Source of the DNA: Candidatus Lindowbacteria bacterium RIFCSPLOWO2_12_FULL_62_27
GTDB taxonomy: Bacteria > Lindowbacteria > 2-12-FULL-62-27
DNA: 64,000 nucleotides
Assembly (NCBI GenBank): GCA_001784175.1
Contig: MFPR01000028.1
Span: 131,606-195,605 of the forward strand
Direction: 5' to 3'
Part shown: in pieces, positions 1 through 64,000 of the stretch
Layout: each line of letters starts with the position of its first letter
Numbering within the stretch: position 1 is the first letter of the stretch
The notes under the pieces: generated by a model
Databases searched by the model: none
Seen by the model: the letters and a program-made list of their open reading frames with translations, nothing else
What the model was told of the DNA's origin: nothing
Program-made: the position numbers and the translations under genes

Positions 1-794
1 AAGTCCAGGAACACCTCAAGGCCGCCGAGGAACAGCTTCGCAACGTCGGCACGGTCGGGCAGTCCATCAACGAGCTCAACAGCCTCCTCAAAATGCCGCA
101 CCTGCGCGGCAGGTTCGGCGAGGCGGAACTCGGGCGCATCCTTTCCGATTTCCTCCCGGCCGACGCCTACGAGGAGCAGGTGGCGATCGTGCCCGGCTCG
201 GCGGAGGCGGTGGACGCGGTCGTCAAGTTTCCGAACGCGAAACTGCCGATCGACAGCAAATTCAACCGCGAGCAGATCCTGCCGTTGTTTGAGACGTCCG
301 ATCCCTCGATGTTGAACGAAGCGCGCAAGCAGCTTGCGGCGATCATCAAACAGCAGGCCCGGAGCATCAGCGAAAAATACATCCATCCCGAATACGGCAC
401 GTCCGACCTCGCGCTCATGTTTCTTCCGAGCGAGACGATTTATTTTGAAGTCATCCGGAATCTGGAACTCTGCGAGGCGATGCACAAGCTCAAAGTGTTT
501 CCCGTCTCGCCCAATACGCTGGCGGTCACGCTCAAGTCGATCGCGCTCAGCTACGACTTCTACCAGTTTTCCATCGGCGTGGAAAAAACGATGGAACAGA
601 TCCGGATGGCGCAAAAGAGCTTCGCCTTCTTCCAGAAAAAATTTGACGCCATCGGCGCCGGCCTCCAGAAAGCCCAGGAGGCCTACGGCACCGCCGCCAA
701 CCACCTCAACCGCTACGCCGGCCGCGTAGTCCAGCTCACAGGCGAGCCGGCGCCGGAAATGCCGGAGGAGGAACCGAAAGTCCTCTCACCCTGA
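1..794 (+). CDS. rmuC: DNA recombination protein RmuC, C-terminal part (5' end outside window)
   Basis: Open frame with LRGRFGEAELGRIL...IDSKFN...VFPVSPNTLAVTLKSI, typical of RmuC; the frame continues upstream of the first ATG at 93. Confidence 0.9.
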   Translation, partial: VQEHLKAAEEQLRNVGTVGQSINELNSLLKMPHLRGRFGEAELGRILSDFLPADAYEEQVAIVPGSAEAVDAVVKFPNAKLPIDSKFNREQILPLFETSDPSMLNEARKQLAAIIKQQARSISEKYIHPEYGTSDLALMFLPSETIYFEVIRNLELCEAMHKLKVFPVSPNTLAVTLKSIALSYDFYQFSIGVEKTMEQIRMAQKSFAFFQKKFDAIGAGLQKAQEAYGTAANHLNRYAGRVVQLTGEPAPEMPEEEPKVLSP

Positions 795-1036
795 GATGTT
801 TTTTCGTTCAGAGGATCGTTTGCCGGCGCTGTCGCCGGCGTCTTGCTCGACCGGAAAAAGTAGTACCAGTACAATCCCGTCCCCGGGATTCCCAGCGCGA
901 TGTATTTGCATCCGGTGGCGGATATGCCGGTCCGGATGCCCGGAACGCCGACACTGCCGCCGATGCCGGTTTTGCTCAAATTCAGGCGGAATGGTCCCCC
1001 CGCCAGAACTTTTCTCCATCTCCAGTGCCAACCCAT
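713..1036 (-). CDS. DUF4236 domain-containing protein
   Basis: MGWHWRWRKVLAGGPFRLNLSKTGIGGSVGVPGIRTGISATGCKYIALGIPGTGLYW matches the DUF4236 pattern; C-terminus overlaps the rmuC 3' end antisense. Confidence 0.75.
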   Translation of the reverse strand: MGWHWRWRKVLAGGPFRLNLSKTGIGGSVGVPGIRTGISATGCKYIALGIPGTGLYWYYFFRSSKTPATAPANDPLNEKTSQGERTFGSSSGISGAGSPVSWTTRPA

Positions 1037-1037
1037 G

Positions 1038-2386
1038 TCAGATCACCTCCGCTTTCCGATTGGCTCGCGTCCAGCAGATGACGCGGCCGTCTTCGCCGCA
1101 GGACGCCAGTTTCTCGCCGTCCTTCGAAACCGATATGCCGCGCACGGCGCCGTCATGGCCGTCGAGCGTTCCGATTGTGCGGCCGGTCCGGACATCCCAA
1201 CAGCGGATCATCCGGTCGGCGCCGCCCGAGATAAGGAAGGCGCCGCTGGGATCAAACGCCAGCGCATGCACAGGCGCGCCAGCTGTGATTTTTACGGCGG
1301 GCTTGAAGGACGCCGCATCCCACACAAAGATCACGCCATCGTCGCCGGCCGAGGCTATCCATTTTCCGTCCGGCGAAACGTGGACCGCGTTAACGTCGTT
1401 GGTGTGGCCGTGCAGAACCGCATCGCAGGTTCGGTTGGCGATGTTCCATATACGAACGCTCATGTCCGCCGACCCTGAAACGAGCGTTCGACCGTCGGTG
1501 GAAAAAGCGACGGACAGGACCTTGCGCCGGTGGCCTTCGAGGCAGGCTGCCGAGGACTGCGCCGCTACGTCCCAGACAATGATGTCTCGTTTGCCCAGGC
1601 CGAGGGCGATATATTTCCCACCCGGATCGGCCGCAATCGAATAGAAGCGGGTTTTTGAGTTCAGTACAAACGACTTTTCAACCTCGCCCGACCTGGAGAT
1701 GGTGTACAGCAATTTCGAAAACTCGTCCGGCAATGTCGCATCCGTATCGGCGAACTCGACAGGTGTGGCGCCCTTGGACGAAACGTGAATGTTGAACAGC
1801 AGCACGCCGCCGTCCTTGCTCGCGAGGTTCTTGAGCGCGTTGGCGGGGCTCGTCGGATCGCCGTCCGTCGCCTCTCCGTCCGTGATGTTGATCACGATGG
1901 TGGAAAGCCGTTCGGATGCTGGGCGATCCACTCGGTCAGCACTCGCTCGGCCTGCGTCAGCGCCTGGCACATGGGCGTGCCGCCGTTGGCGACCGCGTCA
2001 AACCAGATCGGAAATTTCACCGTCTGATCGACCAGCCCGCCGGCGCCGTCGTCCACTTTTTTCGTCCGCTCCTCCATGCGCGCCGGATGGTCGGCGATTT
2101 CGCTGATCGGCGCCAGCGTTTTTCCGGAGAGTGAATTGTTGAACGCGGGTCCGACCGCCGCGCCGTAGCCGATGACGCCAACGTGATAGTAGTCCCGGAT
2201 TCCCTCCGACTTGGCGCACTTGATCGCCAGATTCTGAAGCAGCCGGTTGACGGCGTCCGCCACGCCTTCGGACTTCGGCCTGGCCGTTCCGTTCGTGCCG
2301 AACGTGTCGGACATTGATCCCGACTGATCGATCAAAAACAGGAAACAGCTCGGATTTGTTCGACTGATCTCCGCTGTGTACGGCAT
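1038..2386 (-). pseudogene. vWA domain plus WD40 repeat protein, interrupted by a 1-nt frameshift near 1898-1903
   Basis: ORF 1892..2386 has vWA motif FLIDQSGSMS and ends ...AQHPNGFPPS*; ORF 1038..1970 continues with IVINITDGEATDGDP and WD40 blades (VSGSADMSVRIWN, LISGGADRMIRCWD). Restoring one base gives HPNGFPPIVINITDGEATDGDP. Confidence 0.8.
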
Positions 2387-2489
2387 TCGATCCTCACCTC
2401 CCTTTTTTGTGCCCGCCGAGGGCGGGATTTGCGATCCACTTTGAATAAATGCCGCCTTTGGTCGTTTTTCCGGCTTTCGGCGGCTATTC

Positions 2490-3506
2490 TCAGCTGACGT
2501 GAAATATCCGGTCCGTCCACCCCCGGCCGTTTTGTTCCGCGCAGTGCCAGGCCGACTCGTTGTTCATCCAGCACCACTTTTGCTCGTCCTTCCTGTAATA
2601 CCAGTCGCGATCCTGCAGGTAGTAAATCTGCCGGCCCCGGCGCTCGAGAATGTGACAAATCAGGTTGTCGTGATGGTGTTCCTCGTCGATATCGCTCCGC
2701 AGAAACTGCCCCATGGTCGAGTACAGTTCGTTCAATTTTCGCAGGCCCGACTCGATTTCAGGGTCTATGGCTTTGACGTTCAACCCCAGCCGCGCCGCTT
2801 CGCGCGCCGTGATCGGATACGAATGGGAAGGATAGGCCGAATTGAGTTCCCGGCTGATTCGCTCCGCTTTCTCACCGTCGGACATGTGATAGCTCAACAG
2901 TTCCTTGCAGATGCGGATCGACAGCGAGCTGGCCCGATCCACGGCGCCGATCACCAGCGGATGGATGTACTTGTACACCTCCGGAAACGGATTGCCGTTC
3001 GGGTGCTCGTTCCACAGCCTGATGATCCGCGACATTTCGTCGTGGCTGACGGATACGGGATCCTTGTCCGAGTCCGTCGGCGAGAGCGGGTGGCGGAGCG
3101 ACACGTCGACGGCCGTGAGAAACGAGCCGGGTCCCATGTGAATCTCGTCGCACCCGAGCGCCAGCATCGTCGCCGCCGAGGCGCATTCGAACGGCGCGAA
3201 CAGAATCACGCGTTTGTAGTAATTCCGGAGAAAGTGAATGAATCGGAGCGCCTCGTGCCCGCTGCCGCCGTCCGACTTGACGGACAGCCCAATGGTGTCG
3301 GCGTGGGCCGCTCGATCCACCACGTGCGCCAGCGCGTCAACATCGCTGTGCCCGATTTCACAGTTGGACGAATGCCAGAACGCAATCACGGGATAGCCCT
3401 GGATTTCCTCGAGCGCCTCCAGAATGGGTTGCGTCTGCTCCGTCAACACCGGGGACTTCTTCGGCGCCGCATGGGACGCCCCGCGTTCGGCGGTTTTCTT
3501 GTTCAT
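2490..3506 (-). CDS. SDH-type / ClpP-SppA-fold serine protease-like protein
   Basis: Start MNKKTAERG preceded by AAGGAGGAGAAAAA; DGGSGHEALRFIHFLRNYYKRVILFAPFECASAATMLALGCDEIHMGPGSFLTAVD resembles SDH-protease/ClpP-fold enzymes. Confidence 0.75.
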   Translation of the reverse strand: MNKKTAERGASHAAPKKSPVLTEQTQPILEALEEIQGYPVIAFWHSSNCEIGHSDVDALAHVVDRAAHADTIGLSVKSDGGSGHEALRFIHFLRNYYKRVILFAPFECASAATMLALGCDEIHMGPGSFLTAVDVSLRHPLSPTDSDKDPVSVSHDEMSRIIRLWNEHPNGNPFPEVYKYIHPLVIGAVDRASSLSIRICKELLSYHMSDGEKAERISRELNSAYPSHSYPITAREAARLGLNVKAIDPEIESGLRKLNELYSTMGQFLRSDIDEEHHHDNLICHILERRGRQIYYLQDRDWYYRKDEQKWCWMNNESAWHCAEQNGRGWTDRIFHVS

Positions 3507-3751
3507 TTTTTCTCCTCCTTGTGGATTTTGGGCGGCTCGACGCCGCGAAGGTCCGTCTGCATAAACGGCCCGATTCCCTTTCCATATTGTGTTTTCAAAG
3601 ATCCCATCGCTGCTCCAACCTGAATAAATGACGCCATCCGCAAATATTCCGGAGGGACGCACAACATTTTCAACCGAAGGCCGCCCTTCCGCCGCCGCAT
3701 ATACTGAAATGGCCCTCCCTCTCACACTGGATCGCCCGGTGGATGTGAGGA

Positions 3752-4267
3752 TCATGTCGAGAACATCCGGGCGGCGTTGAAGGCGGCGACGGTGTTGAGG
3801 CCGCGGTAGGCTTCGACGATCATGGATCGGCCGCCGCAGTCCAGATGCTCTCCGGCGATCTCGCCGAAGCGCCGGTTGGAGACCTGAATCTGGCGCGCCG
3901 TCGCCCGCACCCCGTAGAGCCGCGCTTCGGCGGGATCCGAGATGAACATGCCCGTGTGGAATGGCGATTGGAGTTTGTGGGCGCGGACAAATTGATCGGC
4001 ATGGCACCAGATGCAGACGCAAATTTTCTCCCGCAAGTCCGGAACCAGCCGCTTGTCGACGGCGAAATCACCCATCCGGTAGTCGAACAGCCCATCGGGC
4101 GAGCCGTGTCCCAGCAGGATGACGCGCGCGTGACGGGCCATGGCGGCCCGCAGAGCCGTTTCTGTCAGCGCATCGGCTTGTCGGGCGACCATCCAGTTTC
4201 GCCCCGCGTAGATGCCCGCGAGAAATTCAGTGGAGGGATCGCCCGGATGGACCACCAGTGTCTTCAT
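3752..4267 (-). CDS. Small protein with caspase-like His/Cys pattern
   Basis: MKTLVVHPGDPSTEFL...VILLGHGSPDGLF...ICVCIWCHADQFVR...TGMFISDPAEA: GHG and WC motifs after hydrophobic strands, as in caspase/C13-like folds. Confidence 0.6.
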   Translation of the reverse strand: MKTLVVHPGDPSTEFLAGIYAGRNWMVARQADALTETALRAAMARHARVILLGHGSPDGLFDYRMGDFAVDKRLVPDLREKICVCIWCHADQFVRAHKLQSPFHTGMFISDPAEARLYGVRATARQIQVSNRRFGEIAGEHLDCGGRSMIVEAYRGLNTVAAFNAARMFST

Positions 4268-4410
4268 ACCCCATATAAATGCCGCCCCCGGCCAAATTTC
4301 CGGGACGGCCAAAAGATCCGAAGTGGCAATCTTGCAATATCCGTTGCCGGCATTCTGAATTTGACTTGCATCTTCTGCCGACCCTGTGCTTGAATCTCAT
4401 GGGGGGGGAG

Positions 4411-4740
4411 ATGGATATTGAGAAGCTTTCTTTGGATGAGTTGCACGACCTCAACCGGCGAGTCGTCCGGCGGATCCGGTATCTGAACAGCCTCAAAACC
4501 GGGCGTGAGCTTGAGAAATTCGAGATCGGCGACCGCGTCTGTTTTCACCCGGACGGCAAACACATGGAGGGAGTCGTGGTTCGCGTCAACCGCAAGACCC
4601 TCGGCGTGCGGACGGACAGCGGCCACGAGTGGAGAGTCCACCCGGGCGCGGCCACAAAGGTCTCTTCCTCCACCACGCCGCCTTTCCCCACACGGATCGG
4701 GGAAATCGAGATGCCCCCTGCTGGATTTTCCGAGAACTGA
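4411..4740 (+). CDS. Small conserved hypothetical protein with KOW/SH3-like C-terminus
   Basis: MDIEKLSLDELHDLNRRVVRRIRYL...IGDRVCFHPDGKHMEGVVVRVNRKTLGVRTDSGHEWRVHP; GGGGGGGGAG upstream of ATG. Confidence 0.65.
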   Translation: MDIEKLSLDELHDLNRRVVRRIRYLNSLKTGRELEKFEIGDRVCFHPDGKHMEGVVVRVNRKTLGVRTDSGHEWRVHPGAATKVSSSTTPPFPTRIGEIEMPPAGFSEN

Positions 4741-4790
4741 CACCAGCCATGACGGTTTATACATTGCGTGGAAGGAGAGAGGAAAGGCTT

Positions 4791-6608
4791 ATGGAGAAAC
4801 TATCGGCGGGTTTGTCGGAGAAAGAGATCCGGCGTGTGCTGACGGGGTCGCTGACCGTATTGGGCAGATCGAAACTCGATCTGCTCTTCGCAAAACTCGG
4901 TCCCGAAACCGGTCGATCCCTTCGGCGAATCCTCCATTCGTCCAGGCAAAATCGCGAGTTGCGCCGCAGTCCCGACAAGATCCGGCAGGAATGGACGCGG
5001 GCGTGGGAGGAATGGGACGATCGATTCTCTGCCGCCGGCGATGAGCAAGGGCCATACGTGTCCCAGGACGCCGACTGGGAGCAACCCTACTTCGACCACG
5101 AATCTCTGATAAGTGACTTGGAACCGATTGCGGCAAAGATGGGGAAACTTCTGCCTCGGGTGTTCGATGAGGGTCTTGATCCGGAATTCAGTTTCGCCGA
5201 GGCGGTCAAAAAGAGCGTTGAGGATTTCTCGTCCAGCCTTCCGGAGTGGCTGAATCCTTTCGAAACGGACGGATTCGGGTTGGGTCCTCAAGCGACGGCC
5301 TGCCTTCTGGATTGGGAGCGGCGAGCCGACCGCCCGGCCTTTCAGCTCATCGACGATCTTCGGCGGCTGGAGGCCGACATCGGGAATTTTTATCTGGACG
5401 AAGGCGCGGTCGTCCGGTTTGTCCGCTCCCTGTCCACGGAGGACAAGAAAGAAATCCAGCGCGGAATGCGGTCGAACCGTCAGGAGGCTCACTGGCGCAA
5501 GGCTCTGGACAATGCGCGCTCCACCTGGTTTCGCATCTACAAGGAACTGTCCCGCGGCCACGACCGCGCGGGCTATCTGGAAAACTGCGAGGCTAAAATT
5601 GATCAGGATTGGACGTTGGCCCTGCCTGTGATTCGCAATCTGCAAAGCAGGAAGGATCATTCGAAAGTCGTGGAGGTATGCGGGAGGGCGTTGCGCTCAG
5701 TATTGGGATCTTGGGATGCAAAGACATGGGATCCGAAAGAAAAACTGATCGGCCTTTGGGTCGGCCGCGCCGCCGACGGCAAGCCGGATGCCGGAGTCAT
5801 TCAGATTCTGCGCGCGTGGGAAGAATCCGCGGAAGCCATGGGTCAAGCCGATCTGGCCGCGGCGATCCATCTTCAGGCGGATTTGCTTCCGGACTGGCGT
5901 AACTGGGATAAGGCTCTGTCGGCATTCCGCCGTCAGCCCATGGAGTCGTTCCCCAAGATGCGGGAATGCCTTTATGAAAAATGGCGCGTCCGGGTTACCG
6001 AAGAAAGCATGCAAAGGTGTGTCATCGACTCCATTGAACGCGCGGAAATTTCCCAATGGATCCCTGCGCTTGCGGATGCGGCGCGGAAAAGCGAGAGTGG
6101 GTCAACGGTGTTTTCCGATCAGATCCGTCCGTGGCTGCGACAAATGGATGAAGGCCGGGCGGCCGTGCGCATATCCATCAATGACATCGCCCGGCTCACC
6201 TTGGATCTGGATGGCGCCTCGTGGCTTCGGCGCGAGTCTCCGACGCTGGTCCGCCTGCTGGCTTACGGCTGGAACGACGATCCGGCCCTGCGCGCCTCCC
6301 GGCGCAAGTGGCTGGAACATTCAGGCGGCCCTGCGTTGATCCCCGACCTTCTCGGATTCTGGCGCCGGAATACCGAACGGCTCGTTCCTGACCCGAAAGA
6401 CGCCGAATCGTCCAACTACGACCGTTGCGCGGACTGGGTTCGCGCCCTGCACGAGATTCAGCCGGCCTCCGGCCGGAAACTTCTCGCCGGCTGGTCAACC
6501 CTCCACCGCCGCCGGAAGAATCTGTGGTGTGCGCTGCGCAAGCGCGGCCTGCCCGTTCCCGGCGCGCCCACAGGAAAGATACTCCCCCGGCAAACGGCCA
6601 CGGCCTGA
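4791..6608 (+). CDS. Hypothetical protein (~605 aa), Trp-rich
   Basis: Long ORF; ATG preceded by GGAGAGAGGAAAGG; no family recognised by eye. Confidence 0.7.
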   Translation: MEKLSAGLSEKEIRRVLTGSLTVLGRSKLDLLFAKLGPETGRSLRRILHSSRQNRELRRSPDKIRQEWTRAWEEWDDRFSAAGDEQGPYVSQDADWEQPYFDHESLISDLEPIAAKMGKLLPRVFDEGLDPEFSFAEAVKKSVEDFSSSLPEWLNPFETDGFGLGPQATACLLDWERRADRPAFQLIDDLRRLEADIGNFYLDEGAVVRFVRSLSTEDKKEIQRGMRSNRQEAHWRKALDNARSTWFRIYKELSRGHDRAGYLENCEAKIDQDWTLALPVIRNLQSRKDHSKVVEVCGRALRSVLGSWDAKTWDPKEKLIGLWVGRAADGKPDAGVIQILRAWEESAEAMGQADLAAAIHLQADLLPDWRNWDKALSAFRRQPMESFPKMRECLYEKWRVRVTEESMQRCVIDSIERAEISQWIPALADAARKSESGSTVFSDQIRPWLRQMDEGRAAVRISINDIARLTLDLDGASWLRRESPTLVRLLAYGWNDDPALRASRRKWLEHSGGPALIPDLLGFWRRNTERLVPDPKDAESSNYDRCADWVRALHEIQPASGRKLLAGWSTLHRRRKNLWCALRKRGLPVPGAPTGKILPRQTATA

Positions 6609-6614
6609 CCGACC

Positions 6615-7283
6615 ATGGCGCGCACGACAGGCCCTGTTTACATCACAAACCTGTTGCATCTGTTTCCGGCCGATCCCGAATCCGTCATTCCGGATAAGGC
6701 GCTCAAACTTCGAGAATTTTTGGGACTCATCGTCAGAACGGCCACTGCCGTAATGGCCGAAACCGATATCGCCGCCGGCATCCGATGCAGGAGCAGGATG
6801 CATCGGAAAAAGTGTACCGGATTTCTGCTTATCCAGCGCCAGGATGTTCCCGGACCCTTCATCCACTGGGCTTGTGATCGGTGCGGCTCCGGCGGCAGAA
6901 TTGAGGGATTTGCAGGATCCCCTTATGACCTCTCCCGTTTTCGTAACGGTCTGGGGAGCGGTGATGGAGGCGAACGCATACAAGTCGAGATCACACCTGA
7001 CGAATACAACTCCCTCATCGCCGGAAAATTCATCCCCTACGACCCCGATTCGGAACGAATCATTTTTTCAGCCCGCTACTACGAAGAAACGGTCCAGCTC
7101 GAAGCCGCCGCCGATGACCTCGATACCCTCGGAGACTGCGTTGCCGCCGACGCAAATCATGAGAAAAACCGCAAACGGGCAAAACATGTACAATCCATCT
7201 TCCAAAAAATTACAGTCGCGCTCGATATGGATTCCCGCCGATCAAACGGGGACTGCCGAATCCGGTCAGGCTGGACGCACTGA
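6615..7283 (+). CDS. Hypothetical protein with two Cys pairs (possible zinc site)
   Basis: GIRCRSRMHRKKCTGFLLI...IHWACDRCGSGGRI; the 3' end may read through into adjacent fragment DNA. Confidence 0.5.
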   Translation: MARTTGPVYITNLLHLFPADPESVIPDKALKLREFLGLIVRTATAVMAETDIAAGIRCRSRMHRKKCTGFLLIQRQDVPGPFIHWACDRCGSGGRIEGFAGSPYDLSRFRNGLGSGDGGERIQVEITPDEYNSLIAGKFIPYDPDSERIIFSARYYEETVQLEAAADDLDTLGDCVAADANHEKNRKRAKHVQSIFQKITVALDMDSRRSNGDCRIRSGWTH

Positions 7284-7615
7284 CTGTGGGAGAGGGTAAC
7301 CGATGTCGTATGTGAGGGGCATGTGGCGGCCGTACGTGCCGGACCGGAATGATCCGCTGTACGCGTGCAGCGAGCCGCATACGAAGGTGTCCTCCATGAG
7401 GGCGTAGTAGGATTTGACGGTGTTGCGGCTGACGCCCAGCGCGCTTGACAGCGTGCTGTAATTGACGATTTGCCCGTCGTACGCGCCGGCCACCATGAGA
7501 AATTTTCCGAATGTTCCGATGATTGAAACCAGATTCTCCCGCCGGATTTCATTTTCCACGTACGTGGCCGAGTAATTTTCCAGCAGTTCAAACGCGTCCG
7601 CATCTTTGGGCGTCA
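7266..7615 (-). pseudogene. DUF4143 (AAA+ ATPase C-terminal region) fragment
   Basis: YSATYVENEIRRENLVSIIGTFGKFLMVAGAYDGQIVNYSTLSSALGVSRNTVKSYYALMEDTFV matches DUF4143; no ATPase domain upstream. Confidence 0.7.
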
Positions 7616-7680
7616 GGCACTGTTCTGAATGTCAGGCATAGGTTTATTTGCCGGCGAGTGTGCGGAGGCTCACGTCAGAA

Positions 7681-7787
7681 TGAAGCGCTCCGATTTCGAC
7701 GTTGCCGCCATCCGGTCAACCAGGGACTGGGGCGTGTCGGCACGAACGAGGGCGCTGACCGCATCGGTATCGAACAGATACATAAGG
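7681..7787 (-). pseudogene. VapC-like PIN toxin, N-terminal remnant
   Basis: MYLFDTDAVSALV...SLVDRMAATSKSERF aligned to the intact copy at 12605..13009, then homology stops. Confidence 0.7.
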
Positions 7788-7789
7788 GC

Positions 7790-8038
7790 CTAAAAGCGCA
7801 CGGCCCGCGGCTTGTCTTTGCGGCGGCCCGACACGATCGAATTCATCGTCCGGAAAAATGGATGTCCCGGGGCCAGCCAGCCTTTCCAGTCCCGCGGCCA
7901 GCGCTCATCCTCCACCCGGATCAACTTCGCGACCGGCCGGCCGCGGCGCGTGATTAGAAATTCCTCGCGACCATACGCCACCCTTCCGAGTAGAGCCGAC
8001 AACCGCTTCTTGGCCTCCGCAACGCTGATCGACACCAT
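7790..8038 (-). CDS. Phd/YefM-family antitoxin (copy 1)
   Basis: MVSISVAEAKKRLSALLGRVAYGREEFLITRRGRPVAKLI; near-identical to 13016..13264; AAAGGAGG upstream. Confidence 0.85.
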   Translation of the reverse strand: MVSISVAEAKKRLSALLGRVAYGREEFLITRRGRPVAKLIRVEDERWPRDWKGWLAPGHPFFRTMNSIVSGRRKDKPRAVRF

Positions 8039-8058
8039 GGGTCACATCCTCCTTTATA

Positions 8059-8071
8059 GGTCATTATGACC
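8059..8071. promoter_or_regulatory. Palindromic candidate operator GGTCATTATGACC (copy 1)
   Basis: Perfect GGTCAT-T-ATGACC palindrome upstream of the antitoxin, beside TATAAT on the minus strand. Confidence 0.6.
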
Positions 8072-8104
8072 ATTATAGGCCATATCCCCTGCGGCCTCAA
8101 ATTC

Positions 8105-8276
8105 ATCGATCCGGCGCATTGTCCGTCCACTTCGCCTTTTTGGCGTCCACGAGCCGCATCGGTTCGATTCCCGCCTTGAGCGCCCCCATCACGATGCGCG
8201 CGCAGGCTGTGGCGTCCGACAGCGCGTTGTGATGGTTCAGCCGGATCCGGAATCTGCGGCATACATCGGGCAACTT
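8105..8276 (-). pseudogene. DnaQ-family 3'-5' exonuclease, C-terminal fragment 1
   Basis: Frame reads KLPDVCRRFRIRLNHHNALSDATACARIVM..KAG, the ExoIII motif region. Confidence 0.75.
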
Positions 8277-8282
8277 GGAGAT

Positions 8283-8645
8283 TTAAGGCCATTCGATCAT
8301 TTTGCCGGAGTCCGGGTGAATGGGATTGACGCTCCAATATTTTTCAAAATGGCGCATATATTCTTTGGCCCGGGACTGTGGGATAGTCACGAGGACCACG
8401 GCGAGGTTCGAGGCCCGAAGCCGACCGGCGGCGGAGACGGCAAATCCTCTGTCCCGCGTCAAGAGAACCTGATATTTTTCACAGGCTTTTTCGACCAATT
8501 CGCCGTTGGTGATCTCATCCCACTTCTCCTGTCTGACGGTGGAGCAGGAGATGCCTTTGGCGCTGAGCCACTCCGCCAACCGGGCCGGCATATTGTGGTC
8601 AAGCAGCCAGTTTCGGATCGGGTTGGCTGAGTCGGTCGGCTGCAT
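8283..8645 (-). CDS. DUF5615-like PIN-domain toxin
   Basis: NWLLDHNMPARLAEWLSAKGISCSTVRQEKWDEITNGELVEKACEKYQVLLTRDRGFA; true start may be internal because the ORF overlaps the antitoxin by 47 nt. Confidence 0.75.
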   Translation of the reverse strand: MQPTDSANPIRNWLLDHNMPARLAEWLSAKGISCSTVRQEKWDEITNGELVEKACEKYQVLLTRDRGFAVSAAGRLRASNLAVVLVTIPQSRAKEYMRHFEKYWSVNPIHPDSGKMIEWP

Positions 8646-8817
8646 ACTGTAGAATTTCGGGCAATGCTTCGGGCGGGAATCCTGGATAATCTTGAGCGAT
8701 TTCCGAAGCCGTCATGCCCTCGGAAATGCACTGTATGACAAAACTCACGCTAAGCCGAGTCCCATTGACCCGCGGCTGACCCCCCAAAATATCCGGATTC
8801 TGAACGATCCATTTCAT
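8599..8817 (-). CDS. DUF433 antitoxin
   Basis: MKWIVQNPDILGGQPRVNGTRLSVSFVIQCISEGMTASEIAQDYPGFPPEALPEILQYA, canonical DUF433 pattern. Confidence 0.85.
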   Translation of the reverse strand: MKWIVQNPDILGGQPRVNGTRLSVSFVIQCISEGMTASEIAQDYPGFPPEALPEILQYAADRLSQPDPKLAA

Positions 8818-8884
8818 GCCCACAGTATACTGCGGCCCGGCGACGGAAGCAACCAGCAGGCGCGCGACCGTGTTCATCTCGAAG

Positions 8885-9039
8885 CCGATGTTCCTTCCGA
8901 GCGATCTTCCCATTCTCCACGACCACCACCGCGCACGCGCTGTCACGGCCATGATCGGCCGTCTCAAAATCGATGGCGGCGAAGCGCGGGCGGCCGAGCT
9001 GATCCTCAGCCAGCGCGTTCATGGGATAGACAATTTTCA
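8885..9039 (-). pseudogene. DnaQ-family 3'-5' exonuclease, N-terminal fragment
   Basis: MKIVYPMNALAEDQLGRPRFAAIDFETADHGRDSACAVVVVENGKIARKE, ExoI motif region; the rest is absent locally. Confidence 0.7.
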
Positions 9040-9122
9040 TGGGGACGGAGATTGAAATTTGACATTCCGGGCCGTGCCCCATCTTTTGTGGCCGTTCTCC
9101 GAAAGATTACACCGTGAGAATC

Positions 9123-9626
9123 TCAAATCTCACCTCCGTCCCGGAATGAATTCGATAGACTAAGGTTTTCATCGTATTCGTTGCCGTCGACCGTTCGTCC
9201 AGCCTTAATGAACGGAAACAGATTTGTGGCGAAGACATCATCGAGATTCAGATGGTATGTCAACCCCAATAAAGCTTTTAGATAATAGTTGGTTTGCCTG
9301 GTCGGTGTATATCCTAAGATTTTACTCGGCTCGTTTCTGTATGCCTGTTTTCGTCGCATGTCGTCGGTTGACGTCCAATCTTGCAAGACAATCACAATCG
9401 GAGAATATTCATTGTGAGCAGATTTTGTGTATGGCGATACGAACTTTGAATCCCAAAATCCATTTCGGAAATAATGAAAATTAAAATACCGCCTGTCATC
9501 GGCATTTGGGGCATTTCTTCGTTTTCTCCCAATCGCCAAAATTTTCTTCATTACGGGTACGGTGACGGGTACGGTGGGGTACGGTGTCAGGCATACGTTT
9601 ATTTGTTTTCCAGGCTGGACTTTCAC
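9123..9626 (-). pseudogene. Uracil-DNA-glycosylase-like protein, probably truncated
   Basis: PIVIVLQDWTSTDD...ILGYTPTRQTNYYLKALLGLTYHLNLDDVFATNLFPFIKAG, then an unrelated short tail; start uncertain. Confidence 0.45.
9554..9605. repeat. Tandem GGGTACGGTG-type repeat with GTCAGGCATACGTTTATTTG tail
   Basis: cgggtacggtgacgggtacggtggggtacggtgtcaggcatacgtttatttg; the tail recurs with one mismatch at 7631..7650. Confidence 0.7.
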
Positions 9627-9650
9627 CGGATGGTCATCATCATCAACACG

Positions 9651-9896
9651 TCAGAGGCGACGGCGGGCGGTTTCCAGCGCCTGCAGGTGGTCGTCGTAGC
9701 TGATGGGCGCGGGGATGCCGAAGAGGGCCAGAAAATCGATGGTTTCGCTGAGGGACATGCCAAGGGTTTGGCTGAGGGTCGCGATCGAGGCGTTTCCTTC
9801 CCGGTGGGCGAGAAGCATCTTGAACTTCTGGCCATCGGTCATAAGTTCCGGCGCCATTCCGGATGTTTCCACGTCATCCTCTTCGCTATTCATCAA
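9651..9896 (-). CDS. Putative UPF0175-like antitoxin
   Basis: TLSQTLGMSLSETIDFLALFGIPAPISYDDHLQALETARRR resembles UPF0175 proteins. Confidence 0.5.
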   Translation of the reverse strand: MMNSEEDDVETSGMAPELMTDGQKFKMLLAHREGNASIATLSQTLGMSLSETIDFLALFGIPAPISYDDHLQALETARRRL

Positions 9897-9902
9897 GGCG
9901 GG

Positions 9903-10100
9903 CTAGGCGACCTTGCGGGCGAGAAGTTCGCGGACGTCCGGGACCAAATGCTTGGGGATCTCCATCACCGCCGCATCCGCTCGTGAAAACGCGATATCGT
10001 CCTCCGCGGCGGCGGCTTCGTCACTTTGCGTTTCGTAGTGGCGCAGTACTTTCTTGACCCGTTGCTCATTCCATCCGGCCGGAAACTTATTTTTTCCCAT
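9903..10100 (-). CDS. Small antitoxin-like protein paired with a broken DUF4258-like toxin
   Basis: MGKNKFPAGWNEQRVKKVLRHYETQSDEAAAAEDD...MEIPKHLVPDVRELLAR; start overlaps the toxin 3' end. Confidence 0.65.
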   Translation of the reverse strand: MGKNKFPAGWNEQRVKKVLRHYETQSDEAAAAEDDIAFSRADAAVMEIPKHLVPDVRELLARKVA

Positions 10101-10315
10101 ATCTTTTTTTCATCCTCCGCCTGAACGCTTTTAACGGCGCGTCCGTCAGTTGAAACGCCGTGATCACAAAAATGTGCTCGTCGGGTTCCGGGACGTAAAT
10201 CACCTTCAACAAGCGACCCGCCCCTGTCCTTGCAATAGCCACACGCGAGTCGTCCCGGGCGGTTCGGTCCTCGAATTTTCACTTGAATAATATCACATAA
10301 ATCAATTCGCGGCAA
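10087..10315 (-). pseudogene. DUF4258/RelE-like toxin, frameshifted and probably 5'-truncated
   Basis: One frame reads PRIDLCDIIQVK, the next FEDRTARDDSRVAIARTGAGRLLKVIYVPEPDEHIFVITAFQLTDAPLKAFRRRMKKRYGKK*; one extra A near 10273-10278. Confidence 0.65.
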
Positions 10316-10334
10316 AAGCGAAAAGTTTGCTCAC

Positions 10335-10690
10335 GTCACTTCCGGCCGTTTGACATCCACGAGGCGCGTCAGATCAAACCCCGCCTTGAGCGCCCTCATC
10401 ACAATCCGCGCGCAGTCCGTCGCGTCCGACAGCGCGTTGTGATGGTTCAGCCGGATCCGAATCTGCGGCACACATCGGGCAGCTTCGTCGGCCGGATGTC
10501 CCACGTGCGCCGGGCCAGTTTCACCGTGCAGAGAAACGGCTTGGCAGGCGTGCGGCGCCCGGCCATCTCACAGCACGCGCGCAGGACCGCCCGGTCGAAC
10601 GACGCGTTGTGCGCCGCGATGAAATCTATGTCCTTGATCAGCCCCTGTAAGTCCGTCCAGACATTCCCAAATGCCGGCTTGTGATGTCAG
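10335..10690 (-). pseudogene. DnaQ-family exonuclease fragment 2 (frameshifted)
   Basis: KPAFGNVWTDLQGLIKDIDFIAAHNASFDRAVLRACCEMAGRRTPAKPFLCTVKLARRTWDIRPTKLPDVCRRF, 1-nt loss, then NHHNALSDATDCARIVMRALKAG. Confidence 0.85.
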
Positions 10691-10822
10691 TATTCACGAT
10701 CTGTGAAGGATGTGACCCCTCGCGCGAACCGGAACAAGAAACTGTAATACTGCGGTCTGCTACTGAAGACACTTTCGATCTCTGATCTTTCAAAGTTTCA
10801 ACCTACGGCCCCCATATCCTTA

Positions 10823-11152
10823 CTACGCCGCCGCGGTTGCCAAGCGTTGGTTCACAAGCCGCCAGAAAGTGGTTACGGATTTTGGCCGATCATCAAAGAA
10901 ATCTTCAAAAAAACCCGGATTGTTGAATGGGGGCGGATACGCGTAGCGCTCGCCATCGTCGCCTAATTCGGTGATCCAATTCGCCGGTTCACGTGTGTCA
11001 ATGATTTCAAAAAGGCGGGCTGGGTAAAGATATGGCCGGCCGTGATCGTTCAGGATCCGGTAATCGTCAGCCTCGATCCCGATGACCACATAGCGTTGCC
11101 CTGCCGTCAGGTCCGGGTATCGCCTGCTTTTGCGCCGTAGCCGAATAATCAT
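10823..11152 (-). CDS. Hypothetical protein
   Basis: MIIRLRRKSRRYPDLTAGQRYVVIGIEADDYRILNDHGRPYLYPARLFEIID; coherent small ORF. Confidence 0.6.
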   Translation of the reverse strand: MIIRLRRKSRRYPDLTAGQRYVVIGIEADDYRILNDHGRPYLYPARLFEIIDTREPANWITELGDDGERYAYPPPFNNPGFFEDFFDDRPKSVTTFWRLVNQRLATAAA

Positions 11153-11493
11153 CGTCTGTTCACTCTCTTGCGCTTCCGTTCAACCCGGCTCATGCCGGGA
11201 TAGGGTTCGGGATGAGTTGGATCTGCGGACAGGGCCTGATGGAAAGATTTGACGGCCTGATCGATGCGGCCGGCCCGTAGGTGGATGCCGCCCTGCATGA
11301 GCGGGACGTAGCAGGCGAGGGTTGCGCGATAGTCAGCGGGGCGGCCACGTTTTTTCACGATGTCGTCAATTGTGTCTCCGGGCATTTTGTTCCTCCATTT
11401 GAGTCTGTCACCATCCTTTCGCTTGAGATTTATCTGAACGCATTCGTCAGCGTCAAGCGTTCCGGTTCGGGAACCGGATTCGAAACCGACCAT
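11149..11493 (-). pseudogene. TPR protein C-terminal fragment, paralogous to 15261..17675
   Basis: ATLACYVPLMQGGIHLRAGRIDQAVKSFHQALSADPTHPEPYPGMS resembles KLSCYTELLLGGIDLRAARPQSAIRHFYNALAEDDLQPEPHRGLA. Confidence 0.5.
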
Positions 11494-11678
11494 TGAGGCT
11501 CGAAAAATCGAATTGCAAAGCCGTGAACGGAAACGTGCCCCTGCCCGAAATGCTCTTTCCGGGCACGTTCAGGTTCACGGGAGGTGGATTGATGACAGAC
11601 CCTCTCGCATGAGATAGTTCGCGGTATGCTCGAAATTGAATATGAAAAGGAATGTGCGCCGCAACGGAGGTGAATCGG

Positions 11679-11999
11679 ATGGCCGGAAAGAAACAGAAGT
11701 CGCAGGCGTGGATCGACGCTCGCAGGCGATTCCGCCTGACTCACGCCCAGGTGCAGATGGCTCGCGAGCTGGGGATGAATCCGGGCAAGCTCGGCAAATT
11801 GGACAACCACGACCAGGAACCGTGGAAGATGCCACTACCGCTGTACATTGAGCGCCTCTACTTGAAGCGGTTCGGCAGGGAACAACCGAATGTGGTTCTG
11901 TCGATCGAGGAGAAAGTCCGCCGCGCCGAGGAGAAGCAGGCCCTAAAGCGCGAGGCGAAGGCGCTGCGCCGGCAGACCGAGATGGAGGAGTGTAAGTGA
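11679..11999 (+). CDS. Small conserved hypothetical protein
   Basis: MAGKKQKSQAWIDARRRFRLTHAQVQMARELGMNPGKLGKLDNHDQEPWKMPLPLYIERLYLKRFG; GGAGGTGAATCGG upstream of ATG. Confidence 0.75.
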   Translation: MAGKKQKSQAWIDARRRFRLTHAQVQMARELGMNPGKLGKLDNHDQEPWKMPLPLYIERLYLKRFGREQPNVVLSIEEKVRRAEEKQALKREAKALRRQTEMEECK

Positions 12000-12553
12000 A
12001 TCCAGTAAGACGGAAAATCCTTCTCGTCGGCGTGAGTTGCGTGGGCAAGACCACGATCGGCCGGCTGCTTGCCGGACGGCTTGGCCTGCCGTTTTTTGAC
12101 TTGGGGGAAGAAATCGAGCGGTATTTCGAAACATCCATTGAGCGGCTGCAATCCCGATTGCTGACCGGCTACTCGTACCGGAAGGAGACTGCCGTCGTCC
12201 TGAAACACATCCTTGCGGAGAACGACAACTGTGTGATCGCGCTTGCGCCAAGTGGCCTTCGGGACGCGTACCTGCGCGTGATCAAAACAGTGGACTGCGT
12301 CACCGTCGCCATTGATGACAAGCCCGAAAACATCCTGCAGAGGATCACCTTCTATGACATCGACTCCCGGCTGATCGAAAAGCGCCTGACCCCCAAGGAA
12401 AAGAATTTCTATCTAGAGGATATCAGAAAAGACATCAATTTCTTTAAACGATCCTACCGGCGGGCCGACCTGCACGCAGACATCAACGGTCTTGACGCGC
12501 AGGCCGGCGCAGAGAAGATTGCAGGGCTGTTGGCCCCTTTTGTCGAAAGATGA
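11996..12553 (+). CDS. Shikimate-kinase-like P-loop protein
   Basis: ILLVGVSCVGKTTIGRLLAGRLGLPFFDLGEEIE Walker A; GTG start overlaps the upstream TGA (GTGA). Confidence 0.75.
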   Translation: MNPVRRKILLVGVSCVGKTTIGRLLAGRLGLPFFDLGEEIERYFETSIERLQSRLLTGYSYRKETAVVLKHILAENDNCVIALAPSGLRDAYLRVIKTVDCVTVAIDDKPENILQRITFYDIDSRLIEKRLTPKEKNFYLEDIRKDINFFKRSYRRADLHADINGLDAQAGAEKIAGLLAPFVER

Positions 12554-12604
12554 CCCCGGCACTTCCGGAGTGTCAAAGGTATTTTTGCCTGGAAAGGGGA
12601 AGGC

Positions 12605-13009
12605 TCAGGTCAACCAATTTTCCGTTTTGAGTCCTGAAATGCGGGAGAAATGCCGGATGTTGCCGGTCACGAGAGTCAGGCGATGGAGGACGGCGGTGGC
12701 GCCGATCAGGCTGTCGGCAAGTCCGATGGGGATGCCGCGGTTGTCGAGCGAAGCCATGAGATCCGCGGCCGCCACGGCGACGGTCGAATCCACCGGAAGG
12801 CTCTGCATCTGAGAGATGATTTTCCTCTCGATTTTTTCGAATATCCCAGGAGGCGCCGCTTTGCGCTGCGAGCCGCGGCGAAGTTCCAGCAACGTCACCA
12901 CCGAAATGAAGCGCTCCGATTTCGACGTTGCCGCCATCCGGTCAACCAGGGACTGAGGCGTGTCGACACGAACGAGGGCGCTGACCGCATCGGTATCAAA
13001 CAGATACAT
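12605..13009 (-). CDS. vapC: VapC-family PIN toxin
   Basis: MYLFDTDAVSALVRVDTPQSLVDRM...VTLLELRRGS...IGLADSLIGATAVLHRLTLVTGNIRHF. Confidence 0.85.
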   Translation of the reverse strand: MYLFDTDAVSALVRVDTPQSLVDRMAATSKSERFISVVTLLELRRGSQRKAAPPGIFEKIERKIISQMQSLPVDSTVAVAAADLMASLDNRGIPIGLADSLIGATAVLHRLTLVTGNIRHFSRISGLKTENWLT

Positions 13010-13015
13010 GAGGGC

Positions 13016-13264
13016 CTAAAAGCGCACGGCCCGCGTCTTGTCTTTGCGGCGGCCCGACACAATCGAATTCATCGTCCGAAAAAATGGATGCCCCGATGCC
13101 AGCCAGCCTTTCCAGTCCCTCGGCCATCGCTCATCTTCCGCCCGGATCAACTTAGCGACCGGCCGGCCGCGGCGCGTGATTAGAAATTCCTCGCGACCAT
13201 ACGCCACCCTTCCGAGTAGAGCCGACAACCGCTTCTTGGCCTCCGCTACGCTGATCGACACCAT
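13016..13264 (-). CDS. Phd/YefM-family antitoxin (copy 2)
   Basis: Near-identical to 7790..8038; 6 nt upstream of vapC. Confidence 0.85.
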   Translation of the reverse strand: MVSISVAEAKKRLSALLGRVAYGREEFLITRRGRPVAKLIRAEDERWPRDWKGWLASGHPFFRTMNSIVSGRRKDKTRAVRF

Positions 13265-13284
13265 GGGTCACATCCTCCTTTATA

Positions 13285-13297
13285 GGTCATTATGACC
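13285..13297. promoter_or_regulatory. Palindromic candidate operator GGTCATTATGACC (copy 2)
   Basis: Identical to copy 1; overlaps a TATAAT-containing promoter region for the antitoxin-toxin pair. Confidence 0.6.
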
Positions 13298-13329
13298 ATT
13301 ATAGGCCATATCTCCTGCGGCGTCAAATT

Positions 13330-13605
13330 CATCGATCCGGCGCATTGTCCGTCCACTTCGCCTTTTTGGCGTCCACGAGGCGCATCGGATCGATTCCCGC
13401 CTTGACCGCCCTCATCACAATCCGCGCGCAGGCGGTGGCGTCCGACAGCGCGTTGTGATGCTGCAGCCGGATCAGGAATCTGCGGCACACATCGGGCAAC
13501 TTCGTCGGCCGGATGTCCCACGCGCGCCGGGCCAGTTTCACCGTGCAGAGAAACGGCTTGGCCGATGCGCGGCGGCCGGATCAGCCGATGCTCTGTTTTT
13601 GTTCT
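13330..13605 (-). pseudogene. DnaQ-family exonuclease fragment 3 (internal deletion)
   Basis: EHRLIRPPR joined near KPFLCTVKLARRAWDIRPTKLPDVCRRFLIRLQHHNALSDATACARIVMRAVKAGIDPMRLVDAKKAKWTDNAPDR. Confidence 0.8.
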
Positions 13606-13613
13606 GAGCGTCA

Positions 13614-13642
13614 TTGACACCGTGGTCACAGTTGTGGATAAT
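13614..13642 (+). promoter_or_regulatory. Sigma70-type promoter: TTGACA - 17 nt - GATAAT
   Basis: TTGACA 13614-13619, GATAAT 13637-13642, upstream of the TA operon starting at 13679. Confidence 0.7.
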
Positions 13643-13678
13643 ATTTTTGTGGGACGGTCAGTGACACGCGACTATCAG

Positions 13679-13969
13679 ATGTCGGAAGATGCGAGAGCGC
13701 ATTGGAAATTCTTCGATGTATTTGCCCGGCAGATAATTCTGGATGGCGTCGATGAACAGTTGGTCGATGATGACCCTCTTCGCGAGACGTATCACAAGGG
13801 ACCGCTGAAACGGCCGGTCGGAGAGGCGAATCACAAGTTGGATATCCAAAAATGGCGCATTCTTTACAGCGTTGCAGTTGAAGAAACTCGGGTTATGTCG
13901 ACGATCTATGTGGTCGGTGAAAAAATTCGAGAGAAACTCCACGTCATGGGAAAGGAATATCAGACATGA
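13679..13969 (+). CDS. RelE-like toxin candidate
   Basis: VDEQLVDDDPLRETYHKGPLKRPVGEANHKLDIQKWRILYSVAVEETRVMSTIYVVGEKIREKLH; ATGA overlap with the downstream Phd antitoxin. Confidence 0.6.
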   Translation: MSEDARAHWKFFDVFARQIILDGVDEQLVDDDPLRETYHKGPLKRPVGEANHKLDIQKWRILYSVAVEETRVMSTIYVVGEKIREKLHVMGKEYQT

Positions 13970-14262
13970 GGACAGCGACGATTCGGGACGTCAAACAAAA
14001 TTTAAGCCGCTATATCCGCAACATGGACAATCGCGCCATCGTCATAACGAAAAACGGAAAGCCGTGCGCCGGGTTGGTCAGACTGGAAAACAACGACTCG
14101 GATATTGACGACTTTCTCATGGCCAATGACAGAAAACTGGTCGAACTGGTACACAAAAGCGCGCGAAGCGGATTTGTATCGAGCGCGTCGCTCAAGCGGG
14201 AACTGGCCGCCGATCTGCGCCGCGCGCAACGCAATGACCGCAAACGCCGAATGTCGCAGTAA
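13966..14262 (+). CDS. Phd/YefM-family antitoxin
   Basis: MRTATIRDVKQNLSRYIRNMDNRAIVITKNGKPCAGLVRLE. Confidence 0.8.
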   Translation: MRTATIRDVKQNLSRYIRNMDNRAIVITKNGKPCAGLVRLENNDSDIDDFLMANDRKLVELVHKSARSGFVSSASLKRELAADLRRAQRNDRKRRMSQ

Positions 14263-14366
14263 ACTTTTCCTGATTCACGATTTCCCCACGCGGCCCGGAA
14301 CAGGAAACCGGAATTCGGCGTACTGCTGCTGATGATGGCGGTTTCGATCATCGATCTTTCAAATTT

Positions 14367-15014
14367 TCACACACGATCATCAGGTTTCCAGTTTTGCCTC
14401 ATCGGTCCGACCATCCACACAACCAATTCTACGGGTATTTCGTATAACTTGCCCGCATCTATACGCACGCGACGAAATTGCAATTTAAACTTCCGCAGAT
14501 ACTCCTCCCATTTTCCTCCGGCTACCTCTATCATCTTATTCGGCACTTCATATTTCTGAAAGCATTTACGAATCTTCGCCGCATGAGAAAATCTAATATA
14601 GCCGTCATATTTTCGTGGTATGGACTTTAAAGGAAGATTTGCAATCATGATAAAGTAGAGTTCAGGTCTCGTATTCGAAAAATTCTTCATAATGTGGAAA
14701 TCATCGATTAGTTTGTCTGGGTACCTGCCTACTTGTGTTATAATGCTGCACGCCCCCATTTGGATCAGCGACACAGCTGGTTTTGCGGGTGTCTTTTTCA
14801 GTATCCCAATATCTATCTCTTCACCATGGCCCTCGTGTTTATAATCGCGTGCCACAAAATATTTGCCTCGAAGTTTCTGGTGAATTCCCCATGCCAATCG
14901 ATCTCTCAAAGGTTCTTCAACTTTTCGAGTCAAGGCTAAATATGCAAGCTCGTCTTTGCCAAACAGCCGCCTTAGCCTGACAATCTCATTCCATATAACG
15001 TCGCTAATATTCAT
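14367..15014 (-). CDS. Hypothetical protein, AT-richer than its surroundings
   Basis: MNISDVIWNEIVRLRRLFGKDELAYLALTRKVE...; ATG preceded by AGGGAGGATATTTTA. Confidence 0.7.
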   Translation of the reverse strand: MNISDVIWNEIVRLRRLFGKDELAYLALTRKVEEPLRDRLAWGIHQKLRGKYFVARDYKHEGHGEEIDIGILKKTPAKPAVSLIQMGACSIITQVGRYPDKLIDDFHIMKNFSNTRPELYFIMIANLPLKSIPRKYDGYIRFSHAAKIRKCFQKYEVPNKMIEVAGGKWEEYLRKFKLQFRRVRIDAGKLYEIPVELVVWMVGPMRQNWKPDDRV

Positions 15015-15260
15015 TAAAATATCCTCCCTAATTTTTTTCGGAACGTCCCGTTCCCCTTTCAAATCTTTCAATCCGACCTTTTAAGCGTATCACAAAAATT
15101 GTTCCACCACTTTCTGTCTTCCGGACACAGAACCGGGCCTCGTCCGGGTTGCCGAGAGCGAAAAACTGAAAAAGTTCCGCGCAGGCAGTAACCCTATCCG
15201 AGTCGCTGCCCGGCACTTCAACAGTAGCATATCAAAAAAACTCATCCGCAACTTCACGTA

Positions 15261-17675
15261 CTACACAAACGCCGGGCGCGGGTCGTCTAGGAAGGCGAGG
15301 CGGCCGCCGTAGGTGGGGGGGCGCGGCGGAGATTTGGAGATCGGGCGGATGAAGAAGACTTCCGGTGAGAGACCGAAGCCTTCGGGAAGATCAGCCTCGG
15401 GCTGGCGCTCTGGGTCGGATGACGGGGCGGCGGGACGGCGGCGTTTTTCGGACTTGCCCATCGCGCGGCGGTAGTGGTCGAGACTTGCGGCGGCGCGGCG
15501 CTTGTCGCCTTGCATCTCGTAGGCGAGGGCCAAACCGCGGTGGGGTTCAGGCTGGAGATCGTCTTCGGCGAGGGCGTTGTAGAAATGGCGGATGGCGGAC
15601 TGCGGCCGGGCGGCGCGAAGATCGATTCCGCCCAGAAGAAGCTCGGTGTAGCACGATAATTTACCTCTGAAATCTCCGGCGCGGCGTTGTTTGCGCTGCA
15701 GGTCGGCGCCGGCAAGAAGCACCCAGCCGAAATCGATTTTGCGGTCGATGCGGTCGATGCGCCGCGCCATGCTGACGGCGCGGTCGATCTCGCGTTTGGC
15801 CACAGCTTCGTTGCCGCGAAAGATCTCGATATTGGCTTTCAACAGGCGAGCCGGGATGTAGTCGGGGTTGATTTTCAGACAGCGGTCCAAATACATCTCG
15901 GACTTGGCCGAGTCGCCCATCACCAGGTTTAGAATCGCGACGCGCCGCAGGTTCGTCGGGTTGGTCGGGTTCGCCATGCAGGCTTTCGTCATCCACTCAA
16001 GCGCGGTGTCCGGGCGGTTCATCGACAGATACACATCGGCGATCCGGCGGAGGAGGTAGACGTCGTGTTGATCATTCGCGTAGTTTTCCATGAGCCATCG
16101 GAGCGCGGTCTTGTACTGTTTGCGAAGAACAAAAATGTCCGATATCCACTGGAGCGTGTATTCGTTTTTAGGGTTGATCCTGTACGCTCTCATCAAATAT
16201 TTCAATGCGTCTTTGAGATTCCCCTTCCATCGGTAGATGTACGCCAGCCGCTGGAGGGTGAAGATATTGTCAGGAGCAATATCCAGCGCACGGTGCATCC
16301 ATGCCAACGCATTCTTGTCGTCGTCCATCGCCTTGTACACATATGCGATCTGGCGCATGGTCCAGACATCGCGCGGGCGCAGAGCCTGCGCGGCCTGCAG
16401 AAATTTCAGCGCCCCATCATATTTTTTCATCACGCGGCAGGCGTTGCCCAGCCACTGGATCGGCGTTGGGTTCCAGGGATCAAGGCTCCGCGCGCGCTTA
16501 AGGACGGCCATCGCATCAACCGGCCGGCCGGCGGAAAGCAGAGCCTCTCCGAGAATGGTCAGCGCATCGGCGTCAATCGGCCGGAGGCCGGCCTGTTTTT
16601 CGGCCAGATGCAGGGTCGCCTCGTGATCGATCCGTTTCATTTCCATGATCGCCGACCGGTAGAGGTACGGGTCGGACGATTTTTCATTTCTGGCTTTCGC
16701 CACAAACGGCCCGGTCATATCCAATTCACCGCGGCGGCGGTGGAATTTCGCGATGAAAAGATTGGCGTAGAAGGCCGTTTCTTTTGAACCGGCGAGGTCG
16801 CGCAACATCGGCAGGGGATCGGCCTCTTTGGTAACCGCTCCGGTGAGAAGGCTCATCGCGTAGCCGAGTTTCCAGCCCCGTGTAAGCACATGCCTATTGG
16901 ATTTTTCGAGGAAATATTCCCGCGCTTCCTTCATCCGGGTGGACATATTCATGGCTTTAAGGAAAAGCATCATCGCGGGCGCGTAGGGTCCATGCCGGTC
17001 GAGAAATTTCCGGAGTCTCGCCGATGCGCCCGCGAGATCCATGGCGTTAAACATTTTCACAGCCAGCCTGAAATCGATATGCTCGCACAAAATCTTTGCG
17101 GCGGGGCGTGCCGCGCTCCATTTCTGGTAAAGATCGAGAAGCATGTTTCGGCGGCCGAGGGGCCGTTGAGCCAAGGCTTGAAATGCGTCCCGCGCCAGAG
17201 GGTCGGCCGACTGCGCGTCCCGTTCCTGCCGCACGATCCGGCGGTCCGTCGGAATCAGGATGGGCGGGCCGAGCCGGGCGCGTTGAACCTCGCCGAGATC
17301 AACGGCCTCGCCGCCGCGGGCGATGAGCGCGGCAATCTGGTCCCGAACGGCGGAGCTGATGGCGCCTTCGTACCGGCAATTCACTTTTCGAAATGTTCGG
17401 CGCAGCATGGGCCAGCGGTTCCAGCATTGGACGGCGAACGGCCGGACGAGGCTGGATTCGGCGGAGGACACGAGGACATCGCGAGTGGCGGCGGAATCGA
17501 GGTCGAAACTGATTCCCGCGCACCAGAGGATGGGATCCCCGGGCAGAATGTCGGATGATTCTCCCAGGACGGCAAAAAATGTCTCACTATTTTTCCCGCG
17601 CCGCGCCGACCAGATTTTCCCGGCGGCGAATCGGCCCGTTCCCAGCCCCAATAACATCAATAACAGCAGCATCAC
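15261..17675 (-). CDS. Large tetratricopeptide-repeat protein with N-terminal hydrophobic segment
   Basis: MMLLLLMLLGLGTG start and multiple TPR units (ALTILGEALLSAGRPVDAMAVLKRARSLDPWNP etc.). Confidence 0.85.
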   Translation of the reverse strand: MMLLLLMLLGLGTGRFAAGKIWSARRGKNSETFFAVLGESSDILPGDPILWCAGISFDLDSAATRDVLVSSAESSLVRPFAVQCWNRWPMLRRTFRKVNCRYEGAISSAVRDQIAALIARGGEAVDLGEVQRARLGPPILIPTDRRIVRQERDAQSADPLARDAFQALAQRPLGRRNMLLDLYQKWSAARPAAKILCEHIDFRLAVKMFNAMDLAGASARLRKFLDRHGPYAPAMMLFLKAMNMSTRMKEAREYFLEKSNRHVLTRGWKLGYAMSLLTGAVTKEADPLPMLRDLAGSKETAFYANLFIAKFHRRRGELDMTGPFVAKARNEKSSDPYLYRSAIMEMKRIDHEATLHLAEKQAGLRPIDADALTILGEALLSAGRPVDAMAVLKRARSLDPWNPTPIQWLGNACRVMKKYDGALKFLQAAQALRPRDVWTMRQIAYVYKAMDDDKNALAWMHRALDIAPDNIFTLQRLAYIYRWKGNLKDALKYLMRAYRINPKNEYTLQWISDIFVLRKQYKTALRWLMENYANDQHDVYLLRRIADVYLSMNRPDTALEWMTKACMANPTNPTNLRRVAILNLVMGDSAKSEMYLDRCLKINPDYIPARLLKANIEIFRGNEAVAKREIDRAVSMARRIDRIDRKIDFGWVLLAGADLQRKQRRAGDFRGKLSCYTELLLGGIDLRAARPQSAIRHFYNALAEDDLQPEPHRGLALAYEMQGDKRRAAASLDHYRRAMGKSEKRRRPAAPSSDPERQPEADLPEGFGLSPEVFFIRPISKSPPRPPTYGGRLAFLDDPRPAFV

Positions 17676-17729
17676 ATCCTGCCTTTCACTCCGGCGCCCT
17701 ACGCCTCATCGCATCTCATATAAATGCGG

Positions 17730-19004
17730 TCATGCCGGATTATTCCGGCTGCGGACATGTTCGTGGCATTTGATCAGAACGATCCGCAAAATCTTTTCGA
17801 GGTAACGCATGCCGGTCAGAGAAATATCGAGGCTTTTTTGAATAGTCGCGACGATCTGTTTGAATTTGGCCGACGCATTTTCCAGATGTTTCGCCACCTG
17901 CGTGTCGCTCTTGCCGATCATCTGGGCGATATCGAGATTCGTCATTGCTCTTTCATCGCGCGGATCTGCGGCGCCGCCGGGCCGACGTTTCAATTCGCCG
18001 GTCGCGGGGTCGCTCATGGCGGTCAGCACGGTCAGCTGCATCGGCGTAAATGCGGTCCCGACGTCGATCATCCGTTCGACGAACTCTTCAACCTCCCCCG
18101 TGTCCGCTTCTTCCGGCGCATCGGAATCGGACTCCGGTTCCGCGAGACGCAGTTTCCGTCCGCCCTTGCGTCTGAGACCCCGACGGCTCTCGACATCCAC
18201 GTTACCCTCGACATCCGCGCCACGGTCGCCATCGTCGGTCTCATGGGATCGGCCAAGATCGACCTGCTTGCGCGGAACGAAACCGAGGACAATCGAAAAC
18301 GTGTTGGAGATATCAGAAACGGCCATGGCAAGGGGCGAGGGGTTCATTTGTGTCTTCTCGTATCCCTCGCTGAATTTAAAACTGACTTTCACGGCACGCA
18401 CAGCTTTTTGGGGCGGAAACCGGTCGCCGCGCCATTTTTGCAGGTCGACCCACTCTGATATATCGTGAAGCAGGAAACGCAGAATGACCCGATCGGGCGC
18501 GTTCCAGCCGGTACGTTTCCGGCGGCGCGGCAGGTAGTGGTCTTTCATTTGGGTATCCCTGAATTCGGCGCCGACCATGACGTATGTTCTGGTTTTCAGC
18601 GCAGTCCGGACATTGTCGAAGACGCGGTATTTCTCCTGCAGATGCTGTTCGATGTGCCGGGTGACGTCATTGTAAATGATTTTGTTGAGCTGGAACGCGA
18701 AACTCTCGGCAGGCGTTAGATGGCTAAATTCGGGTCTGTCGGGCCGCTTGTTTCTCTTTTTGTACAGCCGGTCGAGAATATCGTCCACGATTTTCTCGAT
18801 ATCGAAGACCGACGTGGCGACGACCTTGCCGGGCGTCTTCGACAATCGCCAGCCACCCGTCTTCGACAATCGCCGGCGGATTATTCCTTCGATCACCTGT
18901 CGAAGACTCTCCAAGTCTTGAGGAGATATTCGGTCGGCAAAATACGCCTCTAACCACTCGACCCTTTGATCCATCGCAGACGGCTTGGCCACCTTCGTTT
19001 TCAC
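17730..19004 (-). CDS. Sigma-factor-like / HTH protein
   Basis: LNKIIYNDVTRHIEQHLQEKYRVFDNVRTALKTRTY and C-terminal FTPMQLTVLTAMSD...MTNLDIAQMIGKSDTQVAKHLENASAKFK, a sigma4-like HTH. Confidence 0.5.
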   Translation of the reverse strand: MKTKVAKPSAMDQRVEWLEAYFADRISPQDLESLRQVIEGIIRRRLSKTGGWRLSKTPGKVVATSVFDIEKIVDDILDRLYKKRNKRPDRPEFSHLTPAESFAFQLNKIIYNDVTRHIEQHLQEKYRVFDNVRTALKTRTYVMVGAEFRDTQMKDHYLPRRRKRTGWNAPDRVILRFLLHDISEWVDLQKWRGDRFPPQKAVRAVKVSFKFSEGYEKTQMNPSPLAMAVSDISNTFSIVLGFVPRKQVDLGRSHETDDGDRGADVEGNVDVESRRGLRRKGGRKLRLAEPESDSDAPEEADTGEVEEFVERMIDVGTAFTPMQLTVLTAMSDPATGELKRRPGGAADPRDERAMTNLDIAQMIGKSDTQVAKHLENASAKFKQIVATIQKSLDISLTGMRYLEKILRIVLIKCHEHVRSRNNPA

Positions 19005-19051
19005 GCGGGCAGTTTCCTTTAGCGCTCCAGGAAAATCAACAGAGTTTCAAA

Positions 19052-19136
19052 CCTGCCCGGAATTTATATGACCGCGACCCCGGAAGAAATCGAAATTCGG
19101 CTGTTTCATCGAGCAGGGCCAAAAATTCCGGGCGGG
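19052..19136. repeat. Small element with 14-bp inverted repeats
   Basis: CCTGCCCGGAATTT (19052-19065) and AAATTCCGGGCGGG (19123-19136), one mismatch; contains a 23-bp sequence repeated at 19693..19715. Confidence 0.6.
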
Positions 19137-19145
19137 TAAGACACT

Positions 19146-19529
19146 ATGACAGGAGAAGGGAAGAATCGAATCGAGGATTTTACAGGCTATATCGTCACGA
19201 TCATTTTGCGAAGCAAGAGCGATCCGTCTGATTTCAGGTTGGAAACGATCCAAATTCCCGGCTTGGAAGTCAAAGACCGGGCGATTGAGAAATTAATGGA
19301 AGAATTCGGTGATCAGGATGTGGAACTATTTGATACCGAAGTGGTCAGATTTCACACCAGGTGTTTGGTCACCCCGTTGCCCAATGAAAAGAGTCTGAGA
19401 TCCTCCAAGGTAACCAGTCAGACTATTGTCAAAGAGATCCAGCCCTTTTCCAAGGACAGCGACATTACTTATGACGCAATCCTGGACCGAATCGTGGAGG
19501 ATATGACGCGGTGGGAACTGGGGAGGTAG
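19146..19529 (+). CDS. Hypothetical protein
   Basis: MTGEGKNRIEDFTGYIVTIILRSKSDPSDFRLETIQIPGL; coherent ORF. Confidence 0.55.
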   Translation: MTGEGKNRIEDFTGYIVTIILRSKSDPSDFRLETIQIPGLEVKDRAIEKLMEEFGDQDVELFDTEVVRFHTRCLVTPLPNEKSLRSSKVTSQTIVKEIQPFSKDSDITYDAILDRIVEDMTRWELGR

Positions 19530-19582
19530 ATGCAAACGGGAGCAGAAAATGCTGCGTAGGATTCAGGGGGTCGATGGGTATT

Positions 19583-19653
19583 CGTCATTCCCGCGGGAAT
19601 CCAGGGCTTTCCCCAGAGAACCAGACTGGATGCCCGCTTTCGCGGGCATGACG
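19583..19653. repeat. CGTCATTCCCGCG...CGCGGGCATGACG palindromic small repeat (MITE/REP-like)
   Basis: CGTCATTCCCGCGGGAATCCAG...CTGGATGCCCGCTTTCGCGGGCATGACG with imperfect terminal inverted repeats. Confidence 0.75.
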
Positions 19654-19746
19654 ACCCAAAAAAATACCGGTAAATCCGAATCGGCCTCCAGACCCGGAAG
19701 AAATCGAAATTCGGCCATTTTATAGACCAGGTGGCAAAAGAGAACG

Positions 19747-19980
19747 ATGGAGGTGGGGGCGATGCGGAAGGATGCGAACGACGGGATGTTTTTTGTGATC
19801 GACCGGAATTCCATGTTGGGCGAATGCCGATTCCTAAGGGGTCTGGAACCCGGACCCGGTCCGGTGTCCCGGTTCGACCTGCAGGATGCGTCCCGGATCT
19901 ACCGGGAGATGACCGGGACGGATTTGGACATACAGGCGACCGGGGAAATTCTGCTTCGACGCGGGTGGGATGACGAATGA
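19747..19980 (+). CDS. Hypothetical small protein
   Basis: Coherent ORF; stop overlaps the downstream start (ATGATG). Confidence 0.5.
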   Translation: MEVGAMRKDANDGMFFVIDRNSMLGECRFLRGLEPGPGPVSRFDLQDASRIYREMTGTDLDIQATGEILLRRGWDDE

Positions 19981-20228
19981 TGGTCCTGGTGTGTCTCGTC
20001 ATCGGATTTCTCATCGGCTGGTTTTCAGGATTTTCCGCCGGGCAGGAGGAGACGCGCAGGCGGTTCCAGGCGTGGTTGCAGAGCCAAACTCAGGGACCGC
20101 CGGCCGAGGAGGCTCGCCGGGTGCTTAAAGAAATGGAAAGGGCGTACCGGGTGTTTGCCAATTACGGGGAGCGCGAGCGGCAGAAACAGTTGCGGGAACT
20201 CTGGTACGAGGAGCACAAGGATGGGTAG
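19977..20228 (+). CDS. Small membrane-anchored hypothetical protein
   Basis: MVLVCLVIGFLIGWFSGFSAGQEETRRRF: N-terminal TM segment. Confidence 0.55.
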   Translation: MMVLVCLVIGFLIGWFSGFSAGQEETRRRFQAWLQSQTQGPPAEEARRVLKEMERAYRVFANYGERERQKQLRELWYEEHKDG

Positions 20229-20352
20229 CAACGTTCGCTCCTTCAGGCGGCGAGATATTTTTTCGGCCAGAGGCGGAATTTGGCCCGGAACCGGTATTAA
20301 TACAGATTAGACAGGCGATCTTTCAAATTCTATTCACAAGGGGGGTGTCCGT

Positions 20353-21222
20353 ATGAAGGGCTATCTGGTGGCGTTGGTCTGTCTGGCTTTGGTAGTGCAA
20401 TCGTCGGAGCAGGCTCATGCCGAACTCCGTAAGCGCGTCCTGATCGATGTCCGGATGCCCGATACGACGGCCCGGGGAGTGGTCGAAGGCGTGCTGGCGA
20501 AGGAGCTTGGCCGCTACAAGGATATCCTTGTGATTGACGAGCGATACGAGCAGAGTTTTCTGCCGTTTATGAAATACAAGGCCCACGTGATCGTTCAGGT
20601 CGAGGTCCTGCAGATGTACGCCGACGACATTAAAAAAGTCCCTGGATTTTTTCGGCGGTTTGGCGGCGGGGTCGGCGATGCGGCGCTTGTCGCGCTCTGG
20701 CTCGGCACCCTGGGGTTCGCCGAATCCGCCATGGACGATTGGGGCGAGACGGGTGGCAATCACATGTCCCGCGATGTTGAAGGCCACTTCGTCGCCAACA
20801 TCACCCTGTTTGACATGTGGACCGAACGATCGTTCGCCCGCACCCAGACCAATTTCAAGATTCGGGTCAAAAACGCCCATCACGACGACGAAAAAATCAT
20901 GCTGACGTGCATCGCCGAGCGCGGATTCAGGGATGTCGCCCGATGGATCCAAAAGGAGACCCGGACACGGGACGGGCAGACGTGGGTCTTCGCGGAAAAC
21001 GCAGACCGCGTCTTCGTCAACGCCGGGTCCCTCGACGGCCTCAACAAGGGCAGCCGGCTGAAAGTCTATCGGCCCCAGCCCATTTACGCGCCGCGCAGCA
21101 AAACGGTCCTCGGCCATTCGGCCGTTTACGAGTGCGACATTCGCATCGTGCAGGTAGATGAACTCTTTTCGCTCGCCGAGCCGGTCAAACACGCGCTTTC
21201 GGGCGAATACATTTCAAAATAA
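20353..21222 (+). CDS. Exported protein with FlgT-C-like region
   Basis: Signal peptide MKGYLVALVCLALVVQSSEQAHA; C-terminal VFVNAGSLDGLNKGSRLKVYRPQ; AAGGGGGGTG upstream of ATG. Confidence 0.65.
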   Translation: MKGYLVALVCLALVVQSSEQAHAELRKRVLIDVRMPDTTARGVVEGVLAKELGRYKDILVIDERYEQSFLPFMKYKAHVIVQVEVLQMYADDIKKVPGFFRRFGGGVGDAALVALWLGTLGFAESAMDDWGETGGNHMSRDVEGHFVANITLFDMWTERSFARTQTNFKIRVKNAHHDDEKIMLTCIAERGFRDVARWIQKETRTRDGQTWVFAENADRVFVNAGSLDGLNKGSRLKVYRPQPIYAPRSKTVLGHSAVYECDIRIVQVDELFSLAEPVKHALSGEYISK

Positions 21223-21235
21223 AGGGGTGGTGAAT

Positions 21236-21832
21236 ATGCGGTACAGAACAATTCTTGCAGGAATCGCGGCGATGGCGATCGGAGCGACCGTTGCCGGATG
21301 CAAAATGCGCGTCAACACGGCCGTCCCGCCCAGCCCCGGCGAGAAGATTATCTGGAAATCACACGACCGCCGGCCGGAGTGGGTTCAGGTCCAGCAGGGG
21401 GATCGCGGTGGATTCTACTACGCGACCGGACTTTCCGACCGGTTCACGACGGAGCTGGATGCGCGGGAGCACGCAATGTTCAAGGCCCGGCAGGCCATCG
21501 CGGATTACGTCTTGGGATTCGTGCAAACCGAGTACAAGGAATCTCGGACCCGAGCCCACACCGCCGGCGACGGGGCCGATGCGCAGGTCGAGGCCGGCCA
21601 TACCGTCACATCGACGGCCCGGGTGGCCGTGTCGCAGGTCAGGCCAAAGGAGTGGTATCTGGAAAAAGTCCAGACGGAGAACGGGAAAGTCCTGTGGACG
21701 GCGATCGTGTTGGCGGAGGCGCCGCGCGATGTCATCCAGAGGGAGGTGGCGCGGATCGGCGTCGCCTTGAAAAAATTGGAGCAGGACACGCCGGCCACGG
21801 AGGGAGCCAAGACGACCCGGCAGGACTTTTGA
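21236..21832 (+). CDS. LPP20-like lipoprotein
   Basis: Lipobox-like AMAIGATVAGC; PEWV...GGFYYATGLSDRFTTELDAREHAMFKARQAIADYV. Confidence 0.65.
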   Translation: MRYRTILAGIAAMAIGATVAGCKMRVNTAVPPSPGEKIIWKSHDRRPEWVQVQQGDRGGFYYATGLSDRFTTELDAREHAMFKARQAIADYVLGFVQTEYKESRTRAHTAGDGADAQVEAGHTVTSTARVAVSQVRPKEWYLEKVQTENGKVLWTAIVLAEAPRDVIQREVARIGVALKKLEQDTPATEGAKTTRQDF

Positions 21833-21840
21833 GGCATGCC

Positions 21841-22737
21841 ATGGCCATATGGAAACCCGTTCTCACAGCGCTCATCGCGTTAATATTTTCTGTTCAGGTG
21901 AATGCGACAGCGGATTTACGCGCACATCGGCCCGCTTGGGTCGTTTGTGAGCCGGCGCCCACGGACGCGGAATATTTTTTTGTCGGCATATCGGAGCCGC
22001 AGCCAACCGAGTTTTCGGCCCGGGAAGGCGCCCGGCGGCACGCACTGCGGCAGGCCGCCGACTTCACGGGAATTCAAGTGTTTCACTCCACATCTGAAGA
22101 CCGGTCTCGAAAATCCGAGGCGGCTGCCGGGATCGTTCATATGGACAATGTGGCCGTGGCCGAAACCGTTTCGGATTTTTTCGTTCGCCGGCTCAAGGCG
22201 AAAGAATGGTTTCTGGAGAGACAGTCCGGTCCGGATTCCCACCGGCGGCGATGGGTCGCGCACCTGCTGGTCGCGATCCCTCGCGTCGAAGTCGATAAGG
22301 CGATCGAAGCGGAGCAAACCCGGCGCGCCGACGCGGCGAACCAGGAGCGCCTGTATCCGGATGGCGCTGTCGTGTGCGTGGAGGATGCCCCATCGCCGTT
22401 TTCCGCGATTTTGAAAACAGGGATCGAACAGCATCTTTCGAAGTTCCATATTTCCGTTTTCGATCAGGCTTCGTCAGCGCTGCCCGATATTCCGATTCTG
22501 CGCTTGTCCATAGATGTCGACCGGGAACACACCATTTACGATCGTCAATTTGTGCTGGCCAGGATCGTCTGCCGCATCCAGCGCCGGATGGCCGACGGGA
22601 CGACGGTGACTGAACATTCGGTAGGAGGCTCCAATAGGGCCTATGCGCGCACAATCGAAATCGCGACGGAAACGGCGGTGGACGAGTTCCTGGGAGACGA
22701 GGGCCGCAAGCTGATCCGTGCAATCCGGGGATGGTGA
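21841..22737 (+). CDS. Exported LPP20/FlgT-like protein
   Basis: Signal peptide; PAWVVCEPAPTDAEYFFVGISEPQPTEFSAREGARRHALRQAADF. Confidence 0.6.
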   Translation: MAIWKPVLTALIALIFSVQVNATADLRAHRPAWVVCEPAPTDAEYFFVGISEPQPTEFSAREGARRHALRQAADFTGIQVFHSTSEDRSRKSEAAAGIVHMDNVAVAETVSDFFVRRLKAKEWFLERQSGPDSHRRRWVAHLLVAIPRVEVDKAIEAEQTRRADAANQERLYPDGAVVCVEDAPSPFSAILKTGIEQHLSKFHISVFDQASSALPDIPILRLSIDVDREHTIYDRQFVLARIVCRIQRRMADGTTVTEHSVGGSNRAYARTIEIATETAVDEFLGDEGRKLIRAIRGW

Positions 22738-22784
22738 GAAGAATGGACAATCACGGAGAAAATAGAAGCGAAAAGAAATAGCGT

Positions 22785-25700
22785 TTAGCGTTTAAGCAAA
22801 CGTCCCTTCCAGATCGAATAAATCGCCGGATAGACCAACAGCTCCATCAGAAACGACGAGAAGATGCCGCCGACCATCGGCGCGGCGATTCGTTTCATGA
22901 CGTCCGCGCCGGCTTCGCCCAAGCCCGCCCACATGATGGGCAAAAGGCCCATGAACGTCGTGCCGACGGTCATCAGTTTCGGCCGGATGCGCTTCACGGC
23001 GCCTTCGCGAATGGCGGCATCGAGGTCCTCTTGCGTTTTCATCCGCCCGGATTTGACGCGGTCGGCGTAGGCCATTTCCAGGTACAGGAGCATGATCACG
23101 CCCGTTTCGGCGTCCACGCCGGCCAGCGCGAGAAGGCCGACCCAGACGGCGACGGACATGTTGTAATCGAGGACCCAGAGAAGCCAGAACGCGCCGATCA
23201 GGGAGAAGGGAACCGCCAGCATCACGATGGCCGTTTTCACCGCTGATTTTGTGTTGAGGTACAGCAGGAGGAAAATCACAAACAGCGTGAGTGGGACCAC
23301 CCATACCAGCTTCGCCTTGGCGCGCTCGAGGTACCGGAACTGCCCCGCCCATTCGAGCCGCACGCCCGGCGGGAGGTTAATTTTCTCCTGGATCACGCGC
23401 TGAGCCTCCTCGACGTATCCGCCCAGGTCCCGGTCCTTGACGTCGATGAAAATGAACGTCGCCAGCGATCCGTCCTCATTGCGGATGTCCGACGGGCCGG
23501 TCTTGAAGCGGATGTCGGCAAACTGGCCGATGGGCACCTGCGCGCCGGTCGGGGTCGCGACTTTGACGCGGCTCAGTTTGTCGAGATCGTCGCGAAAATC
23601 GCGCGGATAGCGGACGTTGATCGGATACCGCTCGCGGCCTTCGATCGTCGTCGCGACGTTGGCGCCTCCGATCGCCGTTTCGATGATCTCCTCGACTTCC
23701 GCCACCTGCAGGCCGTACCGCGCGGCCTCGCTCCGGTTGATTTCGAAATCGATGAAATTCCCGCCGGTGACGCGTTCGGCGAAGACCGACCGCGTGCCGC
23801 GGATGTCCTTGAGTGCCGCCTCGATGCCGTTGGCGGTCTGCTGGATTACTTCGAGGTCGGCGCCCATGACCTTGATGCCCACGGGCGACCGCACGCCGGT
23901 GGTCAGCATTTCGATCCGGGTCTGGATCGGCATCCACCAGACGTTGGGCATTCCGGGAAATTGCAGATGCGCGTCCATCTCCTCCTTCAGCCGCTCGACC
24001 GTCACGCCGGGCCGCCACTGGTGCATCGGCTTCAGGGTGATGATCGATTCGACCATCATGATCGGCGCGGGGTCGGTGGCCGATTCGAACCGGCCGATCT
24101 TGCCGAAGACGTGCTCGACTTCGGGAAACTGCATGATGATCTTGTCCATCGAGTGCAGGACCTGGCCGGCCTGCGTGATGGACATGCCGGGCAGTCCCGT
24201 GGGCATGTAGAGGAACGTTCCCTCCCAGAGCGGCGGCATGAATTCCGATCCAAGCTGGAAATAGATTGGGATGGAGATCAGCATCAGCGCGACGGCCGCA
24301 AGGATCACCCCGCGCCGGTGCTTCAAGACGAACGTGACGCACGGATCGTACAGGCGATGCAGAAACCGGCTGACGGGATGGGTCTCCTCCGAGTGGAATT
24401 TCCCGCCCCAGAGCAGGTTGGCCAGCGCGGTTTTCCATTTCGATGCGAAGGCGTATTCCTTCCCGGGCAAAAACAAGGTGAGGAGGGCGGGCGCCAGCGT
24501 GATGGCGACGAGCGCGGCGAAGGCCATCGAGAAATTCTTGGTGAAGGCCAGCGGCTTGAAGAGCCGGCCCTCCTGGGCTTCGAGCGTGAAGATCGGCATG
24601 AAGGAAACGGCGATGACGAGGAGCGAAAAGAAAATCGACGGGCCGACTTCCTGCGCCGACTCGATCAAAACGTCCACCGCCGGACGCTGCCGGCCTTCGT
24701 GGTTCCACGTCTCGAGGCGCTTGTGCGTGTTCTCGATGATGACGATGGAGGCGTCGACCATCGCGCCGACCGCAATGGCGATCCCGCCGAGCGACATGAT
24801 GCTGGCGGTGATGCCCATGTAATACATGGGGATGAACCCCAAGATGACCGCGACCGGCAGCGTCACGATCGGAATGAGGGAGCTTCGGACGTGCCAGAGG
24901 AAAAACAGGATCACCAGCGCGACGACGATCATCTCTTCCGTCAACTTGTTCTTGAGCGTGTGAATGGCCGCGTTGATCAGGGTCGAGCGGTCATACGTGA
25001 CGACCACGCGCACGCCCTCCGGCATCGACGCTTCCAGCGATTTCAGTTTGTCCTTCACGCGCGCGATCACGTTCAGCGCGTTTTCGCCGTAGCGCATGAT
25101 GACCAGACCGCCGACGGCTTCGCCCTTGCCGTCCAGTTCCACCACGCCGCGCCGCATGTCGGGCCCGAGATGGATCCGCGCGACCTGTCCAAGCAGCACG
25201 GGCGTGCCGCCATGCACGGCCACCGGGATTTTTTCGAGGTCGGCCGTCGACCGGACGTAGCCCCGGCCGCGGATCATGTACTCGCGTTCGGCGATTTCGA
25301 GGACGCGCCCGCCGACGTCGTTGTTCGACCTCCGGATGGCGTCGATCACGGTTTTAAGCGGAATGTCGTAGGCCAGGAGCGCGTTCGGGTCGACCTCCAC
25401 CTGGTACTGTTTGACAAACCCGCCGATCGACGCGACCTCCGCGACGCCTTCCACGCTCGCCAGAGCGTAGCGCAGGTTCCAGTCTTGGAAACTCCGCAGT
25501 TCCGAGAGGTCGTGCTTGCCGCTCTCGTCCACCAGCGCGTATTCGAATACCCATCCGACGCCGGTGGCGTCCGGCCCGATGGACGGCCGCACGCCGGCCG
25601 GGAGCTTCGACAGCGACTGGTTCAGATATTCGAGGACGCGGGACCGCGCCCAGTACATGTCGGTACCTTCTTCAAACACGACATACACAAACGAAACGTC

Positions 25701-25964
25701 AAAAAATGACTGCCCGCGGACGAACTGGACCTTCGGCGCCGACAGGAGCGACGTGACGATCGGGTAGGTGATCTGATCCTCGACGAGATCGGGTGACCGG
25801 CCGTCCCACTCGGTCAGGATGATGACCTGCACGTCGGAGAGGTCCGGGATGGCGTCCAGCGGAAGCCTCTGCAGGGACCAGAGTCCCGCCAGGACGAAAA
25901 AGATCGTCAGCGTAAAAACGATGAAGCGGTTTCGTGCGCACCACGCGATCAGCCGTTCGATCAA
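22785..25964 (-). CDS. cusA: Heavy-metal efflux RND transporter (CusA/CzcA family)
   Basis: MIERLIAWCARNRFIVFTLTIFFVLAGLWSLQRLPLDAIPDLSDVQVIILTEW...; full-length 1059 aa. Confidence 0.93.
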   Translation of the reverse strand: MIERLIAWCARNRFIVFTLTIFFVLAGLWSLQRLPLDAIPDLSDVQVIILTEWDGRSPDLVEDQITYPIVTSLLSAPKVQFVRGQSFFDVSFVYVVFEEGTDMYWARSRVLEYLNQSLSKLPAGVRPSIGPDATGVGWVFEYALVDESGKHDLSELRSFQDWNLRYALASVEGVAEVASIGGFVKQYQVEVDPNALLAYDIPLKTVIDAIRRSNNDVGGRVLEIAEREYMIRGRGYVRSTADLEKIPVAVHGGTPVLLGQVARIHLGPDMRRGVVELDGKGEAVGGLVIMRYGENALNVIARVKDKLKSLEASMPEGVRVVVTYDRSTLINAAIHTLKNKLTEEMIVVALVILFFLWHVRSSLIPIVTLPVAVILGFIPMYYMGITASIMSLGGIAIAVGAMVDASIVIIENTHKRLETWNHEGRQRPAVDVLIESAQEVGPSIFFSLLVIAVSFMPIFTLEAQEGRLFKPLAFTKNFSMAFAALVAITLAPALLTLFLPGKEYAFASKWKTALANLLWGGKFHSEETHPVSRFLHRLYDPCVTFVLKHRRGVILAAVALMLISIPIYFQLGSEFMPPLWEGTFLYMPTGLPGMSITQAGQVLHSMDKIIMQFPEVEHVFGKIGRFESATDPAPIMMVESIITLKPMHQWRPGVTVERLKEEMDAHLQFPGMPNVWWMPIQTRIEMLTTGVRSPVGIKVMGADLEVIQQTANGIEAALKDIRGTRSVFAERVTGGNFIDFEINRSEAARYGLQVAEVEEIIETAIGGANVATTIEGRERYPINVRYPRDFRDDLDKLSRVKVATPTGAQVPIGQFADIRFKTGPSDIRNEDGSLATFIFIDVKDRDLGGYVEEAQRVIQEKINLPPGVRLEWAGQFRYLERAKAKLVWVVPLTLFVIFLLLYLNTKSAVKTAIVMLAVPFSLIGAFWLLWVLDYNMSVAVWVGLLALAGVDAETGVIMLLYLEMAYADRVKSGRMKTQEDLDAAIREGAVKRIRPKLMTVGTTFMGLLPIMWAGLGEAGADVMKRIAAPMVGGIFSSFLMELLVYPAIYSIWKGRLLKR

Positions 25965-27091
25965 TGCCGATGCACCCCCTTGCCCTCCGCCGCTTCCTTC
26001 CCGCCGTAGAACGACATGCCCGAAATTCCGGCGCGCAAGCGGCTTTCCGAATCGATCAGAAAATTCCCGCTGACCACGACCTCCTCGTTTTCGCTCAGGC
26101 CTTCCAGAATCTCGATCTTGCCTTCCGCCTTTCGCCCAATGCGCACCCGCCGCGGCTCAAACCGGCCGCCGCCCCGGTGCACGAAGACGTGCTGTTCGCT
26201 TCCGGAATTCAGGACCGCGTTTTCCGGCGCGGTCAGGGCGTCGCCGAGGCTGGAACGGATCAGCACGTTGGCGTAAAGATCGGGCTTGAGTTCGCTCGCG
26301 GGATCGTCGATCTCCGAACGGATTTTCACAGTGCGGGTTTTCGGGTTGAGGACGGGGTCGATTGCCAGGATTTTCCCCGAAAACATTTTCCCCGGATAGG
26401 CGGTCGCCTCGATCGTCACGGTCTGGCCCACGCGAACCAAAGACAGATCGGATTCGTAGACGTCCGCGTAGACCCAGACCTTCCCCGACTCCTGCGCGCC
26501 CAGGAGAAGCTGCGGGTCGACTTGCCGGCGGGCCCGCAGGCGCTGAATTTGCGCGTCGTTCAATCCGAGCAGTTTCAGCCGGGTCTCGGCGGCCTTCAGC
26601 AATTTCCAACTGCGCTCCCGCGACGCCGGCGGGGCCTCGCTCGACAACTCGACCAGGTCGACCGCCGACAGGTATTCCTCCTGCACCTGATAGAGATCCG
26701 GATCGTACGCGACCCGGCCGTAGGCGCGGATGATTTTCTCAAGCGATCCGCGTTCGACTCTCCCGAACCGCACGCCGATCAATTGCAGTTTCTCCGTGGG
26801 GATCGTCACCATGCCCCGGCCTTGGACCGTCGACCGCGCGCGCTCTGACTCACCCTCCGGCTGCGTGCCTCCGCCGATTTTGGTCAGCGTCATGTTGCAG
26901 ATGGGGCAGCGCCCCGGCTCATGCATGTGGACGTCCGGATGCATGGAGCAGGTGTAGTAATCGTGGGGCTTGGATTCGTCGATCGGCGTTTCGCTGAACC
27001 TGCCGGCGGACCGGCTCAAGTACATCCATGCGCCTCCGCCGGCGAGCGTCGCGACAAGCGCGATGGATGCGATCTTAGTGAGTCTGGTCAT
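25961..27091 (-). CDS. cusB: Efflux RND periplasmic adaptor (CusB family) with heavy-metal-binding segment
   Basis: YYTCSMHPDVHMHEPGRCPICNMTLTKI followed by adaptor domains. Confidence 0.9.
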   Translation of the reverse strand: MTRLTKIASIALVATLAGGGAWMYLSRSAGRFSETPIDESKPHDYYTCSMHPDVHMHEPGRCPICNMTLTKIGGGTQPEGESERARSTVQGRGMVTIPTEKLQLIGVRFGRVERGSLEKIIRAYGRVAYDPDLYQVQEEYLSAVDLVELSSEAPPASRERSWKLLKAAETRLKLLGLNDAQIQRLRARRQVDPQLLLGAQESGKVWVYADVYESDLSLVRVGQTVTIEATAYPGKMFSGKILAIDPVLNPKTRTVKIRSEIDDPASELKPDLYANVLIRSSLGDALTAPENAVLNSGSEQHVFVHRGGGRFEPRRVRIGRKAEGKIEILEGLSENEEVVVSGNFLIDSESRLRAGISGMSFYGGKEAAEGKGVHRH

Positions 27092-28379
27092 GGCTTGTCC
27101 CTCCTGTGTCTCGTTGATCGTTCGTCATTCCCGCAACGGAAAGTCCCGTCACCCGGTCGAGAATCGCGCGCGCTTTGCCATACTCGGTCAACAGGTTCAC
27201 GTAGGCCAACTCCTCAAACAGCAGTTGCTGCTGCGCGTCCAGAAGATCGAGAAACCCGGCCCGGTTGGCCAGATAGCCGCTCTCGACGACTTCAAGCGTT
27301 TTGCGGCTGCGCGGCAGAACCGACGTGCGGTAAATGTTCGCCATCCGCGCGGCGTTCCGGATGTCGGCGAGCGCCACCCGGAAATCGACCGTCACCTCGT
27401 TTCGCATCCGCGCCCATTCGGATTCGGCGTGCCCCAGGTCCGCCTCGGCGGCGCGCACCTGGGCGCGCTGTTTCCAGAAATAGAGCGGCACGTTCAGGAA
27501 TAATGAGGCGTTGTAAACCTTGGGCATGCCGTCCTCCGTCATGCGCGCCCAGCCGGCGGTGAAATCGGGCAGAAAACTGAGTTTGGCCTCCTTCAACAAG
27601 AAGCGGCTGTGCTCGATATGATGGTGGGCGGCCTTCAAATCCACGTTCGACGCAATCGTCGCGGCCTCCAGCCCAGCGCCGTCAGGAGCGGCGAAGTTCA
27701 CGCGCGGTTCCTCCGGAATACCCGGCGCGGAATCGGCGGGTCGGTTGAGAAGCGCATTGAGCCGGGTCTTCACGGCCGGCAGGCGTTCTTCCAGGTTTGA
27801 CAGCTCGACCGAGATCTTGTCCGCCTCCGCCTGCGCCCTCAGAACATCCCTCTGCATGACGCGGCCGGATGCGTACTGCCGTTCGGTCACGTTCGAAAAC
27901 CGCTCGAGAATCCGGGAGTGCGCGCGCCTGATCCGGAGACTCTCCAAAAGCTGCCAGTACTCATAGTACGCGGCCGTCACGTCGGCTTGGATTTCGAGGA
28001 GCGTCCGAAGGTACTCGTACTGGGAGATCCTGGCCGCGTGGATCTGGGCCTTCTTGCGGGCCGAAAGTTTTCCAGGAAACGGGATATCCTGCTCGACCAT
28101 GTACATGTCGGTGCCCGCGTTTTTGGATTTCGGGGATTTCCCTCTCCTGATTTTCTCGAGGTTCAGACCGACTTTTGGATCGGCCGGAAGCCTGAACGCG
28201 TCGATCTTGGATTTCTCCGCTTCCCACCTTTGCCGCATGGCCAGAACGCCGGGGTTTCGGCGGCTCGACTCGGCCAGTAAATCGGACAACCGGAGCGGCG
28301 CGTTCGAATCCGCGCGGACCTCCGCAACGTTGAACAGAGAGAGGAACATGAACAAGTACGAATGAGAACGTATCTTCAT
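27075..28379 (-). CDS. cusC: TolC-family outer membrane efflux protein
   Basis: MKIRSHSYLFMFLSLFNVAEVRA signal peptide and TolC-like repeats; AAAGGAGGTCGGTT upstream. Confidence 0.85.
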   Translation of the reverse strand: MKIRSHSYLFMFLSLFNVAEVRADSNAPLRLSDLLAESSRRNPGVLAMRQRWEAEKSKIDAFRLPADPKVGLNLEKIRRGKSPKSKNAGTDMYMVEQDIPFPGKLSARKKAQIHAARISQYEYLRTLLEIQADVTAAYYEYWQLLESLRIRRAHSRILERFSNVTERQYASGRVMQRDVLRAQAEADKISVELSNLEERLPAVKTRLNALLNRPADSAPGIPEEPRVNFAAPDGAGLEAATIASNVDLKAAHHHIEHSRFLLKEAKLSFLPDFTAGWARMTEDGMPKVYNASLFLNVPLYFWKQRAQVRAAEADLGHAESEWARMRNEVTVDFRVALADIRNAARMANIYRTSVLPRSRKTLEVVESGYLANRAGFLDLLDAQQQLLFEELAYVNLLTEYGKARAILDRVTGLSVAGMTNDQRDTGGTSHDQTH

Positions 28380-28497
28380 GGTCAACCGACCTCCTTTAAG
28401 CAGTGATGCCCGGTTCGGAGACACCGCGCTGCGGCTTTGGCCGAACGGAGCGAAACGTTGCGCTGGAAAAAAAGACGCCGGGGCGTCGGGTCGGTTG

Positions 28498-28827
28498 TTA
28501 AATCAGAAGGGTCTGGAGTTGGAGAAAAATCTTGAGAGGAGAGAAAAAGAAGCTGAGGGATCGCGCCGGCCCAAACCAGATCTCTGGACGGTCTGCGACT
28601 ATTTCCCCGCCGGCTTGGGCAAGAGGCGCAACGGCGTCAGGAACCGAAACGGTGTTTGGCACGGCCGGCGGAACGGGCATCGACGTACACTCCATGCCGG
28701 GATCGCAATCCGGGCAGCACGGCATGTCACAAGCCACCGCGCCGGGCAGCGTGCCCGCCAAGAGGAGTAGCGCAATCATCAGACTCACCCACACGGTTCG
28801 TTTCACAGTGACTCCATTGTATGGCAA
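28498..28827 (-). CDS. Small exported Cys-containing protein upstream of the cus genes
   Basis: VWVSLMIALLLLAGTLPGAVACDMPCCPDCDPGMECTSM. Confidence 0.55.
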   Translation of the reverse strand: MPYNGVTVKRTVWVSLMIALLLLAGTLPGAVACDMPCCPDCDPGMECTSMPVPPAVPNTVSVPDAVAPLAQAGGEIVADRPEIWFGPARSLSFFFSPLKIFLQLQTLLI

Positions 28828-28840
28828 ACCAAAGCTCGTG

Positions 28841-29575
28841 TCAAATTTTCATTTTAAGACGCTCGAACGCCGCGGTTTCTTCCGGCGTCGCCGGGCGCTT
28901 GTTCAGGAGCCGCAGGCGCAGCAATGTGCCGCCGGCGTCTTCGGACGAAAATTCGTACATCACGCCTCGCGCGACGTATCGCATCTTCGATTCTCCGGTT
29001 TTCAGATTTCTGACCGTCGCGGCGTCAAACATGCGTTTGATATGAAGAAGCAGATGAAACGGGGTGTCGGTCACCGGTAGAACGTGCGCGCCGTTCTTGA
29101 ACCGGATCTCCATCCGCCACTGCCGGAATTCAAATTCCAGTGTGTCCGCCTGCCCGCGGTCCAGATAGGATAGAAACGTGTTGACAAACTGCTCATACGG
29201 CGCCTCGGCGCCCACCGCCGGGACGGAATCACCTTTCAACCGCGCCGCTTCCAGGAACGATCCCGCGCGCTGCCAGGCGATAAAGGCGTTCGCGGCCGCC
29301 AGCGCCAGGAGAAGCCCCACCAGCGTCTGAGGCTGCCAGACGGCGGATACCGCGAGCGCCGCCATGCTGACGGCCAGCAATCCTCCCGCCAGACGGCGAT
29401 CGCCAGGCCGGCCGGGCCGCGCGCGAATGCGGCGGTCGAGGAGCAGGACCGAAACGAGGATGACGAAACCGACGCCCGTCAGAACCCACATGACGGTATG
29501 GTATCCAAATCGTGGTCCGAAATACAGAGCGTCTTGCGGAGCGCTCGCGGGGGAGATATTCTGAAAAATGGACAT
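28841..29575 (-). CDS. Membrane-anchored hypothetical protein
   Basis: Two hydrophobic segments then APYEQFVNTFLSYLDRGQADTLEFEFRQWRMEIRFKNGA. Confidence 0.6.
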   Translation of the reverse strand: MSIFQNISPASAPQDALYFGPRFGYHTVMWVLTGVGFVILVSVLLLDRRIRARPGRPGDRRLAGGLLAVSMAALAVSAVWQPQTLVGLLLALAAANAFIAWQRAGSFLEAARLKGDSVPAVGAEAPYEQFVNTFLSYLDRGQADTLEFEFRQWRMEIRFKNGAHVLPVTDTPFHLLLHIKRMFDAATVRNLKTGESKMRYVARGVMYEFSSEDAGGTLLRLRLLNKRPATPEETAAFERLKMKI

Positions 29576-31055
29576 TCGATGTCGAATACGGGGCCGCCGT
29601 GTTTTCCGGGTGCTCATCGCCTCTCTGTTCGCATGGATTTTCTGGACTCCGGACGCGTTGGGCGCCAAGCCGCTCGTCGGCGACTCGCCTCAGCTCGAGG
29701 TGATCATGATGGACGTGGGGCAGGGCGACGGCATTTTCTTAAGGACGCCGGGCGGAAAACACATCCTGATCGATGCGGGCCCCGACGCCCGCCGAGGCGT
29801 CCTGCCCTTCCTGAGATCCCGGCAGATCAAACGCATCGACTTCATGGTCCTCAGCCACCCCCACGCCGATCACATCGGAGGCGCCATCTCGCCCCGCAAC
29901 GACTACCCGCGTACCGTGAATTCGGTGCTCGAGTACTGCGAGGTCGGGGAAATTCTGGACAGCGGCAGGAATCATCCGACGCCGGAATACAGGAGCCTCC
30001 TCGAGGAAATCAAATCCCGCGGGATTTCCTACCGCCAGCCCCGCACGGGCGAAAAACTCAACTGGGATCCGGCCCTCAAAGTGACCGTGCTCCATCCCGA
30101 CGCGCCCAAATACGAGAACGTCAACGATAATTCCATCATGCTCCGCATCGTCTATCGGCAGGTTTCGTTCGTCTTCACCGGGGACGGAGAGGAAGAGGCG
30201 GAGCACGCGGCCGTGTCCGAGTTCGGGTCGAGATTGGGATCGGACGTGCTCAAGGTGGGCCACCATGGAAGCCGGACTTCGACGACGCAGGAATTCCTGG
30301 ACGCCGTCAGCCCTCGATACGCGCTCATCTCCTGCGGATACCGGAACAGTTTCCGCCACCCGAGAACGGAGACGCTGGACAAGCTCGACGACATCGGCGC
30401 GCGCGTGCTCAGGACTGATCAGGACGGATACCTCAGTTTTAAAACCGACGGAGAGAATATCCGATGGACGCGATCGCCTGTCCCCTTCCCCAAGGCGGAA
30501 CTTGCGCGCATGGAACCGATCGATGTTTCATCCGACGAATGGCGCGGCAAGGGCCGGCAGGACGGCGGGGACCTCGAACTGTCGGCCGAGCCGGGCCAGA
30601 ACATCTGGATTGGCGAATCTTCGGCGCCGACCCGATCCCGCCCCATTCCCGCCGACCTGCCGTGGACCTTTGTCGTGTCGGTCCGGCCGCCGGAAGGGGA
30701 GAAAATGGAGGCGGGGGTGATGCTGTTCTCGGACCGCAAGAATTTCCTCTTGTTCGGAATTCAGGATGAACGGATGCTCAGCCTGACGGTGGTCCGCGAC
30801 GGCAACCTGATCCTGGGTCCCGAATTGATCGTCTCCCAGCCCTCACGGATCGGCCTCCGGCAGACTGCGCAGGCGATCGAAGCGCTGGCGTACGACGACG
30901 ACAAAGAAACCTGGCGCGTGCTCTGGTCGCTTTCGAAACGCGAACAGCCGGGCCTCGATGACCGTTCGCGGCTGGGCGTCTATGTGAAAAGCTGGGGGCG
31001 CGAGTCCGGAGCGGCCACGTTCAGAAAATTCATGTTCGGAGGTGGAAACGGATGA
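29568..31055 (+). CDS. Exported metallo-beta-lactamase-fold protein (ComEC/Rec2 C-terminal-like)
   Basis: MDVGQGDGIFLRTPGGKHILIDAG...MVLSHPHADHIGGAI...GHHGSRTSTTQEFL. Confidence 0.85.
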   Translation: MDIRCRIRGRRVFRVLIASLFAWIFWTPDALGAKPLVGDSPQLEVIMMDVGQGDGIFLRTPGGKHILIDAGPDARRGVLPFLRSRQIKRIDFMVLSHPHADHIGGAISPRNDYPRTVNSVLEYCEVGEILDSGRNHPTPEYRSLLEEIKSRGISYRQPRTGEKLNWDPALKVTVLHPDAPKYENVNDNSIMLRIVYRQVSFVFTGDGEEEAEHAAVSEFGSRLGSDVLKVGHHGSRTSTTQEFLDAVSPRYALISCGYRNSFRHPRTETLDKLDDIGARVLRTDQDGYLSFKTDGENIRWTRSPVPFPKAELARMEPIDVSSDEWRGKGRQDGGDLELSAEPGQNIWIGESSAPTRSRPIPADLPWTFVVSVRPPEGEKMEAGVMLFSDRKNFLLFGIQDERMLSLTVVRDGNLILGPELIVSQPSRIGLRQTAQAIEALAYDDDKETWRVLWSLSKREQPGLDDRSRLGVYVKSWGRESGAATFRKFMFGGGNG

Positions 31056-32074
31056 TGCGGTTCGTGTGGGTGATGTGTCTCGGTTGCCTTCTGGTTCCGA
31101 ACGCTGGGTTCTCCGCCGAGCGCGAGGACGAATGGCTTCGGACGGAGGACGCGCTTCAAAAGGCCGGCGAGGGAACGCCGATCCGGCCGGAACAAGTGGG
31201 CGTGAACCTCGGGATGTCCTTGGCTGAACTCGCGTCGGACCGCCGCTTGCTGGACGAATCCCTGGATCAGATCGCGGACGTCGGCGCCCGGTGGGTCCGC
31301 GCGACGCTCGCATTGGATGAATCCTTGGACTCGTCGAAACATCGGTTGGACGTCACCGCAGTGGTCGATCGGTTCCGCGACAGCGGCATTTCGATCCTCC
31401 TCGCGCTGGATGCGCCGGACACACGGACGAGGTTCGTCTCGACGGCGGTGGGCCTGCTCAAAGGGAGGGTGACGCATTATGAAATCCTGAATGATCCGGC
31501 AAGCCTCGACAGCCCATCACCCGCTTACGCCCGTTTCCTTCTCGCAGCGTCCCGCGCAGCCAGATCCGCGGACTCGACATGCGTCCTTCTGGCGGCGCCT
31601 GTCGATCGCGTCACTGCTCAGGACTTGAAAAAATTTGAGGCGTTCCTCAAGGAGCTGGGGAAGGCCCGCCCGTTCGACATTTTGGCGCTCCATGTCGACC
31701 GTGCCGCGACCGGCCCCGGCGATCCGAACCGTGAAGGCCTGACGCTTGCGGAGGAGATCGACCGCGTCAGGACTCTATTGACCCGCAAGGGCTTTTCGGA
31801 CGTTCCGATCTGGCTGACCCGCGTGGGATGGCCGGCTCGGGCCGCCGAGGATTCGGACACGCCGGCGGCCTCAACATGCTCTGAGGAGGATCAGGCAAGA
31901 TTCCTGACCGAGACGTTCGCGCTTCCCCGAACGATTCCTGAATTGCAGAAAGTCTTCTGGTCGGATCTTCGGGATCCGACGCCGGCCGGCGGCGTCCGGT
32001 CTGGCTACGGCTTGTTTACCTCCGCCGGATTGCCCAGGGCGTCGTACCATGCCTGCAAGAAGTTAACGTGGTGA
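31052..32074 (+). CDS. Exported glycoside-hydrolase-like (TIM barrel) protein
   Basis: VGVNLGMSLAEL...VGARWVRATLALDE...THYEILNDPAS...ILALHVD...VPIWLTRVGWPA. Confidence 0.55.
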   Translation: MMRFVWVMCLGCLLVPNAGFSAEREDEWLRTEDALQKAGEGTPIRPEQVGVNLGMSLAELASDRRLLDESLDQIADVGARWVRATLALDESLDSSKHRLDVTAVVDRFRDSGISILLALDAPDTRTRFVSTAVGLLKGRVTHYEILNDPASLDSPSPAYARFLLAASRAARSADSTCVLLAAPVDRVTAQDLKKFEAFLKELGKARPFDILALHVDRAATGPGDPNREGLTLAEEIDRVRTLLTRKGFSDVPIWLTRVGWPARAAEDSDTPAASTCSEEDQARFLTETFALPRTIPELQKVFWSDLRDPTPAGGVRSGYGLFTSAGLPRASYHACKKLTW

Positions 32075-32088
32075 TGATGGATCGTGGA

Positions 32089-32204
32089 TTTCCCCCTCTC
32101 CCGCCCTTGGCGGGAGAGGGTCGGGGTGAGGGTGGCCGTTCGGTCGCCATGCCGATGGACCCCCTCACCCTGACCCTCTCCCCCTTTCGGGGGAGAGGGG
32201 AAAA
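32089..32204. repeat. CCCTCTCCC/GGGAGAGGG paired palindromic repeat
   Basis: TTTCCCCCTCTCCCGCCCTTGGCGGGAGAGGGTCGGGGTGAGGG...CCCTCACCCTGACCCTCTCCCCCTTTCGGGGGAGAGGGGAAAA. Confidence 0.85.
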
Positions 32205-32255
32205 TCGTTCCGGACTTGATGATCGTTCCACTGTTGACAAACCAATTACGAACAT

Positions 32256-32615
32256 GTGATGCGCATTCGTTCGGATGAATTCGAGGAGGAAATCGGCCGG
32301 GCGATGGATCGGATGCCCAAGTTTTTGAAAGAGGCGTCGCAGTCGGCCGGTGTCGCGGTGCTGGCGGAAGACGCGCCCGCCCAGGCGCCGGAGGATCGGT
32401 CCGGCGAGCCGCTCTTCGCGGAGTTTGTCGGCCCCACGTCGGTCGAATTCGACACCGGCGAATCGCCTTTCCCGCCTACCGTCGTCCTCTACCGGTCCAC
32501 CTTTGAGTCGGCCTGCCGGTCGAAATCAGAGCTTCGCGAAGAACTCTACCGCACCCTCGTTCACGAACTGGGACACTTCCTCGGATTCGACGAAGACGCC
32601 CTCGAGGACGTCTGA
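32256..32615 (+). CDS. Zincin-like metallopeptidase family protein
   Basis: HELGHFLGFDEDALEDV zinc-binding motif. Confidence 0.85.
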   Translation: MMRIRSDEFEEEIGRAMDRMPKFLKEASQSAGVAVLAEDAPAQAPEDRSGEPLFAEFVGPTSVEFDTGESPFPPTVVLYRSTFESACRSKSELREELYRTLVHELGHFLGFDEDALEDV

Positions 32616-32685
32616 CCGCCGTCCACCTCAAAACTCTTTTGCAAATGCCGCCCGCATTATATACCATCACCCGTAGTGATTGATC

Positions 32686-32768
32686 GCCGGTGTGGCGGAA
32701 CGGCAGACGCACCAGGTTCAGGGCCTGGCGGCCGCAAGGTCGTGGGGGTTCAAATCCCTCCACCGGCA
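32686..32768 (+). tRNA. tRNA-Leu (anticodon CAG)
   Basis: GCCGGTG/CACCGGC acceptor stem, CCAGG-TTCAGGG-CCTGG anticodon arm, long variable arm, GTTCAAATC T loop; no encoded CCA. Confidence 0.93.
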
Positions 32769-32782
32769 TACATGGATGTATC

Positions 32783-32848
32783 GTCCCTGTTGCCCCAGAC
32801 TCAGGATTTTCCAGGGATGGAAAATCCCTCAACCCAAGCAACAGGGAC
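32783..32848. other. Nested inverted-repeat structure just downstream of tRNA-Leu
   Basis: Outer GTCCCTGTTGC/GCAACAGGGAC (11 bp), inner GGATTTTCC-agggat-GGAAAATCC (9 bp), both perfect. Confidence 0.75.
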
Positions 32849-32880
32849 ATGCTGGATGATATATCGAAATCGATAATGCC

Positions 32881-34281
32881 ATGAAAAATCCATTTCTCAG
32901 AATGCTCTGCTCGCTGCTGTTGGTCGCTGGCCTGTCGCTTCGTGACGCCGAAGCAACGGACACGCGCGTGATCCTGTTCATCGTCGACAGCGTCAGCGCG
33001 GACCTTCTCTACGAGATGCTCGCCGCGGGCGATCTGCCGAACATGGCGGCGGCGTTGAAAGAGCGTGGCGTTCGCGTGGACGAGGCGATCGCGCCCTTTC
33101 CCACCATCTCGTTTTCGGCGCACGCGTGCATCCTGACCGGCTGTTTCTCCGACCGCCACAACGTGCCGGCCATTCGATGGTACGACCACCGCACCGGGCA
33201 CAGCCGGTCATACGCGGGATTCGGGTCCGAGCTGATCGACCGCGACATGGATTCGGCTGTGCCGACGATTTTTGAATCCCTCGCGGACTTGCACACCGCC
33301 GCGATCGGCTCGGTCGTCCATCGCGGCGCGGACGAATATGTCCGGCCGTGGCTGCCGCCGGACGGGCTTCGCATGCGGAGTTTGCTCAAACGATTTCGCC
33401 GCGCCGACCCCCCGCGCCTCTCGGTCGTCGTCCTGACGGGCATCGACTGGCCCGCGCACCGGTATGGGCCAAAATCGGAATGGGTCCGGATCGATTTGCG
33501 CAAGCTCGACCGCCGCATGGGGGAGATGTTCGAACTCCTGCGGCGGCGGGGACTCGACCGAAGCACTTACGTTTTTTTTACGGCCGACCACGGCCACGCG
33601 CCGCGCGCCGGATATGTCGATCTCTACGCCCTCCTCACGCGGCTCGGGTTTGACCCTCTCGACAAATTCCTCTATACCGGCCGGACCGACGGATTCACGT
33701 CGTACGACGCCATTCTCTGGATGGCGGGTGTCGGCTACTCGTTTCTCTATCTTCCCCATCGCACGGACACGGCGATCGACTGGCGGACCCGGCCCGGCGT
33801 TGAGATGCTTCGTTCGTATCCGGTGGGCGGCCGGCGGGTCGATCTGATCGGCGCTCTGACCGCCCGGACCGAAATTGCCTTTGTTGTTGTGCGCGATCCT
33901 CGCACAGGCAGGGTGCAGGCGTTTGACGCAAATGGCGCGATCGATCCCGCCAACGACCTCGCCGACTATCCGGACGCCGCTGTCCAGTTGCCGCGGCTGA
34001 TGGCGGGCGCGCGCGCTCCGGACATTCTCGTCGTGACCCGCGATGGATACGAAACCGCATGGAGCTGGCATCGCGGCCGGCATGGCGGCTACAGCCGCGA
34101 AGAAATCGTGGTCCCGCTCATCGTCTGGGGTCCCGGTGTAACCCCCGGCCGCATTGCCCGCGCGCGCACGATCGACATCGCGCCGACGATCCTCCGTTTG
34201 TTCGGACGATCCATCCCGCCGGGCATGGATGGCGTCCCGCTCGATCTTCAGATCGCCCCCCACCATGGTCGAGCGCCCTGA
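32881..34281 (+). CDS. Type I phosphodiesterase/nucleotide pyrophosphatase family protein
   Basis: RVILFIVDSVSADLLYEML...APFPTISFSAHACILTGCFSDRHNV...FFTADHGHAP...HGGYSREEIVVPLIVWGPG. Confidence 0.85.
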   Translation: MKNPFLRMLCSLLLVAGLSLRDAEATDTRVILFIVDSVSADLLYEMLAAGDLPNMAAALKERGVRVDEAIAPFPTISFSAHACILTGCFSDRHNVPAIRWYDHRTGHSRSYAGFGSELIDRDMDSAVPTIFESLADLHTAAIGSVVHRGADEYVRPWLPPDGLRMRSLLKRFRRADPPRLSVVVLTGIDWPAHRYGPKSEWVRIDLRKLDRRMGEMFELLRRRGLDRSTYVFFTADHGHAPRAGYVDLYALLTRLGFDPLDKFLYTGRTDGFTSYDAILWMAGVGYSFLYLPHRTDTAIDWRTRPGVEMLRSYPVGGRRVDLIGALTARTEIAFVVVRDPRTGRVQAFDANGAIDPANDLADYPDAAVQLPRLMAGARAPDILVVTRDGYETAWSWHRGRHGGYSREEIVVPLIVWGPGVTPGRIARARTIDIAPTILRLFGRSIPPGMDGVPLDLQIAPHHGRAP

Positions 34282-34540
34282 TCTCGACGCCGAAACGCGC
34301 ACGGCCCTCATCCGCAAGGGCAACGAGTACATGAACCGCGGGGAACTCGACTTGGCCGAGCGCATCTTCCTGACGGCCGGCTACAGCGACGGCATCCGCA
34401 GGTTGGCGGATTATCACTTCCGAAAAAAGAAAAACGTCCGAAAGGCCCTCGAACTCTACCGCGCCATCGGCGGCAAGGAGGAGGAGGCCCTCTACGAACT
34501 CATCGCGATGGGCATCAAGCGGCTGCTCGCAGAAAACTGA
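34265..34540 (+). CDS. Small TPR-like conserved protein
   Basis: MVERPDLDAETRTALIRKGNEYMNRGELDLAERIFLTAGYSDGIRRLADYHFRKKKNVRKALELYRAIGG. Confidence 0.7.
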   Translation: MVERPDLDAETRTALIRKGNEYMNRGELDLAERIFLTAGYSDGIRRLADYHFRKKKNVRKALELYRAIGGKEEEALYELIAMGIKRLLAEN

Positions 34541-34542
34541 GA

Positions 34543-35631
34543 CTAACCCCACACTTCCCCGACGACCTTCTCCATCTCCTCCCTCTGCCCCGCCATCGAC
34601 TCGTAGAGGAACAGGCATCCCTTCGCTCGCGCAAGATTGTGCGCCGGCCGGGACGCGAATCGCGCCGCGTCCCAGCCGAAGTAGCGGTCTTCCAGCGCGT
34701 CTCTCAAAAAACGCGACGCCAGCTCCAGCGTGATCAGCCGGCACGACGGCGCGATCAGCGGCCGTTCGGCGCCGCTAAGCGGTGCGTCCGACTGACGGTA
34801 CCCCTCGCAAAACGCGCGGAACCGGTCGGCCAGAAACGGCGTCGCTTGATCCTCCGGCCCCTCACGGCACCACGATCGGACGGCGTCGCCGATGTCGACC
34901 AGGACCGTGTGCCGCGCGCACGAGTCAAGATCGATCAGCCCGACGGCCCGGCCGGTCGCGGGATCAAAGAGCACGTTGCTGATTTTCGGATCCCCGTGCA
35001 CTACCCGGCTCGCCCAAGGGGTCGGCAGAAAATGCCGCGGTAGATCGGTCGAGACCTTCTCCGCAAGCGGACCGACCTCGCCCATCATCGGATGATTGCG
35101 AAACTGCCGCAGCGCGGATTGCAAGAACTCCAAATGTTTCGGCGAATCATGAAGTGGCCGGCCCGCTTGGAACTCGTACCGGAAATCCGCCATCGCGGTG
35201 TGGAAACTTCCCAGCATGAGCGCGGCCTCCTTGACCATCCGGGTGTTCTTCACACAGTCGTATGATTCGCCTTTCAAAAACGTTGTCAGCCGGTATCGGT
35301 CGCCCCGAACGTCCGCCGAAGGGTTTCCTTCGCCCGTCAGAATCAGCCGGGGCGCCGGAAAGGATTGGTCCGCCAGATGGGCGGTGACGGCCTGATAATC
35401 ACGCAGATTTGAATCGGAAGAAAGATCCGGATGCAGGCGCTGCACGATATACATGCCCGTGGCGCTTTCCACCCGATACGTGCCATGAATCAGGCCCATC
35501 GGGATATGTTCGACCCCGACCCTGTCCCCGATCGGATAGTGCGTCAGCGCCTGCTCGACTTGTTTCGCCCGCTCTGCATCATCCCGATCCTGCATCCTCT
35601 GAAGCGTAGGAGCGTCCGGCCGCATCGTCAA
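34543..35631 (-). CDS. Phosphotransferase (APH / N-acetylhexosamine kinase-like)
   Basis: VHGDPKISNVLFDPATGRAVGLIDLDSCARHTVLVDIGDAVRSW. Confidence 0.85.
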   Translation of the reverse strand: MTMRPDAPTLQRMQDRDDAERAKQVEQALTHYPIGDRVGVEHIPMGLIHGTYRVESATGMYIVQRLHPDLSSDSNLRDYQAVTAHLADQSFPAPRLILTGEGNPSADVRGDRYRLTTFLKGESYDCVKNTRMVKEAALMLGSFHTAMADFRYEFQAGRPLHDSPKHLEFLQSALRQFRNHPMMGEVGPLAEKVSTDLPRHFLPTPWASRVVHGDPKISNVLFDPATGRAVGLIDLDSCARHTVLVDIGDAVRSWCREGPEDQATPFLADRFRAFCEGYRQSDAPLSGAERPLIAPSCRLITLELASRFLRDALEDRYFGWDAARFASRPAHNLARAKGCLFLYESMAGQREEMEKVVGEVWG

Positions 35632-35680
35632 GCGCTCAATTTTTATGTGCGTCTGAAAACATTTGTGGTACGCTAAGGCG

Positions 35681-38665
35681 ATGGCTCAGCATCCGGGGTG
35701 GGGGCGCTGCCCTGTCGCAGTTGCAGGACTCATATTGGGGGCTCTCTTGTTCAGAAGCGGGCCGGCCGCCGCCGAACCGATCGGCGCGATGTCCCGGTAT
35801 CAGATGGGACTCGAGGCCGAGCGGGGCGGCAATCTCGATGCGGCGCTGCAGCTCTATCAGGAGGCCGTGCAGATCGGCGGGGATGAGCGGGCCACCGTCG
35901 ACGCGCTGACGCGCATCGCGCACATCCAGATGCTGCGGCGCGCCGACGCCGACGCCGAAAAGGCCATCCTCGGCGCGCTCGAACGCGACCCCCAGCATTC
36001 GGAAGCCCGCCTCGCGCAGGCCCGCCTCTGGCTCCTTCAGGACAAACCGCGACTGGCCATTCGGAATTTCGAAGACCTCTCCAAACGGGAACCGGTCGCG
36101 CTTCCCTCCCTCCTCGGCCTGATCGAAGCTGCCCTCGTACGCAACGATGAAAAACTCTTCAAACTGTCCCGGACCCGCCTCGTGGCATGGATCGGTCAGC
36201 GGTCGGAATTCCGCCAGAAGGCGGCGATCCAGGCGCGCGGCGATGCTGAATTCTTCGCGGCGGCCGACAAACCCGATCTCGCCCTCCAACTGGCCGAACT
36301 CTCATTCTCAATCGATCCATCCGGGTCCTCGAAACAGTTTCTCGCACAGACCCTTTACCAGGCCAACCAGCTCGACGATGCGGCGCAGATGTATCAGGAA
36401 CTCCTCCCGGATCCGGAATTGCGGGAGTGGGCGCAGATCATGCTCAAGCAGATCGAAGTCCAGCGCGGGGAACTGCAGCTCGGAACCAAACGGGCCAGAC
36501 TCCGCGAACTTCAGGCGCGCGCCCGGGAGGCGGAAATCGAAGGCCGGCTTCCGGACGCGATTTCCATCCATGAGGAAATCATCTCGTTCGGCAAGGGGGT
36601 CTTTGATGTGGAAGTCCGGGATGCGGAGGCCAGGCTGGGGTCATTGCAAAAACGGCATGTCGAAAAAACCGCAACGGACGCGCGCGTTCAGGCGTCGGAA
36701 CTCATGCGAACTGCCCGGCACCGCGAGGCCGCGGAGATTCTGAAACGCGCGAGGTCCGTCGTCGGGACCGACCTGGTCCTCGACGGCATGCGGGCCGACG
36801 CGCTCCTCAAGTCTTCCGATGAGTTGCGCGCGGCGGAGAAGGAATCGGCGTTGCGGGAAATTCTCGAGATCGAGGCCGGACTGGAAGCGGCGGCGTCGGC
36901 GCTGCGGTCCGACGTCCTCGCACAGACCCATGCACAACTGGCGCGCATCCTGGAATCGAAACGTCTGTGGGCCGAAGCCGCGGAGCATTATCGCAAAGCC
37001 CTGGAGATGTCCCCGGGCCTTCCCGGCGTCTCCCGCCGCCTGATGACGGCGCGCCTGCGGGCCAACCTGCCGCGTCTCTTGATGATCGGCGCCGTTCTCG
37101 CCGTCGCCGCCGGCATCCTCTATTTCCGCCGGCCCAAATTCTATCACAGCGCCCTGGCGTACCTCCGGTATCAAATCGCCGTCCGCCAAAACAACCGCGA
37201 GGGTGAATATCACGCCCTGACGGCGCTCGCAGCCCTTCGCCCGCACCGCATCGACTGGCGCCGGCGGCTCGCCGCGCTGGCGCTGGAAAAAGGCGACCAG
37301 GAGGTCTGCCTCTATCTGCACGAACAGCTTCGGAGAGAGCGGAGTCTGGACCTGAAGGGAATGTTGAACCTGTATGACATCTATGAGCAGCGGCGGGAGG
37401 CCGGCAAATTGTATGATCTCATCCTCGAAATGATCAAGGAATCTCCCGCCGAGCCTGTCCGGTCCAGAATTCTCGAAACCAAATTCCGCCTCGAGATGGA
37501 GTCGCAAAAATCCAACGACGCGTTCCTGACCGGCCGCGACTTGATGGCGGCGAAACCCTCCGCATGGGTGGCCGAACAGATGGTGAAATTGATTCGGACA
37601 CGGTCCGCCGAGCCGGATCTTCGCATGTTGCTTTCGACCTACCGCGTCTGGCTGCGCCTCCAGCCTGCGGCCGCCGACCGGATCATCGGCCAGGCGGAGG
37701 AGATTCTGCGGAAGGCCGCATCCGACCCGCCGGCTGCACCGGCAGAACCGGCCCGGCAGGATGTCCAGCCGCTCACGCAGTTTGTCCTCGACGCGCTGCA
37801 GAAAAGCGGGGATTTGAAACGCGCGGCGGATCTGCTCGAGTTCGTCCGTTTGTCGGAGAAGGACCCGGTGACGACGTTGCGCACGCTCCTCAAACTCTAC
37901 TCGGCCCTCGGCGATCCGGAGGCGGTCTTTCGGACGACCGGCCTTATGCATGAGGCGTCCCCGTCCAATTTCGATTTCGGGATGAATTACGCGCAGCTCC
38001 TCGAGAAACGCGGCGACCAGGCGCGCGTCGAATCCGTCCTCCTGACCCTCCTGCCGCACCATCCCAACAGTGTCGAGCTGGTCCGTGCATTGACGGACCG
38101 CGCCCGGGCCCTCTACGAATCCGACCGGCCCGAAGATCCGGAGCGGGCCATCGAGCTTCTCCGCGGCATTCTCGGCCGGACGTTTCTCGACAACAAGGAA
38201 ATCCGGCTGCTGCTCGCACGCTGCCTCTTGAAAAACGATCGCGCGGATGAGGCCATCGCGATCCTCCAGGCGGTCGAAGGCGGCGGATACCCGCGCCTCC
38301 GGGCCCAGGCGGTCGCGGCGGAGGCGTTTCTTCGTAAAAATCAGCCGGGGCTCGCCGTCGATATCCTGTCCAAAGTCAATTTCCAGGATCCGCAGATCAC
38401 GGAGGATCTCTTCAAGGAAATGCGATACCTCCAGTCGTTGGCCCTCGAGGCCGAAAACCGTCTCGAAGAGGCTGCGGCCATTCTCGACGAACTCATCCTT
38501 CGCGACATCACGTTCAGGGACGTGAAGGCCAGACACGAGCGGCTCGCGCCGGTCCGCCGGCCTCAGCCAAAGGAAGAGTGCCCGGCCTGTGGTAAATCCA
38601 GCCCCGCGGGGTCGCGCTTCTGCACCTCGTGCGGCGCGCCCCTCGGCGTGGACTCCACCGGTTGA
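35681..38665 (+). CDS. Large TPR protein with TM segment and C-terminal zinc ribbon
   Basis: TPR units, TM LLMIGAVLAVAAGILYF, C-terminal ECPACGKSSPAGSRFCTSCGAPLG. Confidence 0.8.
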   Translation: MAQHPGWGRCPVAVAGLILGALLFRSGPAAAEPIGAMSRYQMGLEAERGGNLDAALQLYQEAVQIGGDERATVDALTRIAHIQMLRRADADAEKAILGALERDPQHSEARLAQARLWLLQDKPRLAIRNFEDLSKREPVALPSLLGLIEAALVRNDEKLFKLSRTRLVAWIGQRSEFRQKAAIQARGDAEFFAAADKPDLALQLAELSFSIDPSGSSKQFLAQTLYQANQLDDAAQMYQELLPDPELREWAQIMLKQIEVQRGELQLGTKRARLRELQARAREAEIEGRLPDAISIHEEIISFGKGVFDVEVRDAEARLGSLQKRHVEKTATDARVQASELMRTARHREAAEILKRARSVVGTDLVLDGMRADALLKSSDELRAAEKESALREILEIEAGLEAAASALRSDVLAQTHAQLARILESKRLWAEAAEHYRKALEMSPGLPGVSRRLMTARLRANLPRLLMIGAVLAVAAGILYFRRPKFYHSALAYLRYQIAVRQNNREGEYHALTALAALRPHRIDWRRRLAALALEKGDQEVCLYLHEQLRRERSLDLKGMLNLYDIYEQRREAGKLYDLILEMIKESPAEPVRSRILETKFRLEMESQKSNDAFLTGRDLMAAKPSAWVAEQMVKLIRTRSAEPDLRMLLSTYRVWLRLQPAAADRIIGQAEEILRKAASDPPAAPAEPARQDVQPLTQFVLDALQKSGDLKRAADLLEFVRLSEKDPVTTLRTLLKLYSALGDPEAVFRTTGLMHEASPSNFDFGMNYAQLLEKRGDQARVESVLLTLLPHHPNSVELVRALTDRARALYESDRPEDPERAIELLRGILGRTFLDNKEIRLLLARCLLKNDRADEAIAILQAVEGGGYPRLRAQAVAAEAFLRKNQPGLAVDILSKVNFQDPQITEDLFKEMRYLQSLALEAENRLEEAAAILDELILRDITFRDVKARHERLAPVRRPQPKEECPACGKSSPAGSRFCTSCGAPLGVDSTG

Positions 38666-38723
38666 CTGTGAACGCTCCCGCGCTTACACTCGGCCGGTGT
38701 CTATCTCGGAAGAGGTGTGGACC

Positions 38724-39239
38724 ATGAGCATTCCTGTTCGGCGTTTCGCCGCGGCCGCCGCCTGCCTCCTGATCGGCTGCACCCCGGAGTCCAGAAACTT
38801 GACGGTCCCCGAAGGACTGCGGCAGATTCACGTGCGAACATTTGAAAACAACACCTACGAACTGGGCATCGAAGATCTGGTCACGCATAAAACAGTGGAA
38901 GCGCTCCTCAAGGACGCCCAGGTGGCGGTGGTCGAGGAGGCCCATGCCAACGCCGTTCTGCGCGGGAAAGTCCAAAAGTACATCCGGGAACCGATCGCAT
39001 TTGACCAGAACAACGTCGCAACGCTCTACCGCGTGTATCTGGTCGTCCAGGCGGAACTCTACGACCAGAAAACCCAACAGAGTTTCTGGGTCGAGCCGCT
39101 CATCGATCATCAGACAACCTATTCCCCCATCTCCCCGCCGATCGAGACCGAGGCGATGGCCAAGGAACGGCTGGCAGGACTCGTGGCCACAGATCTTTTG
39201 ACCCGGGTCACCCAGGGCTGGATCAATCTGAAAAAATAA
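38724..39239 (+). CDS. lptE: LPS assembly lipoprotein LptE-like
   Basis: Lipobox AAACLLIGC; LRQIHVRTFENNTYELGIEDLVTHKTVEALLKD; upstream of holA. Confidence 0.7.
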   Translation: MSIPVRRFAAAAACLLIGCTPESRNLTVPEGLRQIHVRTFENNTYELGIEDLVTHKTVEALLKDAQVAVVEEAHANAVLRGKVQKYIREPIAFDQNNVATLYRVYLVVQAELYDQKTQQSFWVEPLIDHQTTYSPISPPIETEAMAKERLAGLVATDLLTRVTQGWINLKK

Positions 39240-39260
39240 TCCCGACGCCCCGCGGATCGC

Positions 39261-40370
39261 ATGGCTCCCTCAGCAAAAACCCCCATTCCCGTCGTCGCCG
39301 TCCGGCCGGACAAGGCCGTTCAGATGGTCACGTCCGGCGGCCGCCAGCCCCGTTCGTGGCCGGCCTGGATCATGATCCGATGGGAGGAATCATTTCTCTT
39401 TAAACGGCTACTCGATCAGCTCTGGGCCGGCCTCGGCAATCTGGATCAGGGCGCCGAACGCGTGGTGCTCCATGTCAAGGATTCCGCGTCGGCGCAGGCG
39501 TTCTTCCGCGAAATATCGTCCTCGTCCCTGCTCGCCGAAACACGTCTCGTCATCGCACACGTGTCACGGCCCATCAGGCGCTTCATCGATCTGGACGTGT
39601 TCGGTAGAGAACTCCTGACGGCCTCCGAACGGACATTGCCCGTTCTCGCCGTCGAGGGAATGGCGAAACTCGATGAGGAAAGTGCGCGCCTCGCCCTCGC
39701 GTCCGCCGGATGCGGCCGGAAGGGAATGGAGATCGCGGTGTGGCGCCCCTATGATCGGGACCGGGCGCTCGACATCGCCCGGGAAATTATCGGCGTGTGC
39801 GGCGTGCGGGCCGATGACCTGACCCTGAATTTCTGGCTGGACCGGCTCGGCTCCAATCTGGATCGCCTTCAGTCGGAGGCCCGGCGGATGAAGATTCTGT
39901 TGCAGAACGATGAAGTGACTCAGGAGCGTCTGGAGGAGGTTTTCGAGGTCCCGCACGTCCATGACGAAACCGTCTGGGACATCCTGCGTCATGTCCTGGA
40001 CGGCGACGGCTCGAAGGCGGCGGCGCACCTCAAGGCGTTCCTGCAATCGACCGACGCGTTCCTGGCCGCCTCGGAGCTGACAAGAATCCTTCTCTGCCTG
40101 CAGGCGCTGTCCTTGGCGGCGCGGGAGGGCGCCTCGGCGACGCCGGCTGAAACATTCCTGCGATTCGAAATGAAAGGAAAACGTCGTCAGGATAAACTGC
40201 TCGGATTGGCGTCCCGCTTCGACGGCTCGTCCCTTCCGATCCACGACCTCGCGTCGCGGCTTCTCGCGCTCGATCTTGCCGTCAAGCAATCAAAAACGGC
40301 CGGCGCGCGTCAGGAAGTCGTGGTGCGGACGTTTCTGGCGCTATGCCGCGAGCCGCAGCCGGCGGCTTAG
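39261..40370 (+). CDS. holA: DNA polymerase III subunit delta
   Basis: Delta-like length and pattern (LLDQLW...EERLEEVFEVPHVHDETVWDILRHVLDGDGSKAAAHLKAFLQS); position before rpsT. Confidence 0.8.
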   Translation: MAPSAKTPIPVVAVRPDKAVQMVTSGGRQPRSWPAWIMIRWEESFLFKRLLDQLWAGLGNLDQGAERVVLHVKDSASAQAFFREISSSSLLAETRLVIAHVSRPIRRFIDLDVFGRELLTASERTLPVLAVEGMAKLDEESARLALASAGCGRKGMEIAVWRPYDRDRALDIAREIIGVCGVRADDLTLNFWLDRLGSNLDRLQSEARRMKILLQNDEVTQERLEEVFEVPHVHDETVWDILRHVLDGDGSKAAAHLKAFLQSTDAFLAASELTRILLCLQALSLAAREGASATPAETFLRFEMKGKRRQDKLLGLASRFDGSSLPIHDLASRLLALDLAVKQSKTAGARQEVVVRTFLALCREPQPAA

Positions 40371-40604
40371 GCGCGCGATTTTTCGGGCCGCCGTGTTTTT
40401 GTGAATGACGCGGCGCTTGGCCGCCTTGTCGACTGCGCTCTGCATCTCTCTCAACGCATTCGTCGCTTCTTCCCGGTTCTTCGCCTTGAGCGATTCCAGC
40501 ACCTTGCGCGTCAGCGTGTGAATTCTCGTTCGGTAGCGCCGGTTGTCCGCGTAGCGCCGCACGTCCTGCCGCGCTTTCTTGATCGACGATTTAATGTTCG
40601 GCAC
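40341..40604 (-). CDS. rpsT: 30S ribosomal protein S20
   Basis: MPNIKSSIKKARQDVRRYADNRRYRTRIHTLTRKVLESLKAKNREEATNALREMQSAVDKAAKRRVIHKNTAARKIARLSRRL. Confidence 0.95.
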   Translation of the reverse strand: MPNIKSSIKKARQDVRRYADNRRYRTRIHTLTRKVLESLKAKNREEATNALREMQSAVDKAAKRRVIHKNTAARKIARLSRRLRLAA

Positions 40605-40688
40605 GTGCTCACCTCCTTGGCGCGCACTCTATCTTCCGCGCACCCCACCGTCAACCGGCGATGGGTGGCCTGGGCGGTCGGCGTTGGA

Positions 40689-42686
40689 ATGGCCCTCTCT
40701 ATTGCAACGCCCTGCGCCGCAAGAGAAATGGGACTGATCAAGCTTCGCAGTTCCGGGGCGGTCGATATGTCCTTCGACGAGGGTCGCAGGCTGGTCAGGT
40801 TTGGTGACAGCGTGGCGTTCGATTACGGCGCCTACGACCTCGTCGCCGGCCGATTGACCCTGGATGAGGCGGTGGGCCGGGCCTGGGCCGAAGGAGACGT
40901 GAAGCTGTCCGGCCCCGCCGGCCGGGCCCGCGCGACGAAAGTGTGGCTGGACCTGGCGACCGAACGGATCGTGCTGGAGGACTTGGAGGCGAACGTGGGG
41001 CTCTGGTCGGCGCGCGCGAAAAACGCGGAGATCCTCGGAGATCGCATCGTTCTGAATCATGCGCTTGTCACCCTCTGCCCGGCGCCCCACCCCCTCTACT
41101 CCCTGCGCGTGCGCCGGATGTCGAAAGAGTCCCGGACACGGTACGTCGCGCATGGCGTTGTCCCTTATTTCTACTTCGTGCCGTTTTTTTATCTCCCTTG
41201 GTACACCTATGAGCTCGAGGAAACGGAGGAGGGCGGACCGCTGGTGCCCAGCCGGCAGGGATTCGAATTCAATCCGGGCCGGGGAAATTTCACCGGTCTG
41301 TTTGTCAAAACCTCCTGGCGGAAAAAATTCTTCGACCGCCAGCTCCTCTCCGTCAGCAGGCTTGATTACTATTCCAAACCCGGGCTCGCGCTCGGCCAGG
41401 AGATGCATTTCAAGTCCAGGACGGCGGAACATTTCACGTTCCTCTATTACATCCGCCAGCGCGTCATCAACCGGAACAACTTCTCCCGCGCCGACGGCCG
41501 CGACTCGCGCTGGAGGCTGTGGCAGGTCTGGAATAAGAATTTTTCGTTCGGGCATTTCAAATCCTTTGTCAACGAGGTTTCCGACAGCCATCTCGAAGAC
41601 GATTATCGCTTCAATCTGGATGAACGCAGGCTGCCGGAACGGGAGATCAACGCCGAATTCGTCTATGACCGGCCGCAGTTCAGAATGAAAGTTCTTGGCG
41701 AAAGACTGCGGACGCTGAATCTCCACGGCGCGGAGGAATACCGGGTCGAGCGGCGCCGGGCCCCGGCGCTCCGCTTCCTGACCTTTCCGTTTCTCATCCT
41801 TTCCGGAAACGCCGCCCCGGACCGGCGGGGCTGGGCCTTCTACGGTCAGGCGGAAGGACTTGGGGGAAGGGGCCGCGACCGGTTCGACCGGCCGGACGGG
41901 GCGTTCGGCGACGGCCGGATGGCGGCGCTCTTCAGCGTTCCGCTCACCGCCGCGCTCTCGGCAACCTCCGAACTCGGCGCTCAAACAGAATTTCGCCGCA
42001 ACCGGATCGCCGGCGAGTCCTCCTCCACGACGCCGGCGGGAAATTTCCGCCTGACCCTTCACCGGCCCTGGTGGGGCGGCGATATTCAGAGCGACGCGGG
42101 CTTCACCTACCGGAGGGCCTTCGCCAATAAATCCGTTTATTCCTCCGGCGGCGTCATCGAGGATCTCCTCTTCGTCTCGCTTCGCCGGTTCCGCCCTCGC
42201 TGGAAAACGTCCCTCGACGCCGGGTATGACTTTCGCCCGGCCCTCCGCGGGCTCTCGACAGTCGATTTCCAGACGCGCTGGGGAGACGACCGCCGTGAGG
42301 TTTCATCGATCGTCCGCTACGATCCTCAAAAATCGAGGACCCAGAGCGTTTACACAAATGCCTGGTTCAAGATCGGTGACGTACTTCACGCCGGAATGGG
42401 ATTCCAGACCGTCCAGACGGATACGGAAATTCAGGTGCAATTCACGCCCACGGCCACATTCGAAACCCCCGGAAAAAAATACCGGATTGGCCTGAACGCC
42501 TTCTATGACGCCAAACTCAAAAAATGGCGCACGACGGACCTCCGCCTCGGCCGGACGTTCGATTGCGTCGAAATCACGCTCAGACTCTCCAAACGCGACA
42601 ACGACTTCAGATTCTCCTTCAGCTTCGACCTCGCCGGATTCGGCCAGCCACAGGACCTCTTCAGACAGGAGGACGCCCTTAAATAA
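40689..42686 (+). CDS. lptD: LPS-assembly protein LptD-like (start approximate)
   Basis: OstA-like N-terminus and LptD pattern VPYFYFVPFFYLPWYTYELEETEEGGPLVPSRQGFEF. Confidence 0.8.
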   Translation: MALSIATPCAAREMGLIKLRSSGAVDMSFDEGRRLVRFGDSVAFDYGAYDLVAGRLTLDEAVGRAWAEGDVKLSGPAGRARATKVWLDLATERIVLEDLEANVGLWSARAKNAEILGDRIVLNHALVTLCPAPHPLYSLRVRRMSKESRTRYVAHGVVPYFYFVPFFYLPWYTYELEETEEGGPLVPSRQGFEFNPGRGNFTGLFVKTSWRKKFFDRQLLSVSRLDYYSKPGLALGQEMHFKSRTAEHFTFLYYIRQRVINRNNFSRADGRDSRWRLWQVWNKNFSFGHFKSFVNEVSDSHLEDDYRFNLDERRLPEREINAEFVYDRPQFRMKVLGERLRTLNLHGAEEYRVERRRAPALRFLTFPFLILSGNAAPDRRGWAFYGQAEGLGGRGRDRFDRPDGAFGDGRMAALFSVPLTAALSATSELGAQTEFRRNRIAGESSSTTPAGNFRLTLHRPWWGGDIQSDAGFTYRRAFANKSVYSSGGVIEDLLFVSLRRFRPRWKTSLDAGYDFRPALRGLSTVDFQTRWGDDRREVSSIVRYDPQKSRTQSVYTNAWFKIGDVLHAGMGFQTVQTDTEIQVQFTPTATFETPGKKYRIGLNAFYDAKLKKWRTTDLRLGRTFDCVEITLRLSKRDNDFRFSFSFDLAGFGQPQDLFRQEDALK

Positions 42687-42692
42687 ACGGCG

Positions 42693-43748
42693 CTAAAACA
42701 AAAATATCATCCGGTAAAAAAAGTACCCCAGCACCAGAAGAAGCGCATTCGGCGACCACACGGTCGCGCATGCCAGCTCGTGGGAGGTCGAGTGGAGCGC
42801 TGACGCCACCGCAAGAAGAATGTAATACCCCGCCAGGATGGTCAGCGTCAGCAAAAAGCCCAGAACGCGGTTCCCGCGCTTGATCAGCATCGAAAGCGTC
42901 GCCGCGAACACGGCGAAAAAAAACGGCGACAGCACCAGCGCGGCTTTCTTGTGAAATTCAAAACGCTCCGGTTCGCTCAGGCCGGCGGTCAGAGGCGTCA
43001 TCTCCAGCAGGCTCTTGTCTTTCGCCCTGGCCTTCGACTCGGACCGGCCGGGGACCGGCAGGACATGGGCGGCGGTTTGGAATTGGACCGAAAGATGTTT
43101 CTCGGCGTCGGTCCAGAGAATCTGGCCGTTTTCGAAAACAAACCGGGCCTGGCCGTTCACCCGCTCCACCTGGGCCGTTCGGGCCAGGATCCGGAAGCCG
43201 GGCGAATCGGAGTACTCGAAGAAAACGTTTTTGAAAAGTGGGCTTACGCCGACTTCCAGCTCCTGGCACGAGAATTTGATCGGCCCGTGCGTCAGAAGCT
43301 GGCCCGGAACGATCAGGTTCTCGATCCGGATGTCCTTCCGCGCGTCCTGCAGCTTGTCTCGAAACATAAGACGCGCCGGCGGCGCCAGCCACGCCTCGTT
43401 GACGAACAGCAGCCCCGAAAGGGCCACGCCCAGAAAAATGGCCGGCGTCAACAGCTCCGCCGGAAACACGCCCGCCGCGCGGATCGCCGTCAGTTCCTCC
43501 TGCTGCGCCATCTGGCCGTAGCCGATCAGAATCGCGAACAGCAGGCTCATTGGAATCGCGTACGAAATGCCCGTCGGAAACCACAGCGCCACGATCGACA
43601 GAATGTTCCACAGCGCCGCGCCCTCCTTCAGCACCAGCCGCAAGAGGTTCATGACCTGCCCGAGAAGCAGCAGGCCCGAAAAGAAAAACAGGGCGGCCAG
43701 GAACAATTTCAATTCCTCCCGCAGACAGTACTTCGTCAGGATTCGCAT
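42693..43748 (-). CDS. LptF/LptG family permease
   Basis: MRILTKYCLREELKLFLAALFFFSGLLLLGQVMNLL...; YjgP/YjgQ pattern. Confidence 0.85.
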   Translation of the reverse strand: MRILTKYCLREELKLFLAALFFFSGLLLLGQVMNLLRLVLKEGAALWNILSIVALWFPTGISYAIPMSLLFAILIGYGQMAQQEELTAIRAAGVFPAELLTPAIFLGVALSGLLFVNEAWLAPPARLMFRDKLQDARKDIRIENLIVPGQLLTHGPIKFSCQELEVGVSPLFKNVFFEYSDSPGFRILARTAQVERVNGQARFVFENGQILWTDAEKHLSVQFQTAAHVLPVPGRSESKARAKDKSLLEMTPLTAGLSEPERFEFHKKAALVLSPFFFAVFAATLSMLIKRGNRVLGFLLTLTILAGYYILLAVASALHSTSHELACATVWSPNALLLVLGYFFYRMIFLF

Positions 43749-43792
43749 GGGCCATATTTACATTTTTCTCCGGACATTTTAAGTTGTACCTC

Positions 43793-44551
43793 ATGTCCGG
43801 TCATTCCAAGTGGGCCAATATCAAATACCGCAAATCCGCGCAGGACGCACGCAAGGGGCTCCTCTTCTCCAAACTCGCACGCGCCGTTCTCGTGGCGGCC
43901 CGGCGCGGCGGAAAAGATCCCGAAGTCAACTTCGACCTCAAAACCGCCATCGGCAAGGCCCGCGACATGGGACTGCCCAAGGAAAACATCCAGCGCGCCA
44001 TTGCGCGCGGCGTCGGTGAGGTGGAGGGCATCGTGCTGGAGGAGATCACCTACGAGGGGTTCGGCACGGGCGGGGTCGGGATCGTGGTCGAGGCGGTTTC
44101 GGAAAACCGGAATCGCACGACCTCCGACGTCCGCCATCTGTTCTCCAAGTACGGCGGATCCCTCGCGACGCTGGGGGCCGTTTCCTGGAAATTCAAACGC
44201 ATGGGGCTCATCGTCGTGCTTTCCAAGCGGAAGGAAAAATCCCTGACCGAGGACATCGTGCTGGAGGACGCGGCCGAGCTCGGCGCCGCCGACGTGAAGG
44301 CCATCCAGGACGGGTTCGAGATACTGACGCCGGTCGATCAGTTCGGCCGCATCCGCGGCGAACTCGATAAAAAATCCTATTCCATCCGCCTCTCCGAGCT
44401 GACCCTCATCCCCACCCTGCAGATCCCGCTCCAGGGGGACGAGGCCCGGCAGGTCTTTGACCTGGTCGTGGAGCTGCAGGACCTGGAGGACGTTCAGAAC
44501 GTGACGACGGACGCCGACCTGCCGGACGATCTCTTCGTGCAGGCCGCATGA
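43793..44551 (+). CDS. yebC: YebC/PmpR family transcriptional regulator
   Basis: MSGHSKWANIKYRKSAQDARKGLLFSKLARAVLVAARRGGKDPEVN. Confidence 0.95.
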   Translation: MSGHSKWANIKYRKSAQDARKGLLFSKLARAVLVAARRGGKDPEVNFDLKTAIGKARDMGLPKENIQRAIARGVGEVEGIVLEEITYEGFGTGGVGIVVEAVSENRNRTTSDVRHLFSKYGGSLATLGAVSWKFKRMGLIVVLSKRKEKSLTEDIVLEDAAELGAADVKAIQDGFEILTPVDQFGRIRGELDKKSYSIRLSELTLIPTLQIPLQGDEARQVFDLVVELQDLEDVQNVTTDADLPDDLFVQAA

Positions 44552-45135
44552 TCCACCATCTCCGGGGTAAATTGCTGAAACGAAATCCCACCCTCGTGAT
44601 CGTCGATTGCGCCGGGGTCGGCTTCGGGGTTCATATCTCCCCCAAGGACGCCGAACGGATCGGGGCGCCGGGAACGGAAGTTGCTCTCCATATATATATG
44701 CACCTGTCGGAGGGCGATGTACGGCTCTTCGGGTTCCTGGACGAAAAAGATCTGGAATTCTTCCTCCTCCTCTTTTCGGTGGATCGTGTGGGCCCCAAAA
44801 CGGCCATGGCGGTGGTCTCCGTTCTTCCCCGCGATGCATTCTTTGTGGCCGTGTCGGCCAAGGACACGAATGCGCTTCTCAGGGTGCCCGGGATCGGCCA
44901 GAAAACGGCCGAACGGATCCTTTTCGAGCTGCGCGAAAAAATCCCGGCGTCGGTCGCCGCCCAGGGCGCCGCCCCGATCGATGCGCAGGCCATCGAGGCC
45001 CTGCTCTCGCTCGGATTCGATCGCCGCTCCGCGGAAAAAGCCGTCGCGGCCGCCAGACGCTCCGGCGCGGCCTCCCTCGAATCCCTCGTGACGGCGTCCC
45101 TCCGCAGTCTCGGCGCCGCCGCGGGCGCCGCGTAG
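44548..45135 (+). CDS. ruvA: Holliday junction branch migration protein RuvA
   Basis: MIHHLRGKLLKRNPTLVIVDCAGVGFGVHIS...RVPGIGQKTAERILFELREK. Confidence 0.93.
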   Translation: MIHHLRGKLLKRNPTLVIVDCAGVGFGVHISPKDAERIGAPGTEVALHIYMHLSEGDVRLFGFLDEKDLEFFLLLFSVDRVGPKTAMAVVSVLPRDAFFVAVSAKDTNALLRVPGIGQKTAERILFELREKIPASVAAQGAAPIDAQAIEALLSLGFDRRSAEKAVAAARRSGAASLESLVTASLRSLGAAAGAA

Positions 45136-45184
45136 CGCCTCCGGCTCTTGTCAAACCCGCATTCCTCCAAGTAGGGTAGTCGCC

Positions 45185-45562
45185 GTGGCGCGCGTGCTGG
45201 TGATCGACGATGACAAGGATACGATGCGGATCCTTGAAGCCAAGCTGACCGACGCGGGGTATCAGGTGCTCCAGGCGGCCGACGGCCGGGAAGGGTTGGA
45301 GAAGGCAAAGCTCACGAAGCCGGACCTGATTCTTCTGGATGTCATGATGCCCGAAATCGACGGTCTGTCGCTTTTGCGCCAGTTGAAGTTCGACGCGCAG
45401 ACCGACAAGATTCCGGTCGTCATCATGACGGCCAAGGGAGAGAAAATGGAGAAGTTATTTGAGATGGAGGGGGCGGAAGCGTACCTGACAAAACCTTTTG
45501 TGTTCGCCGACCTCCTCGACCGGATACGCGCGAGCCTTGGCGACAAGGCGGAGCCGTCATGA
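45185..45562 (+). CDS. Response regulator receiver domain protein
   Basis: VLVIDDDKDTMRILEAKL...PDLILLDVMMPEIDGLSLLRQLK...VIMTAKGEKMEKLFEMEGAEAYLTKPF. Confidence 0.93.
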   Translation: MARVLVIDDDKDTMRILEAKLTDAGYQVLQAADGREGLEKAKLTKPDLILLDVMMPEIDGLSLLRQLKFDAQTDKIPVVIMTAKGEKMEKLFEMEGAEAYLTKPFVFADLLDRIRASLGDKAEPS

Positions 45563-46527
45563 TCGAGGCCAAGTCCACCATCGCGGAATTTCGATCGCGC
45601 TTGAAGTCCGCCGTCGGGCGCAGGATTGTCGGCCAGGAGGAGGTGCTCGATCAGATGACGGTGGCCTTGATCGCCGGCGGGCATGTCCTCCTCATCGGTG
45701 TGCCCGGGCTGGCCAAAACGCTCATGGTTCAAAGCCTCGCCTCGGCCTGCGATCTCTCCTTTTCCAGAATCCAGTTCACGCCCGATTTGATGCCCTCCGA
45801 CATCATCGGCACGGAAATCCTCGTCGAGGACGCCGACCGGCGGAGAGAATTTCGATTCCAGCGCGGCCCGGTCTTCCATTCCATCATCCTCGCCGATGAG
45901 ATCAACCGCACGCCGCCCAAAACTCAGGCCGCGCTCCTCGAGGCCATGCAGGAACGCAAGATCACCGTCGCCGGGACCGACCATCCGCTCCCCGATCCGT
46001 TCTTCGTCCTCGCCACGCAAAATCCCATCGAGCAGGAGGGAACCTATCCGCTCCCGGAGGCGCAGCTCGACCGGTTCCTCTTTTCGATCCGCGTCGGATA
46101 TCCCGGAGAGGAGGAGGAGAAGCTCGTGTTGACGCGGGAAAGCGCGCCGGCCGACGCGCCCATCCAGCCCGTCGTTTCGCTGGAGGAGATCAAGCACTTT
46201 CAGCGGCAGGCCCGCGAAATCCTCGTCGCCGACAGCCTCGTCACCGCGGTCGTCCGCATGCTTCGCGAAAGCCGCCCCGAAGGATCGTCCATCCCCGAAG
46301 TCCGCCGCCATGTGCGGCTGGGCGTGGGTACGCGGGCCGGGACATTTCTCCTGATGGCCGCCAAGGCGCGCGCGCTTCTGGCCGACCGGCCGCACGTGAC
46401 GCCCGAGGACCTCCGCGCCGTCGCGCCGCCGGTCCTTTCGCACCGGCTCCTCATGGATTTTACGGCCGAGGCCGAGGGTGTCCGGTCGGCCCAGCTCATC
46501 GACCGGCTTCTTGATTTGTTGGCTTGA
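45559..46527 (+). CDS. MoxR-family AAA+ ATPase
   Basis: GGHVLLIGVPGLAKTLMVQSLA...FQRGPVFHSIILADEINRTPPKTQAALLEAMQE. Confidence 0.95.
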   Translation: MIEAKSTIAEFRSRLKSAVGRRIVGQEEVLDQMTVALIAGGHVLLIGVPGLAKTLMVQSLASACDLSFSRIQFTPDLMPSDIIGTEILVEDADRRREFRFQRGPVFHSIILADEINRTPPKTQAALLEAMQERKITVAGTDHPLPDPFFVLATQNPIEQEGTYPLPEAQLDRFLFSIRVGYPGEEEEKLVLTRESAPADAPIQPVVSLEEIKHFQRQAREILVADSLVTAVVRMLRESRPEGSSIPEVRRHVRLGVGTRAGTFLLMAAKARALLADRPHVTPEDLRAVAPPVLSHRLLMDFTAEAEGVRSAQLIDRLLDLLA

Positions 46528-47411
46528 CCGCGCAAGACCTCCAGACCGTTTCCCGAACCCTCTTTAACGCCGTGACCGGCTTGAAAGTCCGCCCGCGGTT
46601 CTGCCGCGCCGAGGGACCTTCGGGACTTCACCGCTCGCCCCAGCGCGGCGAGACGGTCGAATTCTCGGAATACCGCCCCTATGCGCCCGGCGCCGAACTG
46701 CGGTTTCTGGACTGGAAGCTCTACGCCCGGTGTGACAGGCTGTTCGTCAAGTCCTTTTGTGATGAACGGGCATCGAGGTTCCTCATCGTTCTCGACGACA
46801 GCCCCTCCATGGTGTATCCGCTCGAGGGATTCACCAAACTCAACCTCGCCTGCGAACTCGCCATGGGGATCGCTTACCTCGCCGCGCATCGGCAAAAAGA
46901 CGCGGTCAGACTCCTGCCCCTGTCCTCCGTTCCGGCGGGACCGAACGAACAGCATCAGGCCCTGGGCCACATGATGCTCGAATTGCAGAAAATATCGTCG
47001 TCCGCCCGGATCAGCGCGGCGGCGCGCGTTCCGTCGGGCATCGCGGACAGCCTGTCGAAACTGGAGTTTCGCCGTCCCACGACCGTCATCTTCATTTCGG
47101 ACCTCTATGAACATCCGGCCGAACTCCAGAAATTGAGTCTCCGTGCGCGCCGGCAGGGACACGAATACTGGTTTCTGCATGTGCTCTCAAAAGAAGAAAT
47201 CGCGCTTCCCTACGAATCCCTCCATAATTTTATCGACGTCGAGTCCAACCAGCGCATGCAGCTCGATCCCCGCGCCATCCGCGCACACTACAGCCGCGCG
47301 GTCCACGACCACATCTCGGCCCTCCGGACCCTGGCCGCCCACGGACGATTCGTCCTCGGCATCGTGGGCCAGGACCCGGCGGAAATATTGAAACGGCTTC
47401 TGCAGGACTAA
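46524..47411 (+). CDS. DUF58 domain-containing protein
   Basis: GPSGLHRSPQRGETVEFSEYRPYAPGAELRFLDWKLYARCDRLFVKSF. Confidence 0.92.
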   Translation: MTAQDLQTVSRTLFNAVTGLKVRPRFCRAEGPSGLHRSPQRGETVEFSEYRPYAPGAELRFLDWKLYARCDRLFVKSFCDERASRFLIVLDDSPSMVYPLEGFTKLNLACELAMGIAYLAAHRQKDAVRLLPLSSVPAGPNEQHQALGHMMLELQKISSSARISAAARVPSGIADSLSKLEFRRPTTVIFISDLYEHPAELQKLSLRARRQGHEYWFLHVLSKEEIALPYESLHNFIDVESNQRMQLDPRAIRAHYSRAVHDHISALRTLAAHGRFVLGIVGQDPAEILKRLLQD

Positions 47412-47427
47412 GGAGCCGCGAAGCAGA

Positions 47428-49362
47428 ATGATTTTCTCTTTCCCGACTCTTCTCCCATGGCTCGCGGTGGCCCTCCTGCCGTGGGTTCTGCACCTCTTTT
47501 TGTTTCGCCGGGCGGAATCCCTCTATTTCCCGTCCCTCTTTTTCCTCAAACAGTGCCATGGCTGGTCCACCCGCCTCCAATTGCGCCGGCTCCTGCTCTT
47601 GCTGACCCGCTCCGCGCTCATCCTCTACTTTATTCTTGGCATGCTCGATCCCCGCATGGAACGCGCCGCGTCGACCAACGAAGGCCGCCGGGCGGCCGGA
47701 CCCGTCCTCTTCATTCTCGACGACCGGCCGGCCATGCGGATGAAACTCCTGGCCAGAACGGAAACGCTCTTCGATTCCTACCGGCAGGCCGCCCTCGAGG
47801 AGCTGGCGCGCCGGTCCGAATCGCAGGAGGTTGCGGCGATCTCTCTCTCCGATCTCGCCCTGCGGTCGCCCATTCGATTCGGATCGCCCCGGGACGCGGC
47901 CGCAAAAATACGGAATGCATCGATCCAGTCCCTCACACCGGAAGTTGTGGCCAACCTCCGGTTCGCCCTGGACAGAGTTCACGCGCAGGTGCTGTTTTAC
48001 AGTCCCTTCCACCTCGCGCTCAAGGACCCCGACCTCTCCAGAGTCGGGCCTGCGCCGGCCTGCGAACCCAATTTCTCGCTCCTCTCCTTGAAAGCCCCCG
48101 ACCGCATCGCCCTCGGCCAGCCTCTGTCGGTCCACGGCGAGGTCACCGATTTTTACGGCCGACCGGCCGAGGTCCCTGTGCGGCTCTCGGTCGATGGCCG
48201 GGAGGCCGCGGTGACCGGCGCGGTCCGCGGCCGGGCCGCGTTTCTTTTGACGGACATCCCCGCGGGCCGCCACTGGTTGAAGGCCCAGATTGTTCGCCCG
48301 GGGTCGGACGGGTATCCCGACGACGATGCGAGGACACTGCAAATTGAGGTGGTGTCCCGCCAGTCGGTCGGATTTGTCACAGACCGACTCCCGGCGTCGC
48401 TCGATGCGGCCCTCAGAGCCTTTGAACAGCGCGATCAAACGGTGCGGGGATTGTTGAAAACGCCGCAGGATTGGGAATCGGTCCGGCGTGCCGTCGCGCT
48501 CGACCTCCGGGCAACTTCGCTCGATCTCGCCCGGAAACACGTCGAGCGCGGCAACGAGCTCGTCATCTTCGCGGATGCCTTCAAATCAAAAACGGACGCG
48601 GACCGGATCGCGGCGCTTTGGAAAATTCAGCACTACTCCGATCCCGACCTCGCCACGCTGCCAATCCACGAGCTTCTCGCGCTCGGCAACGGGCGCGCGC
48701 ATGCGCCCACAGACATCGAACCGCAGGATCCGAGGTTCGTCCAGATGGTCCGGCAGATCCGATGGGTGGCGCAGCCCTCGGACGTTGTGCTGGCGGCCTT
48801 CTCGGATGGCAGTCCGGCGGCCCTGCGCCGCGCGGTCGGCGCGGGGTCGGTGGTCATGGTCGCCTTCTCAGTGGAGGATCCCATGTTGCAAACGGACCCC
48901 GCCTATTTGTTGTTCGTCCAGAGTCTCTTGGCAGCGCCGGATCGCCCGGATGAATCGGCCGGCAAAACGCGCGTCGACGCTGTCGCAAAATATGTTGAAA
49001 TCCCCCTTCAAAAAAATTCGTCCATCCCCATCGGTGCATCCGCCCCGCAGGCGGCCGTCCGTCTGGTTTCTGAATCGTCCATGACCACCCTCACGCTCGG
49101 TTATGCGCAGGGCCGGTTCTTCGCCGAAATCCCGTCTCCCGCGCCGCCTCCGGGAATGTATCGCCTGGTCATGGGCAGCGAGGAAATGGCGACGGTATTC
49201 CTCTATCCCACGCCGCCGGATCCGCTCGCCCTTCCGGAAACCTCGAAGGAAATGCGGCGGAGCATGCCGTTCGAGTCGTTTTTCTTCTGGATCGCCGTCC
49301 TCCTCATGGCCGTCGAACTCCTGCTCCTCCGTCAAATGCGGGCCCCCGCTGATGCGGCTTGA
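47428..49362 (+). CDS. BatA-like membrane protein
   Basis: MIFSFPTLLPWLAVALLPWVLHLFLFRRAESLYFPSLFFLKQ N-terminal BatA pattern; MoxR-operon context. Confidence 0.85.
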   Translation: MIFSFPTLLPWLAVALLPWVLHLFLFRRAESLYFPSLFFLKQCHGWSTRLQLRRLLLLLTRSALILYFILGMLDPRMERAASTNEGRRAAGPVLFILDDRPAMRMKLLARTETLFDSYRQAALEELARRSESQEVAAISLSDLALRSPIRFGSPRDAAAKIRNASIQSLTPEVVANLRFALDRVHAQVLFYSPFHLALKDPDLSRVGPAPACEPNFSLLSLKAPDRIALGQPLSVHGEVTDFYGRPAEVPVRLSVDGREAAVTGAVRGRAAFLLTDIPAGRHWLKAQIVRPGSDGYPDDDARTLQIEVVSRQSVGFVTDRLPASLDAALRAFEQRDQTVRGLLKTPQDWESVRRAVALDLRATSLDLARKHVERGNELVIFADAFKSKTDADRIAALWKIQHYSDPDLATLPIHELLALGNGRAHAPTDIEPQDPRFVQMVRQIRWVAQPSDVVLAAFSDGSPAALRRAVGAGSVVMVAFSVEDPMLQTDPAYLLFVQSLLAAPDRPDESAGKTRVDAVAKYVEIPLQKNSSIPIGASAPQAAVRLVSESSMTTLTLGYAQGRFFAEIPSPAPPPGMYRLVMGSEEMATVFLYPTPPDPLALPETSKEMRRSMPFESFFFWIAVLLMAVELLLLRQMRAPADAA

Positions 49363-51322
49363 ATTTTTCGCCGACCGGCAGACCTTCATCCTCGTCCTGG
49401 TCGCCCTGGTCACGCTGGCCATGCTGGCGACGGGCTTCGTTTATCCGCGGCCGTTCTCCCGGCGTCTCTCCGCGCTGAGACTCGCCATCCTCGTCTGCTT
49501 TTTCGCGGGCGCGGTGTCCCTCACCCTCGTGTATCCGGCGCCCTTCGCCCGGTCCTCCACGCTCTTTGTCCTCGTCGACCGGTCTCTCAGTATGGATCAG
49601 AAGCTTGCGCCGGATGGAAAGACGCGCGGACAACTGCTGGACGATATTCAGGCGAAGTTGGAGGCGGCCTGTGAATCGGCGGCCATTCAGATGAAATCCG
49701 TTTATTTCGCGGAAGAGGCGTCGGATCAGTCGGCGCGGATCGGAGACCGCCGGACAACGCGCTTCTCGCCGGCGCTTTCCCTCCTCCTCGAGAAAATCTC
49801 CGCCGCCGATGGGAACCCGGCTCGAACCCGCGCCCTCTTGATCTCCGACGGCGCGGCGGCGGACGAACCCATGATCGATCCCTACCTGAGCGCGTTCGTG
49901 GGGCGCGGCGTTTCAATCGACGTCTGGTCGGTGGGCGGAACTTCGGAGGCGTCGCTTCCAAAAATTTATTTCCGTATTCCGCCTCCGCCGGTCGCCACAG
50001 TGGGCGAAAGCGTCCCGCTCGATCTGGGCGTCATGTCCCCGGCATCGGCGCGACTCACCGTTTCGGATGGCGTCAGAGTCGTCTCGGAGGCGAAATGGTC
50101 CGGACAGGCGGATCCTCCGCAGCTTTTCTTCTCGCCTCATATGCCCGGTCTCCGGCGAATGACCGTGACCGCTGAGTCGGCGTCCGGATCCTCCAAATTG
50201 AATTTCAGAATCAAGGTTCTTCCCCGCCTCCTCTTCGAAATGTCCGGCCGGCCCTCTTGGGACGCCCGGTATTTCATGGTCGCGGCCTCCGAACAACCGG
50301 CCATCCAGATTCAAGGCCGCTGGTCGGCCGCGCAACCGTCCGCCCCGGCCTCCGGCAGAATCCACGTCGTCTTCGGCGCGGCGTCGCGCCCCACCCCCGC
50401 GGACGAGCCGGTTGTGTACTGGCCGCAATCGGACATGACCGGCACGGATCGCGGGATTCGATGGCTGGGCCGCGAAGCCGGTTCGTTCTCGACCGCCCGC
50501 CCCGCTGAATCTCCGGCGCCCCAAGTGCCGGCGTCTCCGACGCCGGCCGGGCACCCGCCGTTGACGGGGCGTCAGAAAGTTTCTCTGGATTTGAGCTGGA
50601 GGGTCCTGGAGCGGTATGGCGACGGAACCGTTTTTCTCGCCGAGCGGACCGACTCCCTCGCCGCGCCGGCTTTTCTGGTCAACGGCGAAGGCGTCTGGCG
50701 CTGGTGGGTCAATCCTCTCCTGTCCCCCGCAAAGTCTCCCGCCGCCGAATACGAACGATTCCTCGACCGAGTGCTGTCCTGGGCGCGCCAGACTTCCTTT
50801 CCGCCGGCCGAACTTTTTGCGCTCCAGGAAGAGGGACAGATCGGCGCGCCGATGGATCTGATCGCGCTCTTCTCCACGCCCCAGTCGTCCGTTCCCGGTC
50901 TGAAAATTATTTCGCCCGATCAATCTGAACAGATCATCTACGGCACGGGAGGAACGACGGTCCGGTTTTCCTTCGTTCCGAAAACCCCCGGCGCATGGCG
51001 CGCGGAACTTTCAGGAGCGTCGCGGCAGCCCGTCCAGACAGAATTCGTAATTTCGGATGCGCCCTTCGACCTCACCCATCCCGAACCCCGGCCCGATCTC
51101 CTCCGGCACATCGCCGCCCGAACCGGCGGCCGGCTCCTCGCGCAGGACGAGGCCGCCTCCGGCATCCGGCAGGCGGTCGCACACTTGATGGATGCCGCGC
51201 ATTCCCCGGCGGAGCGTATCGAGGAAAAGAGAATCCGGCTGTCTCACACGCCCGCCTTCTTCCTCGCGGTCTCCCTCCTCTTCGCGCTCCTCTGGACCCT
51301 CGAATCCCGGTGGCTCCGGTGA
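49352..51322 (+). CDS. Membrane-anchored vWA-like protein
   Basis: MRLEFFADRQTFILVLVALVTLAMLATG...TLFVLVDRSLSMDQKLAP. Confidence 0.8.
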   Translation: MRLEFFADRQTFILVLVALVTLAMLATGFVYPRPFSRRLSALRLAILVCFFAGAVSLTLVYPAPFARSSTLFVLVDRSLSMDQKLAPDGKTRGQLLDDIQAKLEAACESAAIQMKSVYFAEEASDQSARIGDRRTTRFSPALSLLLEKISAADGNPARTRALLISDGAAADEPMIDPYLSAFVGRGVSIDVWSVGGTSEASLPKIYFRIPPPPVATVGESVPLDLGVMSPASARLTVSDGVRVVSEAKWSGQADPPQLFFSPHMPGLRRMTVTAESASGSSKLNFRIKVLPRLLFEMSGRPSWDARYFMVAASEQPAIQIQGRWSAAQPSAPASGRIHVVFGAASRPTPADEPVVYWPQSDMTGTDRGIRWLGREAGSFSTARPAESPAPQVPASPTPAGHPPLTGRQKVSLDLSWRVLERYGDGTVFLAERTDSLAAPAFLVNGEGVWRWWVNPLLSPAKSPAAEYERFLDRVLSWARQTSFPPAELFALQEEGQIGAPMDLIALFSTPQSSVPGLKIISPDQSEQIIYGTGGTTVRFSFVPKTPGAWRAELSGASRQPVQTEFVISDAPFDLTHPEPRPDLLRHIAARTGGRLLAQDEAASGIRQAVAHLMDAAHSPAERIEEKRIRLSHTPAFFLAVSLLFALLWTLESRWLR

Positions 51323-51978
51323 CCCTCCCGCGCGCCGTTCTCTGTCTGTGCCTCCTCCTCCTTCATGGCCCGGCCGGAGCCTCGGAACTGCCTGGCTTCG
51401 CGCGGCTCGCCTATGAGGGCGGTGGCGATTGGTACAACGACCCGGGAATATTGCAGAATCTCCATCGCTTCGCGCAAAAATCAACGGGCCTTCCCTTCGA
51501 CCTTCAGGAACCCGTCGTTCGGCTGACCGACCCGGACCTCGCGGAACATCCGTTCCTGTATCTGACGGGACACGGCGACGTCCGCCTCTCGGACGACGGC
51601 ATCGCTCGCCTTCGGGCCTTCCTCCTCGCGGGTGGGTTCCTCTACGCGGACGACGATTACGGGATGGATGAATCCTTTAGGCGGGAAATGAAAAAGGTCT
51701 TCCCGGAAAAATCATGGGTCGAATTGCCAAAATCTCATCCGCTCTTCTCGATCTTCTTCCACTTCCCCGCCGGCGCGCCCAAAATCCACAAACACTACGA
51801 AGGCCCCCCGCGCGTCCTCGCGCTCATGGAAAAAGACCGCATCCTCGTCCTCTACACCTTCGACACCAACATCAGCGATGGCTGGGCCGACCCGGAAGTC
51901 CACCAGGACCCCCCGGCCCTCAGGGAAGCGGCGCTTCAGTTCGGCGTGAACATCCTCCTCCTGCCCTTCCTGCAGTAG
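51319..51978 (+). CDS. DUF4159 domain-containing protein
   Basis: FARLAYEGGGDWYNDPGILQNLHRF...HPFLYLTGHGDVRLSDDGIARLRAFLLAGGFLYADDDYG; GTGA overlap with the upstream stop. Confidence 0.88.
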   Translation: MTLPRAVLCLCLLLLHGPAGASELPGFARLAYEGGGDWYNDPGILQNLHRFAQKSTGLPFDLQEPVVRLTDPDLAEHPFLYLTGHGDVRLSDDGIARLRAFLLAGGFLYADDDYGMDESFRREMKKVFPEKSWVELPKSHPLFSIFFHFPAGAPKIHKHYEGPPRVLALMEKDRILVLYTFDTNISDGWADPEVHQDPPALREAALQFGVNILLLPFLQ

Positions 51979-52014
51979 CCCCGGTCGCCCGGGTGTTCGT
52001 TGCTCATTGCTTCA

Positions 52015-52866
52015 TTATTTCATCGCCGATTTTTCCCTCTTGTCCTTCTCCGTCTCCCCGCCGCCTTTCCGAATGAGCTTCCACGGATGCCGGCGCACGT
52101 CCGTAGACAGCGCCTTCAGATTTTCGCTCGTCGCGTTCAGATTCTTCACGATCTCCTGGATCTCCGGCCGGTTCTCCGCGCTCATGCCTTTGAGATGGTC
52201 CGCCAGCGCCGCCAGCGACTTCGAGGACTCCTCGATCCGGCGCACCGCGGCCTCGCCGCTTTTCATCATGCCCGGAAAATGGTCCGTCCCGGCCGAGAGA
52301 TTCGTCAGAATCCGGTCGATGTCGTCCCCGTTCTCGGCGCCGATCCGGCGCAGCGTCGAAGTGAAAACGTTCAGGTCCTCCGTCAGCTTCACGATGTTGT
52401 GCGTCACCTGCCGGATGTTCCCGGAGGTCCGCTCGTCGAACATCGTCCGCACCTGATCGAAAATCCGCGACAACTGCACGGGGTCCGTCCCCCGCAGGAC
52501 CGCGCCCTCCGCCGGCGGCGTCCCGCCGGCCGCCGGCATAATTTCGACAACTTTGTCGCCCATGAATCCCGTGGACGCGATGCTGACCTCGGACGCGGTT
52601 GTGATCGGCAGGTCCCGCGGCACTCGAATTGTCGTGAGGAGCATCATCGGCGCGCCCGGCTTGATCCTGACCGATTCGACCTGCCCCACGCGGTAGCCGG
52701 CATACTGCACCGGCGAGCCGGCGCCCAGCCCGTCGACGTTGCTGAATTCCACCGTCACCGTCCGGGACGGCCCCGTAAACCGCTTGAGATTGAAAACAAA
52801 AAATGCAAACAACACGATTCCGGCGGCGATAAATAATCCGACGATAAATTCTTTACTCCGTTTCAT
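52015..52866 (-). CDS. mlaD: MlaD (MCE) family protein
   Basis: MKRSKEFIVGLFIAAGIVLFAFFVFNL...FSNVDGLGAGSPVQYAGYRVGQVESV. Confidence 0.88.
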   Translation of the reverse strand: MKRSKEFIVGLFIAAGIVLFAFFVFNLKRFTGPSRTVTVEFSNVDGLGAGSPVQYAGYRVGQVESVRIKPGAPMMLLTTIRVPRDLPITTASEVSIASTGFMGDKVVEIMPAAGGTPPAEGAVLRGTDPVQLSRIFDQVRTMFDERTSGNIRQVTHNIVKLTEDLNVFTSTLRRIGAENGDDIDRILTNLSAGTDHFPGMMKSGEAAVRRIEESSKSLAALADHLKGMSAENRPEIQEIVKNLNATSENLKALSTDVRRHPWKLIRKGGGETEKDKREKSAMK

Positions 52867-52876
52867 CGTTCACCCC

Positions 52877-53677
52877 TCACGCTTTGGAATGGCCATTCAG
52901 CATGCTCCTCACGTACTCGTCCCGGTTCCGTCGAAGCGGAATGGGGCCGTCCGGCAGGCCGTCGATGAACTGCCGGATCAGCGGGTCCAACGATTCGCGC
53001 ATGTCCGCCGGTCGGCCGTCGGCCACGACCACGCCCTCGTGCAGAAGTATCATCCGGTCGGCGACGGCGAAGGCGCTTTTCATTTCGTGCGTCACCAGAA
53101 TGGTCGTGATCTTCGTTTTCTTTGCCAGATCCAGAATCAACTGGTCGATGGCCGCCGACATCACCGGGTCCAGGCCCGCCGACGGCTCGTCCATGAACAG
53201 GACCTCCGGGTCCAGCGCCATCGCCCTCGCCAGCGCCACGCGCTTGGCCATCCCGCCGCTGATCTGCGAGGGATAGAGATCGCCGAACCCCGTCAGGCCT
53301 ACCATGTCCAGCTTCATTTTTACCATGATGTCGACGACCTTCCCGCCCAGAGTCGTATGCTCATGGATCGGAAACGCCACGTTCTCCCCGACGGTCAGCG
53401 AGCCGAAGAGCGCTCCGCCCTGGAAACAGAAACCCCACCGCTTCCGCAGCCGGTCCAGATCCTCCTCCGTCATCCGCACGATGTCCTGCCCGTTGTACAG
53501 AACCCGGCCGGCGCTCGGTTTCTCAATCCCCGACAGCACCCTGAGAAGCGTCGACTTGCCGCACCCGCTGCCGCCCATGATCACCATGGTCTCGCCCGGC
53601 GCCACTTTGAAGCTCACGCCCCGAAGCACCGCCCGCGGCCCGTACCGCTGCTCGATGCCTTCCACGGCAATGTCCAT
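52877..53677 (-). CDS. mlaF: ABC transporter ATPase, MlaF-like
   Basis: MVIMGGSGCGKSTLLRVLSG Walker A; SQISGGMAKRVALARAMALDPEVLFMDEPSAGLDPV. Confidence 0.92.
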   Translation of the reverse strand: MDIAVEGIEQRYGPRAVLRGVSFKVAPGETMVIMGGSGCGKSTLLRVLSGIEKPSAGRVLYNGQDIVRMTEEDLDRLRKRWGFCFQGGALFGSLTVGENVAFPIHEHTTLGGKVVDIMVKMKLDMVGLTGFGDLYPSQISGGMAKRVALARAMALDPEVLFMDEPSAGLDPVMSAAIDQLILDLAKKTKITTILVTHEMKSAFAVADRMILLHEGVVVADGRPADMRESLDPLIRQFIDGLPDGPIPLRRNRDEYVRSMLNGHSKA

Positions 53678-53679
53678 CG

Positions 53680-54450
53680 TCAGGCGAAATAGAACAGCGC
53701 GGTGAACAGAAGATCCGCGATGATGATCGCCACGATCGACTGCACCACGGTCTCCGTCGTCGCCGTCCCCACGCCCACGGCGCCGCCGCGCACGTAGTAG
53801 CCCTTGTAGCAGGAGATGAGTCCGATCAGCACGGCAAAGATCACGCTCTTCGCAAAGCCGGTCAGAAAATCCTTCATCACCAGGCCCTCGATCGCCACTT
53901 TGTAAAACAGGCTCGGCGCAAGATTCAGATACGCCCAGCCGATCACCAGTCCCCCCAGAATCGCGACGGCGTCGCCGATCAACGTCAGGATCGGCAGCGA
54001 AATCACCAGGCCCGCCACGCGCGGCACCAGCAGAATCCGCACGGGATTCAGCGCCATCGTCCGAAGCGCCGTGATCTCCTCTGAAACCGACATCGTGCCC
54101 AGCTCCGCCGCCACGCCGGCGCCCACACGTCCCGAGACGAGAATCGCCGTGATCAGCGGGCCCAGCTCGCGCACGACCGACACCGACACGAGCGACGCCA
54201 CGTACAGCGTCGCGCCGAACTTCGCCAACTGGTATGCCGTCTGCATCGCAAGGATCATCCCGACGAAACTGCAGATCAGACACACGATCGGCACCGACCC
54301 GATCCCCATCCGGTACACACACCGCACGACCTCCGACAGCTTCGCAAATTCCCCGCGCAACGGCCGCACCACGCCCCGGTGAAAAATCTCGCCCGCCAGC
54401 AGGCAAAACCGCCCGAACCGCTCCATGCCTTCGATGAATCTAGTCGACAA
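53680..54450 (-). CDS. mlaE: MlaE-like ABC permease
   Basis: GMILAMQTAYQLAKFGATLYVASLVSVSVVRELGPLITAILVSGRVGAGVAAELGTMSVSEEI. Confidence 0.92.
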   Translation of the reverse strand: MSTRFIEGMERFGRFCLLAGEIFHRGVVRPLRGEFAKLSEVVRCVYRMGIGSVPIVCLICSFVGMILAMQTAYQLAKFGATLYVASLVSVSVVRELGPLITAILVSGRVGAGVAAELGTMSVSEEITALRTMALNPVRILLVPRVAGLVISLPILTLIGDAVAILGGLVIGWAYLNLAPSLFYKVAIEGLVMKDFLTGFAKSVIFAVLIGLISCYKGYYVRGGAVGVGTATTETVVQSIVAIIIADLLFTALFYFA

Positions 54451-54751
54451 TCTCGAATACCTCCGTCAGATGCGCGATCTCGAATACCGCCTTCACTTCC
54501 GGTTTCATCGCCTTCAGTATCAGCCGGCCTTTTTTGGCCGTCAGCGTCTGGAGCATCTCCACCAGCGTCGCGATCCCCGACGAGTCCATGTAGGTCACGC
54601 CGGAAAGGTCCACCGTGACCTTCTTCATCCGCTGCGCCTCGGACGATTTCAAAAGATCCCGCAGTTTGGGCGACGTGTTCATGTCGATCTCGCCTTTCAC
54701 GTGGATCACGGCCTCCTCCAGCGCGGTCACTTCGCTCCTGAGCTCCATCAT
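54440..54751 (-). CDS. STAS-domain protein (anti-anti-sigma / MlaB-like)
   Basis: VIHVKGEIDMNTSPKLRDLL...VTVDLSGVTYMDSSGIATLVEML. Confidence 0.9.
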   Translation of the reverse strand: MMELRSEVTALEEAVIHVKGEIDMNTSPKLRDLLKSSEAQRMKKVTVDLSGVTYMDSSGIATLVEMLQTLTAKKGRLILKAMKPEVKAVFEIAHLTEVFEIVD

Positions 54752-56424
54752 CCCACGCGCTTCCTCATCCGCAGCCGGTTCCCTTCCGCCGTGTCGTCAT
54801 ACGAAACTTCGTCGAATACGGTCTTGATGAAATGGATCCCCAGCCCGCCTGGCCTCACTTCCTCCAGCGGCCGGCTCACCAGACTGTCCGGATCCACCTT
54901 CGGCCCGTAATCCCGCACGACGATTTCAAACATGCCTCCCAAGAGCGCCATCTCGATCTCGATCGACTGCGTCTGATCGTTCTTGTACGTGTGCCGGATC
55001 ACATTGCTCACGGCCTCCGACAGCGCGACCTGGATCTCGGAGACGACTTTCGCGTCGCCGCCTGCTAGCAGCCGGCCGGCCGCGCTGCGAACGAGACTCA
55101 GATACGCCGGATGCGACCGCATCTCAAAGGCGGCCGTCCGCGAGGCGCGCACATCGCCGAAGACGACCAGCGTCGTGTCGTCCGCAGGCTCGGCGCCGCC
55201 CACGAACCGCTCCAGGTCCAGACATATCTTTTCGCAGAGGACCCCCGGCGTGAGATTCGTCCGGGCCAGCATCCCGTTCAGGCGATCCTGGCCGAACATC
55301 CCGCCCTGCTCGTTCCTTGCCTCCGTCACGCCGTCCGTGATCGCGAGAATCCGAAACCCGGCCGGCAACTCGAACGTCTCGGTCTCGTACCGGCGCCCGG
55401 GCAGAATCCCGATCGGCGGATTGCGGCCGATCCGCGTCTCCTCCCACCGGCCGCCCCGGTAAAATAAAAATGGAAGATGCCCGGCGTTCGCCGCCACCAC
55501 CGCCCGCCGCGCCGGATCCAGCAAAAACAGGATCATCGTCACAAACATCCCCCGCGTCGTCTGATCGCACAGCGCCTCGTTCACCCTCGACAACGCGTCC
55601 GACGCGGTCTCCCCGCGCTTCAGGCCCGCCCGCAGCTCCGTCAACAGCCGGCACATGTAGAGCGCCGCCGGAAGGCCCTTCCCGGACACGTCGCCGAGCA
55701 GGATCGCGGTGTGCCCGTCCGGAGTCTGGAACGCGTCATAAAAATCACCGGAGACCTGCCGCGCCGGCAGAAGCCGCCCCGCGAATTCATATCCGGCGAC
55801 CTCCGGAAACTGCCGCGGGATGTAACTCTCCTGCACCTGCCGCGCCGCCAGGATCTCCTGCCGCATCTTTTCCTCGTCCAGGAGCTGCCGGTGAAGCCTC
55901 GCGTTTTCGAGCGCCACCGCCAGCGTGCCCGCAAAGACCGAAAACAGCACCAGGTCCTCCTCTGTGAAACTCCCGCCGTCCGCGCGGTTGATCGCTTGCG
56001 CCACTCCGATCAGCCGGTCATGGCTCTGAATGGGAACGCACAGCACGCTCTTCGTCTGAAACCCGGTCTTCGAGTCGAAATAGGCGTTGAACCGCTTGTC
56101 CTTTCGCACATCCCGGATCAAGAGCGGCGCCTTCGTCCGGCCCACATATCCGCAGATGCCCTCGCCGATCCGGATCCGGTGGTTTTTCAGGATGTTCTCC
56201 GCATCCCCCAGCGCCACCGCGAACTCCAGATACTCGCCGGTCGGATCCAGCAGCAGTATGCTGCCGGTCTCCGCGTCCACCACGTCCCGCTCCAGCTCCA
56301 GGCTCCGGCGCAGCACTTCCGTTATGTCCAGGGTCCCGGCCACAGTCTGATTGATCCGCAACAACTTCTCCAGCTTGCGGGAAAGTTCCGGCGTCTCGGG
56401 CGGCGCGTCCGGGGATGAGGTCAT
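54748..56424 (-). CDS. GAF - SpoIIE (PP2C) phosphatase - HATPase_c (RsbW-like) protein
   Basis: GAF region (RIGEGICGYVGRTKAPLLIRDVRKD), SpoIIE (VSGDFYDAFQTPDGHTAILLGDVSGKGLPAALYM), C-terminal ALSEAVSNVIRHTYKNDQTQSIEIE...GGLGIHFIKTVFDEVSYD. Confidence 0.93.
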   Translation of the reverse strand: MTSSPDAPPETPELSRKLEKLLRINQTVAGTLDITEVLRRSLELERDVVDAETGSILLLDPTGEYLEFAVALGDAENILKNHRIRIGEGICGYVGRTKAPLLIRDVRKDKRFNAYFDSKTGFQTKSVLCVPIQSHDRLIGVAQAINRADGGSFTEEDLVLFSVFAGTLAVALENARLHRQLLDEEKMRQEILAARQVQESYIPRQFPEVAGYEFAGRLLPARQVSGDFYDAFQTPDGHTAILLGDVSGKGLPAALYMCRLLTELRAGLKRGETASDALSRVNEALCDQTTRGMFVTMILFLLDPARRAVVAANAGHLPFLFYRGGRWEETRIGRNPPIGILPGRRYETETFELPAGFRILAITDGVTEARNEQGGMFGQDRLNGMLARTNLTPGVLCEKICLDLERFVGGAEPADDTTLVVFGDVRASRTAAFEMRSHPAYLSLVRSAAGRLLAGGDAKVVSEIQVALSEAVSNVIRHTYKNDQTQSIEIEMALLGGMFEIVVRDYGPKVDPDSLVSRPLEEVRPGGLGIHFIKTVFDEVSYDDTAEGNRLRMRKRVG

Positions 56425-56502
56425 GCGCCCAAAATACGTGACTCGGGCCCGATCTTCAAGAAAAATTTGCCTCCCGGAGGAAAATGATATAAAATCCATT
56501 TA

Positions 56503-57774
56503 ATGAATGCCGCGACCGTTGCCAGGTTCCTGGACTACGTCCGTACCAGCGGGACGTTTGACGATGCCAAAATCCGCAAGGTGGTGCATCAATACCGGTC
56601 CTTTGATCGCCGCATGGGCCAGCTCGGATGCTTCCTCGGATATATCCAGCCTGAACAGATCAACGACGTTTTGTTGGAACAGGCCGCGCGCGACGGATCC
56701 TTCGGAGATTGCGCCGTCCGGTTGAACTTGTTGACGCCCCCGCAGATATCACGACTCGCCAACCTTCAGAAAGACCACCTCTCCATCTTCGCGCAGGCCG
56801 TCGGAATTCAAAAGGCGCTTACCCCGCTCGAAATTTTCTCCGCGCTCGATGAGTATGTCTCCCGGCATCCCGAGGCCCTCCGGCCGGCGGATGCGGTCAC
56901 CGAGGTCGATGAGAATCTCCGCGGGAAAGTTCGCGTCGCCCTCCAGCGGGTCCAGCATATCGCGCCGCTGCCGCAGACCGTCGAAAAAGTCGCCTCCATG
57001 CTGCAGGACCCCGAGGTCGACCTCGACGCCGTCGCGGAGGTGCTCCGCATGGATCCCGGCCTGACCTCCTCCATCCTCAGACTCTCGAACTCCGCGTTCT
57101 ACGGCCTGCGGTCCAAGATCGGCAGCATCAAGAAGGCCCTCTCGGTCGTGGGAACCACGAAACTGCGGCAGATCGTGATCGCCGCCGGCATCATGCAGAA
57201 ATTCCAGGAAATCCCGCAGGACACCGCCGCACGCCTCTGGGAACAAGCCCTCCGCGCCGCCGAGTGCGCCAAGGAGCTGGGCAAATACTGCCGGATCGCC
57301 GAACTCGATGAACTCTTCGTCTGCGGGCTCCTCCACAACGTCGGCGAAATGCTCATCGAGCAGTACTTCCCGGAGGAGGCCGGGCAGATTCGGGATAAAC
57401 GCAATTCCAAACCCGCGCAGATCGCCGCCGAACGGCAGCTCCTCGGCGGCACCCACGCCGACCTCGCCGGAGTCCTCCTCCACATCTGGAATCTTCCCCG
57501 GCCGACGGTCCTCAGCGCCATGTTTCACCACCACGACTGCAATATCCTGGTCCATACGCCCGGCGTCCCGGACGAGGTCTTCATCGTCCACATGGCCGCC
57601 ACCATCTGCGACCTCCCGACCGGCCTCGACGCCTTCTCCTACAGCAAGGCCCTCGATCTCATCTCGGTGATTTACCGGGAACGGCTCAAATACCCGGAGA
57701 TCCTCGATCTCACCACGCTGGTGGCCCACGTCGACGCCAACATCGAACAACTCGATCAAAAGTATTTCCGCTGA
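56503..57774 (+). CDS. HDOD domain-containing protein
   Basis: APLPQTVEKVASMLQDPEVDLDAVAEVLRMDPGLTSSILRLSNSAFYG. Confidence 0.92.
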   Translation: MNAATVARFLDYVRTSGTFDDAKIRKVVHQYRSFDRRMGQLGCFLGYIQPEQINDVLLEQAARDGSFGDCAVRLNLLTPPQISRLANLQKDHLSIFAQAVGIQKALTPLEIFSALDEYVSRHPEALRPADAVTEVDENLRGKVRVALQRVQHIAPLPQTVEKVASMLQDPEVDLDAVAEVLRMDPGLTSSILRLSNSAFYGLRSKIGSIKKALSVVGTTKLRQIVIAAGIMQKFQEIPQDTAARLWEQALRAAECAKELGKYCRIAELDELFVCGLLHNVGEMLIEQYFPEEAGQIRDKRNSKPAQIAAERQLLGGTHADLAGVLLHIWNLPRPTVLSAMFHHHDCNILVHTPGVPDEVFIVHMAATICDLPTGLDAFSYSKALDLISVIYRERLKYPEILDLTTLVAHVDANIEQLDQKYFR

Positions 57775-57811
57775 TCTTGTAACTCCCCCGGCCGTAGGAT
57801 ATATCCGTTCC

Positions 57812-59869
57812 ATGGCCAAAGAACGCGAAATCATTTTTCAGTTCCGGCTTGACGACGATCCGGCCAAAAATAACGCCGCCATCGAGCGATTCTTGCGCGA
57901 ACTTGAGCGCACTTGGGAAAAAAATGAGGAGGTCCGGACCGAACGCGAATCGATCCGCGCCGAGGGCGGGACCTACGAGGTCCAGTTCCGGCTCTATGTG
58001 CCGAAACTGTCCACGGACTCCAGGGGCATCGAGATCGTCGGCACGGGGGAGGAGGAGTACGACCAGCTTTTTGAGCTCGCGATCCTGGTGCTCGAAGAGC
58101 GCCTCCAGAAAAAAGAAATCCCCTACATCATGCGCGCCTCCAAGGAACGGTTCACCGCCGGATTCGAGGACCTCCACATGAAACTCGACGAGATCGACGA
58201 GGTCCTCAAGGAGAAGAAGCTGACGGAGGCCGAACGCAAGGAGATCGTCGCGGAACTCTCCGGGATCGTGTCCAAACTCGATTTCCTCGCGCTCAACATC
58301 CGCCTCATCGAAGACCGCATCGTCGAAATGATGAACCGATACGAGCTGGAGATTCCCAAGTCCCCCCCGTCCGCGGCTTCCCCCGCGCCCCAGCCGGCGG
58401 TCGACTTCGCCATCAACCGGCCCCGCGACGATTTCGTCCAGCATTTCTCCGCCGGCAGCGGCTATTTCGACCTCGGCCTCTACAAGGAGGCCGCGGAGGA
58501 ATTCGCGCGGGCCATCGCGATCGACAAAAAGGATTTCGGCGCGCGCACGAACCTCGCATGGGCCTATCTCCTCGACAACAAGATCGACGCGGCCATCGAC
58601 AAGTTCCACGAAATCCTCAAGGCCCGGCCCGACTACGTCCACGCCTACAACGGGCTCGGCTACGCGCTCCTCCGCGCCGACCGGCTCTTCGAGGCGCGCA
58701 CGGCCTTCCAGAAGGTCCTCGAGTCGCCCGCGGCCGATAAAAATACGCGATACTTCGCACACATCAATCTCGGGCTTCTCTACGAAAAGGAAAACGACCC
58801 CGACCGCGCCATCCGCGAGTTCGAAAAGGCGGGCGCGCTTTTGCCCAACAATCCCGACGCCTATTTCAATATCGCCAATGTCTATTACAACCTCGGCCTC
58901 TACGACGAGGCGGAACGAAAATACAAGAAAACCCTTGAACTCAAACCCGGGTCCATCCCGGTCAAACATTATCTCCTCGCCGCGCAGGCCCAGATGGCCA
59001 TCCAGGACCGCAGCTTCGACAAGGCCAAAACGCTCTACCAGCAGATTCTCGCCGACAAGCCCGCCGAACCCATCTTTTACAATAATTTCGGCTCCCTCCT
59101 CGAAAAAATCGGCGATTATCACGGCGCGCTCGACGCCTACAAGGACGCCACGCGGCTCGATCCCTCGTACGCCATCTCTTATTTCAACCTTGGGTACATC
59201 TGCGACCGCATGATGAACGCCCGACGGGCGATCAGCTACTACAAGAAATTTCTGGAGTTCCACCCGGACGACAAAATCGCGCTCAACAACCTTGGATGGG
59301 ACTTTTTCGTCCTGGGTGAAAATGATAAAGCCATTTACTATTACAAAAAAGCCGCCGCACTCGACGATCAGTTCACCTATCCGGTGAACAATCTCGGCTG
59401 GCTCTACATCAAAACCGGAAAGTATGAGGAGGCTGCGACATGTTACGCGCAAGTGTTGAAGAAGGATCCCAAAAATGCCCTCGCTTACAACGATTTGGGA
59501 TACCTCTATTACCTCAAGGGCATGTACGACCATGCGATCGTGGAACTGAAGAAGTCGATCAAGTTCGCCAAGAAGGACGACGTGGCCTACGTCTACGCCT
59601 ACTACCACCTGGGCCTGGTCTATCACACGATCGGCAAGGAGGATCGTGCCTTGGAAGCGTTTACTCAGGCCCTCGCCACGGACGACAAATACGTTTCGGC
59701 CCACGAGAAAGTGGGCGAATTGTACGAGTCGCTTGGGAATTTCAAGAAAGCCCGGGAGCATTACAAGCGCTGCCTGGAACTCTTGGATACCAGGAGCTCA
59801 ATCCGGGAGAAAATCCACAGCAAGCTCCAGAGCCTGTCGTCGAAAGAGAAATCCAAAGGCGCCCTGTAA
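57812..59869 (+). CDS. TPR-repeat protein
   Basis: Multiple TPR units (AEEFARAIAIDKKDFGARTNLAWAYLLDNKIDAAIDKFHEILKARPDY etc.). Confidence 0.9.
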   Translation: MAKEREIIFQFRLDDDPAKNNAAIERFLRELERTWEKNEEVRTERESIRAEGGTYEVQFRLYVPKLSTDSRGIEIVGTGEEEYDQLFELAILVLEERLQKKEIPYIMRASKERFTAGFEDLHMKLDEIDEVLKEKKLTEAERKEIVAELSGIVSKLDFLALNIRLIEDRIVEMMNRYELEIPKSPPSAASPAPQPAVDFAINRPRDDFVQHFSAGSGYFDLGLYKEAAEEFARAIAIDKKDFGARTNLAWAYLLDNKIDAAIDKFHEILKARPDYVHAYNGLGYALLRADRLFEARTAFQKVLESPAADKNTRYFAHINLGLLYEKENDPDRAIREFEKAGALLPNNPDAYFNIANVYYNLGLYDEAERKYKKTLELKPGSIPVKHYLLAAQAQMAIQDRSFDKAKTLYQQILADKPAEPIFYNNFGSLLEKIGDYHGALDAYKDATRLDPSYAISYFNLGYICDRMMNARRAISYYKKFLEFHPDDKIALNNLGWDFFVLGENDKAIYYYKKAAALDDQFTYPVNNLGWLYIKTGKYEEAATCYAQVLKKDPKNALAYNDLGYLYYLKGMYDHAIVELKKSIKFAKKDDVAYVYAYYHLGLVYHTIGKEDRALEAFTQALATDDKYVSAHEKVGELYESLGNFKKAREHYKRCLELLDTRSSIREKIHSKLQSLSSKEKSKGAL

Positions 59870-59970
59870 GGCCGCAGGGCGGGCACGGCGCGCACCGGCG
59901 CCACCAGGACAATCGGTCCCTCGTACGCACCGTCCGGTCCCAGCCCCCGGCAAGGCTCCGCGACCAGCGC

Positions 59971-60432
59971 TTGGCGATCCTCGTGGACGTGCAGAACATG
60001 TTTTATTCGGCCAAGTACCAGCACAACGCCAAGCTCAATTTCTCGCGTCTCAAGGACACCGTCGTCGGCGGCCGGCAGCTCATCCGGTCCATCTGCTACA
60101 TCGTCCAGACACCGGAAATCGACCAGACCAACTTCATGAAAACGCTCGACGTGCTCGGCTACGAGGTCAAGAGCAAGGACCTCAAGCTCCGGCAGGACGG
60201 CTCGGCCAAGGGCGACTGGGACATGGGAATCGCCATTGACGCCATGTCGATCGCCCCGCGCGTCGATGTCGTCGCCCTCGTCACCGGCGACGGCGATTTC
60301 GCCGAACTCGTCTGGCACCTGCGCGGCCAGGGCGTCCGCGTCGAGGTCTATTCCTTCACGCAGAGCACCGCCGAGGAACTCAAGCGCGCCGCCACCGTGT
60401 TCTGCCCGCTGACCGAACACGTCCTGATGTAA
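59971..60432 (+). CDS. LabA/NYN-domain protein (start uncertain, possibly TTG)
   Basis: LAILVDVQNMFYSAKY...GSAKGDWDMGIAIDAMSIAPRVDVVALVTGDGDFAELVWHLRGQGVRVEVYSF. Confidence 0.88.
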   Translation: MAILVDVQNMFYSAKYQHNAKLNFSRLKDTVVGGRQLIRSICYIVQTPEIDQTNFMKTLDVLGYEVKSKDLKLRQDGSAKGDWDMGIAIDAMSIAPRVDVVALVTGDGDFAELVWHLRGQGVRVEVYSFTQSTAEELKRAATVFCPLTEHVLM

Positions 60433-60452
60433 GCCCGGTCGCGGTCGGCGGA

Positions 60453-61217
60453 ATGAAGCCCGGGTCTCTCAACGAAGAGGCTCTGAGCGTCCTCTCGGAC
60501 CTCCGTCTCTATCTGCACCAGCGGTACGGGGTGCCTCTGGGTGTTGCCCCCTCTCCCCCTCTTGCATTTCCCCTTGTATTTCCCCCTCTCCCCCGTGAGG
60601 GGGAGAGGGTTGGGGTGAGGGGGTCTACGACGCCGCCCGCCTCAGAAATCCCAGCTTCGGCGCGAACGCTCGAAGAGGTGCGCCGGATTCTGGGCGACTG
60701 CCGCCGCTGTGGCCTCTGCGCGGGCAGGACAAACATCGTTTTTGGAGACGGCCCGGACGCGGCGGGCCTCATGATCGTCGGAGAGGCGCCGGGCGCGGAA
60801 GAAGACGCCCAGGGGAAGCCTTTTGTCGGCCGCTCGGGCCAGCTCTTGAGCCGGATGCTCAAAGCCCTCGGTCTCGAGCGCGAACAGGTTTACATCACCA
60901 ACGTGGTCAAATGCCGCCCGCCGGAAAATCGAAATCCCAAAGTCGACGAAGTATCGGCCTGTTCGCCGTTTCTCACGGAACAGGCCCGGCTGGTTCGCCC
61001 GAAGGTCCTCCTCGCCCTCGGAACCTTCGCCGCGCAGACGCTCCTGCAAACCAACGAGCCCATCATGAAACTCCGTGGCAAACCGTACACGTATGCCGGC
61101 CTGCCGCTCATCGTCACGCTCCATCCCGCAGCCTGCTTGTACAATCCGGGCAATAAAAAATATGTCTGGGAGGACATCAAGGGCATCCCGGAGATGCTGA
61201 AGATGGACCCCGCTTGA
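60453..61217 (+). CDS. Type-4-like uracil-DNA glycosylase
   Basis: CRRCGLCAGRTNIVFGDGPDAAGLMIVGEAPGAEEDAQGKPFVGRSGQLLSRML...TNVVKCRPPENRNP. Confidence 0.93.
   Translation: MKPGSLNEEALSVLSDLRLYLHQRYGVPLGVAPSPPLAFPLVFPPLPREGERVGVRGSTTPPASEIPASARTLEEVRRILGDCRRCGLCAGRTNIVFGDGPDAAGLMIVGEAPGAEEDAQGKPFVGRSGQLLSRMLKALGLEREQVYITNVVKCRPPENRNPKVDEVSACSPFLTEQARLVRPKVLLALGTFAAQTLLQTNEPIMKLRGKPYTYAGLPLIVTLHPAACLYNPGNKKYVWEDIKGIPEMLKMDPA
60546..60623. repeat. CCCTCTCCC/GGGAGAGGG palindromic repeat inside the udg frame
   Basis: ccccctctccccctcttgcatttccccttgtatttccccctctcccccgtgagggggagagggttggggtgaggggg; encodes PLPREGERVGVRG. Confidence 0.85.
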
Positions 61218-63781
61218 GTTCCGCCCTCTGCCAGGTCGTGGTTAACGCGCCGCTCGGTAGGAAACTGCTCGCCTACGAATGCCCGCCCGCATCCGGTCCC
61301 CTCCGGCCAGGCGACGCGGTGGTCGTCCCGCTCGGTAGCCGCGAATGCGCCGGCTGGGTCATTCGAACGGACATTTCCGTGTCCGAACTCGAGATCGCAG
61401 GCCCGCTAAAATCAATCATCGAAAAAATCGAGGGCGGCGGAGTCCGTCCTGAAGATCTCCGGCTTTGCGAAGCGATGCACGCCTGGTATGGAACAAATTT
61501 TCCCGATATTTTGTCCCTTTTTGTTCCACCGGTGGCGCCCAAACTCGTCCGCCGGATCGTCCAGGTCCTCGACGCTCCCCCCACGGGTCTGTCTCCCGCC
61601 GCGGCGCAACTGGCGGAGTTGGTCCAACAAGCCGGCGGGAAAATGGACGTGCGCAGAGCCAAAACGGCATTCGGCGCGAAACCGGCGTCCGCGTTTCAGT
61701 CCGCCCTTCAGGAACTGACCTCAGCCGCAGCGTATGCCGTTCGGCCGGAATTGTTGAGCACAACGCCCAGGCAAAAAAAATTTCTAGGTCCAGTGCAACT
61801 TCCATCGGGCCGGACCGATCTTTCCGCAAGCGAAAAAATGGTCCTGACGCTCGCCGATCAACATCCCTGGCAATACGGCGTCGCGGAACTCGCCGGACTT
61901 GCTCAAACCTCGACCCACGTCGTTCGTTCGCTGGTGGCCCGGAGGCTTCTTCTGGAACGCGCAAGCCGGAAATGGCGGACGCCCCTCGAACGGGACGATG
62001 TGGCGCAGGTGTCCGCGCCCGAAGTCGTCCCGACGCCCAGCCAGGCCCGGGCGATCGGCGAGCTGGTCCCGGCCGTCCGGGACCAAACCGGAGAGTTTTT
62101 CCTTCTGTATGGACCCACCGCTTCCGGTAAGACGCACGTGTATGAGGCGGCGGCCAAGGAGGCTCTGAGGCTGGGCCGGCAGGTGCTGCTCATGGTTCCG
62201 GAAATCGCGCTGACGCGGCCCTTGATCGAGCGCATCCGCCGCACGATCCACGAACCGGTCGCGGTCGTTCACAGCCGCCAGACCCCGGCCGAACGCAGGG
62301 ACGAATGGGAACGCTCGTCGACGGGCGAAGCGCGTCTGCTCGTCGGCCCGCGGTCGGCCGCGTTCGTGCCTTTGCCGGAGATCGGCCTTGCGATCATCGA
62401 CGAATGCCACGACGCGGGATACAAGCAGTCCGAATCGCCCTATCTGGACGCGCGCCGCGTGGTGGAAGAAAAGTGCGCCATCACGCGGGCGCCGCTCATC
62501 GTCGGATCCGCCACGCCCGCGGTCGAACAATGGCACGAGGCGGAGGCTGCGGGAGGGCCTCGGTACAGGCGGCTCGATCTCACCGAGTTTCCCACCCGCG
62601 TCAGCCGACCCGTTGTTTCCATCGTCGATCTTGGAAAGTTGCCGGCATCGAAACCGCAGACCGACCTGGACCGCGTGTGCCGGCAGAGTTTCCTGTCTCC
62701 GGTCCTCCAGGGCCTCATCGAAGAAACGCTGGCCCGGCGGCAAGCTTGCGTCCTCCTGATGAATCGCCGTGGATTTGCGCCGCAGATCCTATGCCCGGCC
62801 TGTGGCCACACGGAAACATGCGGCGACTGCCTCATGGCCATGGTCTACCACGCCCAGGACCGCCAAATCTCTTGCCACGGCTGCGGCGCCCGCCGCAACC
62901 CCCCGGCCGCCTGTCCGGCCTGCGCGTATGCCCCCCTGGGATATATGGGCGCCGGCACGGAGCGGATCGTGGAGGCGTGCCGGGCCAGGTTCCCGTCGGC
63001 GCGCGTCGCCCGGCTGGATCAGGATTCTTTTCGGAAAAACCGCCGGAGGGCCTTCGAAACCCTGGAGGACCTCAAAAATGGCCGGCTGGATATTTTAATC
63101 GGAACTCAGATGATCGCCAAAGGGTTGGATGTTGAGCACGTGTCCCTTTCCGCCGTGATTCTCGCCGATGTTGGCCTCAACATGCCCGATTACAGGGCGA
63201 GAGAGAAAACCTTTCAGCTTCTGGCGCAACTGATCGGCCGGTCCGGCCGGCACGGAATCCCGGGCCGCGCCGTGCTTCAGACGTTCCAACCGGCATCTCC
63301 CGCGATCGTACTCAGCGCACAGGAAGAGGCGCCGCGGTTCGTTGAGAGCGAGCTGGAATCGAGAAAAGCGGGCCACTGGCCGCCGTTTTTCCGGATCCTC
63401 CGGATCGTATCCCAAAGCTCAAACGCGCCTAGGGCACTGCAGGTCATCAGGAAGATATATGAGCATATGACAAGTATGGACTTCCTCTCCCCCCGGAGGG
63501 GGGAGAGGAATGAGGTGAGGGGGGTGGACGGTGACGACGAGAGTCTGCCACCCTCACCCCAACCCTCTCCCGCCGGAGGCGGGAGAGGGGAGGGCATGAT
63601 TGTATCCCCCCCCCTGCCTTGCGTTAGAGCGAAATGGAAGGGCGAATACCGGTTTCAGATCATCGCCCGCCTTCCCTGGCAGGCGCCCGTGCCGCATGGA
63701 CTGCTGGACGAGATCGTGAGCCGTTATCGCACGGCCGGCGTGAAAATCATGACGGAGCCGGATCCCGTTTCGCTCCTGTAG
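61214..63781 (+). CDS. priA: Primosomal protein N' (replication restart helicase PriA)
   Basis: LLYGPTASGKTHVYEAAAKEAL...LAIIDECHDAGYKQSESPYLDARRV; CPACGHTETCGDCLMAMVYH zinc motifs; IGTQMIAKGLD. Confidence 0.95.
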   Translation: MSSALCQVVVNAPLGRKLLAYECPPASGPLRPGDAVVVPLGSRECAGWVIRTDISVSELEIAGPLKSIIEKIEGGGVRPEDLRLCEAMHAWYGTNFPDILSLFVPPVAPKLVRRIVQVLDAPPTGLSPAAAQLAELVQQAGGKMDVRRAKTAFGAKPASAFQSALQELTSAAAYAVRPELLSTTPRQKKFLGPVQLPSGRTDLSASEKMVLTLADQHPWQYGVAELAGLAQTSTHVVRSLVARRLLLERASRKWRTPLERDDVAQVSAPEVVPTPSQARAIGELVPAVRDQTGEFFLLYGPTASGKTHVYEAAAKEALRLGRQVLLMVPEIALTRPLIERIRRTIHEPVAVVHSRQTPAERRDEWERSSTGEARLLVGPRSAAFVPLPEIGLAIIDECHDAGYKQSESPYLDARRVVEEKCAITRAPLIVGSATPAVEQWHEAEAAGGPRYRRLDLTEFPTRVSRPVVSIVDLGKLPASKPQTDLDRVCRQSFLSPVLQGLIEETLARRQACVLLMNRRGFAPQILCPACGHTETCGDCLMAMVYHAQDRQISCHGCGARRNPPAACPACAYAPLGYMGAGTERIVEACRARFPSARVARLDQDSFRKNRRRAFETLEDLKNGRLDILIGTQMIAKGLDVEHVSLSAVILADVGLNMPDYRAREKTFQLLAQLIGRSGRHGIPGRAVLQTFQPASPAIVLSAQEEAPRFVESELESRKAGHWPPFFRILRIVSQSSNAPRALQVIRKIYEHMTSMDFLSPRRGERNEVRGVDGDDESLPPSPQPSPAGGGRGEGMIVSPPLPCVRAKWKGEYRFQIIARLPWQAPVPHGLLDEIVSRYRTAGVKIMTEPDPVSLL
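63483..63594. repeat. Paired CCCTCTCCC/GGGAGAGGG palindromic repeat inside the priA frame
   Basis: cctctccccccggaggggggagaggaatgaggtgagggggg...ccctcaccccaaccctctcccgccggaggcgggagagggg. Confidence 0.9.
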
Positions 63782-63857
63782 AACCCTCTAAAGGCCTTTC
63801 TCACCTAAAACTGACCTAAAGGCGGCTCCCCGGATCGCCGAAAAAGACGGTAATGAA

Positions 63858-63936
63858 GTGGGTCATTTTATCATAGGATTTTTAGACTTGACCAATTTAT
63901 CAGGAACCATCGCCCCACGTGGGTCATTTTATCATA
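63858..63936. repeat. Iterated GTGGGTCATTTTATCATA repeats at window end (possible IS21-like terminus)
   Basis: Exact 18-mer at 63858-63875 and 63919-63936, degenerate copy CTTGACCAATTTATCAGG at 63887. Confidence 0.6.
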
Positions 63937-64000
63937 AGCTGATTACTTTTTGCCTGTTAAGTCAGGTTATCCACATGGTTTGAGAGTAGCGAGGCAAACG

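What the first reader, a model, noticed from the sequence alone, without database searches (positions are those of the whole stretch)
1038..4267. Minus-strand set: vWA-WD40 protein, SDH/ClpP-fold protease and caspase-like protein
Seen: three consecutive minus-strand genes encode a vWA (FLIDQSGSMS) plus WD40 fusion, a protein with a ClpP/SDH-like core (ECASAATMLALGCDEIHMGP), and a ~171-aa protein with LGHGSPDGLF and CIWCHADQF after hydrophobic strands, as in caspase/C13-like peptidases. Known: vWA, WD40, caspase-like and trypsin-like modules recur in bacterial conflict and cell-death systems. Inference: a sensor/scaffold plus two proteases beside an accessory island could be a protease-based defence or stress module. 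I do not know this exact trio as a named system.
Basis: partly seen in the sequence, partly recalled or inferred. Interest (0 to 1): 0.72.

Follow-up and report, generated by a model that had tools for sequence, protein, structure and literature searches.

The report
Co-regulated caspase-fold and ClpP-fold proteases
Four neighbouring bacterial genes, two of them predicted proteases (one of a small caspase-like family shared with giant phages) and two carrying vWA-WD40 or TPR scaffold-type domains, share a promoter-like DNA element found nowhere else in this genome, which suggests they are switched on together, although the same gene set was not found in other genomes.

Summary
The three genes are real, with one correction: the vWA-WD40 "fusion" is two ORFs split by a 1-base deletion (between 1899 and 1898) relative to a 75%-identical relative. 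The vWA half is TerY-like, but the usual PP2C and kinase partners do not follow it.

3752..4267 is not in Pfam, NCBIfam, PHROGs or PADLOC. It belongs to a family of about 65 loci in IMG/VR, Lak and other huge-phage contigs and in Bacteroidales, Fibrobacter and Leptospirales genomes, with invariant GHG (His54) and WCxA (Cys88). AlphaFold (pLDDT 95.9) gives an alpha/beta fold with a hairpin after His54, and the best TM-scores are to separase and gingipain. A caspase-type cysteine-peptidase fold is therefore supported; activity is untested. 2490..3506 is an SDH/ClpP-fold protein.

The trio is not a conserved module: no co-occurrence in 65 caspase-like loci, and only base-rate weak SDH hits in 32 of their genomes. 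In this genome, however, CCGGAA-N16-CATTTAT occurs exactly four times in 4.39 Mb (0.05 expected), each time just upstream of a gene start: vWA-WD40, SDH, caspase-like, and a TPR gene at 15261..17675. I read this as a four-gene regulon of two proteases and two scaffolds. A defence role is possible but unproven.

The parts
3752..4267 (-). Caspase-like protein P0002, 171 aa; candidate dyad His54 (GHG) and Cys88 (WCHA)
   Evidence: invariant residues; AlphaFold pLDDT 95.9, pTM 0.90; best TM: separase 0.54, gingipain RgpB 0.50
2490..3506 (-). SDH-type ClpP-fold serine protease P0001, 338 aa; candidate Ser110 with invariant Asp134 and His228
   Evidence: PF01972 E 2e-8; Clp_like_SDH E 7.6e-12, below its cut-off; alignment of 8
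1892..2386 (-). N-terminal part of a TerY-like vWA domain (DQSGSMS), ends at a frameshift
   Evidence: PADLOC TerY 2e-65; 75% identity to G099
1038..1919 (-). Rest of the vWA domain plus WD40 repeats, out of frame with the previous part (one base missing between 1899 and 1898)
   Evidence: WD40 1.4e-43; TerY positions 162-230
2445..2473 (-). Element 1 CCGGAA-N16-CATTTAT, 58 bases before the vWA start codon
3624..3652 (-). Element 2 CCGGAA-N16-CATTTAT, 117 bases before the SDH start codon
4275..4303 (-). Element 3 CCGGAA-N16-CATTTAT, 7 bases before the caspase-like start codon (leaderless transcript expected if it is a promoter)
17720..17748 (-). Element 4 CCGGAA-N16-CATTTAT, 44 bases before the TPR gene
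15261..17675 (-). TPR-repeat protein, 804 aa, fourth gene behind the shared element
   Evidence: (TPR_2 1.3e-23)
17730..19004 (-). Orphan 424-aa protein with an HTH-like C-terminus, directly upstream of the TPR gene; possible regulator, unproven
   Evidence: no homologue in 290 genomes searched; HTH_24 only E 0.04

Best explanation
A genome-specific, co-regulated set of four genes. A promoter-type element (CCGGAA-N16-CATTTAT; the geometry resembles alternative, ECF-like sigma promoters) drives vWA-WD40, SDH, caspase-like and TPR genes together. The most likely action is regulated proteolysis in response to stress or invasion. The vWA MIDAS, WD40 and TPR parts bind and gather substrates or partners. 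A small caspase-fold cysteine peptidase makes specific cuts and a ClpP-fold SDH serine peptidase digests further. Shown here: gene identities, the shared unique element, a confident model whose best fold matches are clan CD peptidases, and invariant His and Cys. Inferred: that the element is a promoter, that either enzyme is active, that the four products work together, and the trigger.
For: The element occurs 4 times exactly in 4.39 Mb with 0 for the reversed control on the forward strand and 2 on the reverse at one mismatch, and about 0.05 exact sites are expected. It is the only 6+gap+7 dyad shared by the three upstream regions, against 0 of 3000 shuffles and 0 of 3000 random triples; the fourth site came out of a search and is also upstream of a gene. 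There are no sigma-70-like sites before the three genes. The caspase-like model has pLDDT 95.9 with the best TM-scores to separase 0.54 and gingipain 0.50, while flavodoxins reach only about 0.41. Weak Pfam hits to C25 in 4 members and C50 in 2 agree with this. For SDH.
Against: Homologues of the three genes do not co-occur elsewhere, so the partnership may be recent or only regulatory. The vWA-WD40 gene is frameshifted as assembled. No Foldseek hit has E below 0.001 and the TM-scores are only about 0.5. The element's function is inferred from position and sequence; the presumed regulator has no recognised domain.
Confidence: 0.55

Rival explanations
1. Anti-phage or cell-death module: infection derepresses the regulon and the two proteases kill or arrest the cell.
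For: TerY-P-like vWA modules are reported in defence loci (PMC11090510) and caspase, Clp-like, vWA, TPR and beta-propeller parts recur in predicted conflict systems (PMC7159879). The caspase-like family is spread between phages and bacteria. Toxin-antitoxin type genes lie nearby.
Against: No PADLOC match except the vWA (the WD40 half also matches a HEAT-ARM model through its repeats). No MoxR, STAND, PP2C or kinase partner was recognised beside the genes. The trio is not conserved. Family members sit in phage genomes themselves, which fits counter-defence or metabolism as well.
Confidence: 0.25
2. The genes are unrelated neighbours: a decaying TerY gene, an SDH protease and a phage-derived caspase-like gene, sharing only a common promoter class of this lineage.
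For: Frameshift in the vWA gene; no co-occurrence elsewhere; the nearest caspase-like rows in the tree are mostly huge-phage sequences; a few one-mismatch sites lie elsewhere in the genome, one at another gene start.
Against: The exact element is restricted to these four genes within 15.3 kb of a 4.39 Mb genome, which is not how a common promoter class would look.
Confidence: 0.3
3. 3752..4267 is a flavodoxin- or Rossmann-like non-peptidase.
For: Flavodoxins such as 1rli take the top Foldseek ranks by E-value.
Against: Their TM-scores (about 0.41) are below those of separase and gingipain. The hairpin after strand 3, with His54 at the end of that strand and Cys88 at the end of strand 4, fits the caspase-haemoglobinase topology. 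In the genome set the His was not part of the scan pattern and is still invariant.
Confidence: 0.12

Closest known systems
Clan CD peptidases (separase C50, gingipain C25, caspases C14)
   Same: Strand order, hairpin after the His strand, candidate His-Cys pair 34 residues apart; best TM-scores in the PDB
   Different: Only 171 aa, no sequence family match above any cut-off; found in huge phages and gut or aquatic bacteria
SDH-type serine proteinase (PF01972, NF047768)
   Same: ClpP-fold core with the Ser110 motif; passes the Pfam cut-off
   Different: Far below the NCBIfam equivalog cut-off (45 against 250 bits); belongs to a subgroup with a conserved Trp-rich C-terminal tail shared by Ideonella, G187 and G241
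TerY-P triad (vWA, PP2C, kinase)
   Same: vWA domain 75% identical to one in such a triad
   Different: No PP2C or kinase follows; the vWA continues into WD40 instead
vWA-MoxR beta-propeller ternary systems (PMC7159879)
   Same: Beta-propeller repeats C-terminal to a vWA domain, and a TPR protein in the set
   Different: The vWA is of the TerY type, no MoxR AAA+ gene was recognised beside it, and proteases are present, whereas those systems show no conventional effector modules
ARG-centred ADP-ribose systems (PMC9503650)
   Same: Several Bacteroidales homologues of the caspase-like gene lie beside DraG, NrtR-Nudix, NADAR or DUF1810 genes
   Different: None of these was recognised beside the window genes

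Membership tests
Clan CD cysteine peptidase | Caspase-haemoglobinase fold | tested here: met
   AlphaFold pLDDT 95.9 and best TM to separase and gingipain; TM only about 0.5, so fold-level support, not proof
Clan CD cysteine peptidase | Conserved His and Cys at the ends of strands 3 and 4 | tested here: met
   His54 and Cys88 invariant in 48 sequences; Cys is partly imposed by the scan pattern, His is not in the genome set
Clan CD cysteine peptidase | Proteolytic activity | not testable with these tools
   Needs an enzyme assay
SDH proteinase PF01972 | Profile score above the curated cut-off | tested here: met
   34 against 31.3 bits
SDH proteinase NF047768 (equivalog) | Profile score above the curated cut-off | tested here: not met
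   45.2 against 250 bits
TerY-P triad | vWA gene next to PP2C and a Ser/Thr kinase | tested here: not met
   vWA is TerY-like but the neighbours are WD40, SDH and caspase-like genes
vWA-MoxR beta-propeller system | Adjacent MoxR AAA+ ATPase | tested here: inconclusive
   None recognised by eye among ORFs of 1-34 kb and the 20 kb upstream; no profile search for MoxR was run
Conserved three-gene defence module | Co-occurrence of the three families in other genomes | tested here: not met
   0 of 65 loci; 3 of 32 genomes with only weak SDH hits against 49 of 386 in general

The most novel reading that the evidence does not exclude
A phage-exchanged, un-named family of minimal caspase-fold proteases works in this bacterium together with an SDH protease and vWA-WD40 and TPR scaffolds as a dedicated regulon under its own sigma-like factor (17730..19004): a proteolytic defence or cell-death programme of a new composition.
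Probability: 0.15. Interest if true: 0.82.

Novelty: new variant of a known kind. Interest (0 to 1): 0.52.

Why it matters
The caspase-like family has no profile in any library searched, yet is frequent in huge phages (Lak phages among them) and in gut bacteria, so a role in phage-host conflict becomes testable. The shared element shows a way to find functional partners that gene-neighbourhood conservation misses.

Tried and rejected
A structure of P0002 without an alignment was useless (pLDDT 36). A scan of IMG/VR with the single sequence found nothing. No relatives of P0002 turned up in plasmids or in 144 other genomes of the relatives set; the host phylum holds only 3 genomes. The BFVD fold search gave no clear hit. 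No Rfam family lies in 1-20 kb. The first element pattern, with a wrong spacer, found nothing. Sigma-factor identity of 17730..19004 could not be supported.

Full report
Observation. 2490..3506 is a ClpP-fold SDH-type proteinase (Pfam PF01972; NCBIfam Clp_like_SDH below its cut-off). 1038..2386 holds a TerY-type vWA that continues into WD40 repeats, but it is two ORFs. Against a 75%-identical vWA gene of genome G099 the window lacks one base between 1899 and 1898. Whether this is an assembly error or a broken gene cannot be decided here.

The caspase-like protein. P0002 has no significant match in Pfam, NCBIfam, PADLOC, PHROGs or the PDB by sequence. tblastn found relatives in Lak megaphages and in a gut contig labelled as phage. 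An alignment of these reached 25 IMG/VR contigs and 40 bacterial genome contigs, mostly Bacteroidales and Fibrobacter plus one Leptospirales. The pattern GHG...GL...W-C-x-A-x-x-F...M...E...N is conserved. The genome scan pattern contained WC[YH]A, so Cys conservation there is partly imposed; the GHG motif was not in that pattern. With 48 sequences AlphaFold reaches pLDDT 95.9. Foldseek ranks flavodoxins first by E-value, but the best TM-scores go to human separase (0.54) and gingipain RgpB (0.50). Four members also touch Peptidase_C25 and two Peptidase_C50 in Pfam at weak E-values; ten members scanned singly did not. The tree intermixes phage and bacterial rows, and places the window's row, with moderate support, among huge-phage rows and the Leptospirales row.

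Co-occurrence. No SDH, vWA-TerY or WD40 relative lies within 8-10 kb in any of the 65 caspase-like loci. In 32 of those genomes only 3 weak SDH hits occur, about the base rate. The closest SDH relatives (Ideonella, G187, G241) lie among unrelated genes. The closest vWA relatives lie in vWA-PP2C-kinase triads or what look like such triads. The trio is therefore not a conserved module. Neighbours of the caspase-like gene in bacteria include DraG, NrtR-Nudix, NADAR, DUF1810 and A1S_2505 genes, a setting like the ADP-ribose systems of PMC9503650.

Shared element. The three upstream regions share CCGGAA-N16-CATTTAT. It is the only shared dyad of that form, with 0 of 3000 shuffles and 0 of 3000 random triples giving any. 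A search with a pattern from the first three found a fourth site at 17720..17748. In the whole genome the exact pattern occurs four times, all here; seven more places match with one mismatch, and the reversed control pattern gives two at up to one mismatch. About 0.05 exact sites are expected by base composition. The sites lie 58, 117, 7 and 44 bases before start codons. Sigma-70-like sites are absent before the three genes. I take the element for a promoter of an alternative sigma factor or an activator site. The orphan protein 17730..19004 beside the fourth site is a candidate regulator by position only; no domain supports it.

Mechanism and standing. Regulated proteolysis by two proteases with two scaffold-type partners is the reading that fits the parts. 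Defence is one possible purpose; the literature on vWA, caspase and TPR conflict systems (PMC7159879, PMC11090510) makes it plausible, but the locus does not meet the definition of any named system tested.

Noticed in passing
window 7266..8967 (-): Toxin-antitoxin-type genes: Phd/YefM antitoxin, DUF5615 PIN-like with DUF433, and a DUF4143 fragment.
   Followed up: partly
window 4791..6608 (+): A 605-aa protein divergent from the caspase-like gene without any family match.
   Followed up: no
L117 (G000:C43:98749): One-mismatch copy of the element directly at the start of a zinc-ribbon-like 166-aa ORF; possible further regulon member.
   Followed up: partly
L040, L046, L049, L056: Caspase-like genes next to ADP-ribosylglycohydrolase genes, once fused to a DSP-type phosphatase.
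   Followed up: partly
L007 5995-6990: An SDH relative in an E. coli phage-plasmid, on the strand opposite to holin and antiterminator genes, a typical place for accessory phage genes.
   Followed up: no
L008 (MT837816): Contig filed as phage but holding PP2C and transpeptidase genes; close relatives of several of its genes lie in Leyella stercorea (L051), so probably bacterial DNA.
   Followed up: partly
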